Source of the DNA: Pseudomonas parafulva
GTDB taxonomy: Bacteria > Pseudomonadota > Gammaproteobacteria > Pseudomonadales > Pseudomonadaceae
NCBI RefSeq assembly: GCF_002021815.1
Contig: NZ_CP019952.1
Location: 3,255,001 to 3,319,000 of the forward strand
Direction of reading: 5' to 3'
Length of the DNA: 64,000 nt
In this document: piece after piece, positions 1 to 64,000 of the stretch
How positions within the stretch are numbered: the stretch's first letter is position 1
Layout of the letters: each line of letters opens with the position of its first letter
Program-made: the position numbers and the translations under genes
The notes under the pieces: generated by a model
What the model was told of the DNA's origin: nothing
The model's database searches: none
The model's input: the letters and a program-made list of their open reading frames with translations, nothing else

Positions 1-452
1 GCGAATGGATCGACGCCTTGTTCGCCGAAGAACCGCACTACGCCAGCGAGGCCCAGCGCGTCGAGATCGAGGCCACGCTGGTTGCACTCAAAGGCCATAT
101 CGCGCGCCAGTTGGCCAGTGATGACGAGTTCGAGCTGCCCTGCGACCTGGATCTGGGCGATGACCCTGACGACTCCGACCTGCGCGGCTGGTGCATCGGC
201 TTCATGGAAGGGGTCTTCCTGCGCGAGGAAGCCTGGTTCGAGAATGCCGAAGAGGAAGTGAGCGAAATGCTGCTGCCGATCATGGTCGGTTCGGGCCTGT
301 TCGACGAGCAGCCTGAATTTGCCGACATCGCCAGCAATGCCAGCCTTCAGGACGACATGATCGTGCAGATTCCCGAGGCCTTGACCGCGCTGTTCCTGTT
401 GTTGCATGCCCCAGAAGAGAAACCGGCCCTGCTCAAGCCCCGTCACCACTAA
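1..452 (+). CDS. UPF0149 (YecA-like) family protein, 5' partial
   Basis: The reading frame is open from the first bases of the window (codons in phase with base 3), so the N-terminus lies upstream; the TTG at 18 is not a credible start. The visible 150 or so residues are very acidic, with a DLDLGDDPDDSDLRGW stretch, then WCIGFMEGVFLREEAW and SEMLLPIMVGSGLFDEQPE, the alpha-helical pattern of UPF0149/YecA proteins. The biochemical role of the family is unknown. No zinc-binding SEC-C tail is visible. The gene stops 7 nt before the start of the DUF454 gene, so the two are probably co-transcribed. Family assignment is good; function is not inferable. Confidence 0.75.
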   Translation, partial: EWIDALFAEEPHYASEAQRVEIEATLVALKGHIARQLASDDEFELPCDLDLGDDPDDSDLRGWCIGFMEGVFLREEAWFENAEEEVSEMLLPIMVGSGLFDEQPEFADIASNASLQDDMIVQIPEALTALFLLLHAPEEKPALLKPRHH

Positions 453-459
453 GCCGGGC

Positions 460-825
460 ATGCGCTACCTGCTGCTGGCCATCGGCTGGCTGAGCGTGGC
501 GCTGGGCGTGGTTGGCATCTTCCTGCCGGTGCTGCCGACCACGCCGTTTCTCCTGCTGGCAGCGGCGTGTTTTGCCCGCAGCTCGCCACGCTTTCACGAC
601 TGGTTGGTCAATCACCCTCGCCTGGGGCCCTGGATCCGGGGCTACCTAGGCGGCGAGGGTATGCCCCTCAAAGCCAAGGCCTATGCCATAGGCCTGATGT
701 GGTTGAGCATCGCCGTTTCCTGCTATCTGGTTCCGTTTCCCTGGGCACGGTTGTTCATGCTGGCCAGTGCGGTGGGTGTAACGTTCTACATTCTTCGGCA
801 AAAAACCTACAGACAGCCTGAGTGA
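460..825 (+). CDS. DUF454 (YbaN-like) inner-membrane protein
   Basis: This is a 121-residue hydrophobic protein. The start chosen is ATG 460 (MRYLLLAIGWLSVALG); an in-frame ATG at 406 lies inside the preceding gene and would add an unlikely polar extension. The opening helix, the GIFLPVLPTTPFLLLAAACFARSSPRFHDWL signature region and a C-terminal hydrophobic pair (LMWLSIAVSCYLVPF, ARLFMLASAVGVTFYIL) match the DUF454/YbaN family, which has about four membrane segments. Function is unknown. It follows the UPF0149 gene by 7 nt. Confidence 0.85.
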   Translation: MRYLLLAIGWLSVALGVVGIFLPVLPTTPFLLLAAACFARSSPRFHDWLVNHPRLGPWIRGYLGGEGMPLKAKAYAIGLMWLSIAVSCYLVPFPWARLFMLASAVGVTFYILRQKTYRQPE

Positions 826-1135
826 CAATAATTTGTCGCCAAATATCAATTTGGCCTACCCCGCCATTCTTTTATCTAGATTCGTTCTGGAACTGCCTGC
901 AGCCGCCACTTTGCGCCCGCTCGACAGCGCTTGATGACATCTGAGTCAGCAGCTTCCCTTCGCAGCGTTAGACAATTAATGTCGAACATGGCACGTTGAT
1001 ATGAATAAATCTTCTTACTCATCTCAATGAATGTACTTAGCTGTGGGCTTAAAAACCTGCAACACTATACGGCATCGGAATATAGTCATTTTTTTGGCGA
1101 TTTGTAGGAAAACCCAGGATCAGGGAGAGGTACCC
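826..1135. other. Intergenic region upstream of lapE
   Basis: This 310-nt stretch has no credible gene. It contains a short perfect hairpin at 838-855 (GCCAAAT, 4-nt loop, ATTTGGC) just after the DUF454 stop, without a clear U tract, and an imperfect dyad GACAATTAATGTC at 971-983. The rest is relatively AT-rich and must hold the lapE promoter. A ribosome-binding sequence (AGGGAGAGG) ends 5 nt before the lapE start. An ATG at 1031 in frame with lapE is ignored because it has no ribosome-binding site and precedes the signal peptide by 35 residues. Confidence 0.5.
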
Positions 1136-2494
1136 ATGCGTCTTTTGAACCCCATCACCAGTGCGTTGCTGTTGGCTCTGGCAAGTGCTCACGTGCAGGC
1201 GATGTCGATCACCGAAGCTGTCCAAAGCGCTGTGGACTACCACCCCCAGGTCAGCTCGAACCGCAACAGCAAGTTGTCTGCCGATGAAGATGTGAAGTTC
1301 GCCCGCGGCGGCTACTACCCATCCGTCGACCTGGTGGCGGGCTACGGTCGCCAGCGCTCGGACAACGCCAACACGCGTGCCGAAGGCCGTCATAACAAGG
1401 AAACCCTCAACTATTCCCAGGCCGACCTGCGCCTGCGGCAGATGATCTTCGATGGCTTCAACACCTCCAGCGAAGTGGGCCGCACCCAAGCGGTCTCCAC
1501 CTCCCGTGCGTACTACACCCAGGCAGTGGCTCAGGACGTTGCCTTGCGCGCCATCGAGGTGTACCTGGAAGTGCTCAAGCGCCGCGAACTGGTAAGCCTG
1601 GCCAAGAACAACCTGCAAGCCCACCTGCGGGTGAACGACCAGATCGGCCTGCGCAACGAACGGGGTGTCGGCAGTACAGCTGACCTGGACCAGTCCCGTG
1701 CTCGTCGCGCCCTGGCGGAGAACAACCTCGATACCGCCGAGGTGGACCTGGCCGATGCCGAAGCCAACTTCTTCAGTGTCGTGGGCCGTGTACCGGATGA
1801 GCTGGAAGATCCGCAAGCGGTCGCCGTGCAAATGCCAGCAACGCTGGAAGAAGCACGCGAAGGCATGCGCCAGAACAACCCTTACATCAAGTCGGCCCAG
1901 GCGGACGTGAACGCCGCCGAAGAGCAGTACAAGGTTGCCAAGTCGACCTTCTACCCGCGCTTTGATGCCATTCTGGCCACCGGTGCCAACAACAATACCG
2001 GCGGTGAAAAAGGCCACAGCAACAACGACTGGCAGGCAGGCGTTGAGATGAACTACAACCTGTTCCGCGGCGGCAGCGACAAGGCCCGCCTGAACTCCGA
2101 CGCGCACAAGATCAACCAGGCCATGGACATTCGCAACAATGCACTGCGCGAGCTGACCGAAAACCTGAGCCTGGCCTGGAACGCCTTGAACAACGCCAGC
2201 AAGCAGCTGCCTACCGCGCGCGAGTACGCCGACACCACCAAACGGGTGCGCGCCGCCTACCAGGACCAGTTCGGTCTGGGCCAACGTACCCTGCTGGACG
2301 TGCTCGACAGTGAGAACGAGCTGTACAACGCGGACCGTCGCTACACCGAGGTGCGCTACACCGAAGCCTATTCCCGCTACCGGGTACTGGCCACCATGGG
2401 CGAGCTGTTGAGCAAGCAGCGCATCTCGCTACCGCCTGACGCCTACGCAGCCACCGAAGTGCGCACTGAAGCTCATCTGCCCGAGATGCGCTGA
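1136..2494 (+). CDS. lapE: TolC-family outer-membrane channel of type I secretion (LapE-like)
   Basis: The product is 452 residues, the usual size for a TolC-type type I secretion outer-membrane factor. The start at 1136 gives a signal peptide (MRLLNPITSALLLALASAHVQA) and is preceded by AGGGAGAGG. Two TolC repeats are visible: the first begins MSITEAVQSAVDYHP, the second LEEAREGMRQNNPYIKSAQADVNAAEEQYKVAKSTFYP, and each ends in the helical region with LDQSRARRALAENNL or LLDVLDSENELYNADRRY. In P. putida and P. fluorescens the protein at this kind of locus (next to a DTW gene and aer) is LapE, which exports the adhesin LapA with LapBC encoded elsewhere. That identity rests on remembered context. 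A generic TolC role remains possible. Confidence 0.8.
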   Translation: MRLLNPITSALLLALASAHVQAMSITEAVQSAVDYHPQVSSNRNSKLSADEDVKFARGGYYPSVDLVAGYGRQRSDNANTRAEGRHNKETLNYSQADLRLRQMIFDGFNTSSEVGRTQAVSTSRAYYTQAVAQDVALRAIEVYLEVLKRRELVSLAKNNLQAHLRVNDQIGLRNERGVGSTADLDQSRARRALAENNLDTAEVDLADAEANFFSVVGRVPDELEDPQAVAVQMPATLEEAREGMRQNNPYIKSAQADVNAAEEQYKVAKSTFYPRFDAILATGANNNTGGEKGHSNNDWQAGVEMNYNLFRGGSDKARLNSDAHKINQAMDIRNNALRELTENLSLAWNALNNASKQLPTAREYADTTKRVRAAYQDQFGLGQRTLLDVLDSENELYNADRRYTEVRYTEAYSRYRVLATMGELLSKQRISLPPDAYAATEVRTEAHLPEMR

Positions 2495-2500
2495 CCAGAC

Positions 2501-2523
2501 CGGGGCGTCGCTCAGGGCGCCCC
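2501..2523. terminator. GC hairpin between convergent lapE and DTW gene
   Basis: GGGGCG and CGCCCC arms flank about 10 nt in the 17-nt convergent gap and overlap the end of the DTW gene. There is no U tract, so it could be a weak bidirectional terminator or a transcript-end stabiliser. Confidence 0.3.
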
Positions 2524-3123
2524 TGTATCCTTGTGATGATTGCGCTCGTAGGTGCCGGCACCCATGGCTTGGATCTGCCCTTCGATCAAGGCCTCGAACG
2601 GCGCCAGCACCGCGTCGAAGCTGGCAGGGTACTCCAGCACGTTCAAGGCCTGCACCACCGCCTCGATGGTCGAAAGCGCGCCTGCCTCAGGCGCCTTGCG
2701 CAGACGATAGCGTGACGGCGTCACATTCCCCAAGGTGACCTTCGGCAGAGCCGCCAGCAGCGGATTGAGATACATCAGCTTGCGCGCCTTGCGCCAGGTA
2801 CCGTCCGGCACGACCAGCAACAACGGTGTGTCGTCGGTCTGCGTGTAAGGCCCGAGCGCTTGCGCCCCCTCGCTCGGAAACAACACCACTGGCCGGTAAC
2901 CCGGCATTGCCAGCCATCGGTCCAGGTCGTCGAATACCTCACCCACGTGCAGCTGCGCATTGATCAAGCCTAGCGCTGCCAGGCGAGCCGTGTTCAGCGC
3001 ATGGGACGCTTCGCTTGGGTGCTGCAACAGCAACACGCGGGTCCTGCTGCCGATCGCAGGTATCAAGGCGCAGAGGCAATGGTCGAGGGGGCGCAGGCAG
3101 CGCTCGCAGCGGGGTCTGGACAT
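2512..3123 (-). CDS. DTW-domain protein, probable tRNA-uridine aminocarboxypropyltransferase
   Basis: The 203-residue product starts at 3123 (MSRPRCERCLRPLDHCLC). An upstream in-frame start at 3174 is rejected because the Cys cluster is normally N-terminal. Family marks are the zinc-type CxxC...CxC cluster at residues 6-16, RVLLLQHPSEA, and the DTW box variant VVPDGTWRKARKLM at about residues 105-118, followed by LRKAPEAGALSTIEAV. DTW proteins (TapT/YfiP, DTWD1/2) transfer the aminocarboxypropyl group of SAM to uridine to make acp3U in tRNA. It is convergent with lapE and follows aer on the same strand, but has no obvious shared function with either. Confidence 0.85.
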   Translation of the reverse strand: MSRPRCERCLRPLDHCLCALIPAIGSRTRVLLLQHPSEASHALNTARLAALGLINAQLHVGEVFDDLDRWLAMPGYRPVVLFPSEGAQALGPYTQTDDTPLLLVVPDGTWRKARKLMYLNPLLAALPKVTLGNVTPSRYRLRKAPEAGALSTIEAVVQALNVLEYPASFDAVLAPFEALIEGQIQAMGAGTYERNHHKDTGAP

Positions 3124-3213
3124 GGGGTCTCCTTGGCCGCGCATTGTGCCACAGAACCGCAGATCAACCGGCACGCCTTCAGCCCAAAGCGTGCCCAGCG
3201 CAGGTGTGGGCGA

Positions 3214-4779
3214 TCAGCGATTGAAGCGCTCGGCCAGGCCATAGAGGTAGTCGGCCATGCGTTCGAGGTCTTGGCTGATCTGCGCGCCTTGCCGTGCCTG
3301 CCCGGCGCTTTGATCGCACAACTGGGCGATGCGCGTGATCTGCTGGTTGATGTCTTCAGCCACATGGCTTTGCTGTTCGGAAGCAGCAGCCATCTGTTGG
3401 CTCATGCCTGTGATCCTGCTGACCGCCTGGGCGATGCCGACCAGCGCGTTCTGCACGGCCTCAACGCTTTGCCTGCTGTCGCGCGCGATGCGCTCGCCGT
3501 GGCCGGCGGAACTCACTGCCCGCTCGGTGCCCGCGCGCAGGGTGGCGATGATCTGATGAATTTCCTCGGTCGAGGTGCGGGTGCGCTGTGCCAGCGAACG
3601 GACCTCGTCGGCCACCACGGCAAACCCCCGCCCCTGCTCCCCCGCACGGGCCGCTTCGATGGCAGCGTTAAGTGCCAGTAGGTTGGTCTGCTCGGCAATG
3701 GCTGTGATCACATCGACCACGCTGCCGATGGACTGGGTCTGCTGGGCGAGTGCGTTGACGGCCTGGCCAATATCACTGACCGCATCACTCATGCTGTCCA
3801 TGGCATGGAGGCTCTGCTGGGCCAGCTCACTGCCGCGCTGAGCCAATTGATCGGCATCGCCGGCAGCATGGGCCGTGCTCTGGACGTTCTGCGTGACCTG
3901 CTGGATGGTTGCCGCCATCTCGGCGATGGCAGTGGCGGACTGATCCGTTTCACTGCGTTGACGGTCAAGCATCGAGGCCTGTGTGTCTGACAGTTTGGAG
4001 GATTGTGAAGCCCGGTCCTTTACCCCCACGCCTGCATCCTCAAGCCGGGTCAAGGCGGTTTGCAAGCGCGCTTCTTCACTCAGCATGGCCAGATCCATTT
4101 GCCCATGCAGCCCGGGGCTGGCGCTATAGGTCAGCGCCACCAGCGGGCTGGTGAAGGCCCTGGGGTGTGCAGCCAACGTGCGCTGTATGGCTTGGCTGTG
4201 CTGGCGCTCGATGACGTACCAGGCCAGCAGCAGGCTGGTCATCAATACCGCCAGTGCAGCGTAGGCCGGCAGGCTGGCGTAGGCGAACGCCGATAGCGCT
4301 CCGGCGGCGGCAAGCGGCCAGCCAGTCCCCAGGCATTGGCCCACACGTGCCACCCACGGCAACGGCGCACGGTCACTGCGCAGGCGGGCATACAGGCGCT
4401 CGGCACGGGCGATCTGCGCGCGGCTGGGCACTGAACGTACTGACTCGTAACCACTGACGCGGCCTTGTTCGTAGATGGGCGTGACGTAGGCACTGACCCA
4501 GTAATAGTCACCGTTCTTTGCTCGGTTTTTGACGATACCCATCCAGGGCTTGCCCTGCTTGATGGTGTCCCACATATGGCCAAACACCGCGGCGGGCATG
4601 TCCGGATGACGTACCAAATTGTGGGGCTGACCTACCAGTTCGTCATAAGTGAAGCCACTGATGGCCACGAACGCTTCGTTGCAGTAGGTGATTCGGCTAT
4701 CGAGATCGGTGGTCGAGATCAGGCGCTGGTCACCGGGGAAGGTTCTTTCATACTCGGTGACGGGCAAGTTCGTGCGCAT
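3214..4779 (-). CDS. aer: Aer-type PAS methyl-accepting aerotaxis receptor
   Basis: This 521-residue protein begins [16 protein letters not shown] and continues into a PAS domain (about residues 15-120) with the Aer signature [32 protein letters not shown], which binds FAD in E. coli Aer. A double hydrophobic segment at about 155-195 ([15 protein letters not shown]..., [15 protein letters not shown]) anchors it in the inner membrane without a large periplasmic domain. The C-terminal half is a long coiled coil with the conserved signalling hairpin [38 protein letters not shown]. Such receptors sense redox or oxygen state and signal through CheW/CheA. P. putida has several Aer paralogues; I recall one beside the lapE/DTW genes. 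No clear sigma-28 promoter was seen upstream. Confidence 0.9.
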
Positions 4780-5080
4780 CTTCGGCGATCCTTGCAGGAT
4801 GAAAATGGGAGAAAAGTAGGCGCAAGGTTGATATGTAGCAGAGCGCTTTCAAATAGGAGGCCGTAGCCGCAGGAAATTATTGCATCCTGACGAAATACAT
4901 CAACGCAATGTTTACGCCAGTGTCGCAGCTGGCTGAAACAGGTCGCAAAGCGCGGGGATGAGTGGGTGAAAGGGGGATATTACGGAGGGAGAAGCAGGGC
5001 TCGATCAGTGCTGCCGAAAGCCGTTATGAACAACCAGAGCCCTAGAGCGGGTGCGCCAAGGAACAAAAACGCCTGATTAG
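4780..5080. other. Intergenic region between aer and the PA1414-like gene
   Basis: No gene can be supported in these roughly 300 nt. It should carry the aer promoter (minus strand) and lies downstream of the PA1414-like terminator. A 61-codon minus-strand frame at 4980-5165 overlaps that terminator and the PA1414-like gene in another frame and is not credible. Confidence 0.5.
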
Positions 5081-5120
5081 AACAAAGAAGCCGCTCCGCC
5101 CCGAAAGGTAGAGCGGCCTT
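5081..5120 (-). terminator. Rho-independent terminator of the PA1414-like gene
   Basis: On the minus strand the arms GCCGCTC (5117-5111) and GAGCGGC (5096-5090) flank a 14-nt loop and are followed by TTCTTTGTT. It lies 11 nt past the stop of the 42-codon gene, supporting a short dedicated transcript. Confidence 0.7.
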
Positions 5121-5127
5121 CGCTCGC

Positions 5128-5256
5128 TCAGCGGCGGCGTGGCTGACGGGGGCGCTGCTTTTCATCAGTCGGGATGGGCACCGGCTGCAAGGGCGGCGGA
5201 ATCAAACCCAAGGCAACCCCGAGGTCGTGGAGCCAGTTGTACAGTGCTTTATTCAT
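5128..5256 (-). CDS. PA1414-family small protein (42 residues)
   Basis: This is a 42-codon gene starting at ATG 5256. Its product begins MNKALYNWLHDLGVALGLIP, continues with a Pro-rich PPLQPVPIPTDE segment and ends in a basic tail (QRPRQPRRR). The start has a strong ribosome-binding sequence (AAAGGGGGC, then ATT, then ATG). The sequence matches the small PA1414-type proteins of Pseudomonas, of unknown function. In P. aeruginosa, as I recall, the PA1414 transcript is induced by Anr at low oxygen and its leader gives rise to the sRNA SicX. Here an Anr-like box lies about 115 nt upstream and a terminator immediately follows, so the same arrangement seems present. Protein function is not inferable. 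Confidence 0.8.
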   Translation of the reverse strand: MNKALYNWLHDLGVALGLIPPPLQPVPIPTDEKQRPRQPRRR

Positions 5257-5345
5257 AATGCCCCCTTTACGGGTAAGCCTAACGGCGAATCAGTTTGGCG
5301 CTGCCTTATACAGATCATAGCCGCATGTATGGGCTGACGCCTACG
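5257..5345 (-). ncRNA. Possible SicX-like leader RNA of the PA1414-like gene
   Basis: The roughly 90-nt minus-strand leader between the Anr-like box and the 42-codon gene is where the SicX sRNA would be encoded, judging from the P. aeruginosa arrangement as I recall it. I see no sequence feature that proves an RNA; the call rests on position, a promoter-like site upstream and a terminator downstream of the gene. The 5' end is uncertain by at least 10 nt. Confidence 0.35.
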
Positions 5346-5370
5346 TCTGATCTTACAGATGGGGGTGATT

Positions 5371-5384
5371 GTGACGCCGATCAA
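5371..5384 (-). promoter_or_regulatory. Anr/Fnr-like binding site
   Basis: The minus strand reads TTGATCGGCGTCAC, which matches the Pseudomonas Anr consensus TTGAT-N4-GTCAA at 9 of 10 defined positions. Anr is the oxygen-sensing Fnr homologue that activates from about -41.5. That would place the transcript start near 5336, about 80 nt before the 42-codon gene. A TAAGAT hexamer lies at 5355-5350, slightly closer to the box than ideal. Confidence 0.6.
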
Positions 5385-5446
5385 GCCGCTTGGGGGATTT
5401 CCTGGCACCGCCAATCGTTTCCCTATGTTACTGCTAGGTTCTGGCC

Positions 5447-6373
5447 TTACCCGACCCATTTGCGCAGTTGCTGCCGTACCCAGGGTTCGGCACTCACCAG
5501 AACCACGCCCACGAGCACCAGCACAGCGCCAAGCACGAAGTTCACGGTCAGCGGTTCGCCCAGGATCAACACCCCGAAGGTGACGCCGAACAGGGGCGTG
5601 ATGAATGAAAACACAGCCAGGTTCGATGCCAGGTACTTGCGCAGCAGCCAGAACCAGGTCAGGTAACTGATGAACGAGACGATTACGCCCTGGAACAACA
5701 CGCTCCCAATCGCCAGCGGCGTCATGACCACATCGCCGGCCTGCCCCGTGATCAGCCCAATAAGCAGTAAGCCGACAAAACCTACCGCTAGCTGATAGAA
5801 CAGGGTAAGGGTTGCCGGTGCCTCGGAAAGCCGCGACCCCCTGACCACGACCGTGGTCGCGCCCCATGCCAAGCCGGCGAGTACCCCAAAGGCATCCCCC
5901 AGCAAGGTGCGCCCGTCCATCTCGGCCCATGAGGTCCCACCCACAAAGGCCAGTGCAATGCCCGCGAACGCCAGCAGTATGCCTAGCCATTGCAACAGTC
6001 TCAGCCGTTCGCTGGGCAGCATGAAATGAAGGCCAAGGGCGGTGAAGATGGGCGCTGTGTACAAGAACACCGACATGTGAGCGGCCGTGGTCAGCTTGAG
6101 TCCTTCGGCGATGAACAGAAACTCGAGTCCGAACAATCCGCCCGCCAACACACCTGCTCGCCAAGTCCCCCCTACCTGTTTCCAGTCGCCGCGCCACAGT
6201 ACCATCAGCCCGACCAGCACCGCAGCGATGCAGTTGCGCAGGGTTGCCTGCATCACTGGGGCAATGTCCACGGCGGCCGTTTTGATCAGCACCTGCTGGC
6301 TGCCCCAGATCAGGCAAAGCACCACCATGACCTGAAACGCAAAGGCATCGGGGTTCTTGCGGGCCACGCTCAT
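5447..6373 (-). CDS. EamA/DMT-superfamily permease
   Basis: This 308-residue protein has about ten predicted membrane helices in two EamA repeats: the first runs from MVVLCLIWGSQQVLIKTAAVDI to LAFAGIALAFVGG, the second from GDAFGVLAGLAWGATTVVVRG to LGAVLVLVGVVLV. EamA carriers typically export metabolites or amino acids; the substrate cannot be read from the sequence. ATG 6373 is chosen because it opens just before the first helix. A larger overlapping frame on the same strand (5253-6548) is a shadow. The next gene is on the same strand about 95 nt upstream, without signs of an operon. Confidence 0.85.
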   Translation of the reverse strand: MSVARKNPDAFAFQVMVVLCLIWGSQQVLIKTAAVDIAPVMQATLRNCIAAVLVGLMVLWRGDWKQVGGTWRAGVLAGGLFGLEFLFIAEGLKLTTAAHMSVFLYTAPIFTALGLHFMLPSERLRLLQWLGILLAFAGIALAFVGGTSWAEMDGRTLLGDAFGVLAGLAWGATTVVVRGSRLSEAPATLTLFYQLAVGFVGLLLIGLITGQAGDVVMTPLAIGSVLFQGVIVSFISYLTWFWLLRKYLASNLAVFSFITPLFGVTFGVLILGEPLTVNFVLGAVLVLVGVVLVSAEPWVRQQLRKWVG

Positions 6374-6468
6374 CGGCGGACCTCGAGATGGTGCAAAGGC
6401 ATGCGCAGTGATTCACCTGAAAAAAAAGACACGGGATTATCAATTCACGCATGCCTCGCTGGCCAGCT

Positions 6469-6876
6469 TTAAATGGCACCACCGGCAATCTGCGCCTTGG
6501 ACGAGACGTGTTCAAAGGTGCTTTCATCCAGCGCATCATCCTGATCATCCAGCACTTGCCGCGGGTGTTCGAAGCCTGGAATGCTGCTGTCGATCAGGCT
6601 CATCAGGCGCGACCCTCGCTCGGTCAGCACGAAGTTCTCGCCGTTTCCACCCTCCTCTTCCGGGCGGCTTTGAATATAGCCTCGCTCCAGAAGCAGCTTC
6701 TCGTATTCGCAGGCCTGGCTTTTGAGGCGATCCAGGTCACCGACGGGTTCACCCTTGGCCGCCAGGTCAGCGGCGTGCGCTTCGGCATAAGGGCGGGGCG
6801 TGAAATTCTGCCCACTGCCGTTCTGCACTTCATGCAACAAGCGTTCGATCAGGTCCCAGTTGTAGATGGTACGCAT
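6469..6876 (-). CDS. Small winged-helix-like protein, possible transcriptional regulator (DUF2513-like)
   Basis: The 135-residue product starts at ATG 6876, preceded by a strong AGGAGG; an upstream extension to 7005 lacks support. It opens MRTIYNWDLIERLLHEVQN, then has a long helical linker (PVGDLDRLKSQACEYEKLLLERGYIQ) and FVLTERGSRLMSLI, which resembles the wing and recognition region of winged-helix proteins of the DUF2513 type. The C-terminal 35 residues are acidic and probably disordered (VLDDQDDALDESTFEHV). The regulator role is a guess from fold-like pattern. The divergent neighbour encodes a small periplasmic protein 200 nt away. Confidence 0.6.
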   Translation of the reverse strand: MRTIYNWDLIERLLHEVQNGSGQNFTPRPYAEAHAADLAAKGEPVGDLDRLKSQACEYEKLLLERGYIQSRPEEEGGNGENFVLTERGSRLMSLIDSSIPGFEHPRQVLDDQDDALDESTFEHVSSKAQIAGGAI

Positions 6877-7076
6877 GCGATTGCCTCCTGGTGTGCGTCG
6901 AGGATGTACACAGGTGTGGGACCTTTCAAATCTGCGCACGTTCCGCGCAAATGGCCTGGAGGTCACGTGCTTTAGCTGCAATAAGCCACACCGAACCCTG
7001 GCCACTTATCCCTGATCGTGAACCAATCGGCTCGCCGCGCCTCAACCGTCCATCAACCACGCCGGAGGAGCAAAGG

Positions 7077-7349
7077 ATGAAACCACTGCTGCGTATCACA
7101 TGCCTGGTTACACTGTTCAGCGCGTTGCCCGCCTGGGCATGCACGCCCGAAGAAGCGACGCAAAAACGCGAGGAACTGGCTGGGCTGGTGGCTCAACTGA
7201 CCGAACAGAACCCGACGAAGGCCAAGGAAATGAATGAGGAACTGCAAGGCATGCAATTGGGCACCGCCAGCAAGGACTTGCCGGACAAGTGTCAGTTGAT
7301 CGACACGCGTATCAAGGAATTGAAAGCGGCCGAAAAAAAGGCAGGATGA
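7077..7349 (+). CDS. Small exported protein of unknown function
   Basis: This 90-residue protein has an N-terminal signal peptide (MKPLLRITCLVTLFSALPAWA-C) and a Lys/Glu-rich helical mature part (EEATQKREELAGLVAQLTEQNPTKAKEMNEELQGM). Two cysteines remain in the mature chain, one just after the cleavage site and one in the DKCQLID segment, suggesting a disulfide in the periplasm. The ATG at 7077 follows GCCGGAGGAGCAAAGG, a strong ribosome-binding sequence; the longer frame from 6891 is not used. I do not recognise a named family. Confidence 0.75.
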   Translation: MKPLLRITCLVTLFSALPAWACTPEEATQKREELAGLVAQLTEQNPTKAKEMNEELQGMQLGTASKDLPDKCQLIDTRIKELKAAEKKAG

Positions 7350-7364
7350 CGCCAGGACGGTAGC

Positions 7365-7395
7365 TGCCAGGGCGGCGCTGAGCGCTGCCCTGGCA
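7365..7395. terminator. Hairpin between convergent genes
   Basis: TGCCAGGGC and GCCCTGGCA arms (9 bp) with an additional AGCGC/GCGCT-type inner pairing lie in the 59-nt gap between the exported-protein gene and the convergent helicase gene. A U tract is lacking on both strands, so termination strength is uncertain. Confidence 0.4.
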
Positions 7396-7408
7396 CAGGC
7401 ACCCGGCC

Positions 7409-8731
7409 TTACTCGGCCGACGGCTTGCGCTTCTTCAACGGCGCGAGCCCATCGGAGCTGGTCAACGGTGCGTTGGCCCTTGGCTTGGCCGTAGGCTTGC
7501 GCTTGGCACTGGCCTTCTTGTCGCCACCTTTCTTGTCCGTCTTCTTCTTTTTGGTGCTGGCAGCTTTGCCAGACGCCTTGACTTTCTTGGGCCCGCTATA
7601 GGTGCCTTTGACTTCCTTGATGACCCGGCGCTCGAACTGCTGCTTAAGGTAGCGCTCGATGCTGGACATCAGGTTCCAGTCGTTATGGGTGATCAGCGAG
7701 ATCGCCAGGCCTTCGCCCCCGGCGCGCCCGGTACGACCCACACGGTGCACGTATTCATCGCCGCTGCGTGGCATGTCGAAGTTTATGACCAGGTCCAGGC
7801 CGTCGATGTCCAGGCCCCGCGCGGCCACGTCGGTGGCGACCAGCACCTTGGAGCTGCCCTGCTTGAAGCGCTCGATGGCCAGCTTGCGGTCTTTCTGGTC
7901 CTTCTCGCCATGCAGCACGAATGCCTTGACGTCCTTGGCGACCAGGTGGCCATAGATACGGTCAGCCATGGCGCGGGTATTGGAGAAGATGATCGCCTTG
8001 TCGAAGGTTTCGTTGGCCAGCAGCCATTGCACGATCTGCTCTTTGTGCTGGTCATGGTCGGCCGTGATGATCTGCTGGCGGGTGCCCTCGGCCAGCTGCG
8101 ATACGCTGTTGAGCATCAGGTGCTCAGGGTCTTTCAGGACCTTGCCGATCATGTCGCGCAACGCCGCGCCGCCGGTAGTGGCCGAGAACAGCAGGGTCTG
8201 CTCGCGGTTTTCGCATTCTTTGCACAGGCGTTCCATGTCCTCGGCAAAGCCCATGTCGAGCATGCGGTCGGCTTCGTCCAGAATCAGCACCTGGACGTGG
8301 GACAGGTCGAGGTTGCCGGCGTTGAGCTGCTCGAGCAAACGGCCCGGCGTGCCGATCAGCACGTCCGGCACCTTGCGCAGCATGGCGGCCTGTTCCTTGA
8401 AGTCTTCGCCGCCGGTTACAAGGCCCGACTTGATGTAAGTGAACTGCGAGAACAGCTGCACCTGCTTGAGGGTCTGCTGTGCCAGCTCACGGGTGGGCAG
8501 CAGGATCAGCGCGCGAATCTCCACACGGCGCTCGCGCAGATCGACCAGACGATTGAGCAGCGGCAGAACGAACGCCGCCGTCTTGCCACTGCCGGTCTGC
8601 GCGGTGACACGCAGGTCCCGCCCTTGCAGCGCCAGGGGAATGGCGGCGGCCTGCACCGGGGTAGGCTCGACGAAGTTAAGCTCGGCCACGGCTTTGAGCA
8701 GGCGTTCGTGCAAGGCGAATTGGGAGAACAC
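7409..8731 (-). CDS. DEAD-box ATP-dependent RNA helicase
   Basis: The 440-residue product has all core motifs in order: Q motif (FVEPTPVQ), Walker A AQTGSGKT, PTRELAQQ, TPGRLL, DEAD (LILDEADRML), SAT (LFSATTGG), ATDVAARGLD and HRVGRTGRAG. After about residue 370 comes a basic tail of Lys/Ala/Pro repeats (KKVKASGKAASTKKKKTDKKGG), a probable RNA-binding extension. I place the start at GTG 8731 (FSQFALHERLL...) because GAGG sits 8 nt upstream; the TTG at 8749 adds six residues without a ribosome-binding sequence. Such helicases act in ribosome assembly or mRNA decay, often in the cold. The RhlE/SrmB-like subgroup is likely. Confidence 0.9.
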   Translation of the reverse strand: MFSQFALHERLLKAVAELNFVEPTPVQAAAIPLALQGRDLRVTAQTGSGKTAAFVLPLLNRLVDLRERRVEIRALILLPTRELAQQTLKQVQLFSQFTYIKSGLVTGGEDFKEQAAMLRKVPDVLIGTPGRLLEQLNAGNLDLSHVQVLILDEADRMLDMGFAEDMERLCKECENREQTLLFSATTGGAALRDMIGKVLKDPEHLMLNSVSQLAEGTRQQIITADHDQHKEQIVQWLLANETFDKAIIFSNTRAMADRIYGHLVAKDVKAFVLHGEKDQKDRKLAIERFKQGSSKVLVATDVAARGLDIDGLDLVINFDMPRSGDEYVHRVGRTGRAGGEGLAISLITHNDWNLMSSIERYLKQQFERRVIKEVKGTYSGPKKVKASGKAASTKKKKTDKKGGDKKASAKRKPTAKPRANAPLTSSDGLAPLKKRKPSAE

Positions 8732-8871
8732 GGAGGTAACCTCAGGCAAGTACGGAAATCAGCTGCATAGGGTAACGTTTTCTAGCGATTTAGCCGAATT
8801 TCTTTTGGCATGGGGCTGCCCATCCGCGTTCTAATAACGCCTCGTTTGGCAACAAGACTGTAAGCAAGCCC

Positions 8872-10179
8872 ATGGACATCCAACGCTTCTGGCGCGACTC
8901 CCTCGACCTGTGGGGTACCCTCGATCAACACCCCATGCTGCACGCCGCTATCGGCCTGGCCGTACTGCTGGTGATATCGCTGATTCTAGGGCGCCTGGCG
9001 CGCTTTCTGGTGCTGCACGGCGCTCGCCTGCTGGCACGCCAGCCTGCCCTGAAATGGCTCGACGACCTGCGGCACAACAAGGTTTTCCACCGCCTGGCGC
9101 AGACCACACCGTCGCTGGTCCTGCAGTTCGGGCTCAAGCTGGTGCCAGAGTTGTCCGACACCGCCCAGCTTTTTCTGGGCAACCTGGCGTTGGCTTTCAC
9201 GCTGCTGTTCATGACCATGGCCCTGTCGTGCCTGCTCGATGCCCTGCTCGACATCTATGCCCGCACCGAGCACGCCCGCACACGCTCCATCAAGGGCTAT
9301 GTGCAACTGGCCAAGATGATGCTGTGGATCTTCGCGGCCATCGTCATCGTCGCCACCCTTATCGACCGTTCACCGTTGCTACTGCTGTCAGGCCTGGGCG
9401 CGATGTCAGCCGTGCTGCTGTTGGTGTACAAGGACACGCTCTTGTCATTCGTGGCCAGCGTGCAGCTGACCAGCAACGACATGCTGCACGTCGGCGACTG
9501 GATCGAAATGCCCCAGGTCGGCGCCGATGGCGATGTGGTGGACATCACCCTGCACACGGTCAAGGTGCAGAACTTCGACAAGACCATCGTCTCCATCCCC
9601 ACCTGGCGCCTGATGAGCGAATCGTTCCGCAATTACCGTGGCATGCAGCAATCAGGCGGCCGGCGCATCAAGCGCAGCCTGTTCATCGACGCGGCCGGGG
9701 TCCGTTTCCTGACCCGTGAAGAGGAGCAGCGCCTGAGTCAGGTACGCCTGCTGGGTGACTACCTGGCCGGCAAACGTCAGGAGCTGCAAAGCTGGAACGA
9801 AGCCTTGGGGCCGGTGGCGGAACTCTCGGCCAACCGGCGCAAGCTGACCAACATTGGCACCTTCCGCGCCTTCGCATTGGCCTACCTGAGAAACCACCCG
9901 GACGTGCACGCGAACATGACCTGCATGGTCCGCCAGATGCAGACCACGGCAGAAGGCGTGCCGCTGGAGATCTACTGCTTCACCACCACCACGGTGTGGG
10001 CCGAGTACGAGCGCATTCAGGGGGATATCTTCGATTACCTGCTGGCGGTGTTGCCGGAGTTTGGGTTGAGCTTGTATCAGCAGCCCAGTGGCAACGATAT
10101 GCGCGTTGGCCTGGCCGGGCATGTTGCGCCCGTACAGGCGCCGATGTCGCGGCGGGTTGAGGAAATGAGCGAGGCTTGA
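8872..10179 (+). CDS. MscS-family mechanosensitive channel (YbdG-like)
   Basis: The 435-residue protein has an N-terminal block of about five hydrophobic segments (residues about 25-185), ending in the pore-lining-like helix LLLLSGLGAMSAVLLLVYKDTLLSFVASVQL. It is followed by the MscS beta domain (DMLHVGDWIEMPQVGADGDVVDITLHTVKVQNFDKTIVSIPTWRLMSESFRNYRGM). The insertion and long C-terminal part (to residue 400) resemble E. coli YbdG rather than small-conductance MscS. YbdG-type channels give minor conductance during hypo-osmotic shock. It is transcribed alone, divergently from the helicase gene, with 140 nt between the two starts. Confidence 0.88.
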   Translation: MDIQRFWRDSLDLWGTLDQHPMLHAAIGLAVLLVISLILGRLARFLVLHGARLLARQPALKWLDDLRHNKVFHRLAQTTPSLVLQFGLKLVPELSDTAQLFLGNLALAFTLLFMTMALSCLLDALLDIYARTEHARTRSIKGYVQLAKMMLWIFAAIVIVATLIDRSPLLLLSGLGAMSAVLLLVYKDTLLSFVASVQLTSNDMLHVGDWIEMPQVGADGDVVDITLHTVKVQNFDKTIVSIPTWRLMSESFRNYRGMQQSGGRRIKRSLFIDAAGVRFLTREEEQRLSQVRLLGDYLAGKRQELQSWNEALGPVAELSANRRKLTNIGTFRAFALAYLRNHPDVHANMTCMVRQMQTTAEGVPLEIYCFTTTTVWAEYERIQGDIFDYLLAVLPEFGLSLYQQPSGNDMRVGLAGHVAPVQAPMSRRVEEMSEA

Positions 10180-10291
10180 GCCAGGGAGGCTGAGCTCAAG
10201 GCTCGCAAGCCCCTCGAACCAGCCCCGTGCTCTTCGGTCTGATGACCCTGATACCCCCCGTCATCAACACGCACTCACACGGATGTACCCT

Positions 10292-11290
10292 ATGACCGAG
10301 CAAATCATCTACCCGGCCGACGACAACAGCCCTGCCCTTCAAACCGCCATCGCCAATGCGCAGGCCACGTTCAAGTTTTTCTGGCGCGAGCTTTCCTGGG
10401 AGGCACGCCGGATTATCAAGGGCCTGGACATGGCCGCCGTGAAGATGGCTTTTCCGGTCCACGGTGATGATCCGGAACTGCCAACCGTGGAGAACATGTG
10501 GCTCAGCGAGGTGGCGTTCGACGGCGTCTCGATCAGCGGCGTGCTGCTCAACGAACCGGAATGGGCCACGGGCTTCGATGCATCGCAGCGGGTGACGCTG
10601 CCGTTTTCGGCGCTCACCGACTGGATGTACGTGTCTGCCGGCGAGGTCTATGGAGGCTTCACCATCGATGCGATGCGCAGCGAGATGCCCGCAGCCGAAC
10701 GTGCTGAACACGATGCGGCCTGGGGCCTGCAATTTGCTGAGCCCGGCTTCGTGGCGCTCGTACCGGCGCCCAAAGGGCAATCCCAGGTGTTGCTCTCGCG
10801 GGCTCTGGATACGCCGGCCGACGCACAAGCGCTCAAGCAGCTGGAAGAGGCTGACCATCCCATGGCCGTGAACATGGTGGCGCAGGTGCACGATGCACTG
10901 GTGCAACACCCTGCCATGGTCACCGATCCCGATGAGGGCGGTTGGTTGCTGCTGCACCGCGAGACGTTGGCGGGCAACTACCCGGTGGTGAGTGCTCTGC
11001 TTGAGCACGGGGCCGACACCTCGGCGCTCAACTCGTTGGGGCAAACGCCGTTGCAATTGGCCGAGCAGGCAGGATGGCCGCGACTGGTGCGACTGTTGCG
11101 CGGGGAAGAGGCACCGCTGGCAGCGCCGCAAGCCCCTGCCCAGCAGGCGCGATTCGCTGAACCTGACAAGGCGCAGACGCACACCCGGCCACACGCCCAG
11201 ACGCAGCCACGGGAACACAGCCGGTCCCGCTGGATGTTCGTGGCTGGCGTGGTAATCGTGGTGGTCATGATCTGGCTGCTGGCGCGCTAG
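10292..11290 (+). CDS. DUF2314 plus ankyrin-repeat protein with C-terminal membrane anchor
   Basis: The product is 332 residues from ATG 10292 (MTEQIIYPADDN); an ATG at 10283 would add three residues. Residues about 20-150 form a DUF2314 domain (FKFFWRELSWEARR, MWLSEVAFDGVSISGVLLNEPEW, SALTDWMYV). Residues about 220-270 hold one or two ankyrin-like repeats (GGWLLLHRETLAGNYPVVSALLEHGADTSALNSLGQTPLQLAEQAG). A Pro/Gln/His-rich linker leads to a single C-terminal hydrophobic helix (WMFVAGVVIVVVMIWLLAR), so it is probably tail-anchored with the domains in the cytoplasm. Function is unknown; DUF2314 proteins often occur as solitary small proteins, so the fusion is of note. Confidence 0.8.
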   Translation: MTEQIIYPADDNSPALQTAIANAQATFKFFWRELSWEARRIIKGLDMAAVKMAFPVHGDDPELPTVENMWLSEVAFDGVSISGVLLNEPEWATGFDASQRVTLPFSALTDWMYVSAGEVYGGFTIDAMRSEMPAAERAEHDAAWGLQFAEPGFVALVPAPKGQSQVLLSRALDTPADAQALKQLEEADHPMAVNMVAQVHDALVQHPAMVTDPDEGGWLLLHRETLAGNYPVVSALLEHGADTSALNSLGQTPLQLAEQAGWPRLVRLLRGEEAPLAAPQAPAQQARFAEPDKAQTHTRPHAQTQPREHSRSRWMFVAGVVIVVVMIWLLAR

Positions 11291-11320
11291 CGGCCTGCCC
11301 GACGGTCCAGTAGCGATGTC

Positions 11321-11349
11321 GGTGAGGCGTTCTGGACCAGCGCCTCACC
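11321..11349. terminator. Strong hairpin between convergent genes
   Basis: Perfect 9-bp arms GGTGAGGCG and CGCCTCACC with an 11-nt loop lie in the gap between the convergent DUF2314/ankyrin and AEC-transporter genes. No U tract follows on either strand. Confidence 0.4.
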
Positions 11350-11418
11350 TCAGCGTTCTGGGCCCGGCCAGCGTCTTGCTGAACGCGACCCGAATCTGTA
11401 AACGTTTGAACCGCTCAT

Positions 11419-12354
11419 TCATTGCGCATACCCCAATGCGTACAGCAGCGCCGTCAAGGTGAGCAGCGAGACTACCGTTGACCAGAGAATGGTCCTGGAT
11501 ATCAACCCCGCATCCCGGTTGTAGTACTCCGCCAGCATGAACGGCCCAGTGCCGGTGGGCAGCGCGGCCAGCAGCACGGCCGAGGCGGCCCATATCTCGG
11601 GCAGGTGAAACACCTTGTAGGCCAGGACCCAAGTCAGCGCCGGCTGGCCGACCAATTTCAACACTACCAGCGGCCAGGGGCTGGCCTGTGCGCGCGGCTG
11701 TTTCTCTGCCAGAAATGCTCCGAGCGACACCAATGCACAGGGCGTGGTGGCCAATGCGAGCATGTCGAGCAAGTGCATCACCGGTTCGGCCAGCCCCAGC
11801 CCGGTCATGGCCCACGCTGCACCTGCCAGCGGCGCGACGACTAGCGGGTTCTTGGCCAGTGCCCTGAGCACCAGGCCCACGGCGCGGCCGACCTCGGGCT
11901 CATCCTGCAAGCCGATCTCGATCAACATCAGCGACAGAGCAAATACCAGGCAGACCACGATCAACGACGAAATCAGCGCTGGCTGCAAGCCAGGCTGACC
12001 GAACAGCAGCAGGCACAAGGGAATGCCGATGTAGCCGGTATTGGCGTAGCCGGCACTCAGCCCATCGATGCTCGACGCCACTAATCCATGGCCGCCACGC
12101 AGCCGCCACAGCAGGGTAATCGCAAACATCCCCAGCGCCCCGGCGCCAAATGCGGCGATGAACCCAGGGTGCCAGATTTCGGCCCAGGTGGCCGTGGCGG
12201 TGACCTTGAACAGCAAGGCCGGCAGGCACAACCAGACCACCATCTTGTTGATTTCGGCCGCCGCCTTGTCGCCCAATTTGTTGGTGCGGCGGCATAGGTA
12301 GCCGACGATGATCAAGGCGAAGATCGGTGCAACAATCACGAAAACGGTATGCAT
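11419..12354 (-). CDS. AEC-family (auxin efflux carrier-like) transporter
   Basis: This 311-residue protein has about ten membrane helices with the AEC halves visible: N-terminal VFVIVAPIFALIIVGYLCRRTNKL and ALLFKVTATATWAEIW, central GLSAGYANTGYIGIPLCLLLFGQ, and C-terminal LKLVGQPALTWVLAYKVF with LLAALPTGTGPFMLAEYYNRD. Bacterial members export or exchange dicarboxylates and similar anions. The start is ATG 12354, one base after the stop of the upstream EamA gene, so the two transporters form an operon. Substrate unknown. Confidence 0.87.
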   Translation of the reverse strand: MHTVFVIVAPIFALIIVGYLCRRTNKLGDKAAAEINKMVVWLCLPALLFKVTATATWAEIWHPGFIAAFGAGALGMFAITLLWRLRGGHGLVASSIDGLSAGYANTGYIGIPLCLLLFGQPGLQPALISSLIVVCLVFALSLMLIEIGLQDEPEVGRAVGLVLRALAKNPLVVAPLAGAAWAMTGLGLAEPVMHLLDMLALATTPCALVSLGAFLAEKQPRAQASPWPLVVLKLVGQPALTWVLAYKVFHLPEIWAASAVLLAALPTGTGPFMLAEYYNRDAGLISRTILWSTVVSLLTLTALLYALGYAQ

Positions 12355-12355
12355 G

Positions 12356-13231
12356 TCAGGCTTTGCCGGGCATCGGAGCTTGTGCCCGTCCACTGAAACG
12401 GCTTAGCCATACAGATCCCAGAATAATGGCACCGCCTGCCAGAAGCCGTCCAAGCGGTTCATGCTGATTCCAGATCAGCAGGTTGAGCAGCAGCCCCACC
12501 GGCACGTGCAGGTTGTTCATGACGGCAAGTGTGCCACCCGATACCAGGCAAGCCCCCTTGTTCCACCAGTACAGGCCCAGCGCCGTGGGGCAAAGCCCCA
12601 GAAACACCAAGACGCCCCATTGCACCGGGGTGCTGGGCAGGTGTGCGCTGTTGCCGAACAACACGAACGCCGGTAGGACCACCAACAGCGCCCCCAGGTA
12701 GAAATAGCCAAACCGTGCATAGTGCGGCAGGTCGCTGGGGAACCGGGCAACTAGATGCCGATACAACACTTGGCCCGCGGCATACGTGAAGTTGGCCAAC
12801 TGCAGCAACAGGAAGCCCATGAAAAATTCGCCACTGATGCTGTCGAAGCGAATCACCGCAGCTCCGGCCACAGCCACCAGCGCTGCCACCAGCGCCCATG
12901 GGTTGAACCGCCGATTCATGGCGTCTTCGATCAGAGTCACGTGCAGCGGTGTAAGAATGGTGAACAGCAACACCTCGGGTACGCTGAGCACGCGAAAGCT
13001 CAAGTAAAGGCACACGTAGGTGATGCCGTACTGCAAGGCGCCTATCAGCAGCATCGAGCGCACAAAACGCGGTTCTACTTGCCGCCATCGGGTCAACGGC
13101 AGAAAGACCAAGCCCGCCAGCACCACGCGGGCAAGCACGGCAAAATAACTGTCGACGTGACCGGCCAGATACTCGCCTATCAAGCTGAAAGAGAACGCCT
13201 GGATAAGCGCGACGATGATCAGATAGCCCAT
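12356..13231 (-). CDS. EamA/DMT-superfamily permease
   Basis: This 291-residue carrier has about ten hydrophobic helices. It begins MGYLIIVALIQAFSFSLIGEYL and carries the second-repeat signature GFLLLQLANFTYAAGQVLYRHL and LGLCPTALGLYWWNKGACLV. It resembles the carboxylate/amino acid/amine exporter subgroup. It is the first gene of a two-gene minus-strand unit with the AEC carrier (1-nt spacing), suggesting joint efflux, perhaps of related organic acids; that is inference. It lies immediately downstream of the rpsA terminator, where ihfB is found in other pseudomonads. Confidence 0.85.
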   Translation of the reverse strand: MGYLIIVALIQAFSFSLIGEYLAGHVDSYFAVLARVVLAGLVFLPLTRWRQVEPRFVRSMLLIGALQYGITYVCLYLSFRVLSVPEVLLFTILTPLHVTLIEDAMNRRFNPWALVAALVAVAGAAVIRFDSISGEFFMGFLLLQLANFTYAAGQVLYRHLVARFPSDLPHYARFGYFYLGALLVVLPAFVLFGNSAHLPSTPVQWGVLVFLGLCPTALGLYWWNKGACLVSGGTLAVMNNLHVPVGLLLNLLIWNQHEPLGRLLAGGAIILGSVWLSRFSGRAQAPMPGKA

Positions 13232-13336
13232 GGTTGTCTCTCGAAAATCAAGGTCGGGACCTTAGCGGGTTGAGGCAAGCGAGTTCAACCACGAAAAACG
13301 TAGGGTCACACCCCAAGCAGGCGCAGATAACGCCCA

Positions 13337-13367
13337 TAAAAAAGGGCGACCCGAGGGTCGCCCTTTC
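13337..13367 (-). terminator. Rho-independent terminator of rpsA
   Basis: On the minus strand AAGGGCGACCC, a 4-nt TCGG loop and GGTCGCCCTT are followed by TTTT and an AT-rich stretch, 18 nt past the rpsA stop. The hairpin reads well in both directions (AAAAAAG on the other side), but only rpsA enters it. Confidence 0.85.
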
Positions 13368-13384
13368 TACCGATCAAACAGAAC

Positions 13385-15061
13385 TCAGTTCTGCTTGGCC
13401 ATTGCTTCGCGCAGCAGCGCAGCCATGGTGGTATCGGCAGCCGCTTCCGGAGCGTTTTTCAGGCTCTGGATGGCTTCACGCTCTTCAGCGTCGTCCTTGG
13501 ACTTGATCGACAGGCTGATGACACGCGATTTGCGGTCAACGCTGATGATCTTGGCTTCGATCTCTTCGCCTTCCTTCAGAACGTTACGCGCGTCTTCAAC
13601 GCGGTCACGGCTGATTTCGGAAGCTTTCAGAGTGGCTTCGATGTCGTCAGCCAGGGTGACGATGGCACCTTTGGCGTCAACTTCTTTCACGATGCCCTTG
13701 ACGATAGCGCCCTTGTCATTGACAGCAACGAAGTTGGAGAACGGATCGTCTTCCAGCTGCTTGATGCCCAGGGAGATGCGCTCGCGCTCTGGATCGACCG
13801 ACAGGATGACGGTTTCCAGCTCGTCGCCCTTCTTGAAACGACGTACGGCTTCTTCGCCGGTTTCGTTCCAGGAGATGTCGGACAGGTGAACCAGACCGTC
13901 GATGCCGCCGTCCAGACCGATGAAGATACCGAAGTCGGTGATCGACTTGATGGTACCGGTGATCTTGTCACCCTTGTTGAACTGGCCGGAGAAGTCTTCC
14001 CATGGGTTGGACTTGCACTGCTTGATGCCCAGGGAGATACGACGACGCTCTTCGTCGATGTCCAGAACCATGACTTCCACTTCGTCGCCAACCTGAACGA
14101 CTTTCGACGGGTGGATGTTCTTGTTGGTCCAGTCCATTTCAGAAACGTGTACCAGACCTTCAACGCCTTCTTCCAGCTCAGCGAAGCAGCCGTAGTCGGT
14201 CAGGTTGGTTACGCGAGCCTGTACGCGAGTACCTTCTGGGTAACGGGCAGTGATAGCTACCCACGGATCTTCGCCCATCTGCTTCAGACCCAGCGAAACG
14301 CGGTTGCGCTCGCGGTCGAACTTCAGAACGCGTACGTCGACTTCGTCGCCAACGTTAACGATTTCCGATGGGTGCTTGATACGCTTCCAAGCCATGTCGG
14401 TGATGTGCAGCAGGCCGTCGATACCGCCCAGGTCCACGAATGCGCCGTAGTCGGTGAGGTTCTTGACGATACCTTTGACTTGCTGGCCTTCCTGCAGGGT
14501 TTCCAGCAGGGCTTCGCGCTCGGCGGAGTTCTCGGCTTCCAGCACGCTGCGACGGGAAACGACAACGTTGTTGCGCTTCTGGTCGAGCTTGATGACCTTG
14601 AATTCCAGCTCTTTGCCTTCCAGGTGGGTGGTGTCGCGCACTGGGCGGACATCAACCAGGGAGCCCGGCAGGAACGCACGGATGCCGTTAACGTCGACAG
14701 TGAAGCCGCCCTTAACCTTACCGTTGATAACGCCCTTGACCACTTCTTCGGCGGCGAAAGCTGCTTCCAGAACAATCCAGCACTCGGCGCGCTTGGCTTT
14801 TTCACGGGACAGCTTGGTTTCGCCAAAGCCGTCTTCGACCGCGTCCAGCGCAACGTGCACTTCGTCACCGACCTTGATGGTCAGCTCGCCAGCTTCGTTG
14901 TAGAACTGCTCGAGCGGGATGACGCCCTCGGACTTCAGGCCAGCGTGTACGGTAACCCAGTCGCCGTCGATGTCGACAACGATACCGGTGATGATCGCAC
15001 CCGGCTGAAGATTGAGGGTTTTCAGGCTTTCTTCAAAGAGTTCTGCAAAGCTTTCGCTCAT
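13385..15061 (-). CDS. rpsA: 30S ribosomal protein S1
   Basis: The 558-residue product, starting at ATG 15061 ([16 protein letters not shown]), has six S1 RNA-binding repeats. Conserved repeat cores such as [35 protein letters not shown] and [28 protein letters not shown] are plain, and the last repeat is followed by a short tail ending [12 protein letters not shown]1 recruits mRNA to the 30S subunit. The gene follows cmk, as in most gammaproteobacteria. Its 124-nt leader includes a hairpin (CCACATT/AATGTGG at 15101-15120) that may relate to the autogenous control known for S1. The usual downstream ihfB is absent here. Confidence 0.98.
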
Positions 15062-15100
15062 TTTAATTCCTGTAGATTCGGGCGAAACAGACGCCCATCG

Positions 15101-15120
15101 CCACATTCCAGACAATGTGG
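15101..15120 (-). promoter_or_regulatory. Hairpin in the rpsA leader
   Basis: A perfect 7-bp stem (CCACATT/AATGTGG, 6-nt loop) lies 40 nt upstream of the rpsA start. S1 is known to repress its own translation through leader structure in other bacteria; whether this hairpin takes part is inference. Confidence 0.35.
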
Positions 15121-15185
15121 GTTTCGTTTAGATAAAGGAAAGCGGGCAGGACGTTGACTGGTGCCCCTGCCTGCCTTCCTGGTTA

Positions 15186-15872
15186 TCAGAGGAGATCGCG
15201 CAAGGCGAGCTCGCTCCTGATACGTTGCAACACCTGCTCGATGGACAACTCGGTTGAGTCCAACTGAATGGCGTCGGCCGCAGGTTTTAGCGGGGCCACT
15301 GCACGTTGGGTGTCGCGCTCGTCACGCGCACGAATCTCATCCAGCAGACTCGACAGACTAACATCTTCACCCTTGCCCTTCAACTGAAGGTAACGACGGC
15401 GAGCACGTTCCTCGGCACTGGCGGTCAGAAACACCTTCAGCGGCGCGTCCGGAAACACCACCGTGCCCATGTCACGACCGTCGGCAATCAGGCCTGGCGC
15501 CTCGCGAAAGGCGCGCTGGCGCACCAGCAGTGCATCACGCACCGCAGGCAGCGAAGCGACCATCGAAGCGCCGGCACCGACGGTTTCGGTGCGGATCACG
15601 TTGCTGACATCCTCACCCTCGAGAATGATCTGCTGCAGTTTACCGGGCTCGGCGGCAATGAATTGCACATCCAGATGGGCGGCAAGTTGGGTCAGCAGTT
15701 CCTCATTTGTCAGGTCCACGCCGTGGTTGCTGGCATTGAAGGCCAGCAGACGGTACAGCGCGCCCGAATCCAGCAGCCGCCAACCCAGCTCGCGTGCCAT
15801 CAGACCGGCCACGGTCCCCTTGCCGGAACCACTGGGTCCATCAATGGTGATGACCGGCGTCAAGGTGCTCAC
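15186..15872 (-). CDS. cmk: Cytidylate kinase
   Basis: The 228-residue enzyme phosphorylates CMP/dCMP with ATP. The P-loop is at residues 11-19 ([10 protein letters not shown]), the CMP-specific region includes [13 protein letters not shown], and [16 protein letters not shown] and [19 protein letters not shown] follow in the expected order. It starts at GTG 15872, overlapping the stop of tyrA-aroA by 3 nt (GTGA), which indicates translational coupling. It sits between aroA and rpsA, the standard arrangement. Confidence 0.97.
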
Positions 15873-18109
15873 GACTTACCCTCTTCGGCCACGCGGATGC
15901 CAACCTCAGCGCACAGCGACAGGAAGTTGGGGAAAGAGGTGGCGACGTTGGCGCAGTCATGGATACGAATCGGCGCGCTAGCGCGCAGCGATGCGACGCT
16001 GAAGGCCATGGCGATGCGGTGGTCACCGTGCCCGTGCACCTCACCACCGCCCAGTTGCCCGCCGTCGATGATGATGCCATCGGGGGTGGGCTCACACTGG
16101 ATGCCCAGGGTGATCAAGCCGTCGGCCATCACCTGGATGCGGTCGGACTCTTTAACCCGCAGTTCTTCGGCACCGCGCAGCACGGTACGCCCTTCAGCGC
16201 AGGCAGCGGCAACGAACAGCACGGGGAACTCATCGATGGCCAGCGGCACCAGCTCTTCAGGGATATCGATGCCCTTGAGCTTGGCACCGCGCACGCGCAG
16301 GTCGGCCACCGGCTCACCACCGACTTCACGCTGGTTTTCCAGGGTGATATCGCCACCCATAAGGCGCAGGATGTCGATGACGCCGGTACGGGTGGGGTTG
16401 ATGCCGACATGTTCGAGCACCAGCTCCGAACCCTCGGCAATGGACGCCGCCACCAGGAAGAACGCTGCCGACGAAATGTCCGCTGGCACTTCGATGCGAG
16501 TCGCGGTCAGCTTGCCGCCAGCTTGCAGCGAAGCGACCGGGCCGTTGGTTTCGACCGAATAGCCGAAGCCGCGCAGCATGCGCTCGGTGTGGTCACGGGT
16601 CGGCGCAGGCTCGGTGACGGTGGTCTTGCCTTCGGCGTACAGGCCAGCCAGCAGCAGGCAGGATTTGACCTGGGCACTGGCCATCGGCAGGGTGTAGGTC
16701 AGCGCCTTGAGTTTGCTGCCGCCGCGGATGGTCAGCGGCGGACGGCCGTCCGGGCCGGTCTCGACCACCGCGCCCATTTCGCGCAGAGGGTTGGCCACTC
16801 GGTTCATCGGACGCTTGGAAAGCGAGGCGTCGCCGGTCATGGTGACGTCGAACGACTGGCCGGCCAGCAGGCCCGACAGCAGGCGCATCGAGGTACCGGA
16901 GTTGCCCACGTACAGCGGGCCAGGCGGCGGCTTAAGGCCATGCAGGCCGACGCCATGGATGGTCACGCGACCCTGATGAGGGCCTTCGATGACCACGCCC
17001 ATGTCGCGAAAAGCCTGCAAGGTCGCCAGGGCATCTTCACCTTCGAGAAAACCCTCGACCTCGGTGGTGCCTTCGGCCAGCGAGCCGAGCATGATCGAGC
17101 GATGGGAAATCGACTTGTCGCCCGGTACGCGGATTCGCCCATTCAGGCGGCCACCGGGTTGGGCCAGGAAAATCAGATCGTTGGCGTTCATAGCGTCCAC
17201 ATAGGCCCGGCGGGCCAGGATTTTACTGAAATGCTCGCGGGCAAACCGAGCGCGGGTGAAAACACCCAGCAGCTGGTGCCCGTCCCCTTCAGCGATCGCG
17301 TCGCGCAGGGCGTCGAGATCACTGCGATATGTATCGAGTGTGCGCAGGACAGCGTCGCGGTTGGCGAGAAAAATGTCATGCCACATGGTCGGGTCGCTAC
17401 CGGCGATTCTCGTGAAATCGCGAAAACCTCCCGCAGCGTACCGGAAGATGTCCAGGTTTTCATTGCGCTTGGCCAGCGAATCGACCAGCCCGAAGGCCAG
17501 CAGGTGTGGCAAGTGGCTGGTCGCGGCCAGCACTTCGTCATGGCGCTCGACCGGCATGTGCTCAACGTCAGCCTCCAGCGTACGCCACAGGCGATCGACC
17601 AAGGCCAGCGCTGCAGGGTCGGTTTCGGCCAGCGGCGTGAGGATGACCTTGTGCCAACGGAACAGGCTGGCGTTGGACGCCTCCACCCCGCTCTGCTCGG
17701 AGCCAGCGATGGGGTGGCCAGGCACGAAACGCGACAAGCGCTCGCCAAGCACCGAACGCGCTTCGCGCACGACGTTGCCCTTGGCACTGCCAACGTCCGT
17801 GATCACGGCCTCACCCAGATCGAGCCGGGCCAGGCGCGCCAGAACTTTCTCCATGGCTAGAATTGGCACGGCCAGTTGGATCACATCGGCGCCAAGGCAG
17901 GCCGTGGCCAGGTCCTCTTCGCAGCGGTCGACCACGCCCAGGGCAACGGCCTGCTTGCGCGACGGCGCATCGAGGTCGACGCCGACCACTTCGCGGCACA
18001 GGCCGCTTTCACGCAGGCCTTTGGCGAACGAGCCACCGATCAGACCGAGGCCGACCACCACCAGGCGGTCGATGATCGGGGCGGGTTTGGTGTTTGCTGC
18101 TTTTACCAC
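15869..18109 (-). CDS. tyrA-aroA: Bifunctional prephenate dehydrogenase / EPSP synthase (TyrA-AroA fusion)
   Basis: This 746-residue fusion starts at GTG 18109 ([16 protein letters not shown]), preceded by AGGG. Residues 1 to about 300 are TyrA: NAD-binding [48 protein letters not shown]. From about residue 310 comes Aro[58 protein letters not shown] and HGDHRIAM. The RPMNRV-type motif marks class II-like EPSP synthase. TyrA makes 4-hydroxyphenylpyruvate for tyrosine; AroA makes EPSP in the shikimate pathway. The fusion is normal for Pseudomonas. It lies between pheA and cmk. Confidence 0.97.
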
Positions 18110-18186
18110 TGGTATGAACCCTGTACGAAAATCGAGGCAGTCCATGAGGACTTACGGGGCCGTGCACCGACCCGGAAGGTTGCGCG

Positions 18187-19281
18187 TCAAAGCACCGCCT
18201 TCGGATAAGACCCCAGCACTTTCAGCGCCACCGCCTCCTGGCTGATCTGCTCTAGCACCGCCTTGATCAGCGGATCGCGGTGATGGCCGACGAAGTCGAT
18301 GAAGAACACATAGGTCCACTTGCCACTGCGCGAAGGCCGGGTCTCGATGCGGGTCAGGTCGATACCATTCTGGTGGAACGGCACCAACAACTCGTGCAGT
18401 GCACCGGGCTTGTTGCTCATCGAGACGATGATCGACGTCTTGTCGTCCCCGGTGGGCGGCACTTCCTGGTTGCCGATCATCAGGAATCGCGTGGCGTTGT
18501 CCGGACGGTCCTCGATTTTCTCGGCAAGACGGGTCAGGCCGTACAGGTTGGCCGCCATGTCGCCTGCGATGGCCGCCGAGTTCCACTCACCCTTGACGCG
18601 CTTGGCAGCCTCGGCGTTGCTCGACACCGCCACACGCTCGACGTTGGGGTAATGGGCATCGAGCCACTTGCGGCACTGTGCCAATGACTGGGCATGGGAA
18701 TAGATGCGACTGATGCTGTCGGTCTTGGTGTTCTCGCCCACCAGCAGGTGGTGGTGAATACGCAGCTCCACTTCGCCACAGATCACCATGTCGTGCTCGA
18801 GGAAGCTGTCGAGGGTGTGGCTGACTGCACCTTCGGTGGAGTTTTCCACCGGCACCACGCCGAAGTTCACGGCCCCGGCTGCCACTTCGCGGAACACCTC
18901 GTCGATGGCCGCCATCGGACGACTGACCACGGCATGACCGAAATGCTTCATGGCGGCGGCCTGGGTGAAGGTACCTTCAGGGCCCAGGTAAGCGATCTTG
19001 AGTGGCTCTTCCAGTGCCAGGCACGAGGACATGATTTCGCGGAACAGCCGCGCCATTTCCTCGTTGTCCAATGGCCCCTTGTTGCGCTCCATCACGCGCT
19101 TGAGCACGGCAGCCTCGCGCTCGGGACGGTAGAACACCGGCGCCTCGCCCTCGGCCAGCGACGCGGTCTTGACCTTGGCCACTTCCTGAGCGCAGCGAGC
19201 ACGCTCGCTGATCAGCTCAAGAATCCTTTCGTCGAGGCTGTCGATGCGCACACGCAGCGCCTGCAGTTCATGCTCGGACAT
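18187..19281 (-). CDS. pheA: Bifunctional chorismate mutase / prephenate dehydratase
   Basis: The 364-residue P-protein converts chorismate via prephenate to phenylpyruvate for phenylalanine synthesis. An AroQ-type mutase helix bundle occupies residues 1-90 (RVRIDSLDERILELISERARCAQEVAKVK). The dehydratase follows (KIAYLGPEGTFTQAAAMKHFG, VVPVENSTEGAVSHTLD, and the catalytic NATRFLMIG). A C-terminal ACT domain binds phenylalanine (ALHELLVPFHQNGIDLTRIETRPSRSGKWTYVFFID). ATG 19281 shares its A with the serC stop (TGATG), so translation is coupled to serC. Confidence 0.98.
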   Translation of the reverse strand: MSEHELQALRVRIDSLDERILELISERARCAQEVAKVKTASLAEGEAPVFYRPEREAAVLKRVMERNKGPLDNEEMARLFREIMSSCLALEEPLKIAYLGPEGTFTQAAAMKHFGHAVVSRPMAAIDEVFREVAAGAVNFGVVPVENSTEGAVSHTLDSFLEHDMVICGEVELRIHHHLLVGENTKTDSISRIYSHAQSLAQCRKWLDAHYPNVERVAVSSNAEAAKRVKGEWNSAAIAGDMAANLYGLTRLAEKIEDRPDNATRFLMIGNQEVPPTGDDKTSIIVSMSNKPGALHELLVPFHQNGIDLTRIETRPSRSGKWTYVFFIDFVGHHRDPLIKAVLEQISQEAVALKVLGSYPKAVL

Positions 19282-20366
19282 CAACCGTGCTCCTTCTCGA
19301 ATTCAGCCATGTAGTCCACCAGGGCTTCAACCGCATCCAGGCCCAGGGCGTTGTAGATGGATGCACGCATGCCTCCAACCGACCGGTGGCCCTTGAGGTT
19401 GAGCAAACCACGGGCGTCGGCACCGGCCAGGAAGGCCTTGTCCAGGCGTTCGTCGGCCAGGCGGAACGGGACGTTCATCCACGACCGGGCATTGACGCTG
19501 ATCGGGTTGCTGTAAAACGCGCTGGCATCGATGAACCCGTACAGCAAGTCTTTCTTGGCACGGTTGCGCTGCTCCATGGCGTCCACGCCGCCCTGCTCCT
19601 TCAACCACTCGAAGACCAGGCCTGAGAGGTACCAGGCGTAAGTCGCAGGCGTGTTGTACATCGAGCCATTGTCTGCCGAGACCTTGTAATCGAGCATGGT
19701 CGGGCAACTGCTGCGGGCATGGCCCAGCAGGTCTTCCCGCACGATCACCACCACCAGCCCGCTAGGGCCGATGTTCTTCTGGGCACCTGCGTAGATCAGG
19801 CCGAACTGCGACACGTCGATGGGGCGCGAGAGAATGTCGGAGGACATGTCCACCACCAGCGGCACATCGCCGGTCTGTGGCACCCAGTCGAACTGCAGGC
19901 CACCGATGGTCTCATTGGACGCATAGTGCACGTAAGCCGCGTTGGCGGTCAGGTTCCACTCGTTCTGGCCAGGAATGGCCAGGTAGTCGTAGGGCTTGGC
20001 GCTGGCAGCCACGTTGACGTTGCCGAAGCGGCGCGCTTCCTCGATGGCCTTTTTCGACCAGATCCCGGTCTCGATGTAGTCAGCGGTGCCGTCTTCTGGC
20101 AACAGGTTGAGCGGGATTTCGGCAAATTGCTGGCTGGCGCCGCCCTGCAGGAACAGCACCTTGTAATTGGAGGGGATGGACAGCAGGTCACGCAGGTCCT
20201 GCTCGGCCTTCTCGGCGATGGCCACGTAGTCGTCGCTGCGGTGGCTCATTTCCATGACCGACAGGCCCTTGCCGTGCCAGTCCAGCATCTCGGCCTGGGC
20301 GCGCTGCAGCACGGCATCAGGAAGCGCGGCAGGGCCTGCGCAGAAGTTAAAGGCTCGTTTGCTCAC
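19281..20366 (-). CDS. serC: Phosphoserine aminotransferase
   Basis: The 361-residue class V aminotransferase makes 3-phosphoserine, and 4-phosphohydroxythreonine for pyridoxal phosphate synthesis. The start is taken as GTG 20366 (SKRAFNFCAGPAALP), which gives the family's usual length; a GTG at 20372 would add two residues. The PLP lysine is in IYAGAQKNIGPSGLVVVIV. Other marks are LFLQGGASQQFAEIP, VVDMSSDILSRPIDVSQF and the C-terminal RASIYNALGLDAVEALVDYM. It overlaps pheA by one base and is preceded by the gyrA terminator. Confidence 0.97.
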   Translation of the reverse strand: MSKRAFNFCAGPAALPDAVLQRAQAEMLDWHGKGLSVMEMSHRSDDYVAIAEKAEQDLRDLLSIPSNYKVLFLQGGASQQFAEIPLNLLPEDGTADYIETGIWSKKAIEEARRFGNVNVAASAKPYDYLAIPGQNEWNLTANAAYVHYASNETIGGLQFDWVPQTGDVPLVVDMSSDILSRPIDVSQFGLIYAGAQKNIGPSGLVVVIVREDLLGHARSSCPTMLDYKVSADNGSMYNTPATYAWYLSGLVFEWLKEQGGVDAMEQRNRAKKDLLYGFIDASAFYSNPISVNARSWMNVPFRLADERLDKAFLAGADARGLLNLKGHRSVGGMRASIYNALGLDAVEALVDYMAEFEKEHG

Positions 20367-20462
20367 ATCCACTCTCGCTCTGCCAAATAGAACAACATCG
20401 TAATTCGGTGGCCCAGGCCTGCTTGGGGCCCTTGCAGGCCAAATGCCTGGCTTGATCAGTCA

Positions 20463-20488
20463 AACGGGGCGACCTTGGTCGCCCCGTT
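20463..20488 (-). terminator. Hairpin terminator after gyrA
   Basis: This is a perfect 12-bp inverted repeat (AACGGGGCGACC/GGTCGCCCCGTT, 2-nt centre) 15 nt past the gyrA stop. The minus-strand continuation is TTTGACTGATC, a short U tract. It separates gyrA from serC, so serC probably has its own promoter or receives partial read-through. Confidence 0.7.
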
Positions 20489-20502
20489 CGGGTTCAGCGC
20501 AC

Positions 20503-23268
20503 TTACTCTTGCGGGGCCTCTTCGGCGCCCGCCGCATCTTGCTCGTCAGGAGCCTGGGCCTCCACGCCCTCCTCGTCCAGCTCGATGAGCGCATCGAGCT
20601 CTTCCTCGGACGGCTCCTGAATACGCTCAAGGCCCACCAGCGTCTCGTCGGAGGCCAGCTTGATCAGCGTCACGCCCTGGGTGTTCCGGCTCAGGCTGGA
20701 CACCTCGCCGACCCGGGTACGCACCAATGTGCCTTGATCGGAAATCAGCATGATTTCTTCACCTTCCTGCACCTGGATGGCGCCGATCAGCAAACCGTTG
20801 CGCCCCTTGGTACCCATGGCGATCACGCCCTGGCCGCCACGGCCGCGACGGGGGAACTTGGACAGCGGGGTACGCTTGCCATAGCCACGCTCGGACGCGG
20901 TGAGGATCTGCGCGCCGGACTCCGGGATCAGCATCGAAATGATCTGCTGGCCCTTGCCTAGCTTCATGCCGCGCACGCCACGGGCGGTACGGCCCATTTC
21001 GCGCACCACGCTCTCGGCAAAGCGGATGACCTTGCCGGCGTCGGAGAACATCATGACTTCCTTGGCGCCATCGGTGATGGCCGCCGCGATCAGGGTGTCG
21101 CCTTCCTTGAGCTTCAGGGCGATCAGGCCGTTGGAGCGAGGACGGGCGAACTGGACCAGCGGCGTCTTCTTGACGGTGCCGGAGGCGGTGGCCATGAAGA
21201 TGTAAGCGCCGGTAGGCTCTGCCGCCCACTCGGGGGTGTCGCCTTCTTCCTCGTCCACTTCCTCCACTTCGACCAGCTCGCCTTCGAGCACGGTGTCATC
21301 GGCGTCTTCGAGTTCTTCTTCGAGGTCGGCGTTCTGCTGCAAGGCTTCAAGATCGACCTGCAACATGGCGGTGATGCGCTCACCCTCTTCCAGCGGCAGC
21401 AGGTTGACCAGCGGGCGACCACGGGCAGCGCGGGACGCCTCGGGGATTTCGTAGGTCTTCTTCCAGTACACCTTGCCCTTGCTGGAGAACAGCAGCAGGG
21501 TAGCGTGGCTGTTGGCGACCAACAGGTGCTCGATGTAGTCCTCGTCCTTCACGCCGGTGGCCGACTTGCCCTTGCCGCCACGGCGCTGGGCCTGGTAGGC
21601 GGACAATGGCTGGGTCTTGGCATACCCGCCATGGGAAATGGTCACCACACGCTCTTCTTCCGGGATCATGTCGCCGTAGTTGAGGTCGTGGCTGGCATTG
21701 AGGATTTCGGTGCGACGGGCATCGCCGTACTCGGCGCGAATCGCTTCGAGCTCTTCGCGGATGACTTCCATCAGGCGCTCGGCGCTGTTGAGAATGCGGA
21801 TCAGCTCACCGATCTGCTCCAGGATTTCCTGGTACTCGGCCAGCAGCTTCTCGTGCTCCAGGCCAGTCAGGCGGTGCAGACGCAGGTCAAGGATGGCCTG
21901 GGCCTGTTCTGGCGAGAGGTAGTACTTGCCGTCGCGCAGGCCATACTGTTCAGGCAGGTCGGCCGGGCGGCACGACTCGGCGCCGGCACGTTCGACCATG
22001 ACCTGCACGGCACTCGATTCCCAGGCGGTGGACACCAGGGCTTCCTTGGCCTCGGACGGCGTGGGCGAGGCTTTGATCATCGCGATGACCGGGTCGATGT
22101 TGGACAGCGCAACCGCCTGGCCTTCAAGGATGTGGCCGCGCTCACGCGCCTTGCGCAGTTCGAACACGGTGCGCCGGGTAACCACTTCGCGGCGGTGGCG
22201 CACGAAGGCTTCGAGCAGGTCCTTGAGGTTGAGCAGCCGCGGACGGCCATCGACCAGGGCGACGACGTTGATGCCGAACACGCTCTGCAGCTGGGTCTGC
22301 GAGTACAGGTTGTTGAGCACCACCTCCGGCACCTCGCCGCGACGCAGCTCGATGACGATGCGCATGCCGTCCTTGTCGGACTCGTCGCGCAGCTCGGTGA
22401 TGCCCTCGATCTTCTTCTCTTTGACCAGTTCGGCGATCTTCTCGATCAGACGCGCCTTGTTCAACTGGTACGGCAGCTCGGTCACGACGATCTGCTGGCG
22501 ACCGCCCACCTTGTCGATGTCTTCGATCTGGGAGCGGGCACGCATGTAGATGCGGCCACGGCCGGTGCGGTAGGCCTCGATGATGCCCTGGCGGCCGTTG
22601 ATCAGGCCGGCGGTAGGGAAGTCAGGACCGGGGATGTGCTGCATCAGCTCATCGATGGTGACGTCCGGGTTATCGATCAGCGCCAGGCAGCCATCGATGA
22701 CTTCGCCCAGGTTGTGCGGCGGAATGTTGGTGGCCATGCCCACGGCGATGCCGCTGGAACCGTTGACCAGCAGGTTGGGAATACGCGTCGGCATGACCGC
22801 CGGGATCTGCTCGGTGCCGTCGTAGTTGGGCACCCAGTCGACGGTTTCCTTGTGCAGGTCGGCCAGCAGCTCATGCGCCAGCTTGGCCATGCGCACTTCG
22901 GTGTATCGCATGGCCGCGGCGTTGTCGCCGTCCACCGAACCGAAGTTGCCCTGGCCGTCGACCAGCAGGTAGCGCAGCGAGAAGGGCTGAGCCATACGCA
23001 CGATGGTGTCGTAGACCGCAGTGTCGCCGTGCGGGTGGTACTTACCGATCACGTCACCGACCACACGGGCGGATTTCTTGTACGGCTTGTTCCAGTCGTT
23101 GCCCAGTTCGCTCATCGCAAAGAGAACGCGGCGATGCACGGGCTTCAAGCCGTCACGCGCATCGGGCAGCGCTCGCCCGACAATCACGCTCATCGCGTAG
23201 TCGAGGTAAGACTGTCTCAGTTCGTCTTCGATATTGACCGGGAGGATTTCTTTGGCCAGTTCGCCCAT
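20503..23268 (-). CDS. gyrA: DNA gyrase subunit A
   Basis: This 921-residue subunit of the type II topoisomerase introduces negative supercoils with GyrB. The winged-helix/tower core contains [22 protein letters not shown] and the catalytic tyrosine in [10 protein letters not shown]. The quinolone-determining segment is [17 protein letters not shown], with Thr and Asp at the positions of P. aeruginosa Thr83 and Asp87. The C-terminal beta-pinwheel includes the GyrA box QRRGGKGK and an acidic insert ([29 protein letters not shown]). The tail is also acidic. ATG 23268 follows AAGGAATC. The gene is separated from mtnA by about 390 nt. Confidence 0.98.
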
Positions 23269-23657
23269 GAGAAGCCTGATTCCTTTTTCTGGTGAAACTT
23301 CGCAGCGCCATCAAGGGCCGAACGAAGCTCGCCGCCGCAGTGCACTCGCCCGCGACGACTTACGACAAATCAATGAGTTGTGCCATGGATCTGCGCAATG
23401 AAGACCGCCGCACAGCGGGGTCTTGGAAACTGCCGGATATTACCACAACGGCAGGGGTAGTGGGAGATGCGGCAAGCGGCCAGCCGGGCCGCGAATTCAT
23501 GCCCAGGCCAAGGGGCCCGCGCCGTGGTGCAAGGTAGCCGCGAGCACCACCAGGCCCGCGTTCGACAGCGTGCCCGGCAGGGGCGCCCAGGCATGGAAAA
23601 ACGCCTGCAGAGGGCCACGCCCGGCAGTCGAGCGCAACGCAACCGCTGTGTCGCCTT
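23269..23657. other. Intergenic region between mtnA and gyrA
   Basis: About 390 nt without a supportable gene. Short frames exist on both strands (for example 23370-23642 minus), but they have no ribosome-binding sites and Arg/Cys/Trp-rich, non-protein-like composition. The gyrA promoter must lie in the half nearer 23270; I did not see a convincing -35/-10 pair. Confidence 0.5.
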
Positions 23658-24734
23658 TCAGTGCAAACGCTTGCGGCACATCATCTGCGCCAGCTTGGCC
23701 GTATCCGGGCGTTCGATGATGCCGCGCTCGGTCACGATCACATCGATCAGGTCCGCCGGGGTCACGTCGAAGACCGGATTGAACACCTCCACCTGCGGCG
23801 CCACCCGAGTGCCGGCATAGTCGAGCAGTTCATCCGGTTCGCGCTCTTCAAGCGGGATGTCGTCGCCCGTTTCCAGGTTCAGGTCGATACTGCTGCTCGG
23901 GGCCACGACCATGAAGCGCACACCATGGTGCATGGCGCTGACCGCCAGTTGGTAGGTACCGATCTTGCTGGCCACATCTCCGTTGGCAGCGATGCAATCA
24001 GCGCCGACCACGACCCAAGTGATGCCCTTGGTCTTCATCAGGTGCGCCAGGGCCGAATCGGCGCACAGGGTGACCGGCAGGCCTTCGTTGGCCAGCTCCC
24101 AGGCCGTGAGCCGCGAACCCTGCAGCCACGGGCGAGTTTCCCCGGCATAGACCCGCTCCACCATCCCTTCCAGAAAGCCTGCGCGAATCACACCCAGCGC
24201 CGTTCCGAAACCGCCGCTGGCCAAGGCCCCGGCATTGCCATAGGTCAGCAGCGTCTGGGCATTGCCCTGGTGCCGACGGATCAGCTCGGTGCCGTGCTGG
24301 GCCATGGTCAGGTTGGCCTCGCGATCGCTTTCGTGAATGGCCAGCGCTTCGGCTTCCAGTGCGCCCAGCACATCTTCGCCGGGACGCAGGCGTTGCAGGC
24401 GCTCGCGCATGCGGTTCAGGGCCCAGAACAGGTTGGCTGCGGTAGGGCGCGCCTCGGCCAGGAGCATGAAATCCTCTTCAAGGTCCATCTCCCAGTCGCC
24501 CCCTTCGGCCAGGCGCTCCTCGGCGGCCAGGACCAGCCCATACGCCGCCACGATACCGATGGCCGATGCGCCACGCACGGCCATGTCGCGAATGGCGGTG
24601 GCCACCTGCGCGACCGTGTCGCAGGCCAGCCAGTGCTCCTGGGATGGCAGCAGGCGCTGGTCGAGCAGATGCAGAACGCCGCCCTGCCAGCGGATTCCGG
24701 TCACCTTCTCGGCCGCCAAAAGTTGCTCGCGCAT
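23658..24734 (-). CDS. mtnA: S-methyl-5-thioribose-1-phosphate isomerase
   Basis: The 358-residue enzyme of the methionine salvage pathway isomerises methylthioribose-1-phosphate to methylthioribulose-1-phosphate. The start is ATG 24734, preceded by GAGAGGTG; a longer frame reaching 25073 is a shadow extension. Signatures: [61 protein letters not shown] (catalytic Cys follows in LCADSALA), [22 protein letters not shown] and the C-terminal [20 protein letters not shown]. It neighbours gyrA, as in other Pseudomonas, without an evident functional link. Confidence 0.96.
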
Positions 24735-25091
24735 CACCTCTCCCCGTCGTTCGCGTATCAAAAGCCGGCGATTATAGCGACCCGGCGCCCTGAGCGCTCG
24801 GGTATACTTCGGCCTTTTCGAGCGCAAGCTGCGCGCCGCAGACACCCGGCAGCACAAGCAAGGTTGGGCACAGAGCCGCTGGCCGAAGCACCACCAACGC
24901 CCGCTCTCTGGCGTGGGCCTGCCAGGCCACGCACAGAAAGCTGCCGCAAGCTCTGCGGGCAAAAGGCTCATGGCGTCTGACAAGACAAGCCTGACGCCGT
25001 GCGAACGCTTGGGCCAACGCCACCGTCTGTATGTCATGCACCTTGCAGCTTGCCACGTGAAGCTGATTCCCACGTTTCTGAGGACTGTTCA
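24735..25091. other. Divergent mtnA/ubiG intergenic region with long structured leader
   Basis: This 357-nt stretch has no supportable gene. A good -10 hexamer TATACT lies at 24803-24808 on the plus strand, in GGGTATACTTCGGCC, but a clear -35 is missing. If used, it would give ubiG a leader of about 280 nt rich in short inverted repeats, for example around 24890-24960. I recognise no known riboswitch in it. Confidence 0.4.
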
Positions 25092-25790
25092 ATGAGCAAC
25101 GTCGACCGCGCTGAAATCGCAAAATTCGAAGCGCTGGCCCACCGCTGGTGGGACCGCGAGAGCGAGTTCAAGCCGCTGCACGATATCAACCCGCTGCGCG
25201 TCAACTGGATCGACGAGCGCGCCCACCTTGCTGGCAAGAACGTGCTGGACGTGGGTTGCGGCGGCGGCATCCTCAGCGAAGCCATGGCCCTGCGCGGCGC
25301 TTCGGTGACCGGCATCGACATGGGCGAGGCGCCCCTGGCCGTCGCCCGCCTGCATCAGCTGGAATCGGGTGTGGAGGTCGAATACCGTCAGGTCACGGCC
25401 GAGGCCCTGGCCGAAGAAATGCCCGGTGCCTTCGACGTGGTCACCTGCCTTGAGATGCTCGAGCACGTGCCTGACCCCTCATCGGTGATCCGCGCCTGCT
25501 ACCGCATGGTCAAGCCAGGCGGCCAGGTGTTCTTCTCCACCATCAACCGCAACCCCAAGGCCTACCTGCTGGCCATCGTCGGCGCCGAGTACATCCTCAA
25601 GATGCTCCCGCGCGGCACCCACGACTTCAAGAAATTCATCCGCCCTTCCGAGCTGGGTGCCTGGAGCCGCGTCGCCGGCCTTGAGGTCAAGGACATCATC
25701 GGCCTGACCTACAACCCGCTGACCAAGCACTACAAGCTCAGCAGCGATGTGGACGTCAACTACATGATCCAGACCCTGCGCGAGGAATAA
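25092..25790 (+). CDS. ubiG: Ubiquinone biosynthesis O-methyltransferase
   Basis: The 232-residue SAM-dependent enzyme performs both O-methylations of ubiquinone synthesis. The start ATG 25092 follows GAGGACTGTTCA. Markers: N-terminal [37 protein letters not shown] motif [30 protein letters not shown] and the membrane-associated hydrophobic region [20 protein letters not shown]. Longer in-frame extension to 24999 is rejected. The mupP gene starts 2 nt after the stop, so they form an operon with yciK. Confidence 0.97.
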
Positions 25791-25792
25791 GC

Positions 25793-26464
25793 ATGCGCCT
25801 GCGAGCGGTACTCTTCGACATGGACGGCACCTTGCTGGACACGGCGCCCGACTTCATCGCCATCTGCCAGGCCATGCTCACCGATCGAGGCCTGCCGGTC
25901 GTCGACGACGCGCTGATTCGGGGCGTGATCTCCGGGGGTGCACGCGCCATGGTGGCCGCCACCTTCGCCATGGACCCGCAGGCCGAAGGTTTCGAAGCCT
26001 TGCGCCTGGAGTTCCTGGAGCGCTACCAGCGCGACTGCGCCGTGCATACCCGCCTGTTCGACGGCATGGCCGAGCTGCTGGAGGACATCGAGCGAGGCAA
26101 GCTGTTGTGGGGCGTGGTCACCAACAAGCCTGTGCGCTTCGCCGAGCCGATCATGCAGCGCCTGGGGCTGGCTGAACGCTCGGCCTTGCTGATCTGCCCG
26201 GATCATGTAAAGAACAGCAAGCCCGACCCCGAGCCGCTCATCCTGGCCTGCAAAACCTTGGCGCTGGACCCTGCCAGCGTGCTGTTCGTCGGTGACGATC
26301 TGCGCGATATCGAATCCGGCCGCGATGCCGGCACCCGCACCGCAGCGGTACGCTTCGGCTACATCCATCCCGAGGACAACCCCAACAACTGGGGTGCCGA
26401 TGTGGTGGTGGACAGCCCGCAGGACCTGCGTAAAGTCATCGACGGCGCCCTCTGTGGTTGCTGA
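25793..26464 (+). CDS. mupP: N-acetylmuramic acid 6-phosphate phosphatase (HAD family)
   Basis: This 223-residue HAD phosphatase carries the nucleophile motif [15 protein letters not shown] at the N-terminus, the cap domain, [13 protein letters not shown] (motif II), [13 protein letters not shown] (motif III) and [17 protein letters not shown] (motif IV). By sequence alone it looks like a phosphoglycolate phosphatase. In Pseudomonas the gene between ubiG and yciK is MupP of the anabolic recycling route that bypasses de novo UDP-MurNAc synthesis and affects fosfomycin susceptibility. That assignment uses context. It starts 2 nt after ubiG and precedes yciK by 26 nt. Confidence 0.9.
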
Positions 26465-26490
26465 TCACCGCTAACGCCTAAGGATCTGAC

Positions 26491-27231
26491 ATGTTCGAAT
26501 ACACTGCCCGCCCCGACCTGCTCAAAGGCCGGGTCATCCTGGTCACCGGTGCCGGGCGCGGCATCGGCGCCGCCGCGGCCAAGGCCTACGCTGCCCTGGG
26601 CGCCACGGTGCTGCTGCTCGGCAAGACCGAAGCGAACCTGAATGCGCTTTATGACGAGATCGAAGCGGCCGGGCACCCCCAGCCTGTGGTGATCCCGTTC
26701 AACCTGGAAACCGCCCTCGCCCATCAGTACGACGAGCTGGCGGTCATGATCGAGGAACAGTTCGGGCGCCTGGACGGGTTGCTCAACAACGCCTCGATCA
26801 TCGGCCCACGCACGCCCATGGAGCAGTTGTCGGGCGACAACTTCATGCGCGTCATGCACATCAACGTCAATGCCACCTTCATGCTCACCAGCACCCTGCT
26901 GCCGCTGCTCAAGCAGTCCGAAGATGCTTCGGTGGTGTTCACCAGCAGCAGTGTCGGGCGCAAGGGCCGCGCTTATTGGGGCGCCTACGGCATCTCCAAG
27001 TTCGCCACCGAAGGCATGATGCAGACCCTGGCAGACGAGCTCGAAGGGGTGGCGCCGGTGCGCTCCAACAGCATCAACCCGGGCGCGACGCGTACGGCCA
27101 TGCGCGCGCAGGCCTACCCGAGCGAGAACCCTCAGGACAACCCGCTGCCTGAGGAAATCATGCCGGTCTACCTCTACTTGATGGGGCCTGACAGCAAGGA
27201 TGTGAACGGGCAGGCATTCAACGCCCAGTGA
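26491..27231 (+). CDS. yciK: YciK-like short-chain dehydrogenase
   Basis: This 246-residue SDR has the nucleotide-binding motif VTGAGRGIGAAAA near residue 20, NNASIIGP, the catalytic serine region VVFTSSSVGRKG and the YGISK catalytic Tyr/Lys pair. The start ATG 26491 has AAGGATCTGAC upstream. The physiological substrate of YciK is not known. It is the third gene of the ubiG-mupP-yciK unit. Confidence 0.9.
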   Translation: MFEYTARPDLLKGRVILVTGAGRGIGAAAAKAYAALGATVLLLGKTEANLNALYDEIEAAGHPQPVVIPFNLETALAHQYDELAVMIEEQFGRLDGLLNNASIIGPRTPMEQLSGDNFMRVMHINVNATFMLTSTLLPLLKQSEDASVVFTSSSVGRKGRAYWGAYGISKFATEGMMQTLADELEGVAPVRSNSINPGATRTAMRAQAYPSENPQDNPLPEEIMPVYLYLMGPDSKDVNGQAFNAQ

Positions 27232-27334
27232 TGGGCTGGCCTACCTGACACAGCGTTGTGCATGTGCACTCGTCTCCCCGCCCATCGCCGAGGTGCCAGC
27301 GATGGGCGGGGCCTGCATCACGACAGCCGCGCAA

Positions 27335-28120
27335 TCACCCCGCCGCCAACGCCGGGCTCGCCCGCTCGTGCTGGGTGACTTCAAGCTGCATGCACCGCTC
27401 CAGGAACAGGTACATGCAGTCATAGCTCTTGCAGATGGCTCGGCGCAACTCAGTGCGCAAGGCCATGCTCGGGTTCTCGCCTACCAGCGTACAGATGATC
27501 TCCAGCGCCTCCCACGGGTGGGTGTCGTCATACTGCGCGTGCATCTTCAGCCACTTCATGGCCCGCTTGCGCTGCTCTTCCGGAAAGCCCATCGCGTAGG
27601 TGTCGGTGGAACACACCACCGCCGACCACTCCCCGGTGGCCCCTTCGATGGCGTAGTTGGTGGCGGCCATGGCAATGGCCAGGTTTTCCGTGGCACACAC
27701 ACGCCAGCACCAATCGTTGAGGCCATTGAGCTCGGGCGGCACATCCTGGGCCTGCAGGTCGTGCAGGTGAATGCCGTGGGCGTGGGCCCAGTTCACCCAG
27801 TAGTCGGCATGGTTGAGCTCCACGCGGATATTGCGCATCAACCAGCGCCGCGCCATGTCCTCGCCTGGGTGCCGGCCATACCGGGTTTTGGTGAGGTTAT
27901 GGGCCATGTACAACGAGAACTGCTCCACCACCGGCCAGCCACCGATCAGGTACTGGCGAATGGTCGCTTGCTTCAACTTGCCGTCACGCAGACGTCGATA
28001 CACCTCATGGTCAACCACCCGCTGCTTGCTCTCATGGCAATCGGCAAGCAGTTGCTGGGCCCACTTGGGGTAACTGGCCGGGTCCATCAATGGCCCGATA
28101 CGAACGAATGCATCAATCAC
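27335..28120 (-). CDS. undA: UndA, medium-chain fatty acid decarboxylase forming 1-undecene
   Basis: The 261-residue protein of the heme-oxygenase-like (TenA/PqqC) fold starts at GTG 28120 behind AAGGAG. With this start the candidate metal ligands fall at E101, H104, E159, H194, D198 and H201 (VELNHADYW, YAIEGATGEW, HAQYDDTHPW). These are the numbers I remember for the iron site of P. fluorescens UndA, which oxidatively decarboxylates dodecanoic acid to the volatile 1-undecene. Automatic annotation often calls it a TenA-like protein. It is followed by a GGDEF-EAL gene 34 nt upstream on the same strand. Activity in this strain is inferred. Confidence 0.85.
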   Translation of the reverse strand: MIDAFVRIGPLMDPASYPKWAQQLLADCHESKQRVVDHEVYRRLRDGKLKQATIRQYLIGGWPVVEQFSLYMAHNLTKTRYGRHPGEDMARRWLMRNIRVELNHADYWVNWAHAHGIHLHDLQAQDVPPELNGLNDWCWRVCATENLAIAMAATNYAIEGATGEWSAVVCSTDTYAMGFPEEQRKRAMKWLKMHAQYDDTHPWEALEIICTLVGENPSMALRTELRRAICKSYDCMYLFLERCMQLEVTQHERASPALAAG

Positions 28121-28154
28121 TGTCTACTCCTTGTTCCTTGTGATTTCCAGCTAA

Positions 28155-30611
28155 CTAACGAAACGTGCCAGGTGCCCGCTGCAACAGAGGCCGGGCGGCA
28201 ATCCGTTGGCGATGCAGACTGTCACAGGTAAATACCTGGGGCCGCTCGATCAGATAGCCCTGGGCATAATCGACACCAATTTCCTGTAACGCTTGCTCGA
28301 TCATGGGTGTTTCCACGAATTCTGCAATCGTGCGCTTGCCCATGACATGGCCGATATGGTTGATGACTTCGACCATGGCCCGATTGACCGGGTCGTCCAG
28401 CATGTCCTTGACGAAGCTGCCGTCGATCTTGAGAAAGTCGACGGGCAGATGCTTGAGGTAGGCGAACGATGACATGCCAGCACAGAAATCATCCAGTGAA
28501 AAACGACAACCCAGGCCTTTTAGCTCATTGATGAAGCGGATGGCGCTGCCCAGGTTGGCAATGGCGCTGGTTTCGGTGATCTCGAAGCAGATCATGCGCG
28601 GAGGAATAGCATATTCGGCGAACAGGCGCTGCAGGTACTCGAGGAACTTGTCATCGCCGATGCTGGCACCGGACAAGTTGATGGCGCAGGTCGATAGCGG
28701 CCCCTGGTGGCCGGCATCTAGGCATTGGCGGATGATGATGAAGACGTTGCGCACCACCCAGCGATCAAGCGCGGTAATCAACCCATAGCGCTCGGCGGCC
28801 GGGATGAAGCTATTGGGCAGTATGGTGCGCCCGCTTTCATCGTGCAGGCGCAACAGGATTTCGATGTGGCCAGGCCCCTCGAAGGCCTTCAACGGCGCGA
28901 TTTCCTGGGCGTACAGACAGAACCTGTTCTCTTCCAGGGCCACGTGCAAGCGCTGAATCCAGGCCATCTCGCCAAAACGAATGGACAGCTCGCTGTCATC
29001 GGCGTGGTACACCTGCACCCGGTTGCGCCCCTTTTCCTTGGCCATGTAGCAGGCCATGTCTGCTGCCCGCAGCGACGCCTCGAGGGTGCCGGGGGCCTGG
29101 GCGATATGCACCAGGCCGATGCTGACGGTGGTCACGAACGGCCGCCCTTTCCACACGAAATGCAGGCTTTGGACCGTCTGGCGTAGCTGCTCGGCAATCC
29201 GCTCGGCCTGCTCGGACGGGCAGTTCTCAAGCAGCACGCCAAACTCATCGCCCCCTAGCCGCGCCAGGGTGTCGCCTTCACGCAGGCCCGATTGCAGCAC
29301 GGCGCAGATGTGCCGAAGCAGCTCGTCCCCGGCGGCATGCCCACAGGTATCGTTGACCAGCTTGAACTGGTCCAGGTCCAGGAACATCAGCGAATGCCGC
29401 CCAGGCTGGCGCGCCAGCGCATTGAGCGCCTGCTCCAGTCGGTATTCGAACTCGCGACGGTTGGCCAGGCCGGTCAGTGCATCGTGCGTGGCCTGCCAGG
29501 AGAGGTTGGCGATGTACTGGCGCTCCTGGGTCATGTCGTGCAGCACCAGCACGATGCCATTGACCTGCCCGTCGTTGACGATGGACGAGCCCACCAGATT
29601 GATCGACACCGTACTGCCGTCCAGGCGCTGAATCAGCCGCGCATGTTCGGCGCCGCCTTTCAAACTGCCACTGAGCACCTGTTCCACCAGGCTGCGGCCC
29701 TCGTCCACATCGTGCTCGTCCACCAGGGTAAACAGTGCAGACAACGGCAGGCCCAGCGCCTGGCCGGCCTGCCAGTGGGTCAGTTGCTCGGCCGCCGGGT
29801 TCATGTAGCCGATCAAGCCCTCCACATCCGTGGTGATCACCGCATCACCAATAGCCTGCAGGGTGATCTGTGCCCGCTCTTTTTCCTCCTGCAGCGCGTT
29901 GGCAAACGCCTGGCGCTGGGCCAGCAGTTTGCTGGAGCGCCGCCAGGCGATGGTGATCAGGATCATCGCGGTCAGCAGGTTGGTGATCAGCAGTACCCGC
30001 AGCAAGACACGCGACCCCTCGCCCAGGGCATCGCTGAACGCCTTGGCAGCCGGCGTCACCCCCTCGTTGATGGTGGCAATGCGGCTTTTCCAGGCACGGA
30101 TCACCTGCTCATCGACCGGCCCGCTGGCGAAGCGCTGGTGCATCTCCCCGGCCAGCACGTTCAGCTTGGCCAGGTAATCGTCGCCGATGTCCCAGTAATT
30201 GATGGCTGTCTGCAGGTAGCTGACGGTGCGAAAGTGACGGTAGAACCAGATGATGCGTTCCACGTCGTCGGGGTGGTTGCCACCTTGCAGGACGGCCTGA
30301 CGGGCCGCCTCCAGGTCCAGACTCGACTGATCCATGAGCTTGCGCGCGCGTTGATCGCCCTGGGGCACCACGATGGCCTGCTGATAGCGGCCATAGGTGG
30401 CTTCGTCGCGGGTGGTGGCGTACAGGTTGAGGTAGTAGATGGCGTCTTTTTGCGCTTTGGACCACAAGCTTTCGCCCGCCACGTAGGCACGCACGGCAGA
30501 AAGCGTGTAGAGGCTGAGACTACCAAGGGCGACTTGGAAAACCACCACGGCGATGAATGGCCAGGTGAGCCCGAGTAGCTTGGGCGCTTCTTGAGTGCGA
30601 TGTCCCTTCAT
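28155..30611 (-). CDS. Membrane-bound PAS-GGDEF-EAL protein (c-di-GMP turnover)
   Basis: This 818-residue protein has a first membrane helix (LLGLTWPFIAVVVFQVALGSLSLYTL), a roughly 180-residue helical periplasmic sensor, a second helix (VLLITNLLTAMILITIAWR), then PAS (about 245-370), GGDEF (about 375-540) and EAL (about 555-800). The GGDEF motif is intact (ARLGGDEFGVLLENC). The EAL motif reads IEILLRL (E-I-L), with ETSAIAN, DDFCAGMSSFAYLKHLPVDFLKIDGSFV and KRTIAEFVE retaining most metal and catalytic residues. It may make c-di-GMP, degrade it, or both. It could share a transcript with undA, which lies 34 nt downstream. Confidence 0.92.
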   Translation of the reverse strand: MKGHRTQEAPKLLGLTWPFIAVVVFQVALGSLSLYTLSAVRAYVAGESLWSKAQKDAIYYLNLYATTRDEATYGRYQQAIVVPQGDQRARKLMDQSSLDLEAARQAVLQGGNHPDDVERIIWFYRHFRTVSYLQTAINYWDIGDDYLAKLNVLAGEMHQRFASGPVDEQVIRAWKSRIATINEGVTPAAKAFSDALGEGSRVLLRVLLITNLLTAMILITIAWRRSSKLLAQRQAFANALQEEKERAQITLQAIGDAVITTDVEGLIGYMNPAAEQLTHWQAGQALGLPLSALFTLVDEHDVDEGRSLVEQVLSGSLKGGAEHARLIQRLDGSTVSINLVGSSIVNDGQVNGIVLVLHDMTQERQYIANLSWQATHDALTGLANRREFEYRLEQALNALARQPGRHSLMFLDLDQFKLVNDTCGHAAGDELLRHICAVLQSGLREGDTLARLGGDEFGVLLENCPSEQAERIAEQLRQTVQSLHFVWKGRPFVTTVSIGLVHIAQAPGTLEASLRAADMACYMAKEKGRNRVQVYHADDSELSIRFGEMAWIQRLHVALEENRFCLYAQEIAPLKAFEGPGHIEILLRLHDESGRTILPNSFIPAAERYGLITALDRWVVRNVFIIIRQCLDAGHQGPLSTCAINLSGASIGDDKFLEYLQRLFAEYAIPPRMICFEITETSAIANLGSAIRFINELKGLGCRFSLDDFCAGMSSFAYLKHLPVDFLKIDGSFVKDMLDDPVNRAMVEVINHIGHVMGKRTIAEFVETPMIEQALQEIGVDYAQGYLIERPQVFTCDSLHRQRIAARPLLQRAPGTFR

Positions 30612-30917
30612 GGAGTCCCTGTCACAGAGCAGATAAGGCGCGAATCAACCCAGACAAAGCACAGCGTAGGCCATCTGCCATTAACGCGATGGAAATTTAG
30701 GGGCCTGATTTCAGTCAATGATGGCCGCCACGCCTGCTGCCTTGTGGGCGCGGTGTCTGGCTCGCCGGTTTGAGCGTGGCGCAGTGCTGGACATATTGTC
30801 GCAGACACCGCATGGACCACGTCAATTAAGTCATGACAGCCTAGCTTTTGATCAACTCAAGGTGCGCAACGCGGGGGCCGAGCTTGATCACCGCGCACGC
30901 CGCAGGCCAACCCCTTG
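30612..30917. other. Intergenic region upstream of the GGDEF-EAL gene
   Basis: This 306-nt region has no credible gene. It lies downstream of the AtuA-like unit and holds the promoter of the GGDEF-EAL gene. Features noticed: GTCAATTAAGTCATGAC at 30821-30836, and two TTGATCA palindromic words at about 30847 and 30883. No rho-independent terminator with a U tract is evident after the AtuA-like genes. Confidence 0.4.
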
Positions 30918-31238
30918 TCAGAGTTCGAGGTCCAGCAGTGCCGCCCCCAGCGCCTTGCCATGGGCATCCAACGCCAGCGATCGGGTCACACCACCGCGCA
31001 GGATCCCGGGCAGCACGAAGTTCAACGCCCCGAGCTGCGCCAACTCGTACCGGCGAACGGGGGGCCCTGCCGGGTCCAGAAGTTCGGCAAAGTGGGCCGT
31101 GACGCGCGCTACCGTGAGCCACTGGGCCAGGCGCGGGTAGTCAGCAGAATCAAAGGCGATTACCGAGATGTTCGACGTGTCGCCCTTGTCGCCGGTACGG
31201 CTGTGGGCTATGTCCCGCAGTTTTGTCGGGGTACTCAT
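30918..31238 (-). CDS. AtuA C-terminal-domain small subunit
   Basis: The 106-residue protein matches the C-terminal domain that in many AtuA/DUF1446 proteins is part of the same chain; the signature HSRTGDKGDTSNISVIAF near the N-terminus and PGILRGGVTRSLALDAHGK near the end are typical. Its ATG at 31238 overlaps the stop of the large-subunit gene by 4 nt (ATGA), so the two are translationally coupled and probably form a complex. Function: part of an enzyme named after acyclic terpene utilisation, whose exact chemistry I cannot state. Confidence 0.8.
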   Translation of the reverse strand: MSTPTKLRDIAHSRTGDKGDTSNISVIAFDSADYPRLAQWLTVARVTAHFAELLDPAGPPVRRYELAQLGALNFVLPGILRGGVTRSLALDAHGKALGAALLDLEL

Positions 31239-32599
31239 GCCATCTCCTCCAGATGCACCTGCAAGGTCACCGCGTCCCTGGGCAGCAACAGCGAAGCCAC
31301 CGCCACTACCTGACGCACCGACTTGCTCGCCCCACCGCCGCCATAGGGACCGTTGGTATAAAGGGTTTCCACCTCGTTGCCGATGCGCACCGCATCGCTT
31401 TTGGAGGCGCAGCGCGCCGCCACACGCAGCCGCACCTCCCAGGGTTCGCCCTGGGCGCGCTGGCCCAAGTCATCACCGTGCAGGGCACTGACGCCAATCA
31501 GCTCGCTGCGGATGTCGTCGCAGGCCACACCGGTCAGTTGCAGTCGCTTGCGTACGATGGCTTCGGCCAGGCGCCCGCGGGCTACTGCACCAGGGCCGGC
31601 ATAGGACATCTGCCCTTCGCCGATCCAACCGTCGAGAAAACCCACCGACACCTTCAACGCCTCCGGGCGCGCGCGCCCATCAGCGCCCTGCACCCGGACC
31701 TCATCCTGGGCCAGGGCCTGAAACGCCACCTGGCTGAAATCAGCGGTCACATCGGGCGTAAGGTAAGCGGCCGGGTCATGGACTTCGTACAGCAGTTGCT
31801 CAGTACAGGTAGAAGTATCAATGCGCCCGCCGGAACCGGCCACCTTGCTGATCACCGCATGGCCCGTTGCATCGATTTCGGCCAGTGGGAAACCGAGGCG
31901 GTCGAGGTCGGGCACCTCCTTCACACCGGGATCGGCGAAGTAGCCGCCACTGATCTGCCCTGCGCATTCGAGCAGGTGCCCAACCAGGGTGCCGCGCCCG
32001 AGCAACGTCCAGTCGTCCTCGCGCCAGCCGAACTCGAACAGCTGCGGCGCGAGAAACAGCGACGGATCGGCCACCCGGCCAGTGACCACAACGTCGGCAT
32101 CGGCCTGCAAGGCCTGCACAATGCCTGCTGCGCCCACATAAGCGTTGGCTGAAATCAACCGGTCGCCGAGCTCAGCCAGGGTGGCGCCGTTGTCGAGGGT
32201 CTGTTCGGGCCGTTGCTGCAAGGTGGCGAGCACATCGTCGCCGGTCAGCGCCGCTACCTTGATACCAGGCATACCGAGTTCAGCCGCAATGCGGCGGATT
32301 TCACTGGCCGCGCCCAGTGGGTTGGCCGCCCCCATGTTGGTGATGATGCGCAGGCGCCGCCGCGTGCCGTCGGCCCCTGTGCCTACATAGGGCAGCACGC
32401 GGCGCATGCGCTCGCCGAGCAGGGGGTCGAAACCACCGTGCGGGTCGAGCAGCCGCGCTTGCTGCGCCAGGGCGATGGTGCGCTCGGCCAGGCACTCGAA
32501 CACCAGGTAATCCAGTTCGCCCTGTTGCGCCAACTCGATGGCCGGCTCGATGCGGTCGCCCGAGTAGCCGGCGCCAGCGCCGATGCGTATGGTTTTCAT
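31235..32599 (-). CDS. AtuA/DUF1446-family protein, large subunit
   Basis: This 454-residue protein begins MKTIRIGAGAGYSGDRIEPAIELAQQGELDYLVFECLAERT and contains ITNMGAANPLGAASEI, TLLGRGTLVGHLLECAGQISGGYFADPG and LYTNGPYGGGG, all typical of DUF1446/AtuA. Full-length family members of about 580-600 residues include a C-terminal domain that here is encoded separately by the next gene. The gene starts directly after the CitMHS carrier stop (no gap), so carrier and enzyme form one operon. A role in uptake and breakdown of a carboxylic acid is inferred; the substrate is unknown. Confidence 0.85.
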   Translation of the reverse strand: MKTIRIGAGAGYSGDRIEPAIELAQQGELDYLVFECLAERTIALAQQARLLDPHGGFDPLLGERMRRVLPYVGTGADGTRRRLRIITNMGAANPLGAASEIRRIAAELGMPGIKVAALTGDDVLATLQQRPEQTLDNGATLAELGDRLISANAYVGAAGIVQALQADADVVVTGRVADPSLFLAPQLFEFGWREDDWTLLGRGTLVGHLLECAGQISGGYFADPGVKEVPDLDRLGFPLAEIDATGHAVISKVAGSGGRIDTSTCTEQLLYEVHDPAAYLTPDVTADFSQVAFQALAQDEVRVQGADGRARPEALKVSVGFLDGWIGEGQMSYAGPGAVARGRLAEAIVRKRLQLTGVACDDIRSELIGVSALHGDDLGQRAQGEPWEVRLRVAARCASKSDAVRIGNEVETLYTNGPYGGGGASKSVRQVVAVASLLLPRDAVTLQVHLEEMA

Positions 32600-33892
32600 C
32601 TAGAAAACTCCAATGACCAGGGCGGTCAAGGTCATCAGGACCGAGGCCGCGAACAGGAAAGGGATGGTAAAGCGTTGGTGATCGGCCAGTTCGATCTTGC
32701 ACAGGCCGACCAGCAGGAAGGTCGCGGGGGTCAGTGGGCTGACCGGAAAGCCCGTGGTGTGCACACCCAGAAGCGAAGCCTGGGCCACTTGCATCGGGTC
32801 CACGCCCAAGGCCCTGCCCACCTCGGCGACCACCGGCATGATGCCGAAATAGAACGAATCCGGGTCGAACAGCAGGCTCAAAGGCATGGACAGAAAGCCG
32901 ACCACCGCAGGAATCAGTTGGCCGTGCCCTGCGGGAATCTGCCCCACCGCCACCTCGGCCATGGCCTTGAGCATGCCGGTGCCTTGCATGATGCCGGTGA
33001 AGACCCCAGCGGCCAGAAGAATGCTGGCCATGGTCAGGGCGGTCTTGGCATGGGCGTCGATGCGCGCCCGCTGCGCGTCCACGTTGGGGTAGTTCAGGCA
33101 CAAGGCAAGCACGGTGCCGACCATGAACATCACCACCGGGTCCACCACCCCTGCGATCATGATCCCCATCACCACCAGGGTCAGCAGCAGGTTGGGCCAG
33201 AACAGGCGGGACTTGCGCAGCTCGCGCTCGGCGTCAGTGAGCGTACGTTGATGCGGCGTGACGTCGAGTTGGTCCCGGCCCAGGCCCAGGCGCCGTTCTT
33301 CGCGGCGCCCAAGCCAGTAGGCACAGGCGAAGACAAAGATCAGCCCGACGATCTGCACCGGAATCAGCGGCTGGAACAGGTCGGCCACCGGCACGTGCAG
33401 CGCTGCCGATGAGCGCAGCACCGGGCCGGTCCAGGGCAGGAAGTTGACCCCGGCCGCCATGGCCGTGACGCAGGCCAGAATGCGCTTGTCCATGCCAAGG
33501 CGCGTGTACAGCGGCAGCATCGCCGGAATGGTCACCAGGAAGGTCACTGCGCCCGAACCGTCCAGATGCACCAGCAAGGCCAGCAAGGCCGTGCCCATGA
33601 CGATGCGCGTCGGGCGTGTGCCGACGCGCTTGAGGATGCGATCAATGATCGGGTCAAGCATGCCGGCGTCGGTCATGATGCCGAAGAACAAGATGGCAAA
33701 GACGAACATGCCCACGACCGGGGCGACGTTCTTGATGCCGGTGATGATGAAGGCGCTGGTCTGCAGGCCGAAGCCGCCGAGCAGCGCCGCGATGATGGGC
33801 AGGGCAATCAGGGCGACCAAGGGAGAGATGCGCTTGCTCATGATGCTCACGAGCATGCACAGGATAGTGGCGACACCGAGGGTGGCGAGCAT
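32600..33892 (-). CDS. CitMHS-family carboxylate transporter
   Basis: This 430-residue carrier has about twelve hydrophobic segments, beginning MLATLGVATILCMLVSIMSKRISPLVALIALPIIAALLGGFG. The family motif region LLALLVHLDGSGAVTFLVTIPAMLPLY and the C-terminal LLFDPDSFYFGIMPVVAEVG with GVHTTGFPVSPLTPATFLLVGL identify the citrate-Mg2+:H+/citrate-Ca2+:H+ symporter family. The start at 33892 has AGAGGA 6 nt upstream. It is the first gene of the carrier/AtuA operon and is divergent from the LysR gene, which probably controls it. Confidence 0.9.
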   Translation of the reverse strand: MLATLGVATILCMLVSIMSKRISPLVALIALPIIAALLGGFGLQTSAFIITGIKNVAPVVGMFVFAILFFGIMTDAGMLDPIIDRILKRVGTRPTRIVMGTALLALLVHLDGSGAVTFLVTIPAMLPLYTRLGMDKRILACVTAMAAGVNFLPWTGPVLRSSAALHVPVADLFQPLIPVQIVGLIFVFACAYWLGRREERRLGLGRDQLDVTPHQRTLTDAERELRKSRLFWPNLLLTLVVMGIMIAGVVDPVVMFMVGTVLALCLNYPNVDAQRARIDAHAKTALTMASILLAAGVFTGIMQGTGMLKAMAEVAVGQIPAGHGQLIPAVVGFLSMPLSLLFDPDSFYFGIMPVVAEVGRALGVDPMQVAQASLLGVHTTGFPVSPLTPATFLLVGLCKIELADHQRFTIPFLFAASVLMTLTALVIGVF

Positions 33893-33916
33893 GGGGTTTC
33901 CTCTTCGGCCTCTGGT

Positions 33917-33967
33917 TCGCAATTGCGAGAGAAGGCCCTGTTGTTGTTTTGCAAGAGTAATAACAAC
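33917..33967. promoter_or_regulatory. Candidate LysR operator in the carrier/regulator intergenic region
   Basis: Two dyads lie in the 129-nt divergent gap: a perfect 12-bp palindrome TCGCAATTGCGA at 33917-33928, and GTTGTTGTT at 33940-33948 facing AATAACAAC at 33959-33967 (one mismatch, 10-nt spacer). The second has the size and T-rich/A-rich symmetry of LysR-type sites. Which is bound, and by what, is inference. Confidence 0.45.
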
Positions 33968-34021
33968 GGCGTTAGGCTCTGTGAATTGAAATATTCGGCA
34001 GGCCACGTTCGGAAAAACAAA

Positions 34022-34894
34022 ATGAAAAATGCGATCCAGCTCATCCGCGCGTTCCTGGCCGTGGCGCAAACCGGCAACTTTTCCAAAGCGGCCGTGGCCT
34101 TGAACCTGTCGCCTTCGGCGCTCACCGTGCAGATTCGCCAACTCGAAGACTGGCTCGGGGTGACTTTGCTCGAACGCAGCCCGCGCCACGTCGGCCTGAC
34201 CGCTGCCGGTCAGCATGCATTGCTGCCGATGGAAAAGTTGCTGCTCGACCTGGACAACATCGTCGAAGCGGCCCGCGACCATGCCACCTCCCGTCGGGGC
34301 GTACTGACCATCGCGGCCCTGCCCTCACTATGCTCGGGGCTGCTGCCAGGCGTGGTGCAGCGCTTTCGCGAACGCTTCCCCGGCATCGAGGTCCGGCTGC
34401 GCGACGTGGTAGCCCAGCGCATCGATACGCTGGTGCTGGAGCAAGAAGTGGATTTCGGCCTGGGTGTACAGGCGCGGCCTACCCAGGGGCTGGCGTTCAA
34501 GGCCCTGCTCGAAGATCGCCTGTGCCTGTACGTGCCGCACGACCACCCCTTGGCCAGGCGGACAGCGGTGACCCTGGCCGAAGCGGCGGCATACCCCATG
34601 CTGCTGACCGGACGGGACAGCAGCGTGCGCAACCTGGTCGAGCGGCTGTTCGCCGACGCGCGCCTGCCCCTGGCGGCAGGGCTTGAAGCCAATTACATGT
34701 CGACGGTGCTGGCCCTGGTGCGCCAGGGCCAGGGTGTTGCATTGTTGCCCGAGTCGGCCGACGAGGGCCGTGACGAAGTGAGCAAGGTGGTGGTGGATCA
34801 TCCGGGCGTGGTACGCGAGATCGGCGTCATCACGCGGGCCGAACAGGTGATGGCGCCGGCCGGTGTGGAATTCCTGCGATTGCTCAAGCCTTAG
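34022..34894 (+). CDS. LysR-family transcriptional regulator
   Basis: This 290-residue regulator has an N-terminal winged helix-turn-helix (IQLIRAFLAVAQTGNFSKAAVALNLSPSALTVQIRQLEDWLGVTLLERSPRHVGLTAAG) and a substrate-binding-like effector domain (RGVLTIAALPSLCSGLLPGVVQRFRERFPGIEV, LVRQGQGVALLPESA). ATG 34022 opens the HTH directly; a much longer in-frame extension to 33566 overlaps the carrier gene and is not credible. Divergent placement indicates that it controls the CitMHS/AtuA operon in response to a substrate of that pathway. Confidence 0.92.
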   Translation: MKNAIQLIRAFLAVAQTGNFSKAAVALNLSPSALTVQIRQLEDWLGVTLLERSPRHVGLTAAGQHALLPMEKLLLDLDNIVEAARDHATSRRGVLTIAALPSLCSGLLPGVVQRFRERFPGIEVRLRDVVAQRIDTLVLEQEVDFGLGVQARPTQGLAFKALLEDRLCLYVPHDHPLARRTAVTLAEAAAYPMLLTGRDSSVRNLVERLFADARLPLAAGLEANYMSTVLALVRQGQGVALLPESADEGRDEVSKVVVDHPGVVREIGVITRAEQVMAPAGVEFLRLLKP

Positions 34895-34935
34895 TCTGAG
34901 TGTGAAGCTAGAGAACTCGGTGTGATGTTGTTCGT

Positions 34936-34982
34936 TTAGGGCCGCTACGCGGCCCATCGCGGCACAAGGGCCGCTCCTACAC
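34936..34982 (-). repeat. REP element (minus orientation)
   Basis: On the minus strand it reads GTAGGAGCGGCCCTTGTGCC, then GCGATGGGCCGCGTAGCGGC, then CCTAA: the P. putida-type extragenic palindromic sequence whose GGGCCGC/GCGGCCC arms can fold. It forms an inverted pair with the copy at 35066-35123. Confidence 0.75.
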
Positions 34983-35065
34983 CCAATTCGGTAGCTTTCA
35001 AGTACGGTGCAAAGACAGTGGCTGCGCAGGTAGGGCTACACGATCTCGAGTGACACGGCCCCCTA

Positions 35066-35123
35066 TAGGAGCGGCCTCGCCGGGGCGCCGGACCGGCCGC
35101 GATGGGCCGCGCAGCGGCCCTAA
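35066..35123 (+). repeat. REP element (plus orientation)
   Basis: This begins TAGGAGCGGCCTCGCCGG, has a roughly 10-nt extra segment, and ends GCGATGGGCCGCGCAGCGGC then CCTAA. It matches the reverse complement of the element at 34936-34982, making a BIME-like inverted pair separated by about 85 nt. Such pairs are mobilised by REP-associated tyrosine transposases encoded elsewhere and can act as transcript ends. Confidence 0.75.
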
Positions 35124-35214
35124 CGATCTTAAGTGAACCGCATTACGATACTCGGTGAGGTTGTGTTACAAGCAGCCCCGCCTGACCGTCGTCCCAAGCC
35201 ACTTCTCACAGCCC

Positions 35215-37047
35215 TTAGATCTGCTGCAGGTGCCCATACAGTTTGGCGTACAACCCACCCTCGGCAATCAGCTGCTGATGGTCACCGTCCTCTGCCACAT
35301 GACCGCCGTCGAACACCAGCACCCGGTCCGCCTGCTTCACCGCCGACAAGCGGTGGGCAATGATCAGTGTGGTGCGGCCTTTGAGAAAACGCGCCAGCGC
35401 CTGGTGCAGGTTGTACTCGGTGGCAGCGTCCAGCGCCGAGGTGGCTTCGTCCAGGATGACTACCTTAGGCTCGGCCAGCACCATGCGTGCAATGGCCAGC
35501 CGTTGACGCTGGCCGCCGGACAAGCGTACGCCCGAGCGCCCGACCACGCTGTCCAGCCCGTGAGGGAGCGCGGCGATGGTGGCGTCGAGCTGGGCGATCC
35601 GTAATGCCTGCCAGCAGGCATCGTCGGTGCAGTCCCGGCCCATGGTCAGGTTGGCCCGCACGCTGTCGTTGAACAGCGACGGATGCTGCAACACCACCGC
35701 CACCTGCTCACGCAGGGTTTCCAGGCCGATTTCCTGCAGGGTGGCACCACCGAAGCGAATGGTGCCTGCATCTGCGCTGTACAGCCCGAGCAGCAGCTGC
35801 ACGAGCGTGCTCTTGCCGCCCCCGCTGGCGCCGACAATGGCCACCTTCTCACCGGGTGCGATGGCCAGGTTCAGGTTGTCCAGCACGGGTTCGTCGGCGT
35901 AGGCAAAGGACAGGTCCCGGACCTCGATACCCACCGTGGCGTGCCCGGCGAAGGGGTCACTGGCCGCCGGGTACTGGGGCTCGTCGGCGCGTGCCAGCAG
36001 CTCATTGAGGCGATTGAGCGCACCGCCCGCGGCATAGTAGGCATATTGCAGGTTCAGCAACTGCTCGACCGGGCCGATCATGAACCAGAGGTAGCTGAAG
36101 ACGGCAAGCATCTGGCCGATCGACAGGTCCGAGAACAACACCGTCAACATGGCCGCTGCGCGGAAGATGTCGATGCCGAACTGGAACAGCAGCCCGCTGG
36201 CACGGCCGCTGGCGTCGCTCTTCCACTGCGACTCCACGGCGTAGTCGCGCACCTCGCGGGCCTTGACGCCCAATCGACCGAGGAAATACCCCTGACGGTT
36301 GCTGGCGCGGACCTCCTGGATGGCATCGAGCGTTTCGGCCAGCGCCTGGGTGAAGCGTGCCGTGCTGTCGTTTTCGAGCTTCTTCAGGTGCTTGACCCGC
36401 TTGCCCAACTGCACCGTGAAGTAGATGACCAGCGGGTTGAACAACAGGATCAGCAGCGCCAGTTGCCAGTGCATCCACAGCAGGATGGCGGCCGTGCCGG
36501 TGAGGGTGAGCATGGCGACCAGAAAGCGACTGAGGGTCTCACCCACGAACTTGTCCAGGGTGTCCAGGTCGGTGACCAGATGCGTGGTGACCGTGCCGCT
36601 GCCCAGGTTCTCGTACTCTTTCAGGGAAATACGCTTGAGCCGTTCGATCAGGCGAATGCGTAGCCGGTAGACGATGTCCTTGGCCAAGCCGGCGAACAGC
36701 CTGGCCTGGATGACGTTGAACGCCAGTGCCGCCAGGCGCAGGCACAAGGTCAGGCACAACATCAGGCCGATATAGCCCGCTGCGACCTGCCAGCCAGACG
36801 GCAACAGCTGGTTCATCCACTTGAGCGCGGCATCGCCATGCCCGAGCAGCACTTCATCCACCAGCAGCGGCAGCAACAATGGAATCGGGACACTGCAACA
36901 CGCTGCCAGCACGGCAATCAGGTTCGCCGTCCACAGCTGCTTTTTATGGTGCAGGGCAAGGCGCCGGATTTCCGACCAGCTCAACCGGTCGGCCGAGCCC
37001 ACCGGCTTGGACGGCGCCGGGTCGGGCGACCCGGGCACATCAAGCAC
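35215..37047 (-). CDS. ABC exporter, fused membrane and ATPase domains
   Basis: This is a 610-residue half-transporter. A type I exporter membrane domain with about six helices occupies residues 30-330 (WTANLIAVLAACCSVPIPLLLPLLVDEVLLG...). The ATPase follows, with Walker A VGASGGGKSTLVQLL, signature LSGGQRQRLAIARM and Walker B VVILDEATSALDA, with the H-loop in LIIAHRLSAVKQADRV. It would act as a homodimer exporting a lipid, peptide or drug; the substrate is unknown. The start is taken as GTG 37047, overlapping the end of the DsbA-like gene by 8 nt; GTG 37038 is an alternative. It is the last gene of a trhO-dsbA-like-ABC run. Confidence 0.85.
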   Translation of the reverse strand: MLDVPGSPDPAPSKPVGSADRLSWSEIRRLALHHKKQLWTANLIAVLAACCSVPIPLLLPLLVDEVLLGHGDAALKWMNQLLPSGWQVAAGYIGLMLCLTLCLRLAALAFNVIQARLFAGLAKDIVYRLRIRLIERLKRISLKEYENLGSGTVTTHLVTDLDTLDKFVGETLSRFLVAMLTLTGTAAILLWMHWQLALLILLFNPLVIYFTVQLGKRVKHLKKLENDSTARFTQALAETLDAIQEVRASNRQGYFLGRLGVKAREVRDYAVESQWKSDASGRASGLLFQFGIDIFRAAAMLTVLFSDLSIGQMLAVFSYLWFMIGPVEQLLNLQYAYYAAGGALNRLNELLARADEPQYPAASDPFAGHATVGIEVRDLSFAYADEPVLDNLNLAIAPGEKVAIVGASGGGKSTLVQLLLGLYSADAGTIRFGGATLQEIGLETLREQVAVVLQHPSLFNDSVRANLTMGRDCTDDACWQALRIAQLDATIAALPHGLDSVVGRSGVRLSGGQRQRLAIARMVLAEPKVVILDEATSALDAATEYNLHQALARFLKGRTTLIIAHRLSAVKQADRVLVFDGGHVAEDGDHQQLIAEGGLYAKLYGHLQQI

Positions 37048-37672
37048 TGGCGGCCTGCTGCAGCCAGCGGCCAAGCAACGGTTGCAGACGCTCGAGCGGC
37101 TGATACCCGTTGGTCAGCAAGGCCAGCTGACCGTTGCGCTCAGCGAGCAAGGTCGGGAACCCTGCGATGCCCAAGCCCTGGGCCCAGGCGAAATCCGCCG
37201 CGGTCGCAGCGCGGGTTTCGGCGCGGGTGAATGCCTCGGCAAACAGCCCGCGCGCGAAACCCGCCTGCTCGGCCAGCTCCACCAGATGCGGGGCGGTGGT
37301 CACGTCATGAGCTCCTTCATAGAACGCAGACTGTATGGCTGCCAGCAGGGGCCAGAGGCGCTCGCCGTCCAGCTCGCGGGCCGCTACCAGTGCCCGGCAG
37401 GCCGGTTCAGTGTCGTAGACAAAGCCGTCGGGCATGGCGCCCTCGAACGTGAAAGGCTGCCCCGTTGTTTCGGCCACGGCCTGCCAATGCTCGAGAATGT
37501 ACTTGCGGGTGGCGCCGTCCAGCGCGGCACTGCCACTGCGCAGCCCGCCGACTACCAGATGGGTCGGCACGCCTGCCTGATTTGCCTGATCGATCAGCGC
37601 ACTGGCCACCGGGGCGAAGCCCCAGCACCAGGAACACATCGGGTCCATCACGTAGATCAGGCGCGCAGACAT
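37040..37672 (-). CDS. DsbA-family (FrnE-like) thioredoxin-fold protein
   Basis: The 210-residue cytoplasmic protein (no signal peptide) begins MSARLIYVMDPMCSWCWGF. The CSWC active-site motif sits at residues 13-16, and the cis-proline loop (GIAGFPTLLAERNGQ) lies near residue 170. Proteins with MDPMCSWCWGF form a cytosolic DsbA-like group of uncertain oxidoreductase function. It starts 3 nt after trhO and overlaps the ABC exporter gene, so all three are one unit. Confidence 0.85.
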   Translation of the reverse strand: MSARLIYVMDPMCSWCWGFAPVASALIDQANQAGVPTHLVVGGLRSGSAALDGATRKYILEHWQAVAETTGQPFTFEGAMPDGFVYDTEPACRALVAARELDGERLWPLLAAIQSAFYEGAHDVTTAPHLVELAEQAGFARGLFAEAFTRAETRAATAADFAWAQGLGIAGFPTLLAERNGQLALLTNGYQPLERLQPLLGRWLQQAASA

Positions 37673-37675
37673 GGA

Positions 37676-38608
37676 TCAAGCCTCGGCTTTGTAGTTGTGG
37701 CCAATCGGGTGTGGCAGGTTGCGGGCCTTGGCCAGCTCGATCTGCTTCTGCCGGTCGATGGCGCTGCGGCGGGTCTTTTCGCTCAGCGAATCCCAGCAGT
37801 GCGGGCAGCTTACACCTGGCGAATAGTGCTCCGAGGCACGCTCCTGGGCATTGATCGGATGACGGCAGGCGTGGCACTGGTCGTATTCACCCTCGCTCAG
37901 GTCATGGCGAACCGTGACGCGGTTATCGAACACGAAGCAGTCGCCCTCCCACAGGCTTTGTTCCTCAGGCACCTCCTCGAAGTACTTCAGGATGCCACCC
38001 TTGAGATGATAGACCTCCTCGAAACCTTCACCGAGCATATAGCTGGACGCTTTTTCACAACGAATGCCCCCGGTGCAGAACATGGCGACCTTCTTGTGGC
38101 GGGCTGGGTCGAAGTTGGCCTTGATGTAGGCGGGAAATTCGCGGAACGTTTCGGTCTTGGGGTCGACGGCCCCTTTGAACGTGCCGATGGCCACTTCGTA
38201 GTCGTTGCGCGTATCGACCAGCAGTACCTCGGGGTCGCTGATCAGCGCGTTCCAGTCCTTGGGCTCGACGTAGGTGCCCACCGCCTGGTTGGGATCGACC
38301 CCAGGCACGCCCAGGGTGACGATCTCTTTCTTGAGCTTGACCTTGGTACGGTAGAAGGGCTGCTCGTCGCAGTACGACTCCTTGTGGTCGATGTCCACCA
38401 GGCGCGGGTCGCTGCGCAGCCAGGCCAGCAGGCCGTCGATGCCTTCGCGGGTGGCTGACACGGTGCCGTTGATGCCTTCATGGGCCAATAGCAAGGTGCC
38501 TTTGACGTGGTTGTCGAGCATGGCCTTGAGCAGCGGCTCGCGCAGTTCGACGTAGTCTTGCAAGGTGACGAACTTGTACAGCGCCGCGACGACGATAGGG
38601 TGGGACAT
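37676..38608 (-). CDS. trhO: tRNA uridine(34) hydroxylase, rhodanese family
   Basis: This 310-residue enzyme carries out the oxygen-dependent hydroxylation of wobble uridine (ho5U34). An N-terminal acylphosphatase-like domain ([31 protein letters not shown]) is followed by a rhodanese domain with active-site cysteine in [16 protein letters not shown], and a C-terminal cysteine-rich part ([27 protein letters not shown]) typical of TrhO/YceA. It is followed by the DsbA-like gene after 3 nt. Confidence 0.95.
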
Positions 38609-38825
38609 GAATCGGGTTCTCCAGGTGGTTGCCCTCGTAAGGGGCAGACCGGGCTACACAATGAACAAAGGGCCGCTGCACGCCCACCGCAGGCACGCCT
38701 GCCGCTTCAGGTGCCCGGTGCGTCAACGCAGGGGGTTTACCTGAAGCAGCTGGGGGACCTGCGATGGGCTGTGCAGCAGCCCCTTTTTGGGATGAAGCGG
38801 ATTCTACCAGAACAACAGCAAGGTT
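38609..38825 (-). promoter_or_regulatory. trhO leader with promoter-like element and hairpin
   Basis: A TGG-TAGAAT extended -10-like element lies on the minus strand (TAGAAT = 38806-38801) just after the bolA-like stop. Transcription from it would give trhO a leader of about 185 nt containing the hairpin GGGCTG/CAGCCC at 38766-38782. Read on the plus strand, the same hairpin is followed by C and five T residues and looks like a rho-independent terminator (38766-38788), although no plus-strand gene precedes it. Confidence 0.35.
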
Positions 38826-39122
38826 TCAGTGCCCGCCGCCGGCGCATACAGGCGATGCCGGCGCACTGCCGACCTGCGCCCACTCATCGCCGGTATAGGT
38901 GTGGATGGCCAGCGCATGAATCTGGCCCATCAGCTCACCCATGGTCGCGTACACCTTCTGATGCCGCTTGACGCTGTTCAGGCCTGCGAACACATCGCTC
39001 ACGATCACCGCCTTGTAGTGGGTCTGCTGACCACGGCTGTGCATGTGGCTTTCATCGAGCACCTGCAGGTGCTGAGGCGTCAGGCTTGCCAGTTGCTGTT
39101 CGATACGCTGTTGCATGTTCAT
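38826..39122 (-). CDS. BolA-family protein
   Basis: The 98-residue product starts MNMQQRIEQQLASLTPQHLQVLDESHMHSRGQQTHYKAVIVSDVFAGLNSVKRHQKVY. The invariant helix-turn-helix-like loop and the SRHQ/VKRHQKVY segment are typical of BolA proteins, which pair with monothiol glutaredoxins in iron-sulfur handling. After the conserved domain comes a short tail ending PVCAGGGH with a Cys/His pair. The start chosen is ATG 39122; ATG 39116 is also possible. The gene begins 8 nt downstream of the DUF2059 stop, indicating an operon. Confidence 0.9.
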   Translation of the reverse strand: MNMQQRIEQQLASLTPQHLQVLDESHMHSRGQQTHYKAVIVSDVFAGLNSVKRHQKVYATMGELMGQIHALAIHTYTGDEWAQVGSAPASPVCAGGGH

Positions 39123-39130
39123 GGCCGTGC

Positions 39131-39655
39131 TCACTTCTTGGCTGGCGCGGCTGCCTTGCCATAGTTGGGGTCCAGCTGCTTGGTCATGTCTTCAAGCAGC
39201 TTGTTGACCACCGGCACCGCAGGTTCGAGGGTCTGCTGGGTCAGCTGAGCCGATTGCTGGGTGACCTTGGGCATCTCGCGCAGCACCTTGCGGCCAAGGG
39301 GCGACTCGTAGAACTTGACCAGGTCCTTGAGTTCTTGCTCGGTAAAGGTCTGGGTGTACAGGTCGACCATCTTGGGCTTGAGCTTGTTCCAGCCGATGGC
39401 GTTGTCCAGCGCGGCGTTGGCCTTGGCCTGGTAGCTTTCCAGTACGGGCTGCTTGGAGGCAGGCGCCTTGGTCTGGGCGAAGCGCTGGGCAAACATCTGC
39501 TGCACTTGCATGTACACCGGCGTGCCCAGTTTGTCGGCATTGGCCAGGGTCAGGAATTTCTCGGCAGCGGCGTTGTGGCTGGCGGTGGCGGCCAGGACCT
39601 GGCCACTGGCGCAAGCCAGGGCGACTGCAGCACAGAGGACACGAAGACGGGTCAT
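39131..39655 (-). CDS. DUF2059 periplasmic protein
   Basis: This 174-residue protein has a signal peptide (MTRLRVLCAAVALACASGQVLAA). The mature part has the DUF2059 pattern: EKFLTLANADKLGTPVYMQVQQMFAQRFAQ, then YTQTFTEQELKDLVKFYESPLGRKVLREMPKVTQQS, and a helical C-terminus. Family function is unknown. ATG 39655 follows AAGGAAATGC; the longer frame to 39700 is discarded. It precedes the bolA-like gene by 8 nt. Confidence 0.9.
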   Translation of the reverse strand: MTRLRVLCAAVALACASGQVLAATASHNAAAEKFLTLANADKLGTPVYMQVQQMFAQRFAQTKAPASKQPVLESYQAKANAALDNAIGWNKLKPKMVDLYTQTFTEQELKDLVKFYESPLGRKVLREMPKVTQQSAQLTQQTLEPAVPVVNKLLEDMTKQLDPNYGKAAAPAKK

Positions 39656-39809
39656 TGCATTTCCTTCAGGAGGGGGGAGGCGGTACCTCAGAGCGAGCAT
39701 TCTGCGCCCGCCAGGGCGAGCTGCTCAAGTAGCACGACAGGCGATTGAACCGCCAGGTCGCATGAGGGCCTAAACTGCTGATTCTGACTGACAAGGGAGT
39801 GAATGCAGC

Positions 39810-41204
<1,395 letters not shown>

Positions 41205-41210
41205 GGTGTT

Positions 41211-41238
41211 GGGGGGCTGCCTGCGTGGCCCCTTTTTT
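41211..41238 (+). terminator. Rho-independent terminator of fumC
   Basis: GGGGC and GCCCC arms with a 10-nt loop are followed by TTTTTT, just past the fumC stop. Confidence 0.8.
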
Positions 41239-41336
41239 GGCAACGCCAAGAAGGCTTGCGCATTTGATGTGCAAGCAACTGCCTTGCACCGCATCTGGGC
41301 CAGCTAAGTGTTACCCGCCCCCAACACCTAGGACAC

Positions 41337-42299
41337 CTAGGACACCTGCGCCAGCCGGGCACGACGTGCCCGCCATCCCGCCACCAGCGAAGGCCCGAGC
41401 GCTACCAGCGCAGAGCCTGCCACCACGACCACGGCCCCTACATACCCCAACAGGTTGATCTGCTCGGCCTGCACATAATCAGGCCACGCCAGCGCAGCCA
41501 GTGCCACCGCCACGAACGTCACCAATGGCGTCAATGCCAGCGTCGCACTGACCCGGGAAGCCTCCCAATGCGCCAGGGCTTCGGCAAAGGCGCCATAGGC
41601 CACCAGCGTATTCAGGCAGCACGCCAGCAGCAGCCAGCCCTGTACGGGGCTCAGTTGCAAGACCTCCAGCGGCTGCACCCAGGGCGTCAGCAGCGCCGCG
41701 CAGCACAGGTAGATCACCATCATCACCTGCTGGGAATTCCACATCGTCAGCAACTGCTTCTGGCTCAAGGCGTAGAACACCCAGATACTGGTGGCCAGCA
41801 CAATGGTGAGCACACCGGTGGTGTAGGCGCCAAGGGAGGTCAACAGCTCCTCCAGGCGCTGGTTGAAGAACAGCCCGAAGCCTGCCAGCAGGATCAACAG
41901 CCCCACCCCCTGCCCCACGCTGAAGCGCTCGCGAAACACGAACACACTGGCCACCAGCAGCAGCACCGGCCCCAGTTGCACCACCAGCTGCGCGGTACCA
42001 GGGCTGAGCAACTTCAAGCCGATCAGATACAGCACGTAATTGCCCATCAAGCCCAGCACCGCCACCCCAACCAGGCCCCTGCCCTTGGGCGTGAGCCGGC
42101 CGAACGACGGCAGGCGGCGGTTGGCCGTCAGCCAGGCGCACAGCAGTCCACCGGACACCAGCAGGCGATACCAGGTCACCGTCAACGGGTCCATCACCTG
42201 CAACACCTGCTTGAGCTTGATCGGCAGGATGCCCCACAGCAGTGCCGTCAGCAGGGCAAGCAGCAGGCCGTGAACCCAACGGCCGGAGGTGGTGTGCAT
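41337..42299 (-). CDS. EamA/DMT-superfamily permease (RarD-like)
   Basis: This 320-residue carrier has about ten helices. Features include LLALLTALLWGILPIKLKQVLQVMDPLTVTWYRLLVSGGLLCAWL, GPVLLLVASVFVFRERFSVGQGVG and AFAEALAHWEASRVSATLALTPLVTFV. The substrate is unknown. It is convergent with fumC and downstream on the same strand as the PPK2 gene. A TAGAAT -10-like hexamer lies upstream on the minus strand near 42340. The 3' end overlaps a short tandem repeat of GGACACCTA at about 41328-41345. Confidence 0.85.
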   Translation of the reverse strand: MHTTSGRWVHGLLLALLTALLWGILPIKLKQVLQVMDPLTVTWYRLLVSGGLLCAWLTANRRLPSFGRLTPKGRGLVGVAVLGLMGNYVLYLIGLKLLSPGTAQLVVQLGPVLLLVASVFVFRERFSVGQGVGLLILLAGFGLFFNQRLEELLTSLGAYTTGVLTIVLATSIWVFYALSQKQLLTMWNSQQVMMVIYLCCAALLTPWVQPLEVLQLSPVQGWLLLACCLNTLVAYGAFAEALAHWEASRVSATLALTPLVTFVAVALAALAWPDYVQAEQINLLGYVGAVVVVAGSALVALGPSLVAGWRARRARLAQVS

Positions 42300-42481
42300 G
42301 GTGTCCTCGATCAGATCCGTGGTGGGGGTGGCTGAATTCTACGGGGCTGCGCAGGCAAGCTGAGCAGCCCTGCCGGGAAAAGAATTCATCACGTCATTCT
42401 GTGGGGGCATGATACGGGCAACACGCCGGATCGCGGCTGTGCTGCCCAAGCCCACATTCATGTCAGGTGTACGAGCCCGGC

Positions 42482-43975
42482 CTACTTCTTGTGCTTGGCG
42501 AACGCCGCTTCCAGTGCTTCGTTGATGGTGCGCAGAACCTTGACCCGTGCCCAGCGCTTGTCGTTGGCTTCAACCAGCGTCCAGGGCGCGATCTCGCTAC
42601 TGGTGCGGTCGACCATATCGCCCACGGCCTGGCTGTAGTCGTCCCATTTGTCGCGGTTGCGCCAGTCGTCCTCGGTGATCTTGTAGCGCTTGAACGGGGT
42701 TTGCTCACGCTCCTCGAAGCGCTCGAGCTGGGTCTGCTGATCGATGGCCAGCCAGAACTTGACCACCACCACGCCCGCATTCACCAGTTGTTCTTCGAAG
42801 TCGTTGATTTCGCCATAGGCACGCATCCAGTCGGCAGGGCTGCAGAACCCCTCGACCCGCTCCACCAGCACCCGCCCATACCAGGAACGGTCGAAGATGG
42901 TGAACTTGCCACGCGCGGGAATGTGCCGCCAGAAACGCCACAGGTAAGGCTGCGCGCGTTCTTCTTCGGTAGGTGCGGCAACGGGCACGATCCGGTACTG
43001 ACGCGGATCCAGGGCAGCGGCCACGCGCCGGATCGCACCACCCTTGCCCGCCGCATCATTGCCCTCGAAGGCTGCTACCAAGGCATGACGGCGCATGTGC
43101 TTGTGACGCAGCAAACCGGCCAGGCGCGCCTGCTCGGTGACCAGTTGCTCCTGATAGTCCGCCTTGTCCAGACGCAAGCTCAGGTCCAGGGCACCCAGCA
43201 GGCTACGTTGGTCGATGCTGCGTCCAAGCGGCGCGACATTGCCCACGTGCTTGCCCTTGGGGTTATTGGCCAGGGCCGCCTGCAAGCTGTCGAGCAGGAT
43301 GCGCCCGACGGCCAGGCTGCGGTAATTGGGGTCAACTCCCTCGACGATGTGCCAAGGTGCGTAATCGCGGCTGGTGCGGCGCAACACACGTTCCCCAAAA
43401 CGCACGAAGCGGTCGTAGGTGTGTGACTGCTGCCAATCCAGCGGGCTGATCTTCCAGCTGTGCAAGGGGTCGTCCTTGAGGGATTTGAGCCGCGCCTTCA
43501 TCTGCTTCTTGGAAAGGTGAAACCAGAACTTGATGATCAACGCGCCTTCATCGCACAGCATCTGCTCCAGGCGTTCGGCACCGTTGATGGCCTGGTCCAG
43601 GACCGCGTCCTTCAACACCCCATGCACGCGCCCCTGCAGCATCTGGCTGTACCAGTTGCCGAAAAACACCCCCATGCGCCCCTTGGGCGGCAAGGCGCGC
43701 CAGTAACGCCAGGCCGGTGGCCGCGCCAGTTCCTCGTCGGTCTGCTGATCGAAGGTGAGCACATCGATCATGCGCGGGTCCATCCACTCGTTGAGCAGCT
43801 TGACCGTCTCGCCCTTGCCGGCCCCCTCCACGCCGTTGATCAGCACAATGACCGGAAAACGCGCTTGCTGCTTGAGCTCATACTGGGCCTCGAGCAGTGC
43901 CTGACGCAAGGCGGGTACCTCGGCGTCGTAGGTTTGCTTGTCAATGCTGTGACCAATTTCGGCAGATTCGAACAT
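42482..43975 (-). CDS. pap: Two-domain polyphosphate:AMP phosphotransferase (PPK2 class II)
   Basis: The 497-residue protein is a tandem of two PPK2 domains. The first has a P-loop at residues about 45-60 (LINGVEGAGKGETVKLL) and a lid-region motif PPKGRMGVFFGNWYSQML; the second has FEGNDAAGKGGAIRRV and GKFTIFDRSWYGRVLVERVEGF. Fused two-domain PPK2 enzymes convert AMP to ADP with polyphosphate as donor. The gene is divergent from mnmC and not part of an obvious operon. Confidence 0.92.
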   Translation of the reverse strand: MFESAEIGHSIDKQTYDAEVPALRQALLEAQYELKQQARFPVIVLINGVEGAGKGETVKLLNEWMDPRMIDVLTFDQQTDEELARPPAWRYWRALPPKGRMGVFFGNWYSQMLQGRVHGVLKDAVLDQAINGAERLEQMLCDEGALIIKFWFHLSKKQMKARLKSLKDDPLHSWKISPLDWQQSHTYDRFVRFGERVLRRTSRDYAPWHIVEGVDPNYRSLAVGRILLDSLQAALANNPKGKHVGNVAPLGRSIDQRSLLGALDLSLRLDKADYQEQLVTEQARLAGLLRHKHMRRHALVAAFEGNDAAGKGGAIRRVAAALDPRQYRIVPVAAPTEEERAQPYLWRFWRHIPARGKFTIFDRSWYGRVLVERVEGFCSPADWMRAYGEINDFEEQLVNAGVVVVKFWLAIDQQTQLERFEEREQTPFKRYKITEDDWRNRDKWDDYSQAVGDMVDRTSSEIAPWTLVEANDKRWARVKVLRTINEALEAAFAKHKK

Positions 43976-44105
43976 GCACGGGCTCCTTCAATGGATAGAC
44001 AAGACTAGCGCAAAAGCCCACCTGGGTTGGGAGCTCGGGCTGCAAGAAAGCCCCAGTCATGCGACTATCGCCACTTCTTCAGTCGCTTGTCGCTGTGCAC
44101 CTGCC

Positions 44106-46076
44106 ATGACCGTAACTCCCCCGCTCCAGCACGCCCAGATCGACTGGGACGAACAGGGCCGCCCTCATTCGCGGCATTACGATGACGTGTACTTCGCCGT
44201 CAATGAAGGCATCGATGAAACCCGCCATGTGTTTCTCGGACAAACCCGCCTGGCTGAACGTTTCACTGCAATGGCGCCTGAGGCCTGCATGGTCATCGGC
44301 GAGACGGGCTTTGGCACCGGCATGAATTTCTACTGCGCCTGGCAACTGTTCGCGCAACACGCCCACGCAGATGCCAGGCTTCACTACGTCAGCGTCGAGA
44401 AATTCCCCCTGGCCCGCGATGACCTGGCCCGTGCCATCAGTCTGTGGCCGGAGCTGGCCGCCTACAGCCAGCCTTTGCTGGCCCAATACGTGGCGGTGCA
44501 TCCGGGGTATCAGCAATTCACCTTCGACGGTGGACGCGTCACCCTCACCTTGCTGATTGGTGATGTGCTCGAGCAATTGCCGGAGCTCGACGCCCAGGTC
44601 GACGTCTGGTTCCTCGATGGCTTTGCCCCTGCCAAGAACCCCGACATGTGGACCCCGGCACTGTTCGCGCAACTGGCGCGGCTGTCCCACCCCGGCACCG
44701 TGCTGGGTACGTTCACCACCACCGGCTGGGTACGCCGCAGCCTCGTGGAGGCGGGTTTTGCCATGAAGAAGGTGCCTGGCATCGGCAAGAAGTGGGAAGT
44801 GATGAGCGGGGTGTATGTGGGCCCGACCCCTGCCCCTACAGCGCCCTGGTATACCCGCCCGCCGGCAGGGGATGGGCCGCGTCAGGCCGTGGTGGTGGGT
44901 GCCGGGCTGGCCGGCAGCTGCACGGCGGCAAGCCTGGCCCGACGCGGCTGGCAGGTCACGGTACTGGAGCGGCATGGGTCAGCGGCGCAGGAAGCGTCCG
45001 GCAACCCGCAGGGGGTGCTGTACCTCAAGCTATCGGCGCACGGCACGGCCTTGTCCCGGATGATTCTCGCCGGTTTCGGTTACACCCGCCGTCAGCTTGA
45101 GCACCTTCAGCGCGGCGAGGACTGGGACGCCTGCGGCGTCCTGCAACTGGCCTTCGACGACAAGGAAGCGGCGCGCCAGGGCAAGCTGGTGCAGGCCTTC
45201 GGCCCCGGTCTTGTGCACGCATTGACCCAGGAGCAGGCCCAGGCCACCGCCGGCATCACCCTACCGGCAGGCGGGCTGTTCTATCCCGAAGGCGGTTGGG
45301 TGCATCCGCCCGCCCTGTGCCGCCAGCAGCTTGAGCATCCCAACATCCGCCTGGTCACGCACCAGGAGGTGCTGTCGCTGCACAAAGTCGCGGGGCGGTG
45401 GCAGGCCTGGGCCGGTGACCAGATGCTGGCCGACGCGCCGGTGATGATCCTGGCCAGTGCTGCCGAGGTCAAACGGTTCGAACCGTGCGCCGGCTTGCCG
45501 CTCAAGCGTATTCGTGGCCAGGTCACCCGACTGCCCGCAACACCCCAAAGCCGGTCGCTGGGCACCGTGGTGTGCGCGCAAGGCTATGTGGCGCCCGCGC
45601 GATGCGGCGAGCACACCCTAGGCGCCAGCTTCGATTTCCACAGCACTGACCTGACCCCCACAGCGGCCGAACATGAGGGCAACCTGGCGCTGCTGGAGGA
45701 AATTTCCCCAGACCTGTCCCACCGTCTTGGCGCGGCGGGGTTCGATGCGCAGGCGCTTGAAGGCCGCGTCGCTTTCAGGTGTACCAGCCCGGACTACCTG
45801 CCTATCGTCGGGCCTCTGGCCGACGACCACGCTTTTGCCCAGGCCTATGCAGCGCTTGCCCGGGACGCGCGACAAGTGCCGCAGGTGGCGTGCCCTTGGC
45901 TTGAGGGCCTGTACGTCAACAGCGGCCACGGCTCGCGGGGCCTGATCACGGCCCCGCTCAGCGCAGAACTGGTGGCGGCCTGGGTCTGCGGCGAACCGCT
46001 GCCGGTACCGCGAACGGTCGCCGAAGCCTGCCACCCCAACCGCTTTGCACTGCGGCGCCTGATTCGGGGCAAATAA
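44106..46076 (+). CDS. mnmC: Bifunctional tRNA 5-methylaminomethyl-2-thiouridine biosynthesis protein
   Basis: The 656-residue enzyme completes the wobble modification mnm5s2U. The N-terminal SAM-dependent methyltransferase domain (residues 1-245) has MVIGETGFGTGMNFYCAWQLF and VWFLDGFAPAKNPDMW. The C-terminal FAD-dependent oxidase domain starts at about 260 (QAVVVGAGLAGSCTAASLARRGWQVTVLERH) and contains GNPQGVLYLKLS and VNSGHGSRGLITAPLSAELVA. The start ATG 44106 is chosen over a 44-residue extension overlapping the PPK2 start. After its stop the gene order departs from what I remember for P. putida. Confidence 0.96.
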   Translation: MTVTPPLQHAQIDWDEQGRPHSRHYDDVYFAVNEGIDETRHVFLGQTRLAERFTAMAPEACMVIGETGFGTGMNFYCAWQLFAQHAHADARLHYVSVEKFPLARDDLARAISLWPELAAYSQPLLAQYVAVHPGYQQFTFDGGRVTLTLLIGDVLEQLPELDAQVDVWFLDGFAPAKNPDMWTPALFAQLARLSHPGTVLGTFTTTGWVRRSLVEAGFAMKKVPGIGKKWEVMSGVYVGPTPAPTAPWYTRPPAGDGPRQAVVVGAGLAGSCTAASLARRGWQVTVLERHGSAAQEASGNPQGVLYLKLSAHGTALSRMILAGFGYTRRQLEHLQRGEDWDACGVLQLAFDDKEAARQGKLVQAFGPGLVHALTQEQAQATAGITLPAGGLFYPEGGWVHPPALCRQQLEHPNIRLVTHQEVLSLHKVAGRWQAWAGDQMLADAPVMILASAAEVKRFEPCAGLPLKRIRGQVTRLPATPQSRSLGTVVCAQGYVAPARCGEHTLGASFDFHSTDLTPTAAEHEGNLALLEEISPDLSHRLGAAGFDAQALEGRVAFRCTSPDYLPIVGPLADDHAFAQAYAALARDARQVPQVACPWLEGLYVNSGHGSRGLITAPLSAELVAAWVCGEPLPVPRTVAEACHPNRFALRRLIRGK

Positions 46077-46184
46077 CAGGTGCCTCGCCCAGGCGGGCGC
46101 CCTGCGACAATAGGGCGCAGCAGCGACATTTCATACCTGATCGCGAATGAGGCTTAATACGGGCCTTGATCGCCTGGGGGTCAG

Positions 46185-46592
46185 ATGACCGTACGTGCAC
46201 GCTCACTTGTGTGTTTGCTTGCAGGCATTGCCGTGCTGTTCAACCTGCTGGCGATGCCGCTCGATCGTGCCTTGCAATCCCCCAGCATCGACAGCCAATC
46301 GCTGATGCTGGGAAGCTTTTGCAGCCTGCACGGTGCGCAGAGCTTGCCCAAGTCACTGCTGGCCCAGCTCAAGGCCGACCTGCCGCAACTGGACGATCAG
46401 CCGCCAATCAAGCATCAGGCGGGTGACTGCTGCTGTGGCCATGCCGCGCATGCCTTGCTGGCCAGCGACTACTATCGCCACCTGTTCCCCCGCTACTGGC
46501 CCGACGCACTGCTGCTCGGTGACAGCCACAAGCTGCCGTTGCCGCGTGAACAGTGGCCCAAGCTCAACCCCCGCGCCTCTCCCCTGGCCTGA
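46185..46592 (+). CDS. DUF2946-family protein
   Basis: The 135-residue product has an N-terminal hydrophobic signal or anchor (ARSLVCLLAGIAVLFNLLAMPL), a Cys in SFCSLHG, and a striking Cys/His cluster GDCCCGHAAHALL in the C-terminal half. DUF2946 proteins frequently lie beside TonB-dependent receptors or metal-handling genes, and the cluster suggests a bound metal ion, but no function is established. GGGGG lies upstream of the start. The TonB receptor gene begins 77 nt downstream on the same strand, so they are likely co-expressed. Confidence 0.7.
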   Translation: MTVRARSLVCLLAGIAVLFNLLAMPLDRALQSPSIDSQSLMLGSFCSLHGAQSLPKSLLAQLKADLPQLDDQPPIKHQAGDCCCGHAAHALLASDYYRHLFPRYWPDALLLGDSHKLPLPREQWPKLNPRASPLA

Positions 46593-46668
46593 CCCGTCGT
46601 TGCTTACCCATTGCTGCCCCGCGACATGCGGCGCGCAGCGCTGCTCGACTGTCTTCAGGAAACACTTC

Positions 46669-48720
46669 ATGTCTGCGTTTCGTCATACCGCACGCGCCGT
46701 CCTGCCCGTGCTCGCTGTTTATAGCCTCAGCCCTTTGTCATCGGTCATTGCCGAAACACGCGCTGCCGAGAACTCGACGCTAACCCTCGGTGCGGTCAGC
46801 GTGACCAGCACCGAAAGCGGCCCGCTGGCCACCAGCAGCGTGCTCAGTTCGGTGGATATTCTAGGCGGTGATATCCTCGAAAAAATGCCAGTCGCCTACA
46901 GCTGGGAGCTGTTGCGCCGGGCACCGGGGGTGATGCTCACCGAGTTCAACCAAGGCACCACCTCGGGCAAACTGTCGTTTCGCGGCTTCAATGGCGAAGG
47001 CGAAGTGAATGCTGTCAAGTTGCTGATCGATGGCATCCCCAGCAACACCAATGACGGCAACATGCCCTTCATCGACGCGGTGTTCCCCCTGGACATCGAC
47101 AGCATCGAAGTGGTGCGCGGCACCAGCGACCCGCGCTATGGGCTGAACAACATCGCCGGCAACGTCAATATCAACACCCGCACCGGCGGTAACTACAACA
47201 AGGCGCGCCTGCGCTACGGCAGCTTTAATACCCGAGAGGTGCAACTGGCCAAGGGCATCGAGACCAGCAACTGGACGCAGAACTACTTCTTCGCCCGCCA
47301 ACAGGTCGACGGTTATCGCGACCACGCCGACACCGAACGCTACAGCTTCGGCGGCAAGTGGTTCTATACCCCTGACGATGGCAGCTACCGCCTTGGTCTG
47401 ATCGCGCGCCACTACGAGTCCGAAGCCCAGGAAGCGGGCTACCTGACCGAGGACGACGCCCGCCATCATCCGCGCATGACCAATGACTACAACGCCACGG
47501 ACAAAGGCACGCGGCGAATGAACCAGGTCAGCGTGCACTTGGACACTGACCTGGCCGAGACCCTGTCCTGGTCGGCCAAGACCTACCTCAACACCTATGA
47601 CGACCGTCGCTGGACCCAGTACTGGCGCACCAGTTCACAGCAGGAGCGCGACACCTACGAGGACCAGTACGGCGCCATCACCTCGCTGACCTGGCGACCA
47701 GAGGTGGACTGGCTGCACGCCTTTGCGCTGGAAGGTGGAAGCGATGTGCAGAAGCAACAGAACCGCAGCGAGCGCTACCGTACCCAAGCGCGTGTACGCC
47801 AGGTGCAGACCCGTGACCAGGACTTCGACTTCAACACAGTCGGTGCCTACGTACAGGCAGAGATCGAGCCATTGGAGTCGCTCAAGATCGTGCCGGCCTA
47901 CCGGGTGGACAAGATCAGTGGTGACTTCACCAACAAGATGACCGGACAGGGCTACGACATCAACGACTACGGGCTGATCAAGCAGCCCAAGCTCAGCATT
48001 GTCTATTCGCCATGGAAGTTTGCCAGCGTTTACGCCAACTGGGGTCGCACCTTCCAGGTCGGTACCGGCGCCGCAGCCTACAAGGTGCCGCCGCGCAACG
48101 AGGACTTGTCCCCTTCGATCAATGAAGGCTGGGAAACCGGCGTCAAGTTCACCCCGGCCAGCTGGGTCGATGGCCGTGTGGCCTATTGGCGTCAGGACGC
48201 CTCTGGCGAAGTGAGCCGGCGCCTGAACGACCCGAGTGGGGAGTCGGACAATGTCGGTGAGACACGGCGCTGGGGCTACGACCTGCAGGTCAACCTGCAC
48301 CCGGATGAACGCACCGAGGTATGGATGTCGTACTCCTGGCAGTACTCCAAGATCCTTGAGCCCAGCAGCGCATTACCAGGTAGCAAGGGCCAGGAAATCG
48401 ATCACGTGCCACATCACCTGTGGAATACCGGCATCAGCTACCAGGCTACTCCAAAGCTGCAGCTCACTGCCTGGGCGAACGGGCAGAGTAACTACTACCT
48501 GGAGCGGGAGAACACCCAAGGTACCTATGGCGGCTACGTGCTGATGAACCTCGGGGCGACGTACAAACTCAGCGAAACCATAAGCGCGGACCTGCAGTTG
48601 AAGAACCTGACCAACCGCTACTACGAGTATGTCTGGTACGACCCCGATGGGGCAGATGCGTCACTGCACTCACCCGGCGACGGCCGTGCGCTGTATGCAG
48701 GGCTCACCCTGGACTTCTGA
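46669..48720 (+). CDS. TonB-dependent outer-membrane receptor (substrate unknown)
   Basis: The 683-residue protein has a signal peptide (MSAFRHTARAVLPVLAVYSLSPLSSVIA), a plug domain with VDILGGDILEKMPVAYSWELLRRAPGVMLTEF and IDSIEVVRGTSDPRYGLNNIAGNVNI, and a beta-barrel ending YAGLTLDF with terminal phenylalanine. No N-terminal signalling (STN) domain for sigma-factor control is present. The preceding DUF2946 gene suggests a metal or metal complex as substrate; no Fur-type box was seen upstream. It is convergent with the B12-uptake operon, so a corrinoid link is possible but unproven. Confidence 0.88.
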   Translation: MSAFRHTARAVLPVLAVYSLSPLSSVIAETRAAENSTLTLGAVSVTSTESGPLATSSVLSSVDILGGDILEKMPVAYSWELLRRAPGVMLTEFNQGTTSGKLSFRGFNGEGEVNAVKLLIDGIPSNTNDGNMPFIDAVFPLDIDSIEVVRGTSDPRYGLNNIAGNVNINTRTGGNYNKARLRYGSFNTREVQLAKGIETSNWTQNYFFARQQVDGYRDHADTERYSFGGKWFYTPDDGSYRLGLIARHYESEAQEAGYLTEDDARHHPRMTNDYNATDKGTRRMNQVSVHLDTDLAETLSWSAKTYLNTYDDRRWTQYWRTSSQQERDTYEDQYGAITSLTWRPEVDWLHAFALEGGSDVQKQQNRSERYRTQARVRQVQTRDQDFDFNTVGAYVQAEIEPLESLKIVPAYRVDKISGDFTNKMTGQGYDINDYGLIKQPKLSIVYSPWKFASVYANWGRTFQVGTGAAAYKVPPRNEDLSPSINEGWETGVKFTPASWVDGRVAYWRQDASGEVSRRLNDPSGESDNVGETRRWGYDLQVNLHPDERTEVWMSYSWQYSKILEPSSALPGSKGQEIDHVPHHLWNTGISYQATPKLQLTAWANGQSNYYLERENTQGTYGGYVLMNLGATYKLSETISADLQLKNLTNRYYEYVWYDPDGADASLHSPGDGRALYAGLTLDF

Positions 48721-48761
48721 TGCCGGGCACGGCAAGCACCCCAGGGTGGCTTGCCGTGTCG

Positions 48762-49781
48762 TTACCGCTTGAGCAACAGCATGAAGAACACCCCGCCCAG
48801 CGCTGCGGTAGCAATGCCGATCGGCAGGTCTTGCGGTGCGATGAGGGTGCGGGCGGCCACATCCACCCAGACCAGAAACACCCCACCCAGCAGCGCACTG
48901 ACTGGCATCAACCGCCGATTGTCCGCCCCCACCAGCAGGCGCGCTACATGGGGCACCATAAGGCCCACGAAACCGATGGCGCCCGACAGCGAAACCAGCA
49001 CCCCGGTCAACAAAGAGGTGCAGATGAACACCTCAAGCCGCAGGCGCCGGCCACAGAAGCCCAAGCTGATCGCGGTCTGCTCGCCACTCATCAATGCATT
49101 CAGGCCGCGCCCCATCACTTGGAGCGCGCACAGTCCAAACAGCACGCACAGTGCCGGCAACCAGATGACCTCCCAGCGGGCAGCCCCCAGCCCACCCAGC
49201 ATCCAGAACACCACCGAAGCCGCCGCGTGCTGGTCACCGGTATAGAGCAGCAGGTTGACCACGGCCATCAGCACGAAGGACACCGCCACCCCCGCCAACA
49301 GCAAGCGATCGCTTTCCAGGCGTCCGCCGCGGCGCGCCACGCCGATCACCAGCAGCATGCTCCCTGTCGCCCCCACGAACGCAGCCAGCGGCAGGCTGAG
49401 CACACCGACGAAGTCCCCGACGTAAAGCATCACCAGCACTGCGCCCAGCGCAGCGCCGGCGCTGACACCCAGCAAATGTGGGTCTGCCAGTGGGTTTCGG
49501 GTCACGGACTGCAGGGCCGTACCCACCAGGGCAAGCCCTGCCCCGACCAATGCGCCCAACAGTACACGCGGGGCACGGATGAGCCAGATGATGTGCGTCT
49601 GGCTCTTGCTGAGCGCAGGCCCCCAGTCGATGCCCATCTGTTGCGCGACGATCCCGATGACGTGGGTCAAGGGCACCGATGCCGGGCCAAATGCCAGCGA
49701 CGCGACCAAAGACGCCACCAACAGGATGACCAGCACCACGGTCAGCCAGCCATAACACGCTGGGCTGCGCGCCAAGGTCAT
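48762..49781 (-). CDS. btuC: FecCD-family ABC permease, vitamin B12 uptake (BtuC-like)
   Basis: The 339-residue inner-membrane protein has about ten helices and family motifs IRAPRVLLGALVGAGLALVGTALQSVTRNPLADPHLLGVSAGAALGAVL and SLSGAIGFVGLMVPHVARLLVGADNRRLMP. It starts with ATGA overlap on the binding-protein gene and is the last gene of the riboswitch-controlled operon. Sequence alone would also fit siderophore or heme permeases; the assignment to B12 follows from the cobalamin riboswitch. Confidence 0.85.
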   Translation of the reverse strand: MTLARSPACYGWLTVVLVILLVASLVASLAFGPASVPLTHVIGIVAQQMGIDWGPALSKSQTHIIWLIRAPRVLLGALVGAGLALVGTALQSVTRNPLADPHLLGVSAGAALGAVLVMLYVGDFVGVLSLPLAAFVGATGSMLLVIGVARRGGRLESDRLLLAGVAVSFVLMAVVNLLLYTGDQHAAASVVFWMLGGLGAARWEVIWLPALCVLFGLCALQVMGRGLNALMSGEQTAISLGFCGRRLRLEVFICTSLLTGVLVSLSGAIGFVGLMVPHVARLLVGADNRRLMPVSALLGGVFLVWVDVAARTLIAPQDLPIGIATAALGGVFFMLLLKR

Positions 49782-50746
49782 GGTGCCCCCGCTGCGAACA
49801 GCTCGGGATGCAAGGCGCGGGCGATTTTCTCCACGGCTTCGACGTTCTCAACCGAGGGGGTGACCTGCAGGTAGGTCAGTGGCACGAAGCGCTGCTCGCG
49901 GATGGCCCGTACGTCTTTCAACGCGGGCTGGTGCAACAGAAAATCACGTTTCTGCTGCCAGGTCCTGGGTCCGTAGTCGACGATCAGGATCACGTCAGGG
50001 TCGCGCTCTACCACGCTTTCCCAATTCACCTGGGTCCAGCTGGCGGCCACGTCGTCCATCACGTTCACGCCACCGGCTGCGTCGATCAGTGCCTGCGGCA
50101 TGCCCAGGCGCCCCGATGTCAGCGGGCGATCTTCGCCGCTGTCGTACAAGAAGACCCGTGGTCGGTGTTGCGCCTGCCCTGCCCGCGCTTGCACCCCGGC
50201 GATCCGCTGGCGCATCTGCCCGATCAGCGCTTGGGCCTGGCGCTGGTGATCGAACATGCGCCCCAGGTTATCCAGGTCGCGATAGACATCATCGAAGCTC
50301 GCACGTTGGCCGGACATGACCCAAGCGCAGGACTCGCTCAACTCGTAGACCGGCACTCCAAAGGGCGCAAGCGTCGCGGGGGTCACCGCCCCTCCCACGT
50401 GCATGCCATAGTTCCAGCCGGCGAAGAACAGGTCGGCATCGACCGCCAGCAGCGTTTCAATGGAAGGATAACGGCTTGCCAGTTGTGGCACGCCCTCCAG
50501 CGCAGCGTCGATCCATGGGTCACGGTGTTTACTGCGGGTGAACCCTGTGTAGCCGATGATGCTGTCTCGCAGCCCCAGGTGCAGCAGCATGGCGGTCATG
50601 TTCACATCGTGCACCACCACCCGTTTGGGGGCCTTGCTGAACGTCACCAGGCGCTCGCAACTGCGCACGTTCAGCGGGTACTCGCTGGCCGTGGCAGGCA
50701 GCGCCAGCAGCAGCGTTATCAGGGCGATCAGAAAGCGAGCGCTCAT
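49778..50746 (-). CDS. btuF: Periplasmic corrinoid-binding protein (BtuF-like)
   Basis: This 322-residue class III substrate-binding protein has a signal peptide (MSARFLIALITLLLALPATA). Lobe features: RVVVHDVNMTAMLLHLGLRDSIIGYTGF, ASRYPSIETLLAVDADLFFAGWNYG, then the linking helix and SWTQVNWESVVERDPDVILIVDYG. ATGA overlaps link it to the ATPase gene upstream and the permease gene downstream. The ligand is inferred from the operon's cobalamin riboswitch. Confidence 0.85.
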   Translation of the reverse strand: MSARFLIALITLLLALPATASEYPLNVRSCERLVTFSKAPKRVVVHDVNMTAMLLHLGLRDSIIGYTGFTRSKHRDPWIDAALEGVPQLASRYPSIETLLAVDADLFFAGWNYGMHVGGAVTPATLAPFGVPVYELSESCAWVMSGQRASFDDVYRDLDNLGRMFDHQRQAQALIGQMRQRIAGVQARAGQAQHRPRVFLYDSGEDRPLTSGRLGMPQALIDAAGGVNVMDDVAASWTQVNWESVVERDPDVILIVDYGPRTWQQKRDFLLHQPALKDVRAIREQRFVPLTYLQVTPSVENVEAVEKIARALHPELFAAGAP

Positions 50747-51528
50747 GGTCGGGTTATCCAGGTAATGCGTGGGTAAGGGTGCAGCGGATGAAGGTCGACC
50801 AGCGCCTGGACACCAAACACCTCCTGGATCAGTTCGCGGGTCAGCACCTGCTGGGGCGTGCCGCTGACAAGGATGCGGCCAGCGTCGATGACGTACAGCC
50901 GGTCACAGAATGCCGCAGCCAGGTTGAGGTCGTGGAAGCTGGCCAGGGTGCTCAGCCCCAGGCTGCGCAAATGCTGCAGAAGCCCAAGTTGGTAACGCGG
51001 GTCGAGGTGGTTGGTCGGCTCGTCGAGAATCAGCAGCTCAGGGGCTTGCACCAGTGCCCGGGCCAACAGCACGCGCTGCTTCTCGCCTCCGGATAGCGAA
51101 GCGAACGTACGCTCGGCATGACCTGCCAGCCCAACCAGCACAAGCGTATGAGCGACCCTTTGCCGGTCCTCGGGCGTGTCGCCATCAAACAGGGCCTTGT
51201 GCGGCGTGCGCCCCATGCTCACCACCTCGGCAACGCTCAATCCGAATTCGCCAGGAAACTCCTGGAGCACCACCGCGATACGCTGCGCACACCAGCGCGG
51301 GCTGCGTTGCCAGATATCGACACCGCTCACGCTGACCCTGCCTGCAGTGGGTTGCGTGGCGCGATAGGCGCAACGTAGCAGGCTGGTCTTGCCACTGCCG
51401 TTGGGGCCGACAAGCCCTACGCACTCACCGTCGTCCACATGCAGGTCCACGCCTTGCAGGATCTGGCGCACCCTGCGCCCCGCCTCGGGCACTGCCCAGT
51501 GCAGGCCTTCGATACTCAGTCGAGTCAT
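50743..51528 (-). CDS. btuD: ABC transporter ATPase, vitamin B12 uptake (BtuD-like)
   Basis: The 261-residue ATPase starts at ATG 51528 (MTRLSIEGLHWAVP). Walker A is LVGPNGSGKTSLLRC, Q-loop VVLQEFPGEF, signature LSGGEKQRVLLARALVQAPE and Walker B LLILDEPTNHLDPRY, with the H-loop in LASFHDLNLAAAFCD. This is the Fe-siderophore/B12 class of importers. It follows the TonB receptor by 45 nt and overlaps the binding-protein gene. Confidence 0.9.
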   Translation of the reverse strand: MTRLSIEGLHWAVPEAGRRVRQILQGVDLHVDDGECVGLVGPNGSGKTSLLRCAYRATQPTAGRVSVSGVDIWQRSPRWCAQRIAVVLQEFPGEFGLSVAEVVSMGRTPHKALFDGDTPEDRQRVAHTLVLVGLAGHAERTFASLSGGEKQRVLLARALVQAPELLILDEPTNHLDPRYQLGLLQHLRSLGLSTLASFHDLNLAAAFCDRLYVIDAGRILVSGTPQQVLTRELIQEVFGVQALVDLHPLHPYPRITWITRP

Positions 51529-51573
51529 CGGATTCACTCCAGCAAGCACCGGCCCGCAGGCCGGTGGGACGGA

Positions 51574-53712
51574 TCAGAAACGGTAATCGGCCGTGACGAA
51601 GAAAGACCGTGGTCCACCCAGGTACCACTGCCGGCCGTTATTTTCGGTGGTGGTGGCGTACTGACGATCGAACAGGTTGTTGAGCTGCAGGCCCAAGGTC
51701 AGGTCCGGCTGCACGTGCCAGTCAACGTTGGCGTCGACCACGGTGTAGCTCGGTACCTGCACGGTATTGGCATTGTCCCCATAGCGGCTGTCGACATACC
51801 GCGCTCCAGCCCCGGCACTGAACAACCGACCAAAGTCTTTGCTCAACCACAGGTTGGCTGACCGCCGTGGCACATCGATCGGCCGGTTGCCGCTGTAGTC
51901 GCTGTTGCCACTGGCAAATTCGTCGTACTCGGCGCGGACCCAGGCGGCGTTGGCCGAAAGCTGCACACCGTAGGGCAGGCGCAACGCCAGGGTGGCCTCG
52001 ATGCCGTCCGAAGATTGCTGGCCGACCTGTTGCTGGACGGTGGGGTTGAGTGGATCGGTACTCAGGAGTTTCTTCTTGACGATGTGGTACGCCGCCAGTG
52101 TCCACTCGCCACGGCCTTCAGGCAGCATCTGCTTGACACCGACTTCGGTCTGTTTGGCGGTACTCAGGTCCCAGCTTTGTTGCGCTGCACTGAGCGTCAG
52201 CAAGTTGCTCACGCCTTCGGTGCTGGTGGCGTACTGACCATAGAGCGAGAGGTCCTCGGTCAGCGCGAACACCAGGCCCGCCCGCCAGTTGTCGCCACTC
52301 AGACTGCGATCGGTGCGGGTATCGGTGTCCAGATCGTCACGGTTCAGGTGCACCTGGTCATGCCGCACACCGGTGATCAACGACAGGCGCTGGGTCAGTT
52401 GCGTGCGGTTTTCGGCGAACAGGGAGAATTGCCGGGCCTGGTTCGCTTCGCGCGAGCGGTAGGGGTCGGTGCTGATGTAATCGCCGCCGCCCGAGCCCCA
52501 TAGCGGCACGGTATCTGTGTAGGTGTTGCCAAAATCATGCTTGCGCACGAAGCGGATCGCGTTGTAGTCCGCGCCAACCACGGTCTGGCTGTCCAGGCCG
52601 AACAGGGTGTGCTGCAGGGTGAACGATTGGCGATCCCCAATCTGTTCCTGGGTCTGCTTGATGCTGATGAAATTGCTGCGCTGCACCTGGTCGCCCGGCA
52701 GCCAAGTGTAGCTTTCGGCATTTCGCCACCGGCGCTGGGCCTTGAGGAAATACAGCTGGTTATTGGCGGTGAGGTTGTCGGTGATCACCCAGTCCGTGAC
52801 CAATCGAGTGGACTGATCGTTGTAATGCACCTCGGCGTCGGCCACGTTGTAGTTGTGGTCACGAAGCGATTCACGGTAATGCCCATTGACCAGCGGCGTA
52901 CCGAAATACTGTTGCGGGTCCTGGTCACCGTAGTCATGGCTGAGGGTGACGCTGAAATCGTCGTTCGGTTGCCAGCGCAATGAACCGCTGACAGCAACGC
53001 TGGCTGACTCACCACGGTCGACCCAGCCATTGCTGTGCAACTTGTTGAGGTTCAGGCGATAACTCAGGGTATCGGTCAGCGAACCGCCGCTGTCCAATGC
53101 CAACTGCCGACGATCATTGGAACCGTAGCCCAGGCGAACCTGGTTGCGAACCTCGCCGTCGAAGGGCTTTTTCGGCACCACGTTGATCACCGCACCGGTG
53201 GCGCCCTCTCCGTACAACACCGAAGCCGGGCCGCGCAGCACGTCGATGCGTTCTACTGACCAGGTGTCCACGGGAAACGTGACGGTGCCGGCGCCCACGT
53301 ACAGGCGGGTGCCGTCATACAGCTGCATGGTCGAACTGTGGCCGGTGAAGCCACGGGCCGAAAGCGCAGTGCCGCCGTTGCCAGGCGTGCCGACGAAAGT
53401 GATGCCGGGGGTGCGGGTCACCGCGTCCTGCACCGTGGCGTTGTTGCGCCCGAGAATTTGCTCGGCGCCGATGCGGGTGACGCTGGCTGGCGTTTCCAAG
53501 GGCGTGAGGTTCAGGCGCGAACCGCTGGTGCCAGGAGTGTGCAGGTCCACGGGAGGGTTCTGCTCGGCAGTGCCGGTGATGGCTGTGGCGGGCAATGCCA
53601 GCGCATGGACATCTTCGGCTGCCTGAATCGGGACGGCCATGCACACACAGGGCACCAGGCTCGCGCCTAGCAACGCCCCTTGAGGGGTAAGAAAAACACA
53701 ATAGCGGGACAT
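51574..53712 (-). CDS. TonB-dependent receptor, probable cobalamin receptor (BtuB role)
   Basis: This 712-residue outer-membrane receptor starts at ATG 53712 (MSRYCVFLTPQGALLG...; GGAAAG upstream) with a signal peptide ending near PIQAAED. The plug contains TPLETPASVTRIGAEQILGRNN, VERIDVLRGPASVLYGEGATGAVINVVPKKP; the barrel ends with FFVTADYRF. By sequence it belongs to the siderophore-receptor-like group. A cobalamin riboswitch lies in its leader and an ABC importer follows, so it most likely takes up cobalamin or another corrinoid. Production would fall when cellular B12 is sufficient. Confidence 0.88.
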   Translation of the reverse strand: MSRYCVFLTPQGALLGASLVPCVCMAVPIQAAEDVHALALPATAITGTAEQNPPVDLHTPGTSGSRLNLTPLETPASVTRIGAEQILGRNNATVQDAVTRTPGITFVGTPGNGGTALSARGFTGHSSTMQLYDGTRLYVGAGTVTFPVDTWSVERIDVLRGPASVLYGEGATGAVINVVPKKPFDGEVRNQVRLGYGSNDRRQLALDSGGSLTDTLSYRLNLNKLHSNGWVDRGESASVAVSGSLRWQPNDDFSVTLSHDYGDQDPQQYFGTPLVNGHYRESLRDHNYNVADAEVHYNDQSTRLVTDWVITDNLTANNQLYFLKAQRRWRNAESYTWLPGDQVQRSNFISIKQTQEQIGDRQSFTLQHTLFGLDSQTVVGADYNAIRFVRKHDFGNTYTDTVPLWGSGGGDYISTDPYRSREANQARQFSLFAENRTQLTQRLSLITGVRHDQVHLNRDDLDTDTRTDRSLSGDNWRAGLVFALTEDLSLYGQYATSTEGVSNLLTLSAAQQSWDLSTAKQTEVGVKQMLPEGRGEWTLAAYHIVKKKLLSTDPLNPTVQQQVGQQSSDGIEATLALRLPYGVQLSANAAWVRAEYDEFASGNSDYSGNRPIDVPRRSANLWLSKDFGRLFSAGAGARYVDSRYGDNANTVQVPSYTVVDANVDWHVQPDLTLGLQLNNLFDRQYATTTENNGRQWYLGGPRSFFVTADYRF

Positions 53713-53831
53713 ATCTTTCCACTTGCAGCAGGAATGAAAGAATCCCGGAGGGAACAACGCATGGGGAACACGCAGGCGCACGCGCCCACGGAAACCGGCC
53801 TGCGCCCGCCCACCGCGGGTTTGCCAAACAA

Positions 53832-54018
53832 GGCTTCAGGCCGGTCTCCGGGCTCGCGAGGGTCATGATGCCGTCACCTTCCCATGCCGGTGGCACAGTG
53901 GTCTGTCGAAAGCATCGCTCGCATACCGTTGCGGGGGCAGCGCCGGACTGATCACCCTGGGGTGACGAACCGGCTTCCCGTTTCACCCCATGCACGGCGG
54001 CAGGGGGCACCTGAAACA
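53832..54018 (-). promoter_or_regulatory. Cobalamin (adenosylcobalamin-type) riboswitch
   Basis: The minus strand shows the family's conserved elements in order: AGGTGCC (54012-54006), GGTGAAACGGGAAGCCGGT, the B12 box GGCGCTGCCCCCGCAACGGT (53944-53925), CCACTG, GGGAAGG, and finally GCGAGCCCGGAGACCGGCC (about 53859-53841). It ends about 120 nt before the TonB receptor start. The downstream leader has a GC-rich hairpin but no U tract, so control may act on translation or rho-dependent termination. Binding of cobalamin would switch the operon off. Confidence 0.95.
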
Positions 54019-54076
54019 GGCGCGCAGATGACCATCAAAATCGTTCCGGGTCAACATCTCGTGCCAATGGTCGTCA

Positions 54077-54679
54077 GTGATTAACCGCCGCCAGGCATCG
54101 ACGAACGGCATTTCGATGATTCATACCGCCTGCTTGGCGGGCTTCAACCGAGCCTGCGAAAGCGTGTCCAGGCGGGCGCAGCGCTGGGTTGGAGAGCGAT
54201 TGATCGGTGCCCTGAACAGGGCCGATGCCGGGGGGCTTGGGCTACTGGAAATCCTCGAAAATCGCACCAAAACCAAGCGCACACGCAAAGTTTTATTGAA
54301 CGATCGGGCCTTGTACGCCCTCGAAAAACCCAGACCGCTCACCGAGGCGCGTTCAGATGATGTGTTCGCGCCCAGTGGGAGAGACGACCGTTCGGCGCTG
54401 TTCAGACGCCCCGAAGCGAGTCAAAAACGTTACTGGCTGGCAGCTTCGCGGATGCTTGGTATCAGGCACCGCAGGATGCACGACACGCGCCACACGTACG
54501 CAACCATGTGCCAGGTGGCCGGCATGAACCCGGCATTCATCGCCGCGCAACTCGGGCACAGCGTGCAGGTGCTGCTCTCCATGCGCCAGGTGGATCAACG
54601 CCCCAACGACTGGGCGCAGTTTGATCAGCCTAAGCCTGCGGGAAGCAGTACAAATGCGGTACGCGCGAAAAGCCAGTGA
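54077..54679 (+). pseudogene. Decayed tyrosine recombinase (integrase) remnant
   Basis: This open stretch carries only the C-terminal part of a phage-type integrase. LLEILENRTKTKRTRKVLLNDRALYAL and ARSDDVFAPSG resemble the middle of the catalytic domain, and the R-H-R box (MHDTRHTYATMCQVAGMNPAFIAAQLGHSVQVLLS) is intact. The expected catalytic tyrosine of the STYARWL-type segment is lost (LLSMRQVDQRPNDW), and the N-terminal arm-binding and core-binding domains are missing. The first 40-50 residues look out of frame. It marks an old integration event. It ends only 36 nt before the NAGGN operon start. Confidence 0.8.
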
Positions 54680-54715
54680 CGCCATGAGTGCCGAAACTCA
54701 AAGGGTTTACGTTAC

Positions 54716-56503
54716 ATGTGCGGACTAGCTGGAGAATTGCGTTTCACCCCCCTCGGTCAAGCCCCTCGCCCAGCCGACCTGGCTGCCGTTGAGCGAATTA
54801 CTCATCACCTGGCGCCACGTGGCCCGGATGCGTGGGGCTTTTACAGCCAGGGGCCAATCGCCCTCGGCCACCGTCGCCTGAAAATCATGGACCTGTCCGA
54901 CGGCTCGGCCCAACCCATGCAGGACAGCACCCTGGGCCTGTCACTGGCCTTCAACGGCGCCATCTACAACTTCCCCGAATTGCGCCAGGAGCTGCTGGAC
55001 CTGGGCTATAGCTTCTGGTCCGACGGCGACACGGAGGTGCTGCTCAAGGGGTACCACGCCTGGGGCGAGGCCCTGCTGCCCAAGCTCAACGGCATGTTCG
55101 CCCTGGCTATCTGGGAGCGCGACAGCCAGCGCCTGTTCCTGGCCCGTGACCGCCTGGGCGTAAAGCCCCTGTACCTCTCGCGCAACGGCGAGCGCCTGCG
55201 CTTTGCATCGACCTTGCCGGCGCTGCTCAAAGGGGGCGACATCGACCCGATGCTCGACCCGGTGGCGCTGAACCACTACCTGAATTTCCATGCCGTGGTC
55301 CCGGCGCCGCGCACGCTGCTGGCCAACGTGCAAAAGCTCGAACCCGGCACCTGGATGCGCATCGACCGCCACGGCGAAGTCGAGCGCAGCACTTGGTGGC
55401 AACTCCAGTACGGCCCTAACCCGGATGAGCGTGACCTGACCCTGGAGGATTGGACCACACGGGTCCTTGACGCCACCCGCGATGCGGTTGCCATTCGCCA
55501 GCGCGCTGCGGTCGACGTGGGCGTGCTGCTCTCCGGCGGTGTCGATTCCAGCCTGCTGGTCGGCCTGCTGCGCGAAGTGGGCGTGGATGACCTGTCGACC
55601 TTCTCCATCGGTTTCGAGGACGCAGGCGGCGAGCGCGGCGATGAATTCCAGTATTCGGACCTGATCGCCAAGCACTACGGTACCCGCCACCATCAACTGC
55701 GCATTGCCGAGCACGAGATCATCGATCAGTTGCCTGCGGCGTTTCGCGCCATGAGCGAGCCGATGGTCAGCCATGACTGCATCGCCTTCTACCTGCTGTC
55801 GCGCGAAGTGGCCAAGCACTGCAAGGGCGTGCAGAGCGGCCAGGGCGCCGACGAGCTGTTTGCCGGCTACCACTGGTACCCGCAGGTCGATGGCGCCAAC
55901 GATGCATTCGCGGCGTACCGCGAAGCGTTCTTCGACCGCAGCCATGCCGAATACCGTGACACCGTGCAGCCGGTCTGGCAGCTGGAGAACGATGCTGCTG
56001 GCGACTTCGTCCGTGAACACTTCGCCCGCCCTGGCGCTGACGCGGCCGTAGACAAGGCTCTGCGTCTGGACAGCACGGTGATGCTGGTGGACGACCCGGT
56101 CAAGCGTGTGGACAACATGACCATGGCCTGGGGCCTGGAGGCCCGTACGCCGTTTCTGGACTACCGCCTGGCAGAACTGTCGGCTCGCATTCCGGCACGC
56201 TTCAAGCTGCCCGACGGCGGCAAGCAGGTGCTCAAGGAGGCGGCGCGCCGGGTGATTCCGCATGAAGTCATCGACCGCAAGAAGGGTTACTTCCCGGTGC
56301 CTGGCCTCAAGCACCTCGAAGGCGCCACCCTGGGTTGGGTACGCGACCTGCTGACCGACCCGAGCCAGGACCGCGGCCTGTTCAATCCGGCCATGATCGA
56401 CCGTCTGCTGAGCAACCCGCACGGCCAGCTTACCCCCCTGCGCGGTTCCAAACTGTGGCAGTTGGCGGCGCTGAACCTGTGGCTGACCGAACAAGGACTC
56501 TGA
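54716..56503 (+). CDS. N-acetylglutaminylglutamine amidotransferase (asparagine synthase family)
   Basis: The 595-residue protein begins MCGLAGELRF, with Cys2 as the glutaminase nucleophile. The glutamine amidotransferase domain (1-210) has APRGPDAWGFYSQGPIALGHRRLKIMDLSDGSAQPM and FNGAIYN; the synthetase domain has the PP-loop GVLLSGGVDSSLLVGL and GQGADELFAGYHWYPQ. It is the first of the three-gene set (with the GNAT/ATP-grasp enzyme and M42 peptidase) that makes the dipeptide osmolyte N-acetylglutaminylglutamine amide (NAGGN). It follows an integrase remnant directly, so the promoter lies within foreign-looking DNA. Confidence 0.93.
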   Translation: MCGLAGELRFTPLGQAPRPADLAAVERITHHLAPRGPDAWGFYSQGPIALGHRRLKIMDLSDGSAQPMQDSTLGLSLAFNGAIYNFPELRQELLDLGYSFWSDGDTEVLLKGYHAWGEALLPKLNGMFALAIWERDSQRLFLARDRLGVKPLYLSRNGERLRFASTLPALLKGGDIDPMLDPVALNHYLNFHAVVPAPRTLLANVQKLEPGTWMRIDRHGEVERSTWWQLQYGPNPDERDLTLEDWTTRVLDATRDAVAIRQRAAVDVGVLLSGGVDSSLLVGLLREVGVDDLSTFSIGFEDAGGERGDEFQYSDLIAKHYGTRHHQLRIAEHEIIDQLPAAFRAMSEPMVSHDCIAFYLLSREVAKHCKGVQSGQGADELFAGYHWYPQVDGANDAFAAYREAFFDRSHAEYRDTVQPVWQLENDAAGDFVREHFARPGADAAVDKALRLDSTVMLVDDPVKRVDNMTMAWGLEARTPFLDYRLAELSARIPARFKLPDGGKQVLKEAARRVIPHEVIDRKKGYFPVPGLKHLEGATLGWVRDLLTDPSQDRGLFNPAMIDRLLSNPHGQLTPLRGSKLWQLAALNLWLTEQGL

Positions 56504-56507
56504 ACCC

Positions 56508-58253
56508 ATGAAAGCCCACGAAACGGCCTATGGCCAGCGCCTGCTGCGCGGCCAGGCGCCCTCTTACGAGCGCCTGCAGGCACGCCTTGCGGGCGATGGC
56601 AGCGAGCCCCACGACCAGCCACGTGCCCTGCACTGTGGCTGGGGACGGCTACTGATCGGGCATACCTATGCCGACCCGGCCAAACTGGCCGAAGACCTGT
56701 TGGGCGAATGCCGCGGCGAACGCGACATTGCCCTGTACGTGGCGGCGCCCCAGCAGGTGCTGGCCCACGCGCCGCAGCAACTGTTCCTGGACCCCTCGGA
56801 CACCCTGCGCCTGTGGTTTACCGACTATCGCCCGGCACAACGGGTATTTCGCGGCTTTCGCGTGCGTCGGGCGCAAAACCCCAGTGACTGGCAAGCCATC
56901 AACACGCTCTACCAGGCACGCGGCATGCTGCCCGTGGACCCTGAGCTGCTCACCCCGCGGCACCTGGGCGGACCGGTGTACTGGCTGGCCGAAGACGAAG
57001 ACAGTGGCGCGATCATCGGCAGTGTCATGGGCTTGAACCATGCCAAGGCCTTCGATGACCCGGAACACGGCAGCAGCCTGTGGTGCCTGGCCGTAGACCC
57101 GCACTGCACCCGTCCTGGGGTGGGTGAAGTGCTGGTGCGCCACCTGATCGAGCACTTCATGAGCCGCGGCCTGGCCTACCTGGACCTGTCGGTGTTGCAC
57201 GACAACCGCCAGGCCAAGCGCTTGTACGAAAAACTGGGCTTTCGCAACCTGCCCACGTTCGCCGTCAAGCGCAAGAACGTCATCAACGAGCGCCTGTTCC
57301 TGGGCCCTGGCCCACAGGCTGACCTCAACCCCTATGCGCGCATCATCGTCGATGAGGCCCTGCGCCGGGGTATCGAGGTGCAGGTGTGCGACGCCGCTGC
57401 CGGTCTGTTTACCCTGAGCCTGGGCGGTCGCCGCGTACGCTGCCGGGAGTCGCTCAGCGACCTGACCAGCGCCGTGACCATGACCTTGTGCCAGGACAAG
57501 CGCCTGACCCAACACGCCCTGCACAATGCAGGTCTGCTGGTGCCGGCGCAGCAACTGGCCGGTAACGCCGATGACAACCTGGCGTTCCTCGAGGACCACG
57601 GCGCGGTCGTGGTCAAACCCGTGGATGGCGAACAGGGCCAAGGCGTTGCGGTCAACCTCACGACCATCGAAGACGTCACGCGTGCGGTCGAACACGCTCG
57701 ACAGTTCGACAGCCGCGTGCTGTTGGAAAGCTTCCATGCCGGGCACGACTTGCGCATCGTGGTCATCGGCTATGAAGTGGTCGCGGCCGCGATTCGCCAT
57801 CCGGCGCAGGTGATGGGCGATGGTACGCACAGCATCCGCGCGCTGATCGATGCACAAAGCCGGCGGCGCCAGGCGGCCACTGGCGGCGAAAGCAAGATCC
57901 CAGTAGACGGTGAGACCGAGCGCACGTTGGCCGCGGCCGGCTTTGGGTATGAGGATGTGTTGCCCGCGGGCCGCCAGCTGGCCGTGCGGCGCACCGCTAA
58001 TCTGCACACCGGCGGCACGCTCGAAGATGTCACGGCACGCCTTCACCCTACCCTCGCCGATGCGGCCATCCGTGCAGCGCGGGCACTGGAGATACCCGTG
58101 GTGGGCCTCGATTTCATGGTCAAGGATGCCAGCGAACCCGACTACGTCATCATCGAGGCCAACGAGCGTGCAGGCCTGGCCAACCACGAGCCGCAACCGA
58201 CGGCAGAACGCTTCATCGACCTGCTGTTCCCCCATAGCAGGCCGCTGGCCTGA
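56508..58253 (+). CDS. ngg: N-acetylglutaminylglutamine synthetase (GNAT plus ATP-grasp)
   Basis: This 581-residue fusion has an N-terminal GNAT-like acetyltransferase (about residues 115-260: WCLAVDPHCTRPGVGEVLVRHLIEHFMSRGLAYLDLSVLHDNRQAKRLYEKLGF) and a C-terminal ATP-grasp ligase (GAVVVKPVDGEQGQGVAVNL, RVLLESFHAGHDLRIVVIGYEVVAA, DFMVKDASEPDYVIIEANERAGL). It builds the acetylated dipeptide backbone of NAGGN. It starts 4 nt after the amidotransferase gene. Confidence 0.93.
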   Translation: MKAHETAYGQRLLRGQAPSYERLQARLAGDGSEPHDQPRALHCGWGRLLIGHTYADPAKLAEDLLGECRGERDIALYVAAPQQVLAHAPQQLFLDPSDTLRLWFTDYRPAQRVFRGFRVRRAQNPSDWQAINTLYQARGMLPVDPELLTPRHLGGPVYWLAEDEDSGAIIGSVMGLNHAKAFDDPEHGSSLWCLAVDPHCTRPGVGEVLVRHLIEHFMSRGLAYLDLSVLHDNRQAKRLYEKLGFRNLPTFAVKRKNVINERLFLGPGPQADLNPYARIIVDEALRRGIEVQVCDAAAGLFTLSLGGRRVRCRESLSDLTSAVTMTLCQDKRLTQHALHNAGLLVPAQQLAGNADDNLAFLEDHGAVVVKPVDGEQGQGVAVNLTTIEDVTRAVEHARQFDSRVLLESFHAGHDLRIVVIGYEVVAAAIRHPAQVMGDGTHSIRALIDAQSRRRQAATGGESKIPVDGETERTLAAAGFGYEDVLPAGRQLAVRRTANLHTGGTLEDVTARLHPTLADAAIRAARALEIPVVGLDFMVKDASEPDYVIIEANERAGLANHEPQPTAERFIDLLFPHSRPLA

Positions 58254-58358
58254 TACACCCATGCTTCGCTCGGACGGGAGCCCGGCGCCGGCGCCGCTCC
58301 CGCTCGACCGTGACGACCGGATCATCCAACGCTTTTTCAACCGACCGGAGGCCTGGAC

Positions 58359-59543
58359 ATGTCTGAACGACATCCCGAACCCGATCTCGAGTACCTCAAG
58401 CGCGTCTTGCTGGAAATGCTCGCCATCCCCAGCCCTACAGGCTTCACCGACACCATCGTGCGCTACGTGGCCGAGCGCCTGGACGAGCTGGGCATTCCCT
58501 ACGAACTGACCCGACGCGGCACCATTCGCGCCACCCTCAAAGGGCGTCAAAGCTCCCCGGACCGCGCCGTCTCCGCGCACCTGGACACCATCGGCGCCAG
58601 CGTGCGCCAGGTGCAGGACAACGGTCGCCTGGCCCTGGCGCCTGTGGGCTGCTGGTCCAGCCGCTTCGCCGAAGGCAGCCGCGTCAGCGTGTTCACCGAT
58701 GCAGGCGTATTTCGTGGCAGCGTACTGCCACTGATGGCCAGCGGGCATGCCTTCAATACCGCCATCGACCAGATGCCCATCAGTTGGGATCATGTGGAAG
58801 TGCGCCTGGATGCCTACTGTGCCACCCGTGCCGATTGCGAGGCGCTGGGCATAGGGATCGGCGACTTCGTGGCCTTCGACCCGCTGCCCGAGTTCACCGA
58901 CAGCGGGCATATCAGCGCCCGCCACCTGGACGACAAGGCCGGGGTCGCTGCCTTGTTGGCCGCCTTGAAAGCCGTGGTGGAAAGTGGCCGCCAGCCGCTG
59001 ATCGATTGCCACCCGCTGTTCACCATCACCGAAGAAACCGGCTCGGGAGCCGCCGGCGCCCTGCCCTGGGATGTCAGCGAGTTCGTCGGGATCGACATCG
59101 CCCCGGTCGCGCCCGGCCAGGCCTCCAGTGAGCACGCCGTCAGCGTGGCCATGCAGGATTCGTCCGGGCCGTACGACTACCACTTGTCTCGACACCTGCT
59201 CAAGCTCGCAGGCGAACAGGAATTGCCGGTACGCCGCGACCTGTTCCGCTACTACTTCAGTGATGCCCATTCGGCGGTGACCGCGGGCCATGACATCCGC
59301 ACGGCGCTGGTCGCCTTCGGCTGCGATGCCACCCACGGCTATGAGCGCACGCACATCGACAGCCTGGCCGCGTTGAGCCAATTGTTGTCGGCCTACCTGT
59401 TGAGCCCGCCCGTGTTTGCCAGCGACTCGCAGCCAGCCAATGCGTCACTTGAGCGCTTCAGTCATCAGCTCGAACACGATGCGCAGATGGAGAGCGACAC
59501 GCGCGTGCCGGCGGTGGACAGCCTGGTCGGTCAGAAGACCTGA
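58359..59543 (+). CDS. NAGGN-system M42-family metallopeptidase
   Basis: The 394-residue hydrolase opens SERHPEPDLEYLKRVLLEMLAIPSPTGFTDTIVRYVAERLDELGIP. Metal-binding features of M42/M20-type enzymes are AVSAHLDTIGASV, ISARHLDDKAGVAALLAAL, PLFTITEETGSGAA and EHAVSVAMQDSSGPYDYH. It always accompanies the NAGGN synthesis genes and may remodel or degrade the osmolyte; the exact substrate is not known to me. ATG 58359 follows CGGAGG; the gap to the synthetase gene is 105 nt. Confidence 0.9.
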   Translation: MSERHPEPDLEYLKRVLLEMLAIPSPTGFTDTIVRYVAERLDELGIPYELTRRGTIRATLKGRQSSPDRAVSAHLDTIGASVRQVQDNGRLALAPVGCWSSRFAEGSRVSVFTDAGVFRGSVLPLMASGHAFNTAIDQMPISWDHVEVRLDAYCATRADCEALGIGIGDFVAFDPLPEFTDSGHISARHLDDKAGVAALLAALKAVVESGRQPLIDCHPLFTITEETGSGAAGALPWDVSEFVGIDIAPVAPGQASSEHAVSVAMQDSSGPYDYHLSRHLLKLAGEQELPVRRDLFRYYFSDAHSAVTAGHDIRTALVAFGCDATHGYERTHIDSLAALSQLLSAYLLSPPVFASDSQPANASLERFSHQLEHDAQMESDTRVPAVDSLVGQKT

Positions 59544-59553
59544 CAGCAAGTGC

Positions 59554-59576
59554 GGGACCGCCTGGCGGGCGGTCCC
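59554..59576 (+). terminator. Hairpin after the NAGGN operon
   Basis: GGGACCGCC and GGCGGTCCC arms (9 bp, 5-nt loop) lie 10 nt past the M42 gene stop. No U tract follows, so termination may be weak. Confidence 0.4.
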
Positions 59577-59628
59577 TGCGCCATCGAAATCGCGTAGGAT
59601 GCCTACAACTCATTCAGACACGTTACCC

Positions 59629-59856
59629 ATGCTGATTCCCTACGAACACTTGCAAGCCGACACCCTCACCCGCCTGATCGAGGACTTCGTGACCCGCGAC
59701 GGCACCGACAATGGTGATGACACGCCGTTGGAAACCCGTGTGCTGAGGGTCCGCCAGGCGCTGGCCAAGGGGCAGGCGTTCATCCTGTTCGACCCTGAAA
59801 GCCAGCAGTGCCAGCTGCTGGCCAAGCACGACGTGCCTCGCGAACTGCTGGAGTAA
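59629..59856 (+). CDS. UPF0270 (YheU-like) small protein
   Basis: The 75-residue product MLIPYEHLQADTLTRLIEDFVTRDGTDNGD... with VRQALAKGQAFILFDPESQQCQLL is a clear UPF0270/YheU member, usually 70-80 residues. Function is unknown. It is convergent with the rsmI-like gene, with 27 nt between their stops. Confidence 0.9.
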   Translation: MLIPYEHLQADTLTRLIEDFVTRDGTDNGDDTPLETRVLRVRQALAKGQAFILFDPESQQCQLLAKHDVPRELLE

Positions 59857-59883
59857 GGCACATGCGGGGCGACTCCAGGCGGC

Positions 59884-60084
59884 CTATGAAGCCTTGTGCG
59901 CCCGGCGCGCCCTGGCACATTGCGTTTCCTTGATGCGCCTGTAGACCTCGGCGCGGTGCACCGGCACCTCCCGGGGTGCATCGACACCGAAGCGCACCAT
60001 CCCGTCCCGGGTCTCTACCACCATGATTCGGATGTCATCGCCGATCATGATGACCTCACCCACTTCGCGTCCTATTACCAACAT
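59884..60084 (-). CDS. rsmI: CsrA/RsmA-family RNA-binding regulator, RsmI type
   Basis: The 66-residue protein MLVIGREVGEVIMIGDDIRIMVVETRDGMVRFGVDAPREVPVHRAEVYRRIKE has the five-strand CsrA core, including the RNA-contact GVDAPREVPVHRAE segment (Arg at the position of RsmA Arg44 region) and a basic C-terminal tail (RARRAHKAS). It differs from RsmA at the start (LVIGRE instead of LILTRR), as RsmI does. In P. putida RsmI, with RsmA and RsmE, represses mRNAs with GGA-containing leaders and affects biofilm and c-di-GMP genes. The neighbour assignment (UPF0270) agrees with what I recall. Confidence 0.92.
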   Translation of the reverse strand: MLVIGREVGEVIMIGDDIRIMVVETRDGMVRFGVDAPREVPVHRAEVYRRIKETQCARARRAHKAS

Positions 60085-60213
60085 GTTCCGGTTCTCCAGC
60101 GAAAGGGAAAACCGGAGCGTGCAGCTTAGCCATTTGGCTACTCAATACTTCCACCCTCATTCAGAAAGACCCGACACGGCTAGGAAACCTTTCTTACAGA
60201 GCCGCCTTACTCC

Positions 60214-61023
60214 TTAACGGGTTCGGGCCTTCGCACGCATCTTCACTGCCATGTCGGCCATTTCATCGTACAGCCGTTCAGGTGCCTGGCATTTCAACGC
60301 CCAGGCCTGGCGCCCCGCTTCGTGGGGCAGGATCAGAAACTGCCCGTCAGCCACCTGGTGGTAGATGCACTCGGCGATATCGCTGGCACTGATGGGCGAG
60401 CCTTCCAGCAACTTGCCGACCTGCGCTTTCATGGCCGGATCCGGCCCACGGAACGAGTCCAGCAGGTTGGTCTGGAAAAATGACGGGCAGACCACGTGCA
60501 CACCCACCTCTAGTTGGCGCAGCTCCACCAGCAGGCTTTCCGAGAGCGCCAGCACTCCCGCCTTGGCGACGTTGTAATTGCTCATGCCTGGGCCCTGCAT
60601 GAGCGCTGCCATGGAGGCGATGTTGACGATGCGCCCTTTGCTGCGCTCAAGCAGCGGCAGGAAAGCCTTGCAGCCCTTGACCACGCCCATGAGGTTTACC
60701 GAGATCTGCCAGTCCCAGTCTTCGAGCGACAACTCGGCGAAGAACCCGCCTGATGCCACCCCGGCGTTATTGACGATCACATCGATGCCGTCGAAGTGCT
60801 CCTCGCACGCCTGTGCCAGCGCGGTGAGCTGGCTGTAGTCGCGTACATCGCACCGTTGCACGAACCCGTCCCCGCCCGCGGCACGCACCATTTCAAGCGT
60901 CTGGCGCAGGCCAGCCTCGCTGATATCGGCCAACGCCAGGCGCCAGCCTTCGCGCGCCCACCGCAGGGCAATTTCGCGGCCCAGCCCGGAGCCTGCGCCA
61001 GTGATCATGATGCGCTTATGCAT
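60214..61023 (-). CDS. SDR-family oxidoreductase
   Basis: This 269-residue short-chain dehydrogenase has the cofactor motif ITGAGSGLGREIALRWA at the N-terminus, NNAGVASGG, VNIASMAALMQGPG and the catalytic YNVAK. An acidic residue after the second strand (ADISEA) favours NAD over NADP. The C-terminus has FLILPHEAGRQAWALKCQ and KMRAKARTR. Substrate unknown. It is transcribed alone, toward rsmI. Confidence 0.88.
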   Translation of the reverse strand: MHKRIMITGAGSGLGREIALRWAREGWRLALADISEAGLRQTLEMVRAAGGDGFVQRCDVRDYSQLTALAQACEEHFDGIDVIVNNAGVASGGFFAELSLEDWDWQISVNLMGVVKGCKAFLPLLERSKGRIVNIASMAALMQGPGMSNYNVAKAGVLALSESLLVELRQLEVGVHVVCPSFFQTNLLDSFRGPDPAMKAQVGKLLEGSPISASDIAECIYHQVADGQFLILPHEAGRQAWALKCQAPERLYDEMADMAVKMRAKARTR

Positions 61024-61247
61024 GGCGACTGCCTTTTTTCAGAGGGTGTGGCCCCAGTCTAATCAAGCCGATGCCCAGGGCGGGTGCTTATCAGGCAAGT
61101 GAATGAGCGGCCATGAACCGCCCGCTGCGCACAAAGACGGGGCGATGGCCAACACGCCGATGGAATCTTTCACAAGCGGCGTCGGTCATTAATTACAAGA
61201 GGCCGGCAACCTGGGCCCTTGACCCTCAACCACGCAAGGACTCCTCC

Positions 61248-61400
61248 ATGACCACGATTCTCATCATCATCCTGATCCTCCTGTTGATTGGCGGCTTGCC
61301 GGTGTTCCCGCACTCGCGCAGCTGGGGTTATGGCCCGTCCGGCATCGTCGGTGTGGTGCTGGTGATCTTGCTGGTGTTGTTGTTGCTCGGCATGATTTAG
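61248..61400 (+). CDS. DUF3309 membrane mini-protein
   Basis: This 50-residue protein consists of two hydrophobic segments (MTTILIIILILLLIGGLPVF and GIVGVVLVILLVLLLLGMI) separated by PHSRSWGYGPS, the DUF3309 pattern. Family members are often stress-induced but have no known function. AAGGACTCCTCC precedes the start. A terminator follows 10 nt after the stop. The 224-nt upstream region contains no other gene. Confidence 0.85.
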   Translation: MTTILIIILILLLIGGLPVFPHSRSWGYGPSGIVGVVLVILLVLLLLGMI

Positions 61401-61410
61401 TGAAGCAAAA

Positions 61411-61438
61411 AAAAACCGCGCCGAGGCGCGGTTTTTTC
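61411..61438. terminator. Bidirectional terminator between DUF3309 gene and actP
   Basis: ACCGCGC and GCGCGGT arms with a 4-nt loop are flanked by AAAAAA and TTTTTT, so it functions for both convergent units. Confidence 0.9.
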
Positions 61439-61449
61439 ATGCCTGCGAA

Positions 61450-63114
61450 TCAGTGCGATACCGCCCCTGAAGCGCCCAGGCCAGTCTGCGAGCGCACGAA
61501 CTGCGGGAAGAACAGCGCCCGCTCGTTTTCGGCAGCCGTGGACTTGTCGGTGATCGAGAAGAACCAGATGCCCACGAAGGCGATCAGCATCGAGAACAAG
61601 GCTGGGTACTCGTAAGGGTAAATGGCTTTCTCGTGGCCAAGGATCTGCACCCAGATGGTCGGGCCGAGCACCATCAGCGTCACTGCACTGATCAGGCCTA
61701 GCCAGCCGCCAATCATGGCGCCACGGGTGGTCAGTTTCTTCCAGTACATCGAGAGCAGCAGTACGGGGAAGTTGCAGCTGGCCGCAATGGAGAAGGCCAG
61801 GCCCACCATGAAGGCGATGTTCTGCTTCTCGAACAGGATGCCCAGTCCGATGGCCAGGACGCCCAGCGCAACGGTGGTGATCTTCGAGACGCGGATTTCG
61901 TCCTTGTCGTTGGCCTTGCCCTTGCGCCACACGCTGGCGTACAGGTCATGGGAAACCGCCGAGGCGCCCGCCAGGGTCAGGCCTGCCACGACCGCCAGGA
62001 TGGTGGCGAAGGCCACGGCCGAGATGAAGCCCAGGAACACACTTCCGCCCACGGCATTGGCCAAGTGCACGGCGGCCATGTTGTTACCGCCCAGCAAGGC
62101 GCCGGCTGCGTCCTTGAAGTCCGGGTTGGTGCTGACCAACAGGATCGCGCCGAAGCCGATGATGAAGGTCAGGATGTAGAAGTAACCGATGAAACCGGTG
62201 GCGTAGAGCACGCTCTTGCGGGCTTCCTTGGCATCGCTGACGGTGAAGAAGCGCATCAGGATGTGTGGCAGACCAGCCGTACCGAACATCAGGGCCAGGC
62301 CCAGCGAGAAGGCCGAGATGGGGTCCTTGACCAGACCGCCGGGGCTCATGATGGCCTCGCCCTTGGCATGCACCTTGATGGCTTCGGAGAACAGGGTGTT
62401 GAAGTCAAAGCCTACGTGCTTCATCACCATCAGCGCCATGAAGCTTGCACCCGACAGCAACAGCACCGCCTTGATGATCTGTACCCAGGTAGTGGCCAGC
62501 ATGCCGCCGAACAGCACGTACAGGCACATCAGGATACCGACCAGAATCACGGCCACGTGGTAGTCCAGGCCGAACAGCAGTTCGATCAACTTGCCGGCAC
62601 CTACCATCTGTGCGATCAGGTAGAAGGCCACCACCACCAGCGACCCTGAGGCGGACAGGGTGCGGATCTGCTTTTGCCCCAGGCGATAGGAGGCGACGTC
62701 GGCGAAGGTGTATTTGCCCAGGTTACGCAGGCGCTCGGCGATCAGGAAAAGGATGATCGGCCAACCTACCAGGAAGCCAATGGAGTAGATCAAGCCATCG
62801 TAGCCGGAGGTGAACACCAAGGCGGAAATACCCAGGAACGAGGCTGCCGACATGTAGTCGCCGGCAATGGCCAGGCCGTTCTGGAACCCGGTGATGCGAC
62901 CACCGGCAGCGTAGTAGTCCGAGGCGGACTTGTTGCGCTTGGAAGCCCAGTAGGTGATGCCCAGGGTGAAGGCCACGAAGGCCACGAACATGGCGATGGC
63001 AGAAACGTTCAGCGGTTGTTTCTGCACCTCGCCGGTCAGGGCATCGGCAGCCCACACGGCGGGTGCAAAGACGCCGCAGGCCAGAACGGCCAGTGTCTTG
63101 GCAGGACGAATCAT
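61450..63114 (-). CDS. actP: Cation/acetate symporter
   Basis: This 554-residue sodium:solute symporter has an N-terminal signal-like helix ([19 protein letters not shown]) and about thirteen further helices. Markers: [85 protein letters not shown] and the SSS signature region [25 protein letters not shown]. It takes up acetate and related short-chain acids. Its ATG overlaps the stop of the DUF485 gene (ATGA), the standard yjcH-actP pair. Confidence 0.96.
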
Positions 63115-63422
63115 TGTTGCGCCTCCTTCAGGATGGCCTTGTTCAACTCATCGAATTCGCCGTTGGCACGGCGCACATAGATGGCGGTCAGGACAAATGC
63201 CGAGATGATCAGCCCGACGCCCAGGGGAATGCCCCAGGTGATCGATGAATCAGGGCTGATCTTGGCGCCCAGTATCTGGGGGCCGTAGGCGATCAGAAGG
63301 ATGAAAGCGCAATAGAGCCCGAGCATGATCGCCGAGAGTATCCAGGCGAACCGTTCGCGCTTGCTGACCAGCTCCTTGAAACGGGGGCTGTTTTGTATCG
63401 AGAGGTAAATGCTGTCGTTCAT
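63111..63422 (-). CDS. yjcH: DUF485 (YjcH-like) membrane protein
   Basis: The 103-residue protein has two membrane helices ([23 protein letters not shown] and [21 protein letters not shown]) flanked by [16 protein letters not shown] and [14 protein letters not shown], the DUF485 pattern. It is always encoded before actP and presumably supports the symporter. ATG 63422 follows AGGACAAAA. Confidence 0.93.
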
Positions 63423-63900
63423 TGTTTTTGTCCTAGCAGCACAGAGAGGGAATGTAACCCACACCCTTACTTTATGCGGCTGTTGGACGGCAACCAGACG
63501 ACCTTAGTCTTAGATGCAACGGTGTTTTACCGATTGCGTAACAACGCGGGCGACCAACGTGGGTTTGGCAGGGTCTGCCAGTGGGCGCCATGGTGCTTGT
63601 AGGGCGTCACTAAAGCGTTGGGTCCCAACTCCCCGCAGGCAGGATCTGTGCCTGACCTCGTGTATAGAGAGCCCCCGGATCATTGCCCAGCACCGAGCGT
63701 ACAGAGATGTCGATAAATCGGACTTCGCACTACATCTGCTCCAAGGTTGTAGGCGGCGAGGGTGTGGTGGTCGGTGGGTTATTAGTAATCTGCTACGTGG
63801 CTTATAGTGTGCCCATCGTTTGAATCGAACCACCTTGAATTTTCCATAACTGCAAATAAGCAATCTAGCAACTCAGAGGATCTTGTTAAGGCACTCTATG
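63423..63900. other. Region upstream of yjcH with no convincing gene
   Basis: The first 100 nt should contain the yjcH-actP promoter on the minus strand; a direct repeat CTAAG-A-CTAAG lies at 63513-63503. The rest (about 63520-63860) keeps open frames on both strands. One minus-strand frame of 117 codons is listed separately as doubtful. The block abuts the hexanucleotide array and may be part of a repeated element. Confidence 0.4.
63510..63863 (-). CDS. Doubtful 117-codon open reading frame
   Basis: The frame begins MLICSYGKFKVVRFKRWAHYKPRSRLLITHRPPHPRRL... and is Arg/Pro/Ser-rich with no recognisable domain, signal or ribosome-binding site. A second plus-strand frame overlaps it. I do not think it encodes a protein, but its last third (VGTQRFSDALQAPWRPLADP...) looks familiar from Pseudomonas annotations of repeated DNA, so it is recorded. 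Confidence 0.15.
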   Translation of the reverse strand: MLICSYGKFKVVRFKRWAHYKPRSRLLITHRPPHPRRLQPWSRCSAKSDLSTSLYARCWAMIRGLSIHEVRHRSCLRGVGTQRFSDALQAPWRPLADPAKPTLVARVVTQSVKHRCI

Positions 63901-63909
63901 CCCCTGCTG

Positions 63910-64000
63910 TTGATCTTGATCTTGATCTTGATCTTGATCTTGATCTTGATCTTGATCTTGATCTTGATCTTGATCTTGATCTTGATCTTGATCTTGATCT
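63910..64000. repeat. Perfect (TTGATC) hexanucleotide tandem array, cut by window end
   Basis: From 63910 to the last base the sequence is an uninterrupted TTGATC repeat: 15 complete copies plus one base, continuing beyond the window. The plus strand from ATG 63898 reads M-P-L-L and then alternating Leu-Ile; another plus frame has a stop in every repeat. As the unit is a multiple of three, copy-number change would not shift a frame. Confidence 0.95.

What the first reader, a model, noticed from the sequence alone, without database searches (positions are those of the whole stretch)
5081..5384. PA1414-like 42-codon gene with Anr-like box: candidate SicX-type oxygen-responsive RNA locus
A 129-nt gene below the usual annotation cut-off has a strong ribosome-binding site, a dedicated terminator, and a TTGATCGGCGTCAC box upstream that matches the Anr consensus at 9/10 positions. 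In P. aeruginosa, as I recall, the PA1414 leader yields the Anr-controlled sRNA SicX, which affects chronic versus acute infection behaviour. Here the same layout appears in an environmental P. putida-type genome next to an aerotaxis receptor gene. The leader sequence (about 5257-5345) may encode a related RNA with different targets.
Basis: partly seen in the sequence, partly recalled or inferred. Interest (0 to 1): 0.75.

Follow-up and report, generated by a model that had tools for sequence, protein, structure and literature searches.

The report
Low-oxygen microprotein gene, not SicX RNA
This is a conserved gene for a 42-residue protein of unknown function, probably switched on by the oxygen regulator Anr; it is the same gene family as P. 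aeruginosa PA1414, but the SicX regulatory RNA known from that locus does not appear to be present here.

Summary
On the minus strand at 5081-5384 lie an Anr-like box (5371-5384), a strong Shine-Dalgarno, a 42-codon ORF (5128-5256) and a terminator. The product is a PA1414-family protein (NF041729, 78.7 bits, cut-off 28). The family matches 299 of 398 Pseudomonadaceae genomes and evolves as a protein (dN/dS 0.035-0.26). In 49 P. putida-type loci the box half-sites and the -10 are nearly invariant while the box spacer varies; the genome encodes Anr.

The SicX reading is not supported. An 18-nt core of the SicX region is exact in 24 of 25 genomes of the P. aeruginosa genus and in 0 of the other 373 searched. 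A covariance model of that RNA finds nothing in the leader, the leader lacks a comparable hairpin, and UbiU/UbiV-type genes (the known SicX target operon) were not found in the genome.

The comparison also re-reads the P. aeruginosa locus: the 77-aa PA1414 starts 33 codons before the conserved 44-codon ORF. SicX thus looks like a lineage-specific leader RNA before a family-wide microprotein gene. The paper that found no homologues elsewhere required over 90% nucleotide identity. The microprotein's function is unknown.

The parts
5128..5256 (-). ORF of the 42-aa PA1414-family microprotein
   Evidence: NF041729 78.7 bits over cut-off 28; 69-86% identity to 13 aligned homologues; dN/dS 0.106 in 49 related loci
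5260..5268 (-). Shine-Dalgarno AAAGGGGGC
   Evidence: position; its AGGGGG core has divergence 0.00-0.08 per position in 49 loci
5257..5307 (-). predicted 5' leader (start of transcription inferred about 51 nt before the ATG)
   Evidence: -51..-15 divergence 0.142 against 0.327 at 4-fold sites in 49 loci; no hairpin above shuffles
5314..5319 (-). predicted -10 element TATGAT
   Evidence: -63..-52 divergence 0.003 in 49 loci; position; no -35 found by the consensus scan
5371..5384 (-). Anr/FNR box TTGATCGGCGTCAC, centre 61 nt from the -10 centre (about -71)
   Evidence: half-sites 0.061, spacer 0.366 divergence in 49 loci; distance
5083..5121 (-). intrinsic terminator stem-loop just after the stop codon
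   Evidence: GGCCGC and GCGGCC arms largely conserved in the alignment
5447..6373 (-). upstream EamA transporter gene (neighbour)
   Evidence: PF00892; counts of the same neighbour elsewhere
3214..4779 (-). downstream PAS-MCP (aerotaxis-type receptor) gene (neighbour)
   Evidence: PF08447 and PF00015

Best explanation
The locus is a single-gene transcription unit for a conserved 42-residue microprotein of the PA1414 family. When oxygen falls, Anr (an FNR-type activator) binds the box about 71 nt before the start of transcription and activates a promoter that has a good -10 but no recognisable -35. The roughly 225-nt mRNA has a conserved 50-nt leader with a strong Shine-Dalgarno and ends at its own terminator. 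The product has an amphipathic N-terminal helix (about residues 3-16), a proline-rich LIPPPLQPVPIP segment and an arginine-rich tail. My best guess is that the helix docks on a partner protein or the membrane face and that the protein tunes a low-oxygen process common to Pseudomonadaceae. Shown by sequence: family membership, purifying selection on the protein, conservation of box and -10 in P. putida-type loci, presence of Anr, absence of the SicX-region core, no UbiU/UbiV-type gene found. Inferred: transcription, oxygen response, translation. Guessed: the molecular role.
For: NF041729 match at 78.7 bits. 299 of 398 family genomes match, 295 over cut-off, 0 of 14 controls; in an order-wide draw of 194 genomes 8 match, and the only one outside the family is below cut-off. 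dN/dS 0.106 (49 P. putida-type loci), 0.035 (62 P. fluorescens-type), 0.261 (26 loci picked by a P. aeruginosa-type motif, which may include other genera), with 38, 35 and 38 variable third positions against 24, 14 and 41 at the first two positions together. In the 49 loci each base of TTGAT is 49 of 49, the spacer varies, and the -10 region diverges by 0.003. 42 of the 49 have a 10/10 box, at -127 to -132 except one at -119. Anr with C-x2-C-x5-C in the genome, beside frames that I recognise without a scan as HemN- and Apt-like, the neighbours that PMC6588701 describes. AlphaFold2: helix 3-16, mean pLDDT 75.7.
Against: No transcript or protein data were available. Most of the 49 loci were found by DNA likeness to a query that contains the box, which favours loci with a box. 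The window's own box has one mismatch, and in P. fluorescens-type loci the box is often missing or a degenerate 8/10 form at the same place, so Anr control may not hold family-wide. The leader is more constrained than synonymous sites, so it may do more than carry the Shine-Dalgarno. No solved relative; pTM is 0.35 and the docking role is a guess. Only one Crp family model was searched, so other FNR-type regulators could use the box.
Confidence: 0.82

Rival explanations
1. SicX homologue: the leader is released as, or acts as, a trans-acting oxygen-responsive sRNA related by descent to SicX, with different targets.
For: Same gene family and same type of activator box. The leader is more conserved than 4-fold sites, 0.142 against 0.327. 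Outside the P. aeruginosa genus the covariance model has weak matches (19.2-25.4 bits, E 0.0012-0.039) just upstream of the ORF in six loci, five of genus g12 and one (L127) of the window's own genus.
Against: SicX-region core exact in 24 of 25 P. aeruginosa-genus genomes and 0 of the other 373; six of those have a one-mismatch match, three of them on another contig than the gene. None in the window at 3 mismatches. Model: 109.5 bits for a member locus, 84.2 for a second fetch of another member, no match in the leader here. Leader hairpin score mean z -0.62 in 49 P. putida-type loci against 4.46 in 24 P. aeruginosa-genus loci. UbiU/UbiV-type genes not found. Box to -10 spacing is 61 nt here and about 30 in the P. 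aeruginosa genus (my count on one printed sequence, inferred -10).
Confidence: 0.05
2. Dual-function transcript: the mRNA encodes the microprotein, and its own conserved leader or whole 225-nt body also regulates, in cis (translation of the ORF) or in trans, by a mechanism unrelated to SicX.
For: Leader divergence 0.142 against 0.327 at 4-fold sites; CCC facing GGGGG around the Shine-Dalgarno; leader hairpins with z above 2 in 0.28 of 60 loci of other clades.
Against: The whole transcript folds no better than shuffles, z +1.60; promoter-proximal elements and translation initiation could account for the leader constraint.
Confidence: 0.25
3. Non-functional small ORF with a chance Anr box.
For: Boxes with at most one mismatch are expected about 3 times per 64 kb.
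Against: Family-wide occurrence and low dN/dS; box position and half-sites conserved.
Confidence: 0.02

Closest known systems
PA1414 family protein, NCBIfam NF041729 (the precomputed Pfam label on the hits is PF28105)
   Same: The product matches end to end, 78.7 bits over a cut-off of 28; relatives of 41-47 aa already bear the name.
   Different: Nothing in the product sets it apart; the P. putida-type leader and promoter differ from those of the P. aeruginosa genus.
P. aeruginosa PA1414 / sRNA SicX (PMC10247376)
   Same: Same small-protein family behind an Anr box; EamA gene upstream in the P. aeruginosa genus too.
   Different: No SicX-region core, no two-part structured leader, different box-to-promoter spacing, UbiU/UbiV-type genes not found.
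Anr regulon genes of Pseudomonas (PMC6588701)
   Same: FNR-type box upstream, Anr present.
   Different: PA1414 is not among the genes in the part of its abstract that I saw, and the paper is not in the listing of papers holding 'PA1414'.

Membership tests
PA1414 protein family (NF041729) | Whole-protein score above the curated cut-off of 28 bits | tested here: met
   78.7 bits, residues 1-42 on profile 1-43 of 43
PA1414 protein family (NF041729) | EamA gene upstream on the same strand, as in the P. aeruginosa genus | tested here: met
   window, and 40 of 41 rows of P. aeruginosa-genus type (repeat fetches of some genomes; about 3.2 kb away in L116). Not general: 4 of 31 P. putida-type, 27 of 91 P. 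fluorescens-type and 8 of 50 other rows, many with flanks of only about 1.5 kb
SicX sRNA | Conserved SicX-region sequence upstream of the conserved ORF | tested here: not met
   0 matches in the window at up to 3 mismatches; own genome 0 at up to 1 mismatch; covariance model no match in the leader
SicX sRNA | Structured leader ending in a GC-rich hairpin before the ORF | tested here: not met
   mean z -0.62 in 49 P. putida-type loci (the window's own -0.6), 4.46 in 24 P. aeruginosa-genus loci; 20 mononucleotide shuffles each
SicX sRNA | Target operon ubiUVT in the genome | tested here: not met
   two peptidase-U32 matches, in frames of 453 and 739 codons; the UbiU-like (335-359) and UbiV-like (310-373) frames of five other genomes in that call have no counterpart; the names UbiU/UbiV are my assignment
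SicX sRNA | Short 5' transcript strongly induced at low oxygen | not testable with these tools
   no expression data
Anr regulon | Conserved FNR/Anr box at a fixed distance from a conserved -10 | tested here: met
   for the P. putida-type loci
Anr regulon | Anr encoded in the same genome | tested here: met
   L314 with cysteine cluster
Anr regulon | Anr-dependent, oxygen-dependent transcription | not testable with these tools
   no expression data

The most novel reading that the evidence does not exclude
The PA1414 locus is a two-product gene. The ancestral product is an Anr-controlled 42-44-aa microprotein kept across much of Pseudomonadaceae; SicX is a later leader RNA of the P. aeruginosa genus. 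That RNA region is kept in 5 genomes of that genus in which no UbiU/UbiV-type genes were found, so it has a role besides ubiUVT. In P. aeruginosa the conserved 44-aa protein is real and has not been tested as such, because the tested reading frame was annotated 33 codons too long. In the window only the protein arm exists, with a conserved leader that may control it.
Probability: 0.55. Interest if true: 0.65.

Novelty: new member of a known kind. Interest (0 to 1): 0.42.

Why it matters
According to PMC10247376 (passages), PA1414/SicX has the highest expression of P. aeruginosa genes in human chronic infections and no homologues in other species. The comparison here shows that the gene's protein arm is widespread in the family and under purifying selection, and that the RNA region is shared by 24 of 25 held genomes of the P. 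aeruginosa genus, including five in which the known target genes were not found. That makes two questions testable: what the low-oxygen microprotein does where there is no SicX (in harmless P. putida-type strains), and what the SicX region does where ubiUVT is missing.

Tried and rejected
Rfam: one sub-threshold match, COG2908 on the terminator, 16.7 bits against 58.7 needed; rejected. Pfam scan of the product: none, although homologues carry the precomputed label PF28105. PDB: none. A SicX-like RNA in the window: rejected. Pairing of the P. aeruginosa-genus leader with the ubiU 5' region in 19 genomes: duplex energies no better than shuffled targets (z -0.5 to 1.9); inconclusive, since long GC-rich duplexes swamp a short seed. 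Literature: 'PA1414 family protein' 0 papers; 'SicX' with 'sRNA' and 'Pseudomonas' 3 papers; 'PA1414' 32 papers, of which the one other paper that I opened is a false hit (PMC12300143, PA14_14xxx tags). PMC10433244, P. stutzeri small-protein proteomics (passages): none of my sequence terms in its main text; supplements not open to me. PMC8545117 (passages): nothing. PMC10247376: outline, passages and sections 7, 13, 14, 35, not the whole text. PMC6588701: listing and passages.

Full report
What is there. The minus strand at 5081-5384 carries, in order, an Anr-like box TTGATCGGCGTCAC (5371-5384), a -10 element TATGAT (5314-5319), a short leader, a Shine-Dalgarno (5260-5268), a 42-codon ORF (5128-5256) and a stem-loop terminator (5083-5121). 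The upstream EamA gene ends at 5447, so the box lies in the spacer in front of this ORF. A PAS-MCP receptor gene and a DTW-domain gene follow on the same strand. The genome is close to Pseudomonas fulva: 93.1% over 8,136 bp with NBRC 16637.

The protein. NCBIfam model NF041729, 'PA1414 family protein', matches residues 1 to 42 with 78.7 bits against a cut-off of 28. Over 398 Pseudomonadaceae genomes the model matches 299, 295 of them over the cut-off, in 11 of 19 genera, and 0 of 14 control genomes. In an order-wide draw of 194 genomes 8 match; the only one outside the family is a partial hit below the cut-off inside a 678-codon frame. Even weakly scoring matches have an ATG, a Shine-Dalgarno and an arginine-rich end, so some of the 99 genomes without a match may hold diverged copies; I did not check. 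Selection acts on the protein: dN/dS is 0.106 in 49 P. putida-type loci, 0.035 in 62 P. fluorescens-type loci and 0.261 in 26 loci of P. aeruginosa type (groups drawn by locus number and protein motif, so borders are rough). The variable third codon positions are 38, 35 and 38, against 24, 14 and 41 at the other two together. AlphaFold2 gives one N-terminal helix (3-16) and an extended proline-rich part, mean pLDDT 75.7, pTM 0.35.

The promoter. I located the ORF in 256 loci and kept 223 distinct ones with enough upstream DNA, leaving out one chance hit. The best box in the 220 nt before the ATG scores 10/10 in 45, 9/10 in 61, 8/10 in 68, 7/10 in 44 and 6/10 in 5; shuffled upstream regions give 0.09%, 1.35%, 17.5%, 59.6% and 21.4%. 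The loci are related and were chosen partly for likeness to the window, so this is not a probability. In the 49 P. putida-type loci, most of them found with a DNA query that contains the box, pairwise divergence is 0.061 for the ten half-site positions, 0.366 for the four spacer positions, 0.003 for the -10 region, 0.142 for the leader, 0.327 at 4-fold sites and 0.396 just upstream of the box. The contrast between half-sites and spacer is not explained by that choice. Each base of TTGAT is the same in 49 of 49; the window is one of 6 with a non-consensus last base. 42 of the 49 have a 10/10 box. In P. fluorescens-type loci the box is often missing or reduced to an 8/10 form such as AGGATTTGGATCAA at the same place; this counts against family-wide Anr control. 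With one Crp model (PF00325) the genome shows two genes: one FNR-type with the cysteine cluster, which I take as Anr, and one without it. Other FNR-type genes may exist that this model misses.

The SicX question. In the SicX paper PA1414 is a 234-bp gene with no homologues outside P. aeruginosa; its abundant transcript is the 5' part, Anr-dependent; start-codon and frameshift mutations did not affect its function; and it activates ubiUVT translation (PMC10247376). Its homologue search was blastn with more than 90% identity and coverage. The 77-aa form is the 44-aa family protein plus 33 residues, so its start lies 99 nt before the conserved ATG, in the leader. G126 is P. aeruginosa or P. paraeruginosa by its azurin match (97% of my typed query, other genomes of its genus 65-88%) and these proteins (species name inferred). 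I call its genus (25 genomes held) the P. aeruginosa genus.

In that genus the leader holds an 18-nt stretch, GCGGAGAGTGGGACGCCG, exact in 24 of 25 genomes, present in all 24 aligned leaders, at -88 to -91 from the ATG in the six measured. It has no exact match in the other 373 family genomes; 6 of those have a one-mismatch match, of which 3 (G270, G286, G331) lie on another contig than the gene and 3 I did not place. I call it the SicX-region core; that it is the published seed is not shown. The 24 leaders share a two-part structure with 24 pairs, 5 of them with a change on both sides in at least one sequence. A covariance model of it was run on the window and 41 of the 334 loci then held. 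It scores 109.5 bits on a member locus, 84.2 on a second fetch of another member, and 19.2-25.4 bits (E 0.0012-0.039) just upstream of the ORF in six other loci: five of genus g12 and one, L127, of the window's own genus. So a relative of this RNA may extend a little beyond the P. aeruginosa genus. None of the P. putida-type loci given (L129, L130, L223, L226, L229, L244, L261, L266, L286) matched, nor did the window. With filters off, the best score within 4000-6500 is 4.8 bits, and none lies in the leader. Leader hairpins: mean z -0.62 in 49 P. putida-type, 4.46 in 24 P. aeruginosa-genus, 0.69 in 90 P. fluorescens-type and 1.26 in 60 other loci.

The target. The own genome has two peptidase-U32 matches, in frames of 453 and 739 codons; the UbiU- and UbiV-like frames seen in five other genomes of that call are not found (the names are my assignment). 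In the P. aeruginosa genus 19 of 25 genomes have a UbiU-like and a UbiV-like match and 6 do not. Five of those 6 keep the exact core. So conservation of the SicX region is not explained by ubiUVT alone. This rests on the U32 matches; one of the five is an assembly of about 590 contigs.

Neighbourhood. EamA lies upstream in 40 of 41 P. aeruginosa-genus rows (with repeat fetches), but in only 4 of 31 P. putida-type, 27 of 91 P. fluorescens-type and 8 of 50 other rows, many of which have short flanks. The neighbourhood supports common origin with the P. aeruginosa locus but is not general.

How it most likely works. Low oxygen lets Anr bind about 71 nt before the start of transcription; a short mRNA is made and translated from a strong Shine-Dalgarno into a small basic protein. 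The role of the protein is open; a helix that docks on a partner is my guess. In the P. aeruginosa genus the box sits about 30 nt from a different, inferred -10, which places more transcribed DNA in front of the ORF, and that extra leader is the SicX region. The promoter change and the RNA may have arisen together (inference).

Verdict. Observation confirmed; PA1414 family and Anr box supported; SicX-type RNA not supported in this genome. The product is a new member of a known, uncharacterised family. The wider point, that the SicX region is the leader of a conserved microprotein gene and is shared by 24 of 25 held genomes of the P. aeruginosa genus, I did not find in print.

Noticed in passing
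P. aeruginosa-genus genomes G158, G008, G100, G076, G145: The exact SicX-region core is kept although no UbiU/UbiV-like match was found, so this RNA region probably has another role.
   Followed up: partly
L287/L116 and proteins P0030, P0032: The PA1414 product of P. aeruginosa exists in databases as 77 aa and as 44 aa; the 77-aa start lies in the SicX region's leader, 99 nt before the conserved ATG.
   Followed up: yes
alignment A2: The apical part of the SicX-region hairpin holds invariant GGA motifs (GCGGAGAGUGGGAC), which resemble RsmA/CsrA sites (motif recalled).
   Followed up: no
L120, L121, L123, L124, L125 (genus g12) and L127 (the window's genus): Weak covariance hits (19.2-25.4 bits) to the P. 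aeruginosa-genus leader RNA just upstream of the PA1414-family ORF.
   Followed up: partly
P. fluorescens-type loci among L033-L111: The Anr box is often reduced to one good half-site (ATCAA) at a similar distance from the ATG, while the protein has the lowest dN/dS of the three groups.
   Followed up: partly
window 20660-20673 (+), 30705-30718 (+), 48898-48911 (-): Further one-mismatch Anr-type boxes.
   Followed up: no
G586 (L270, L271): Two PA1414-like DNA matches near the two ends of one contig; one lacks an in-frame start codon at the usual place.
   Followed up: no
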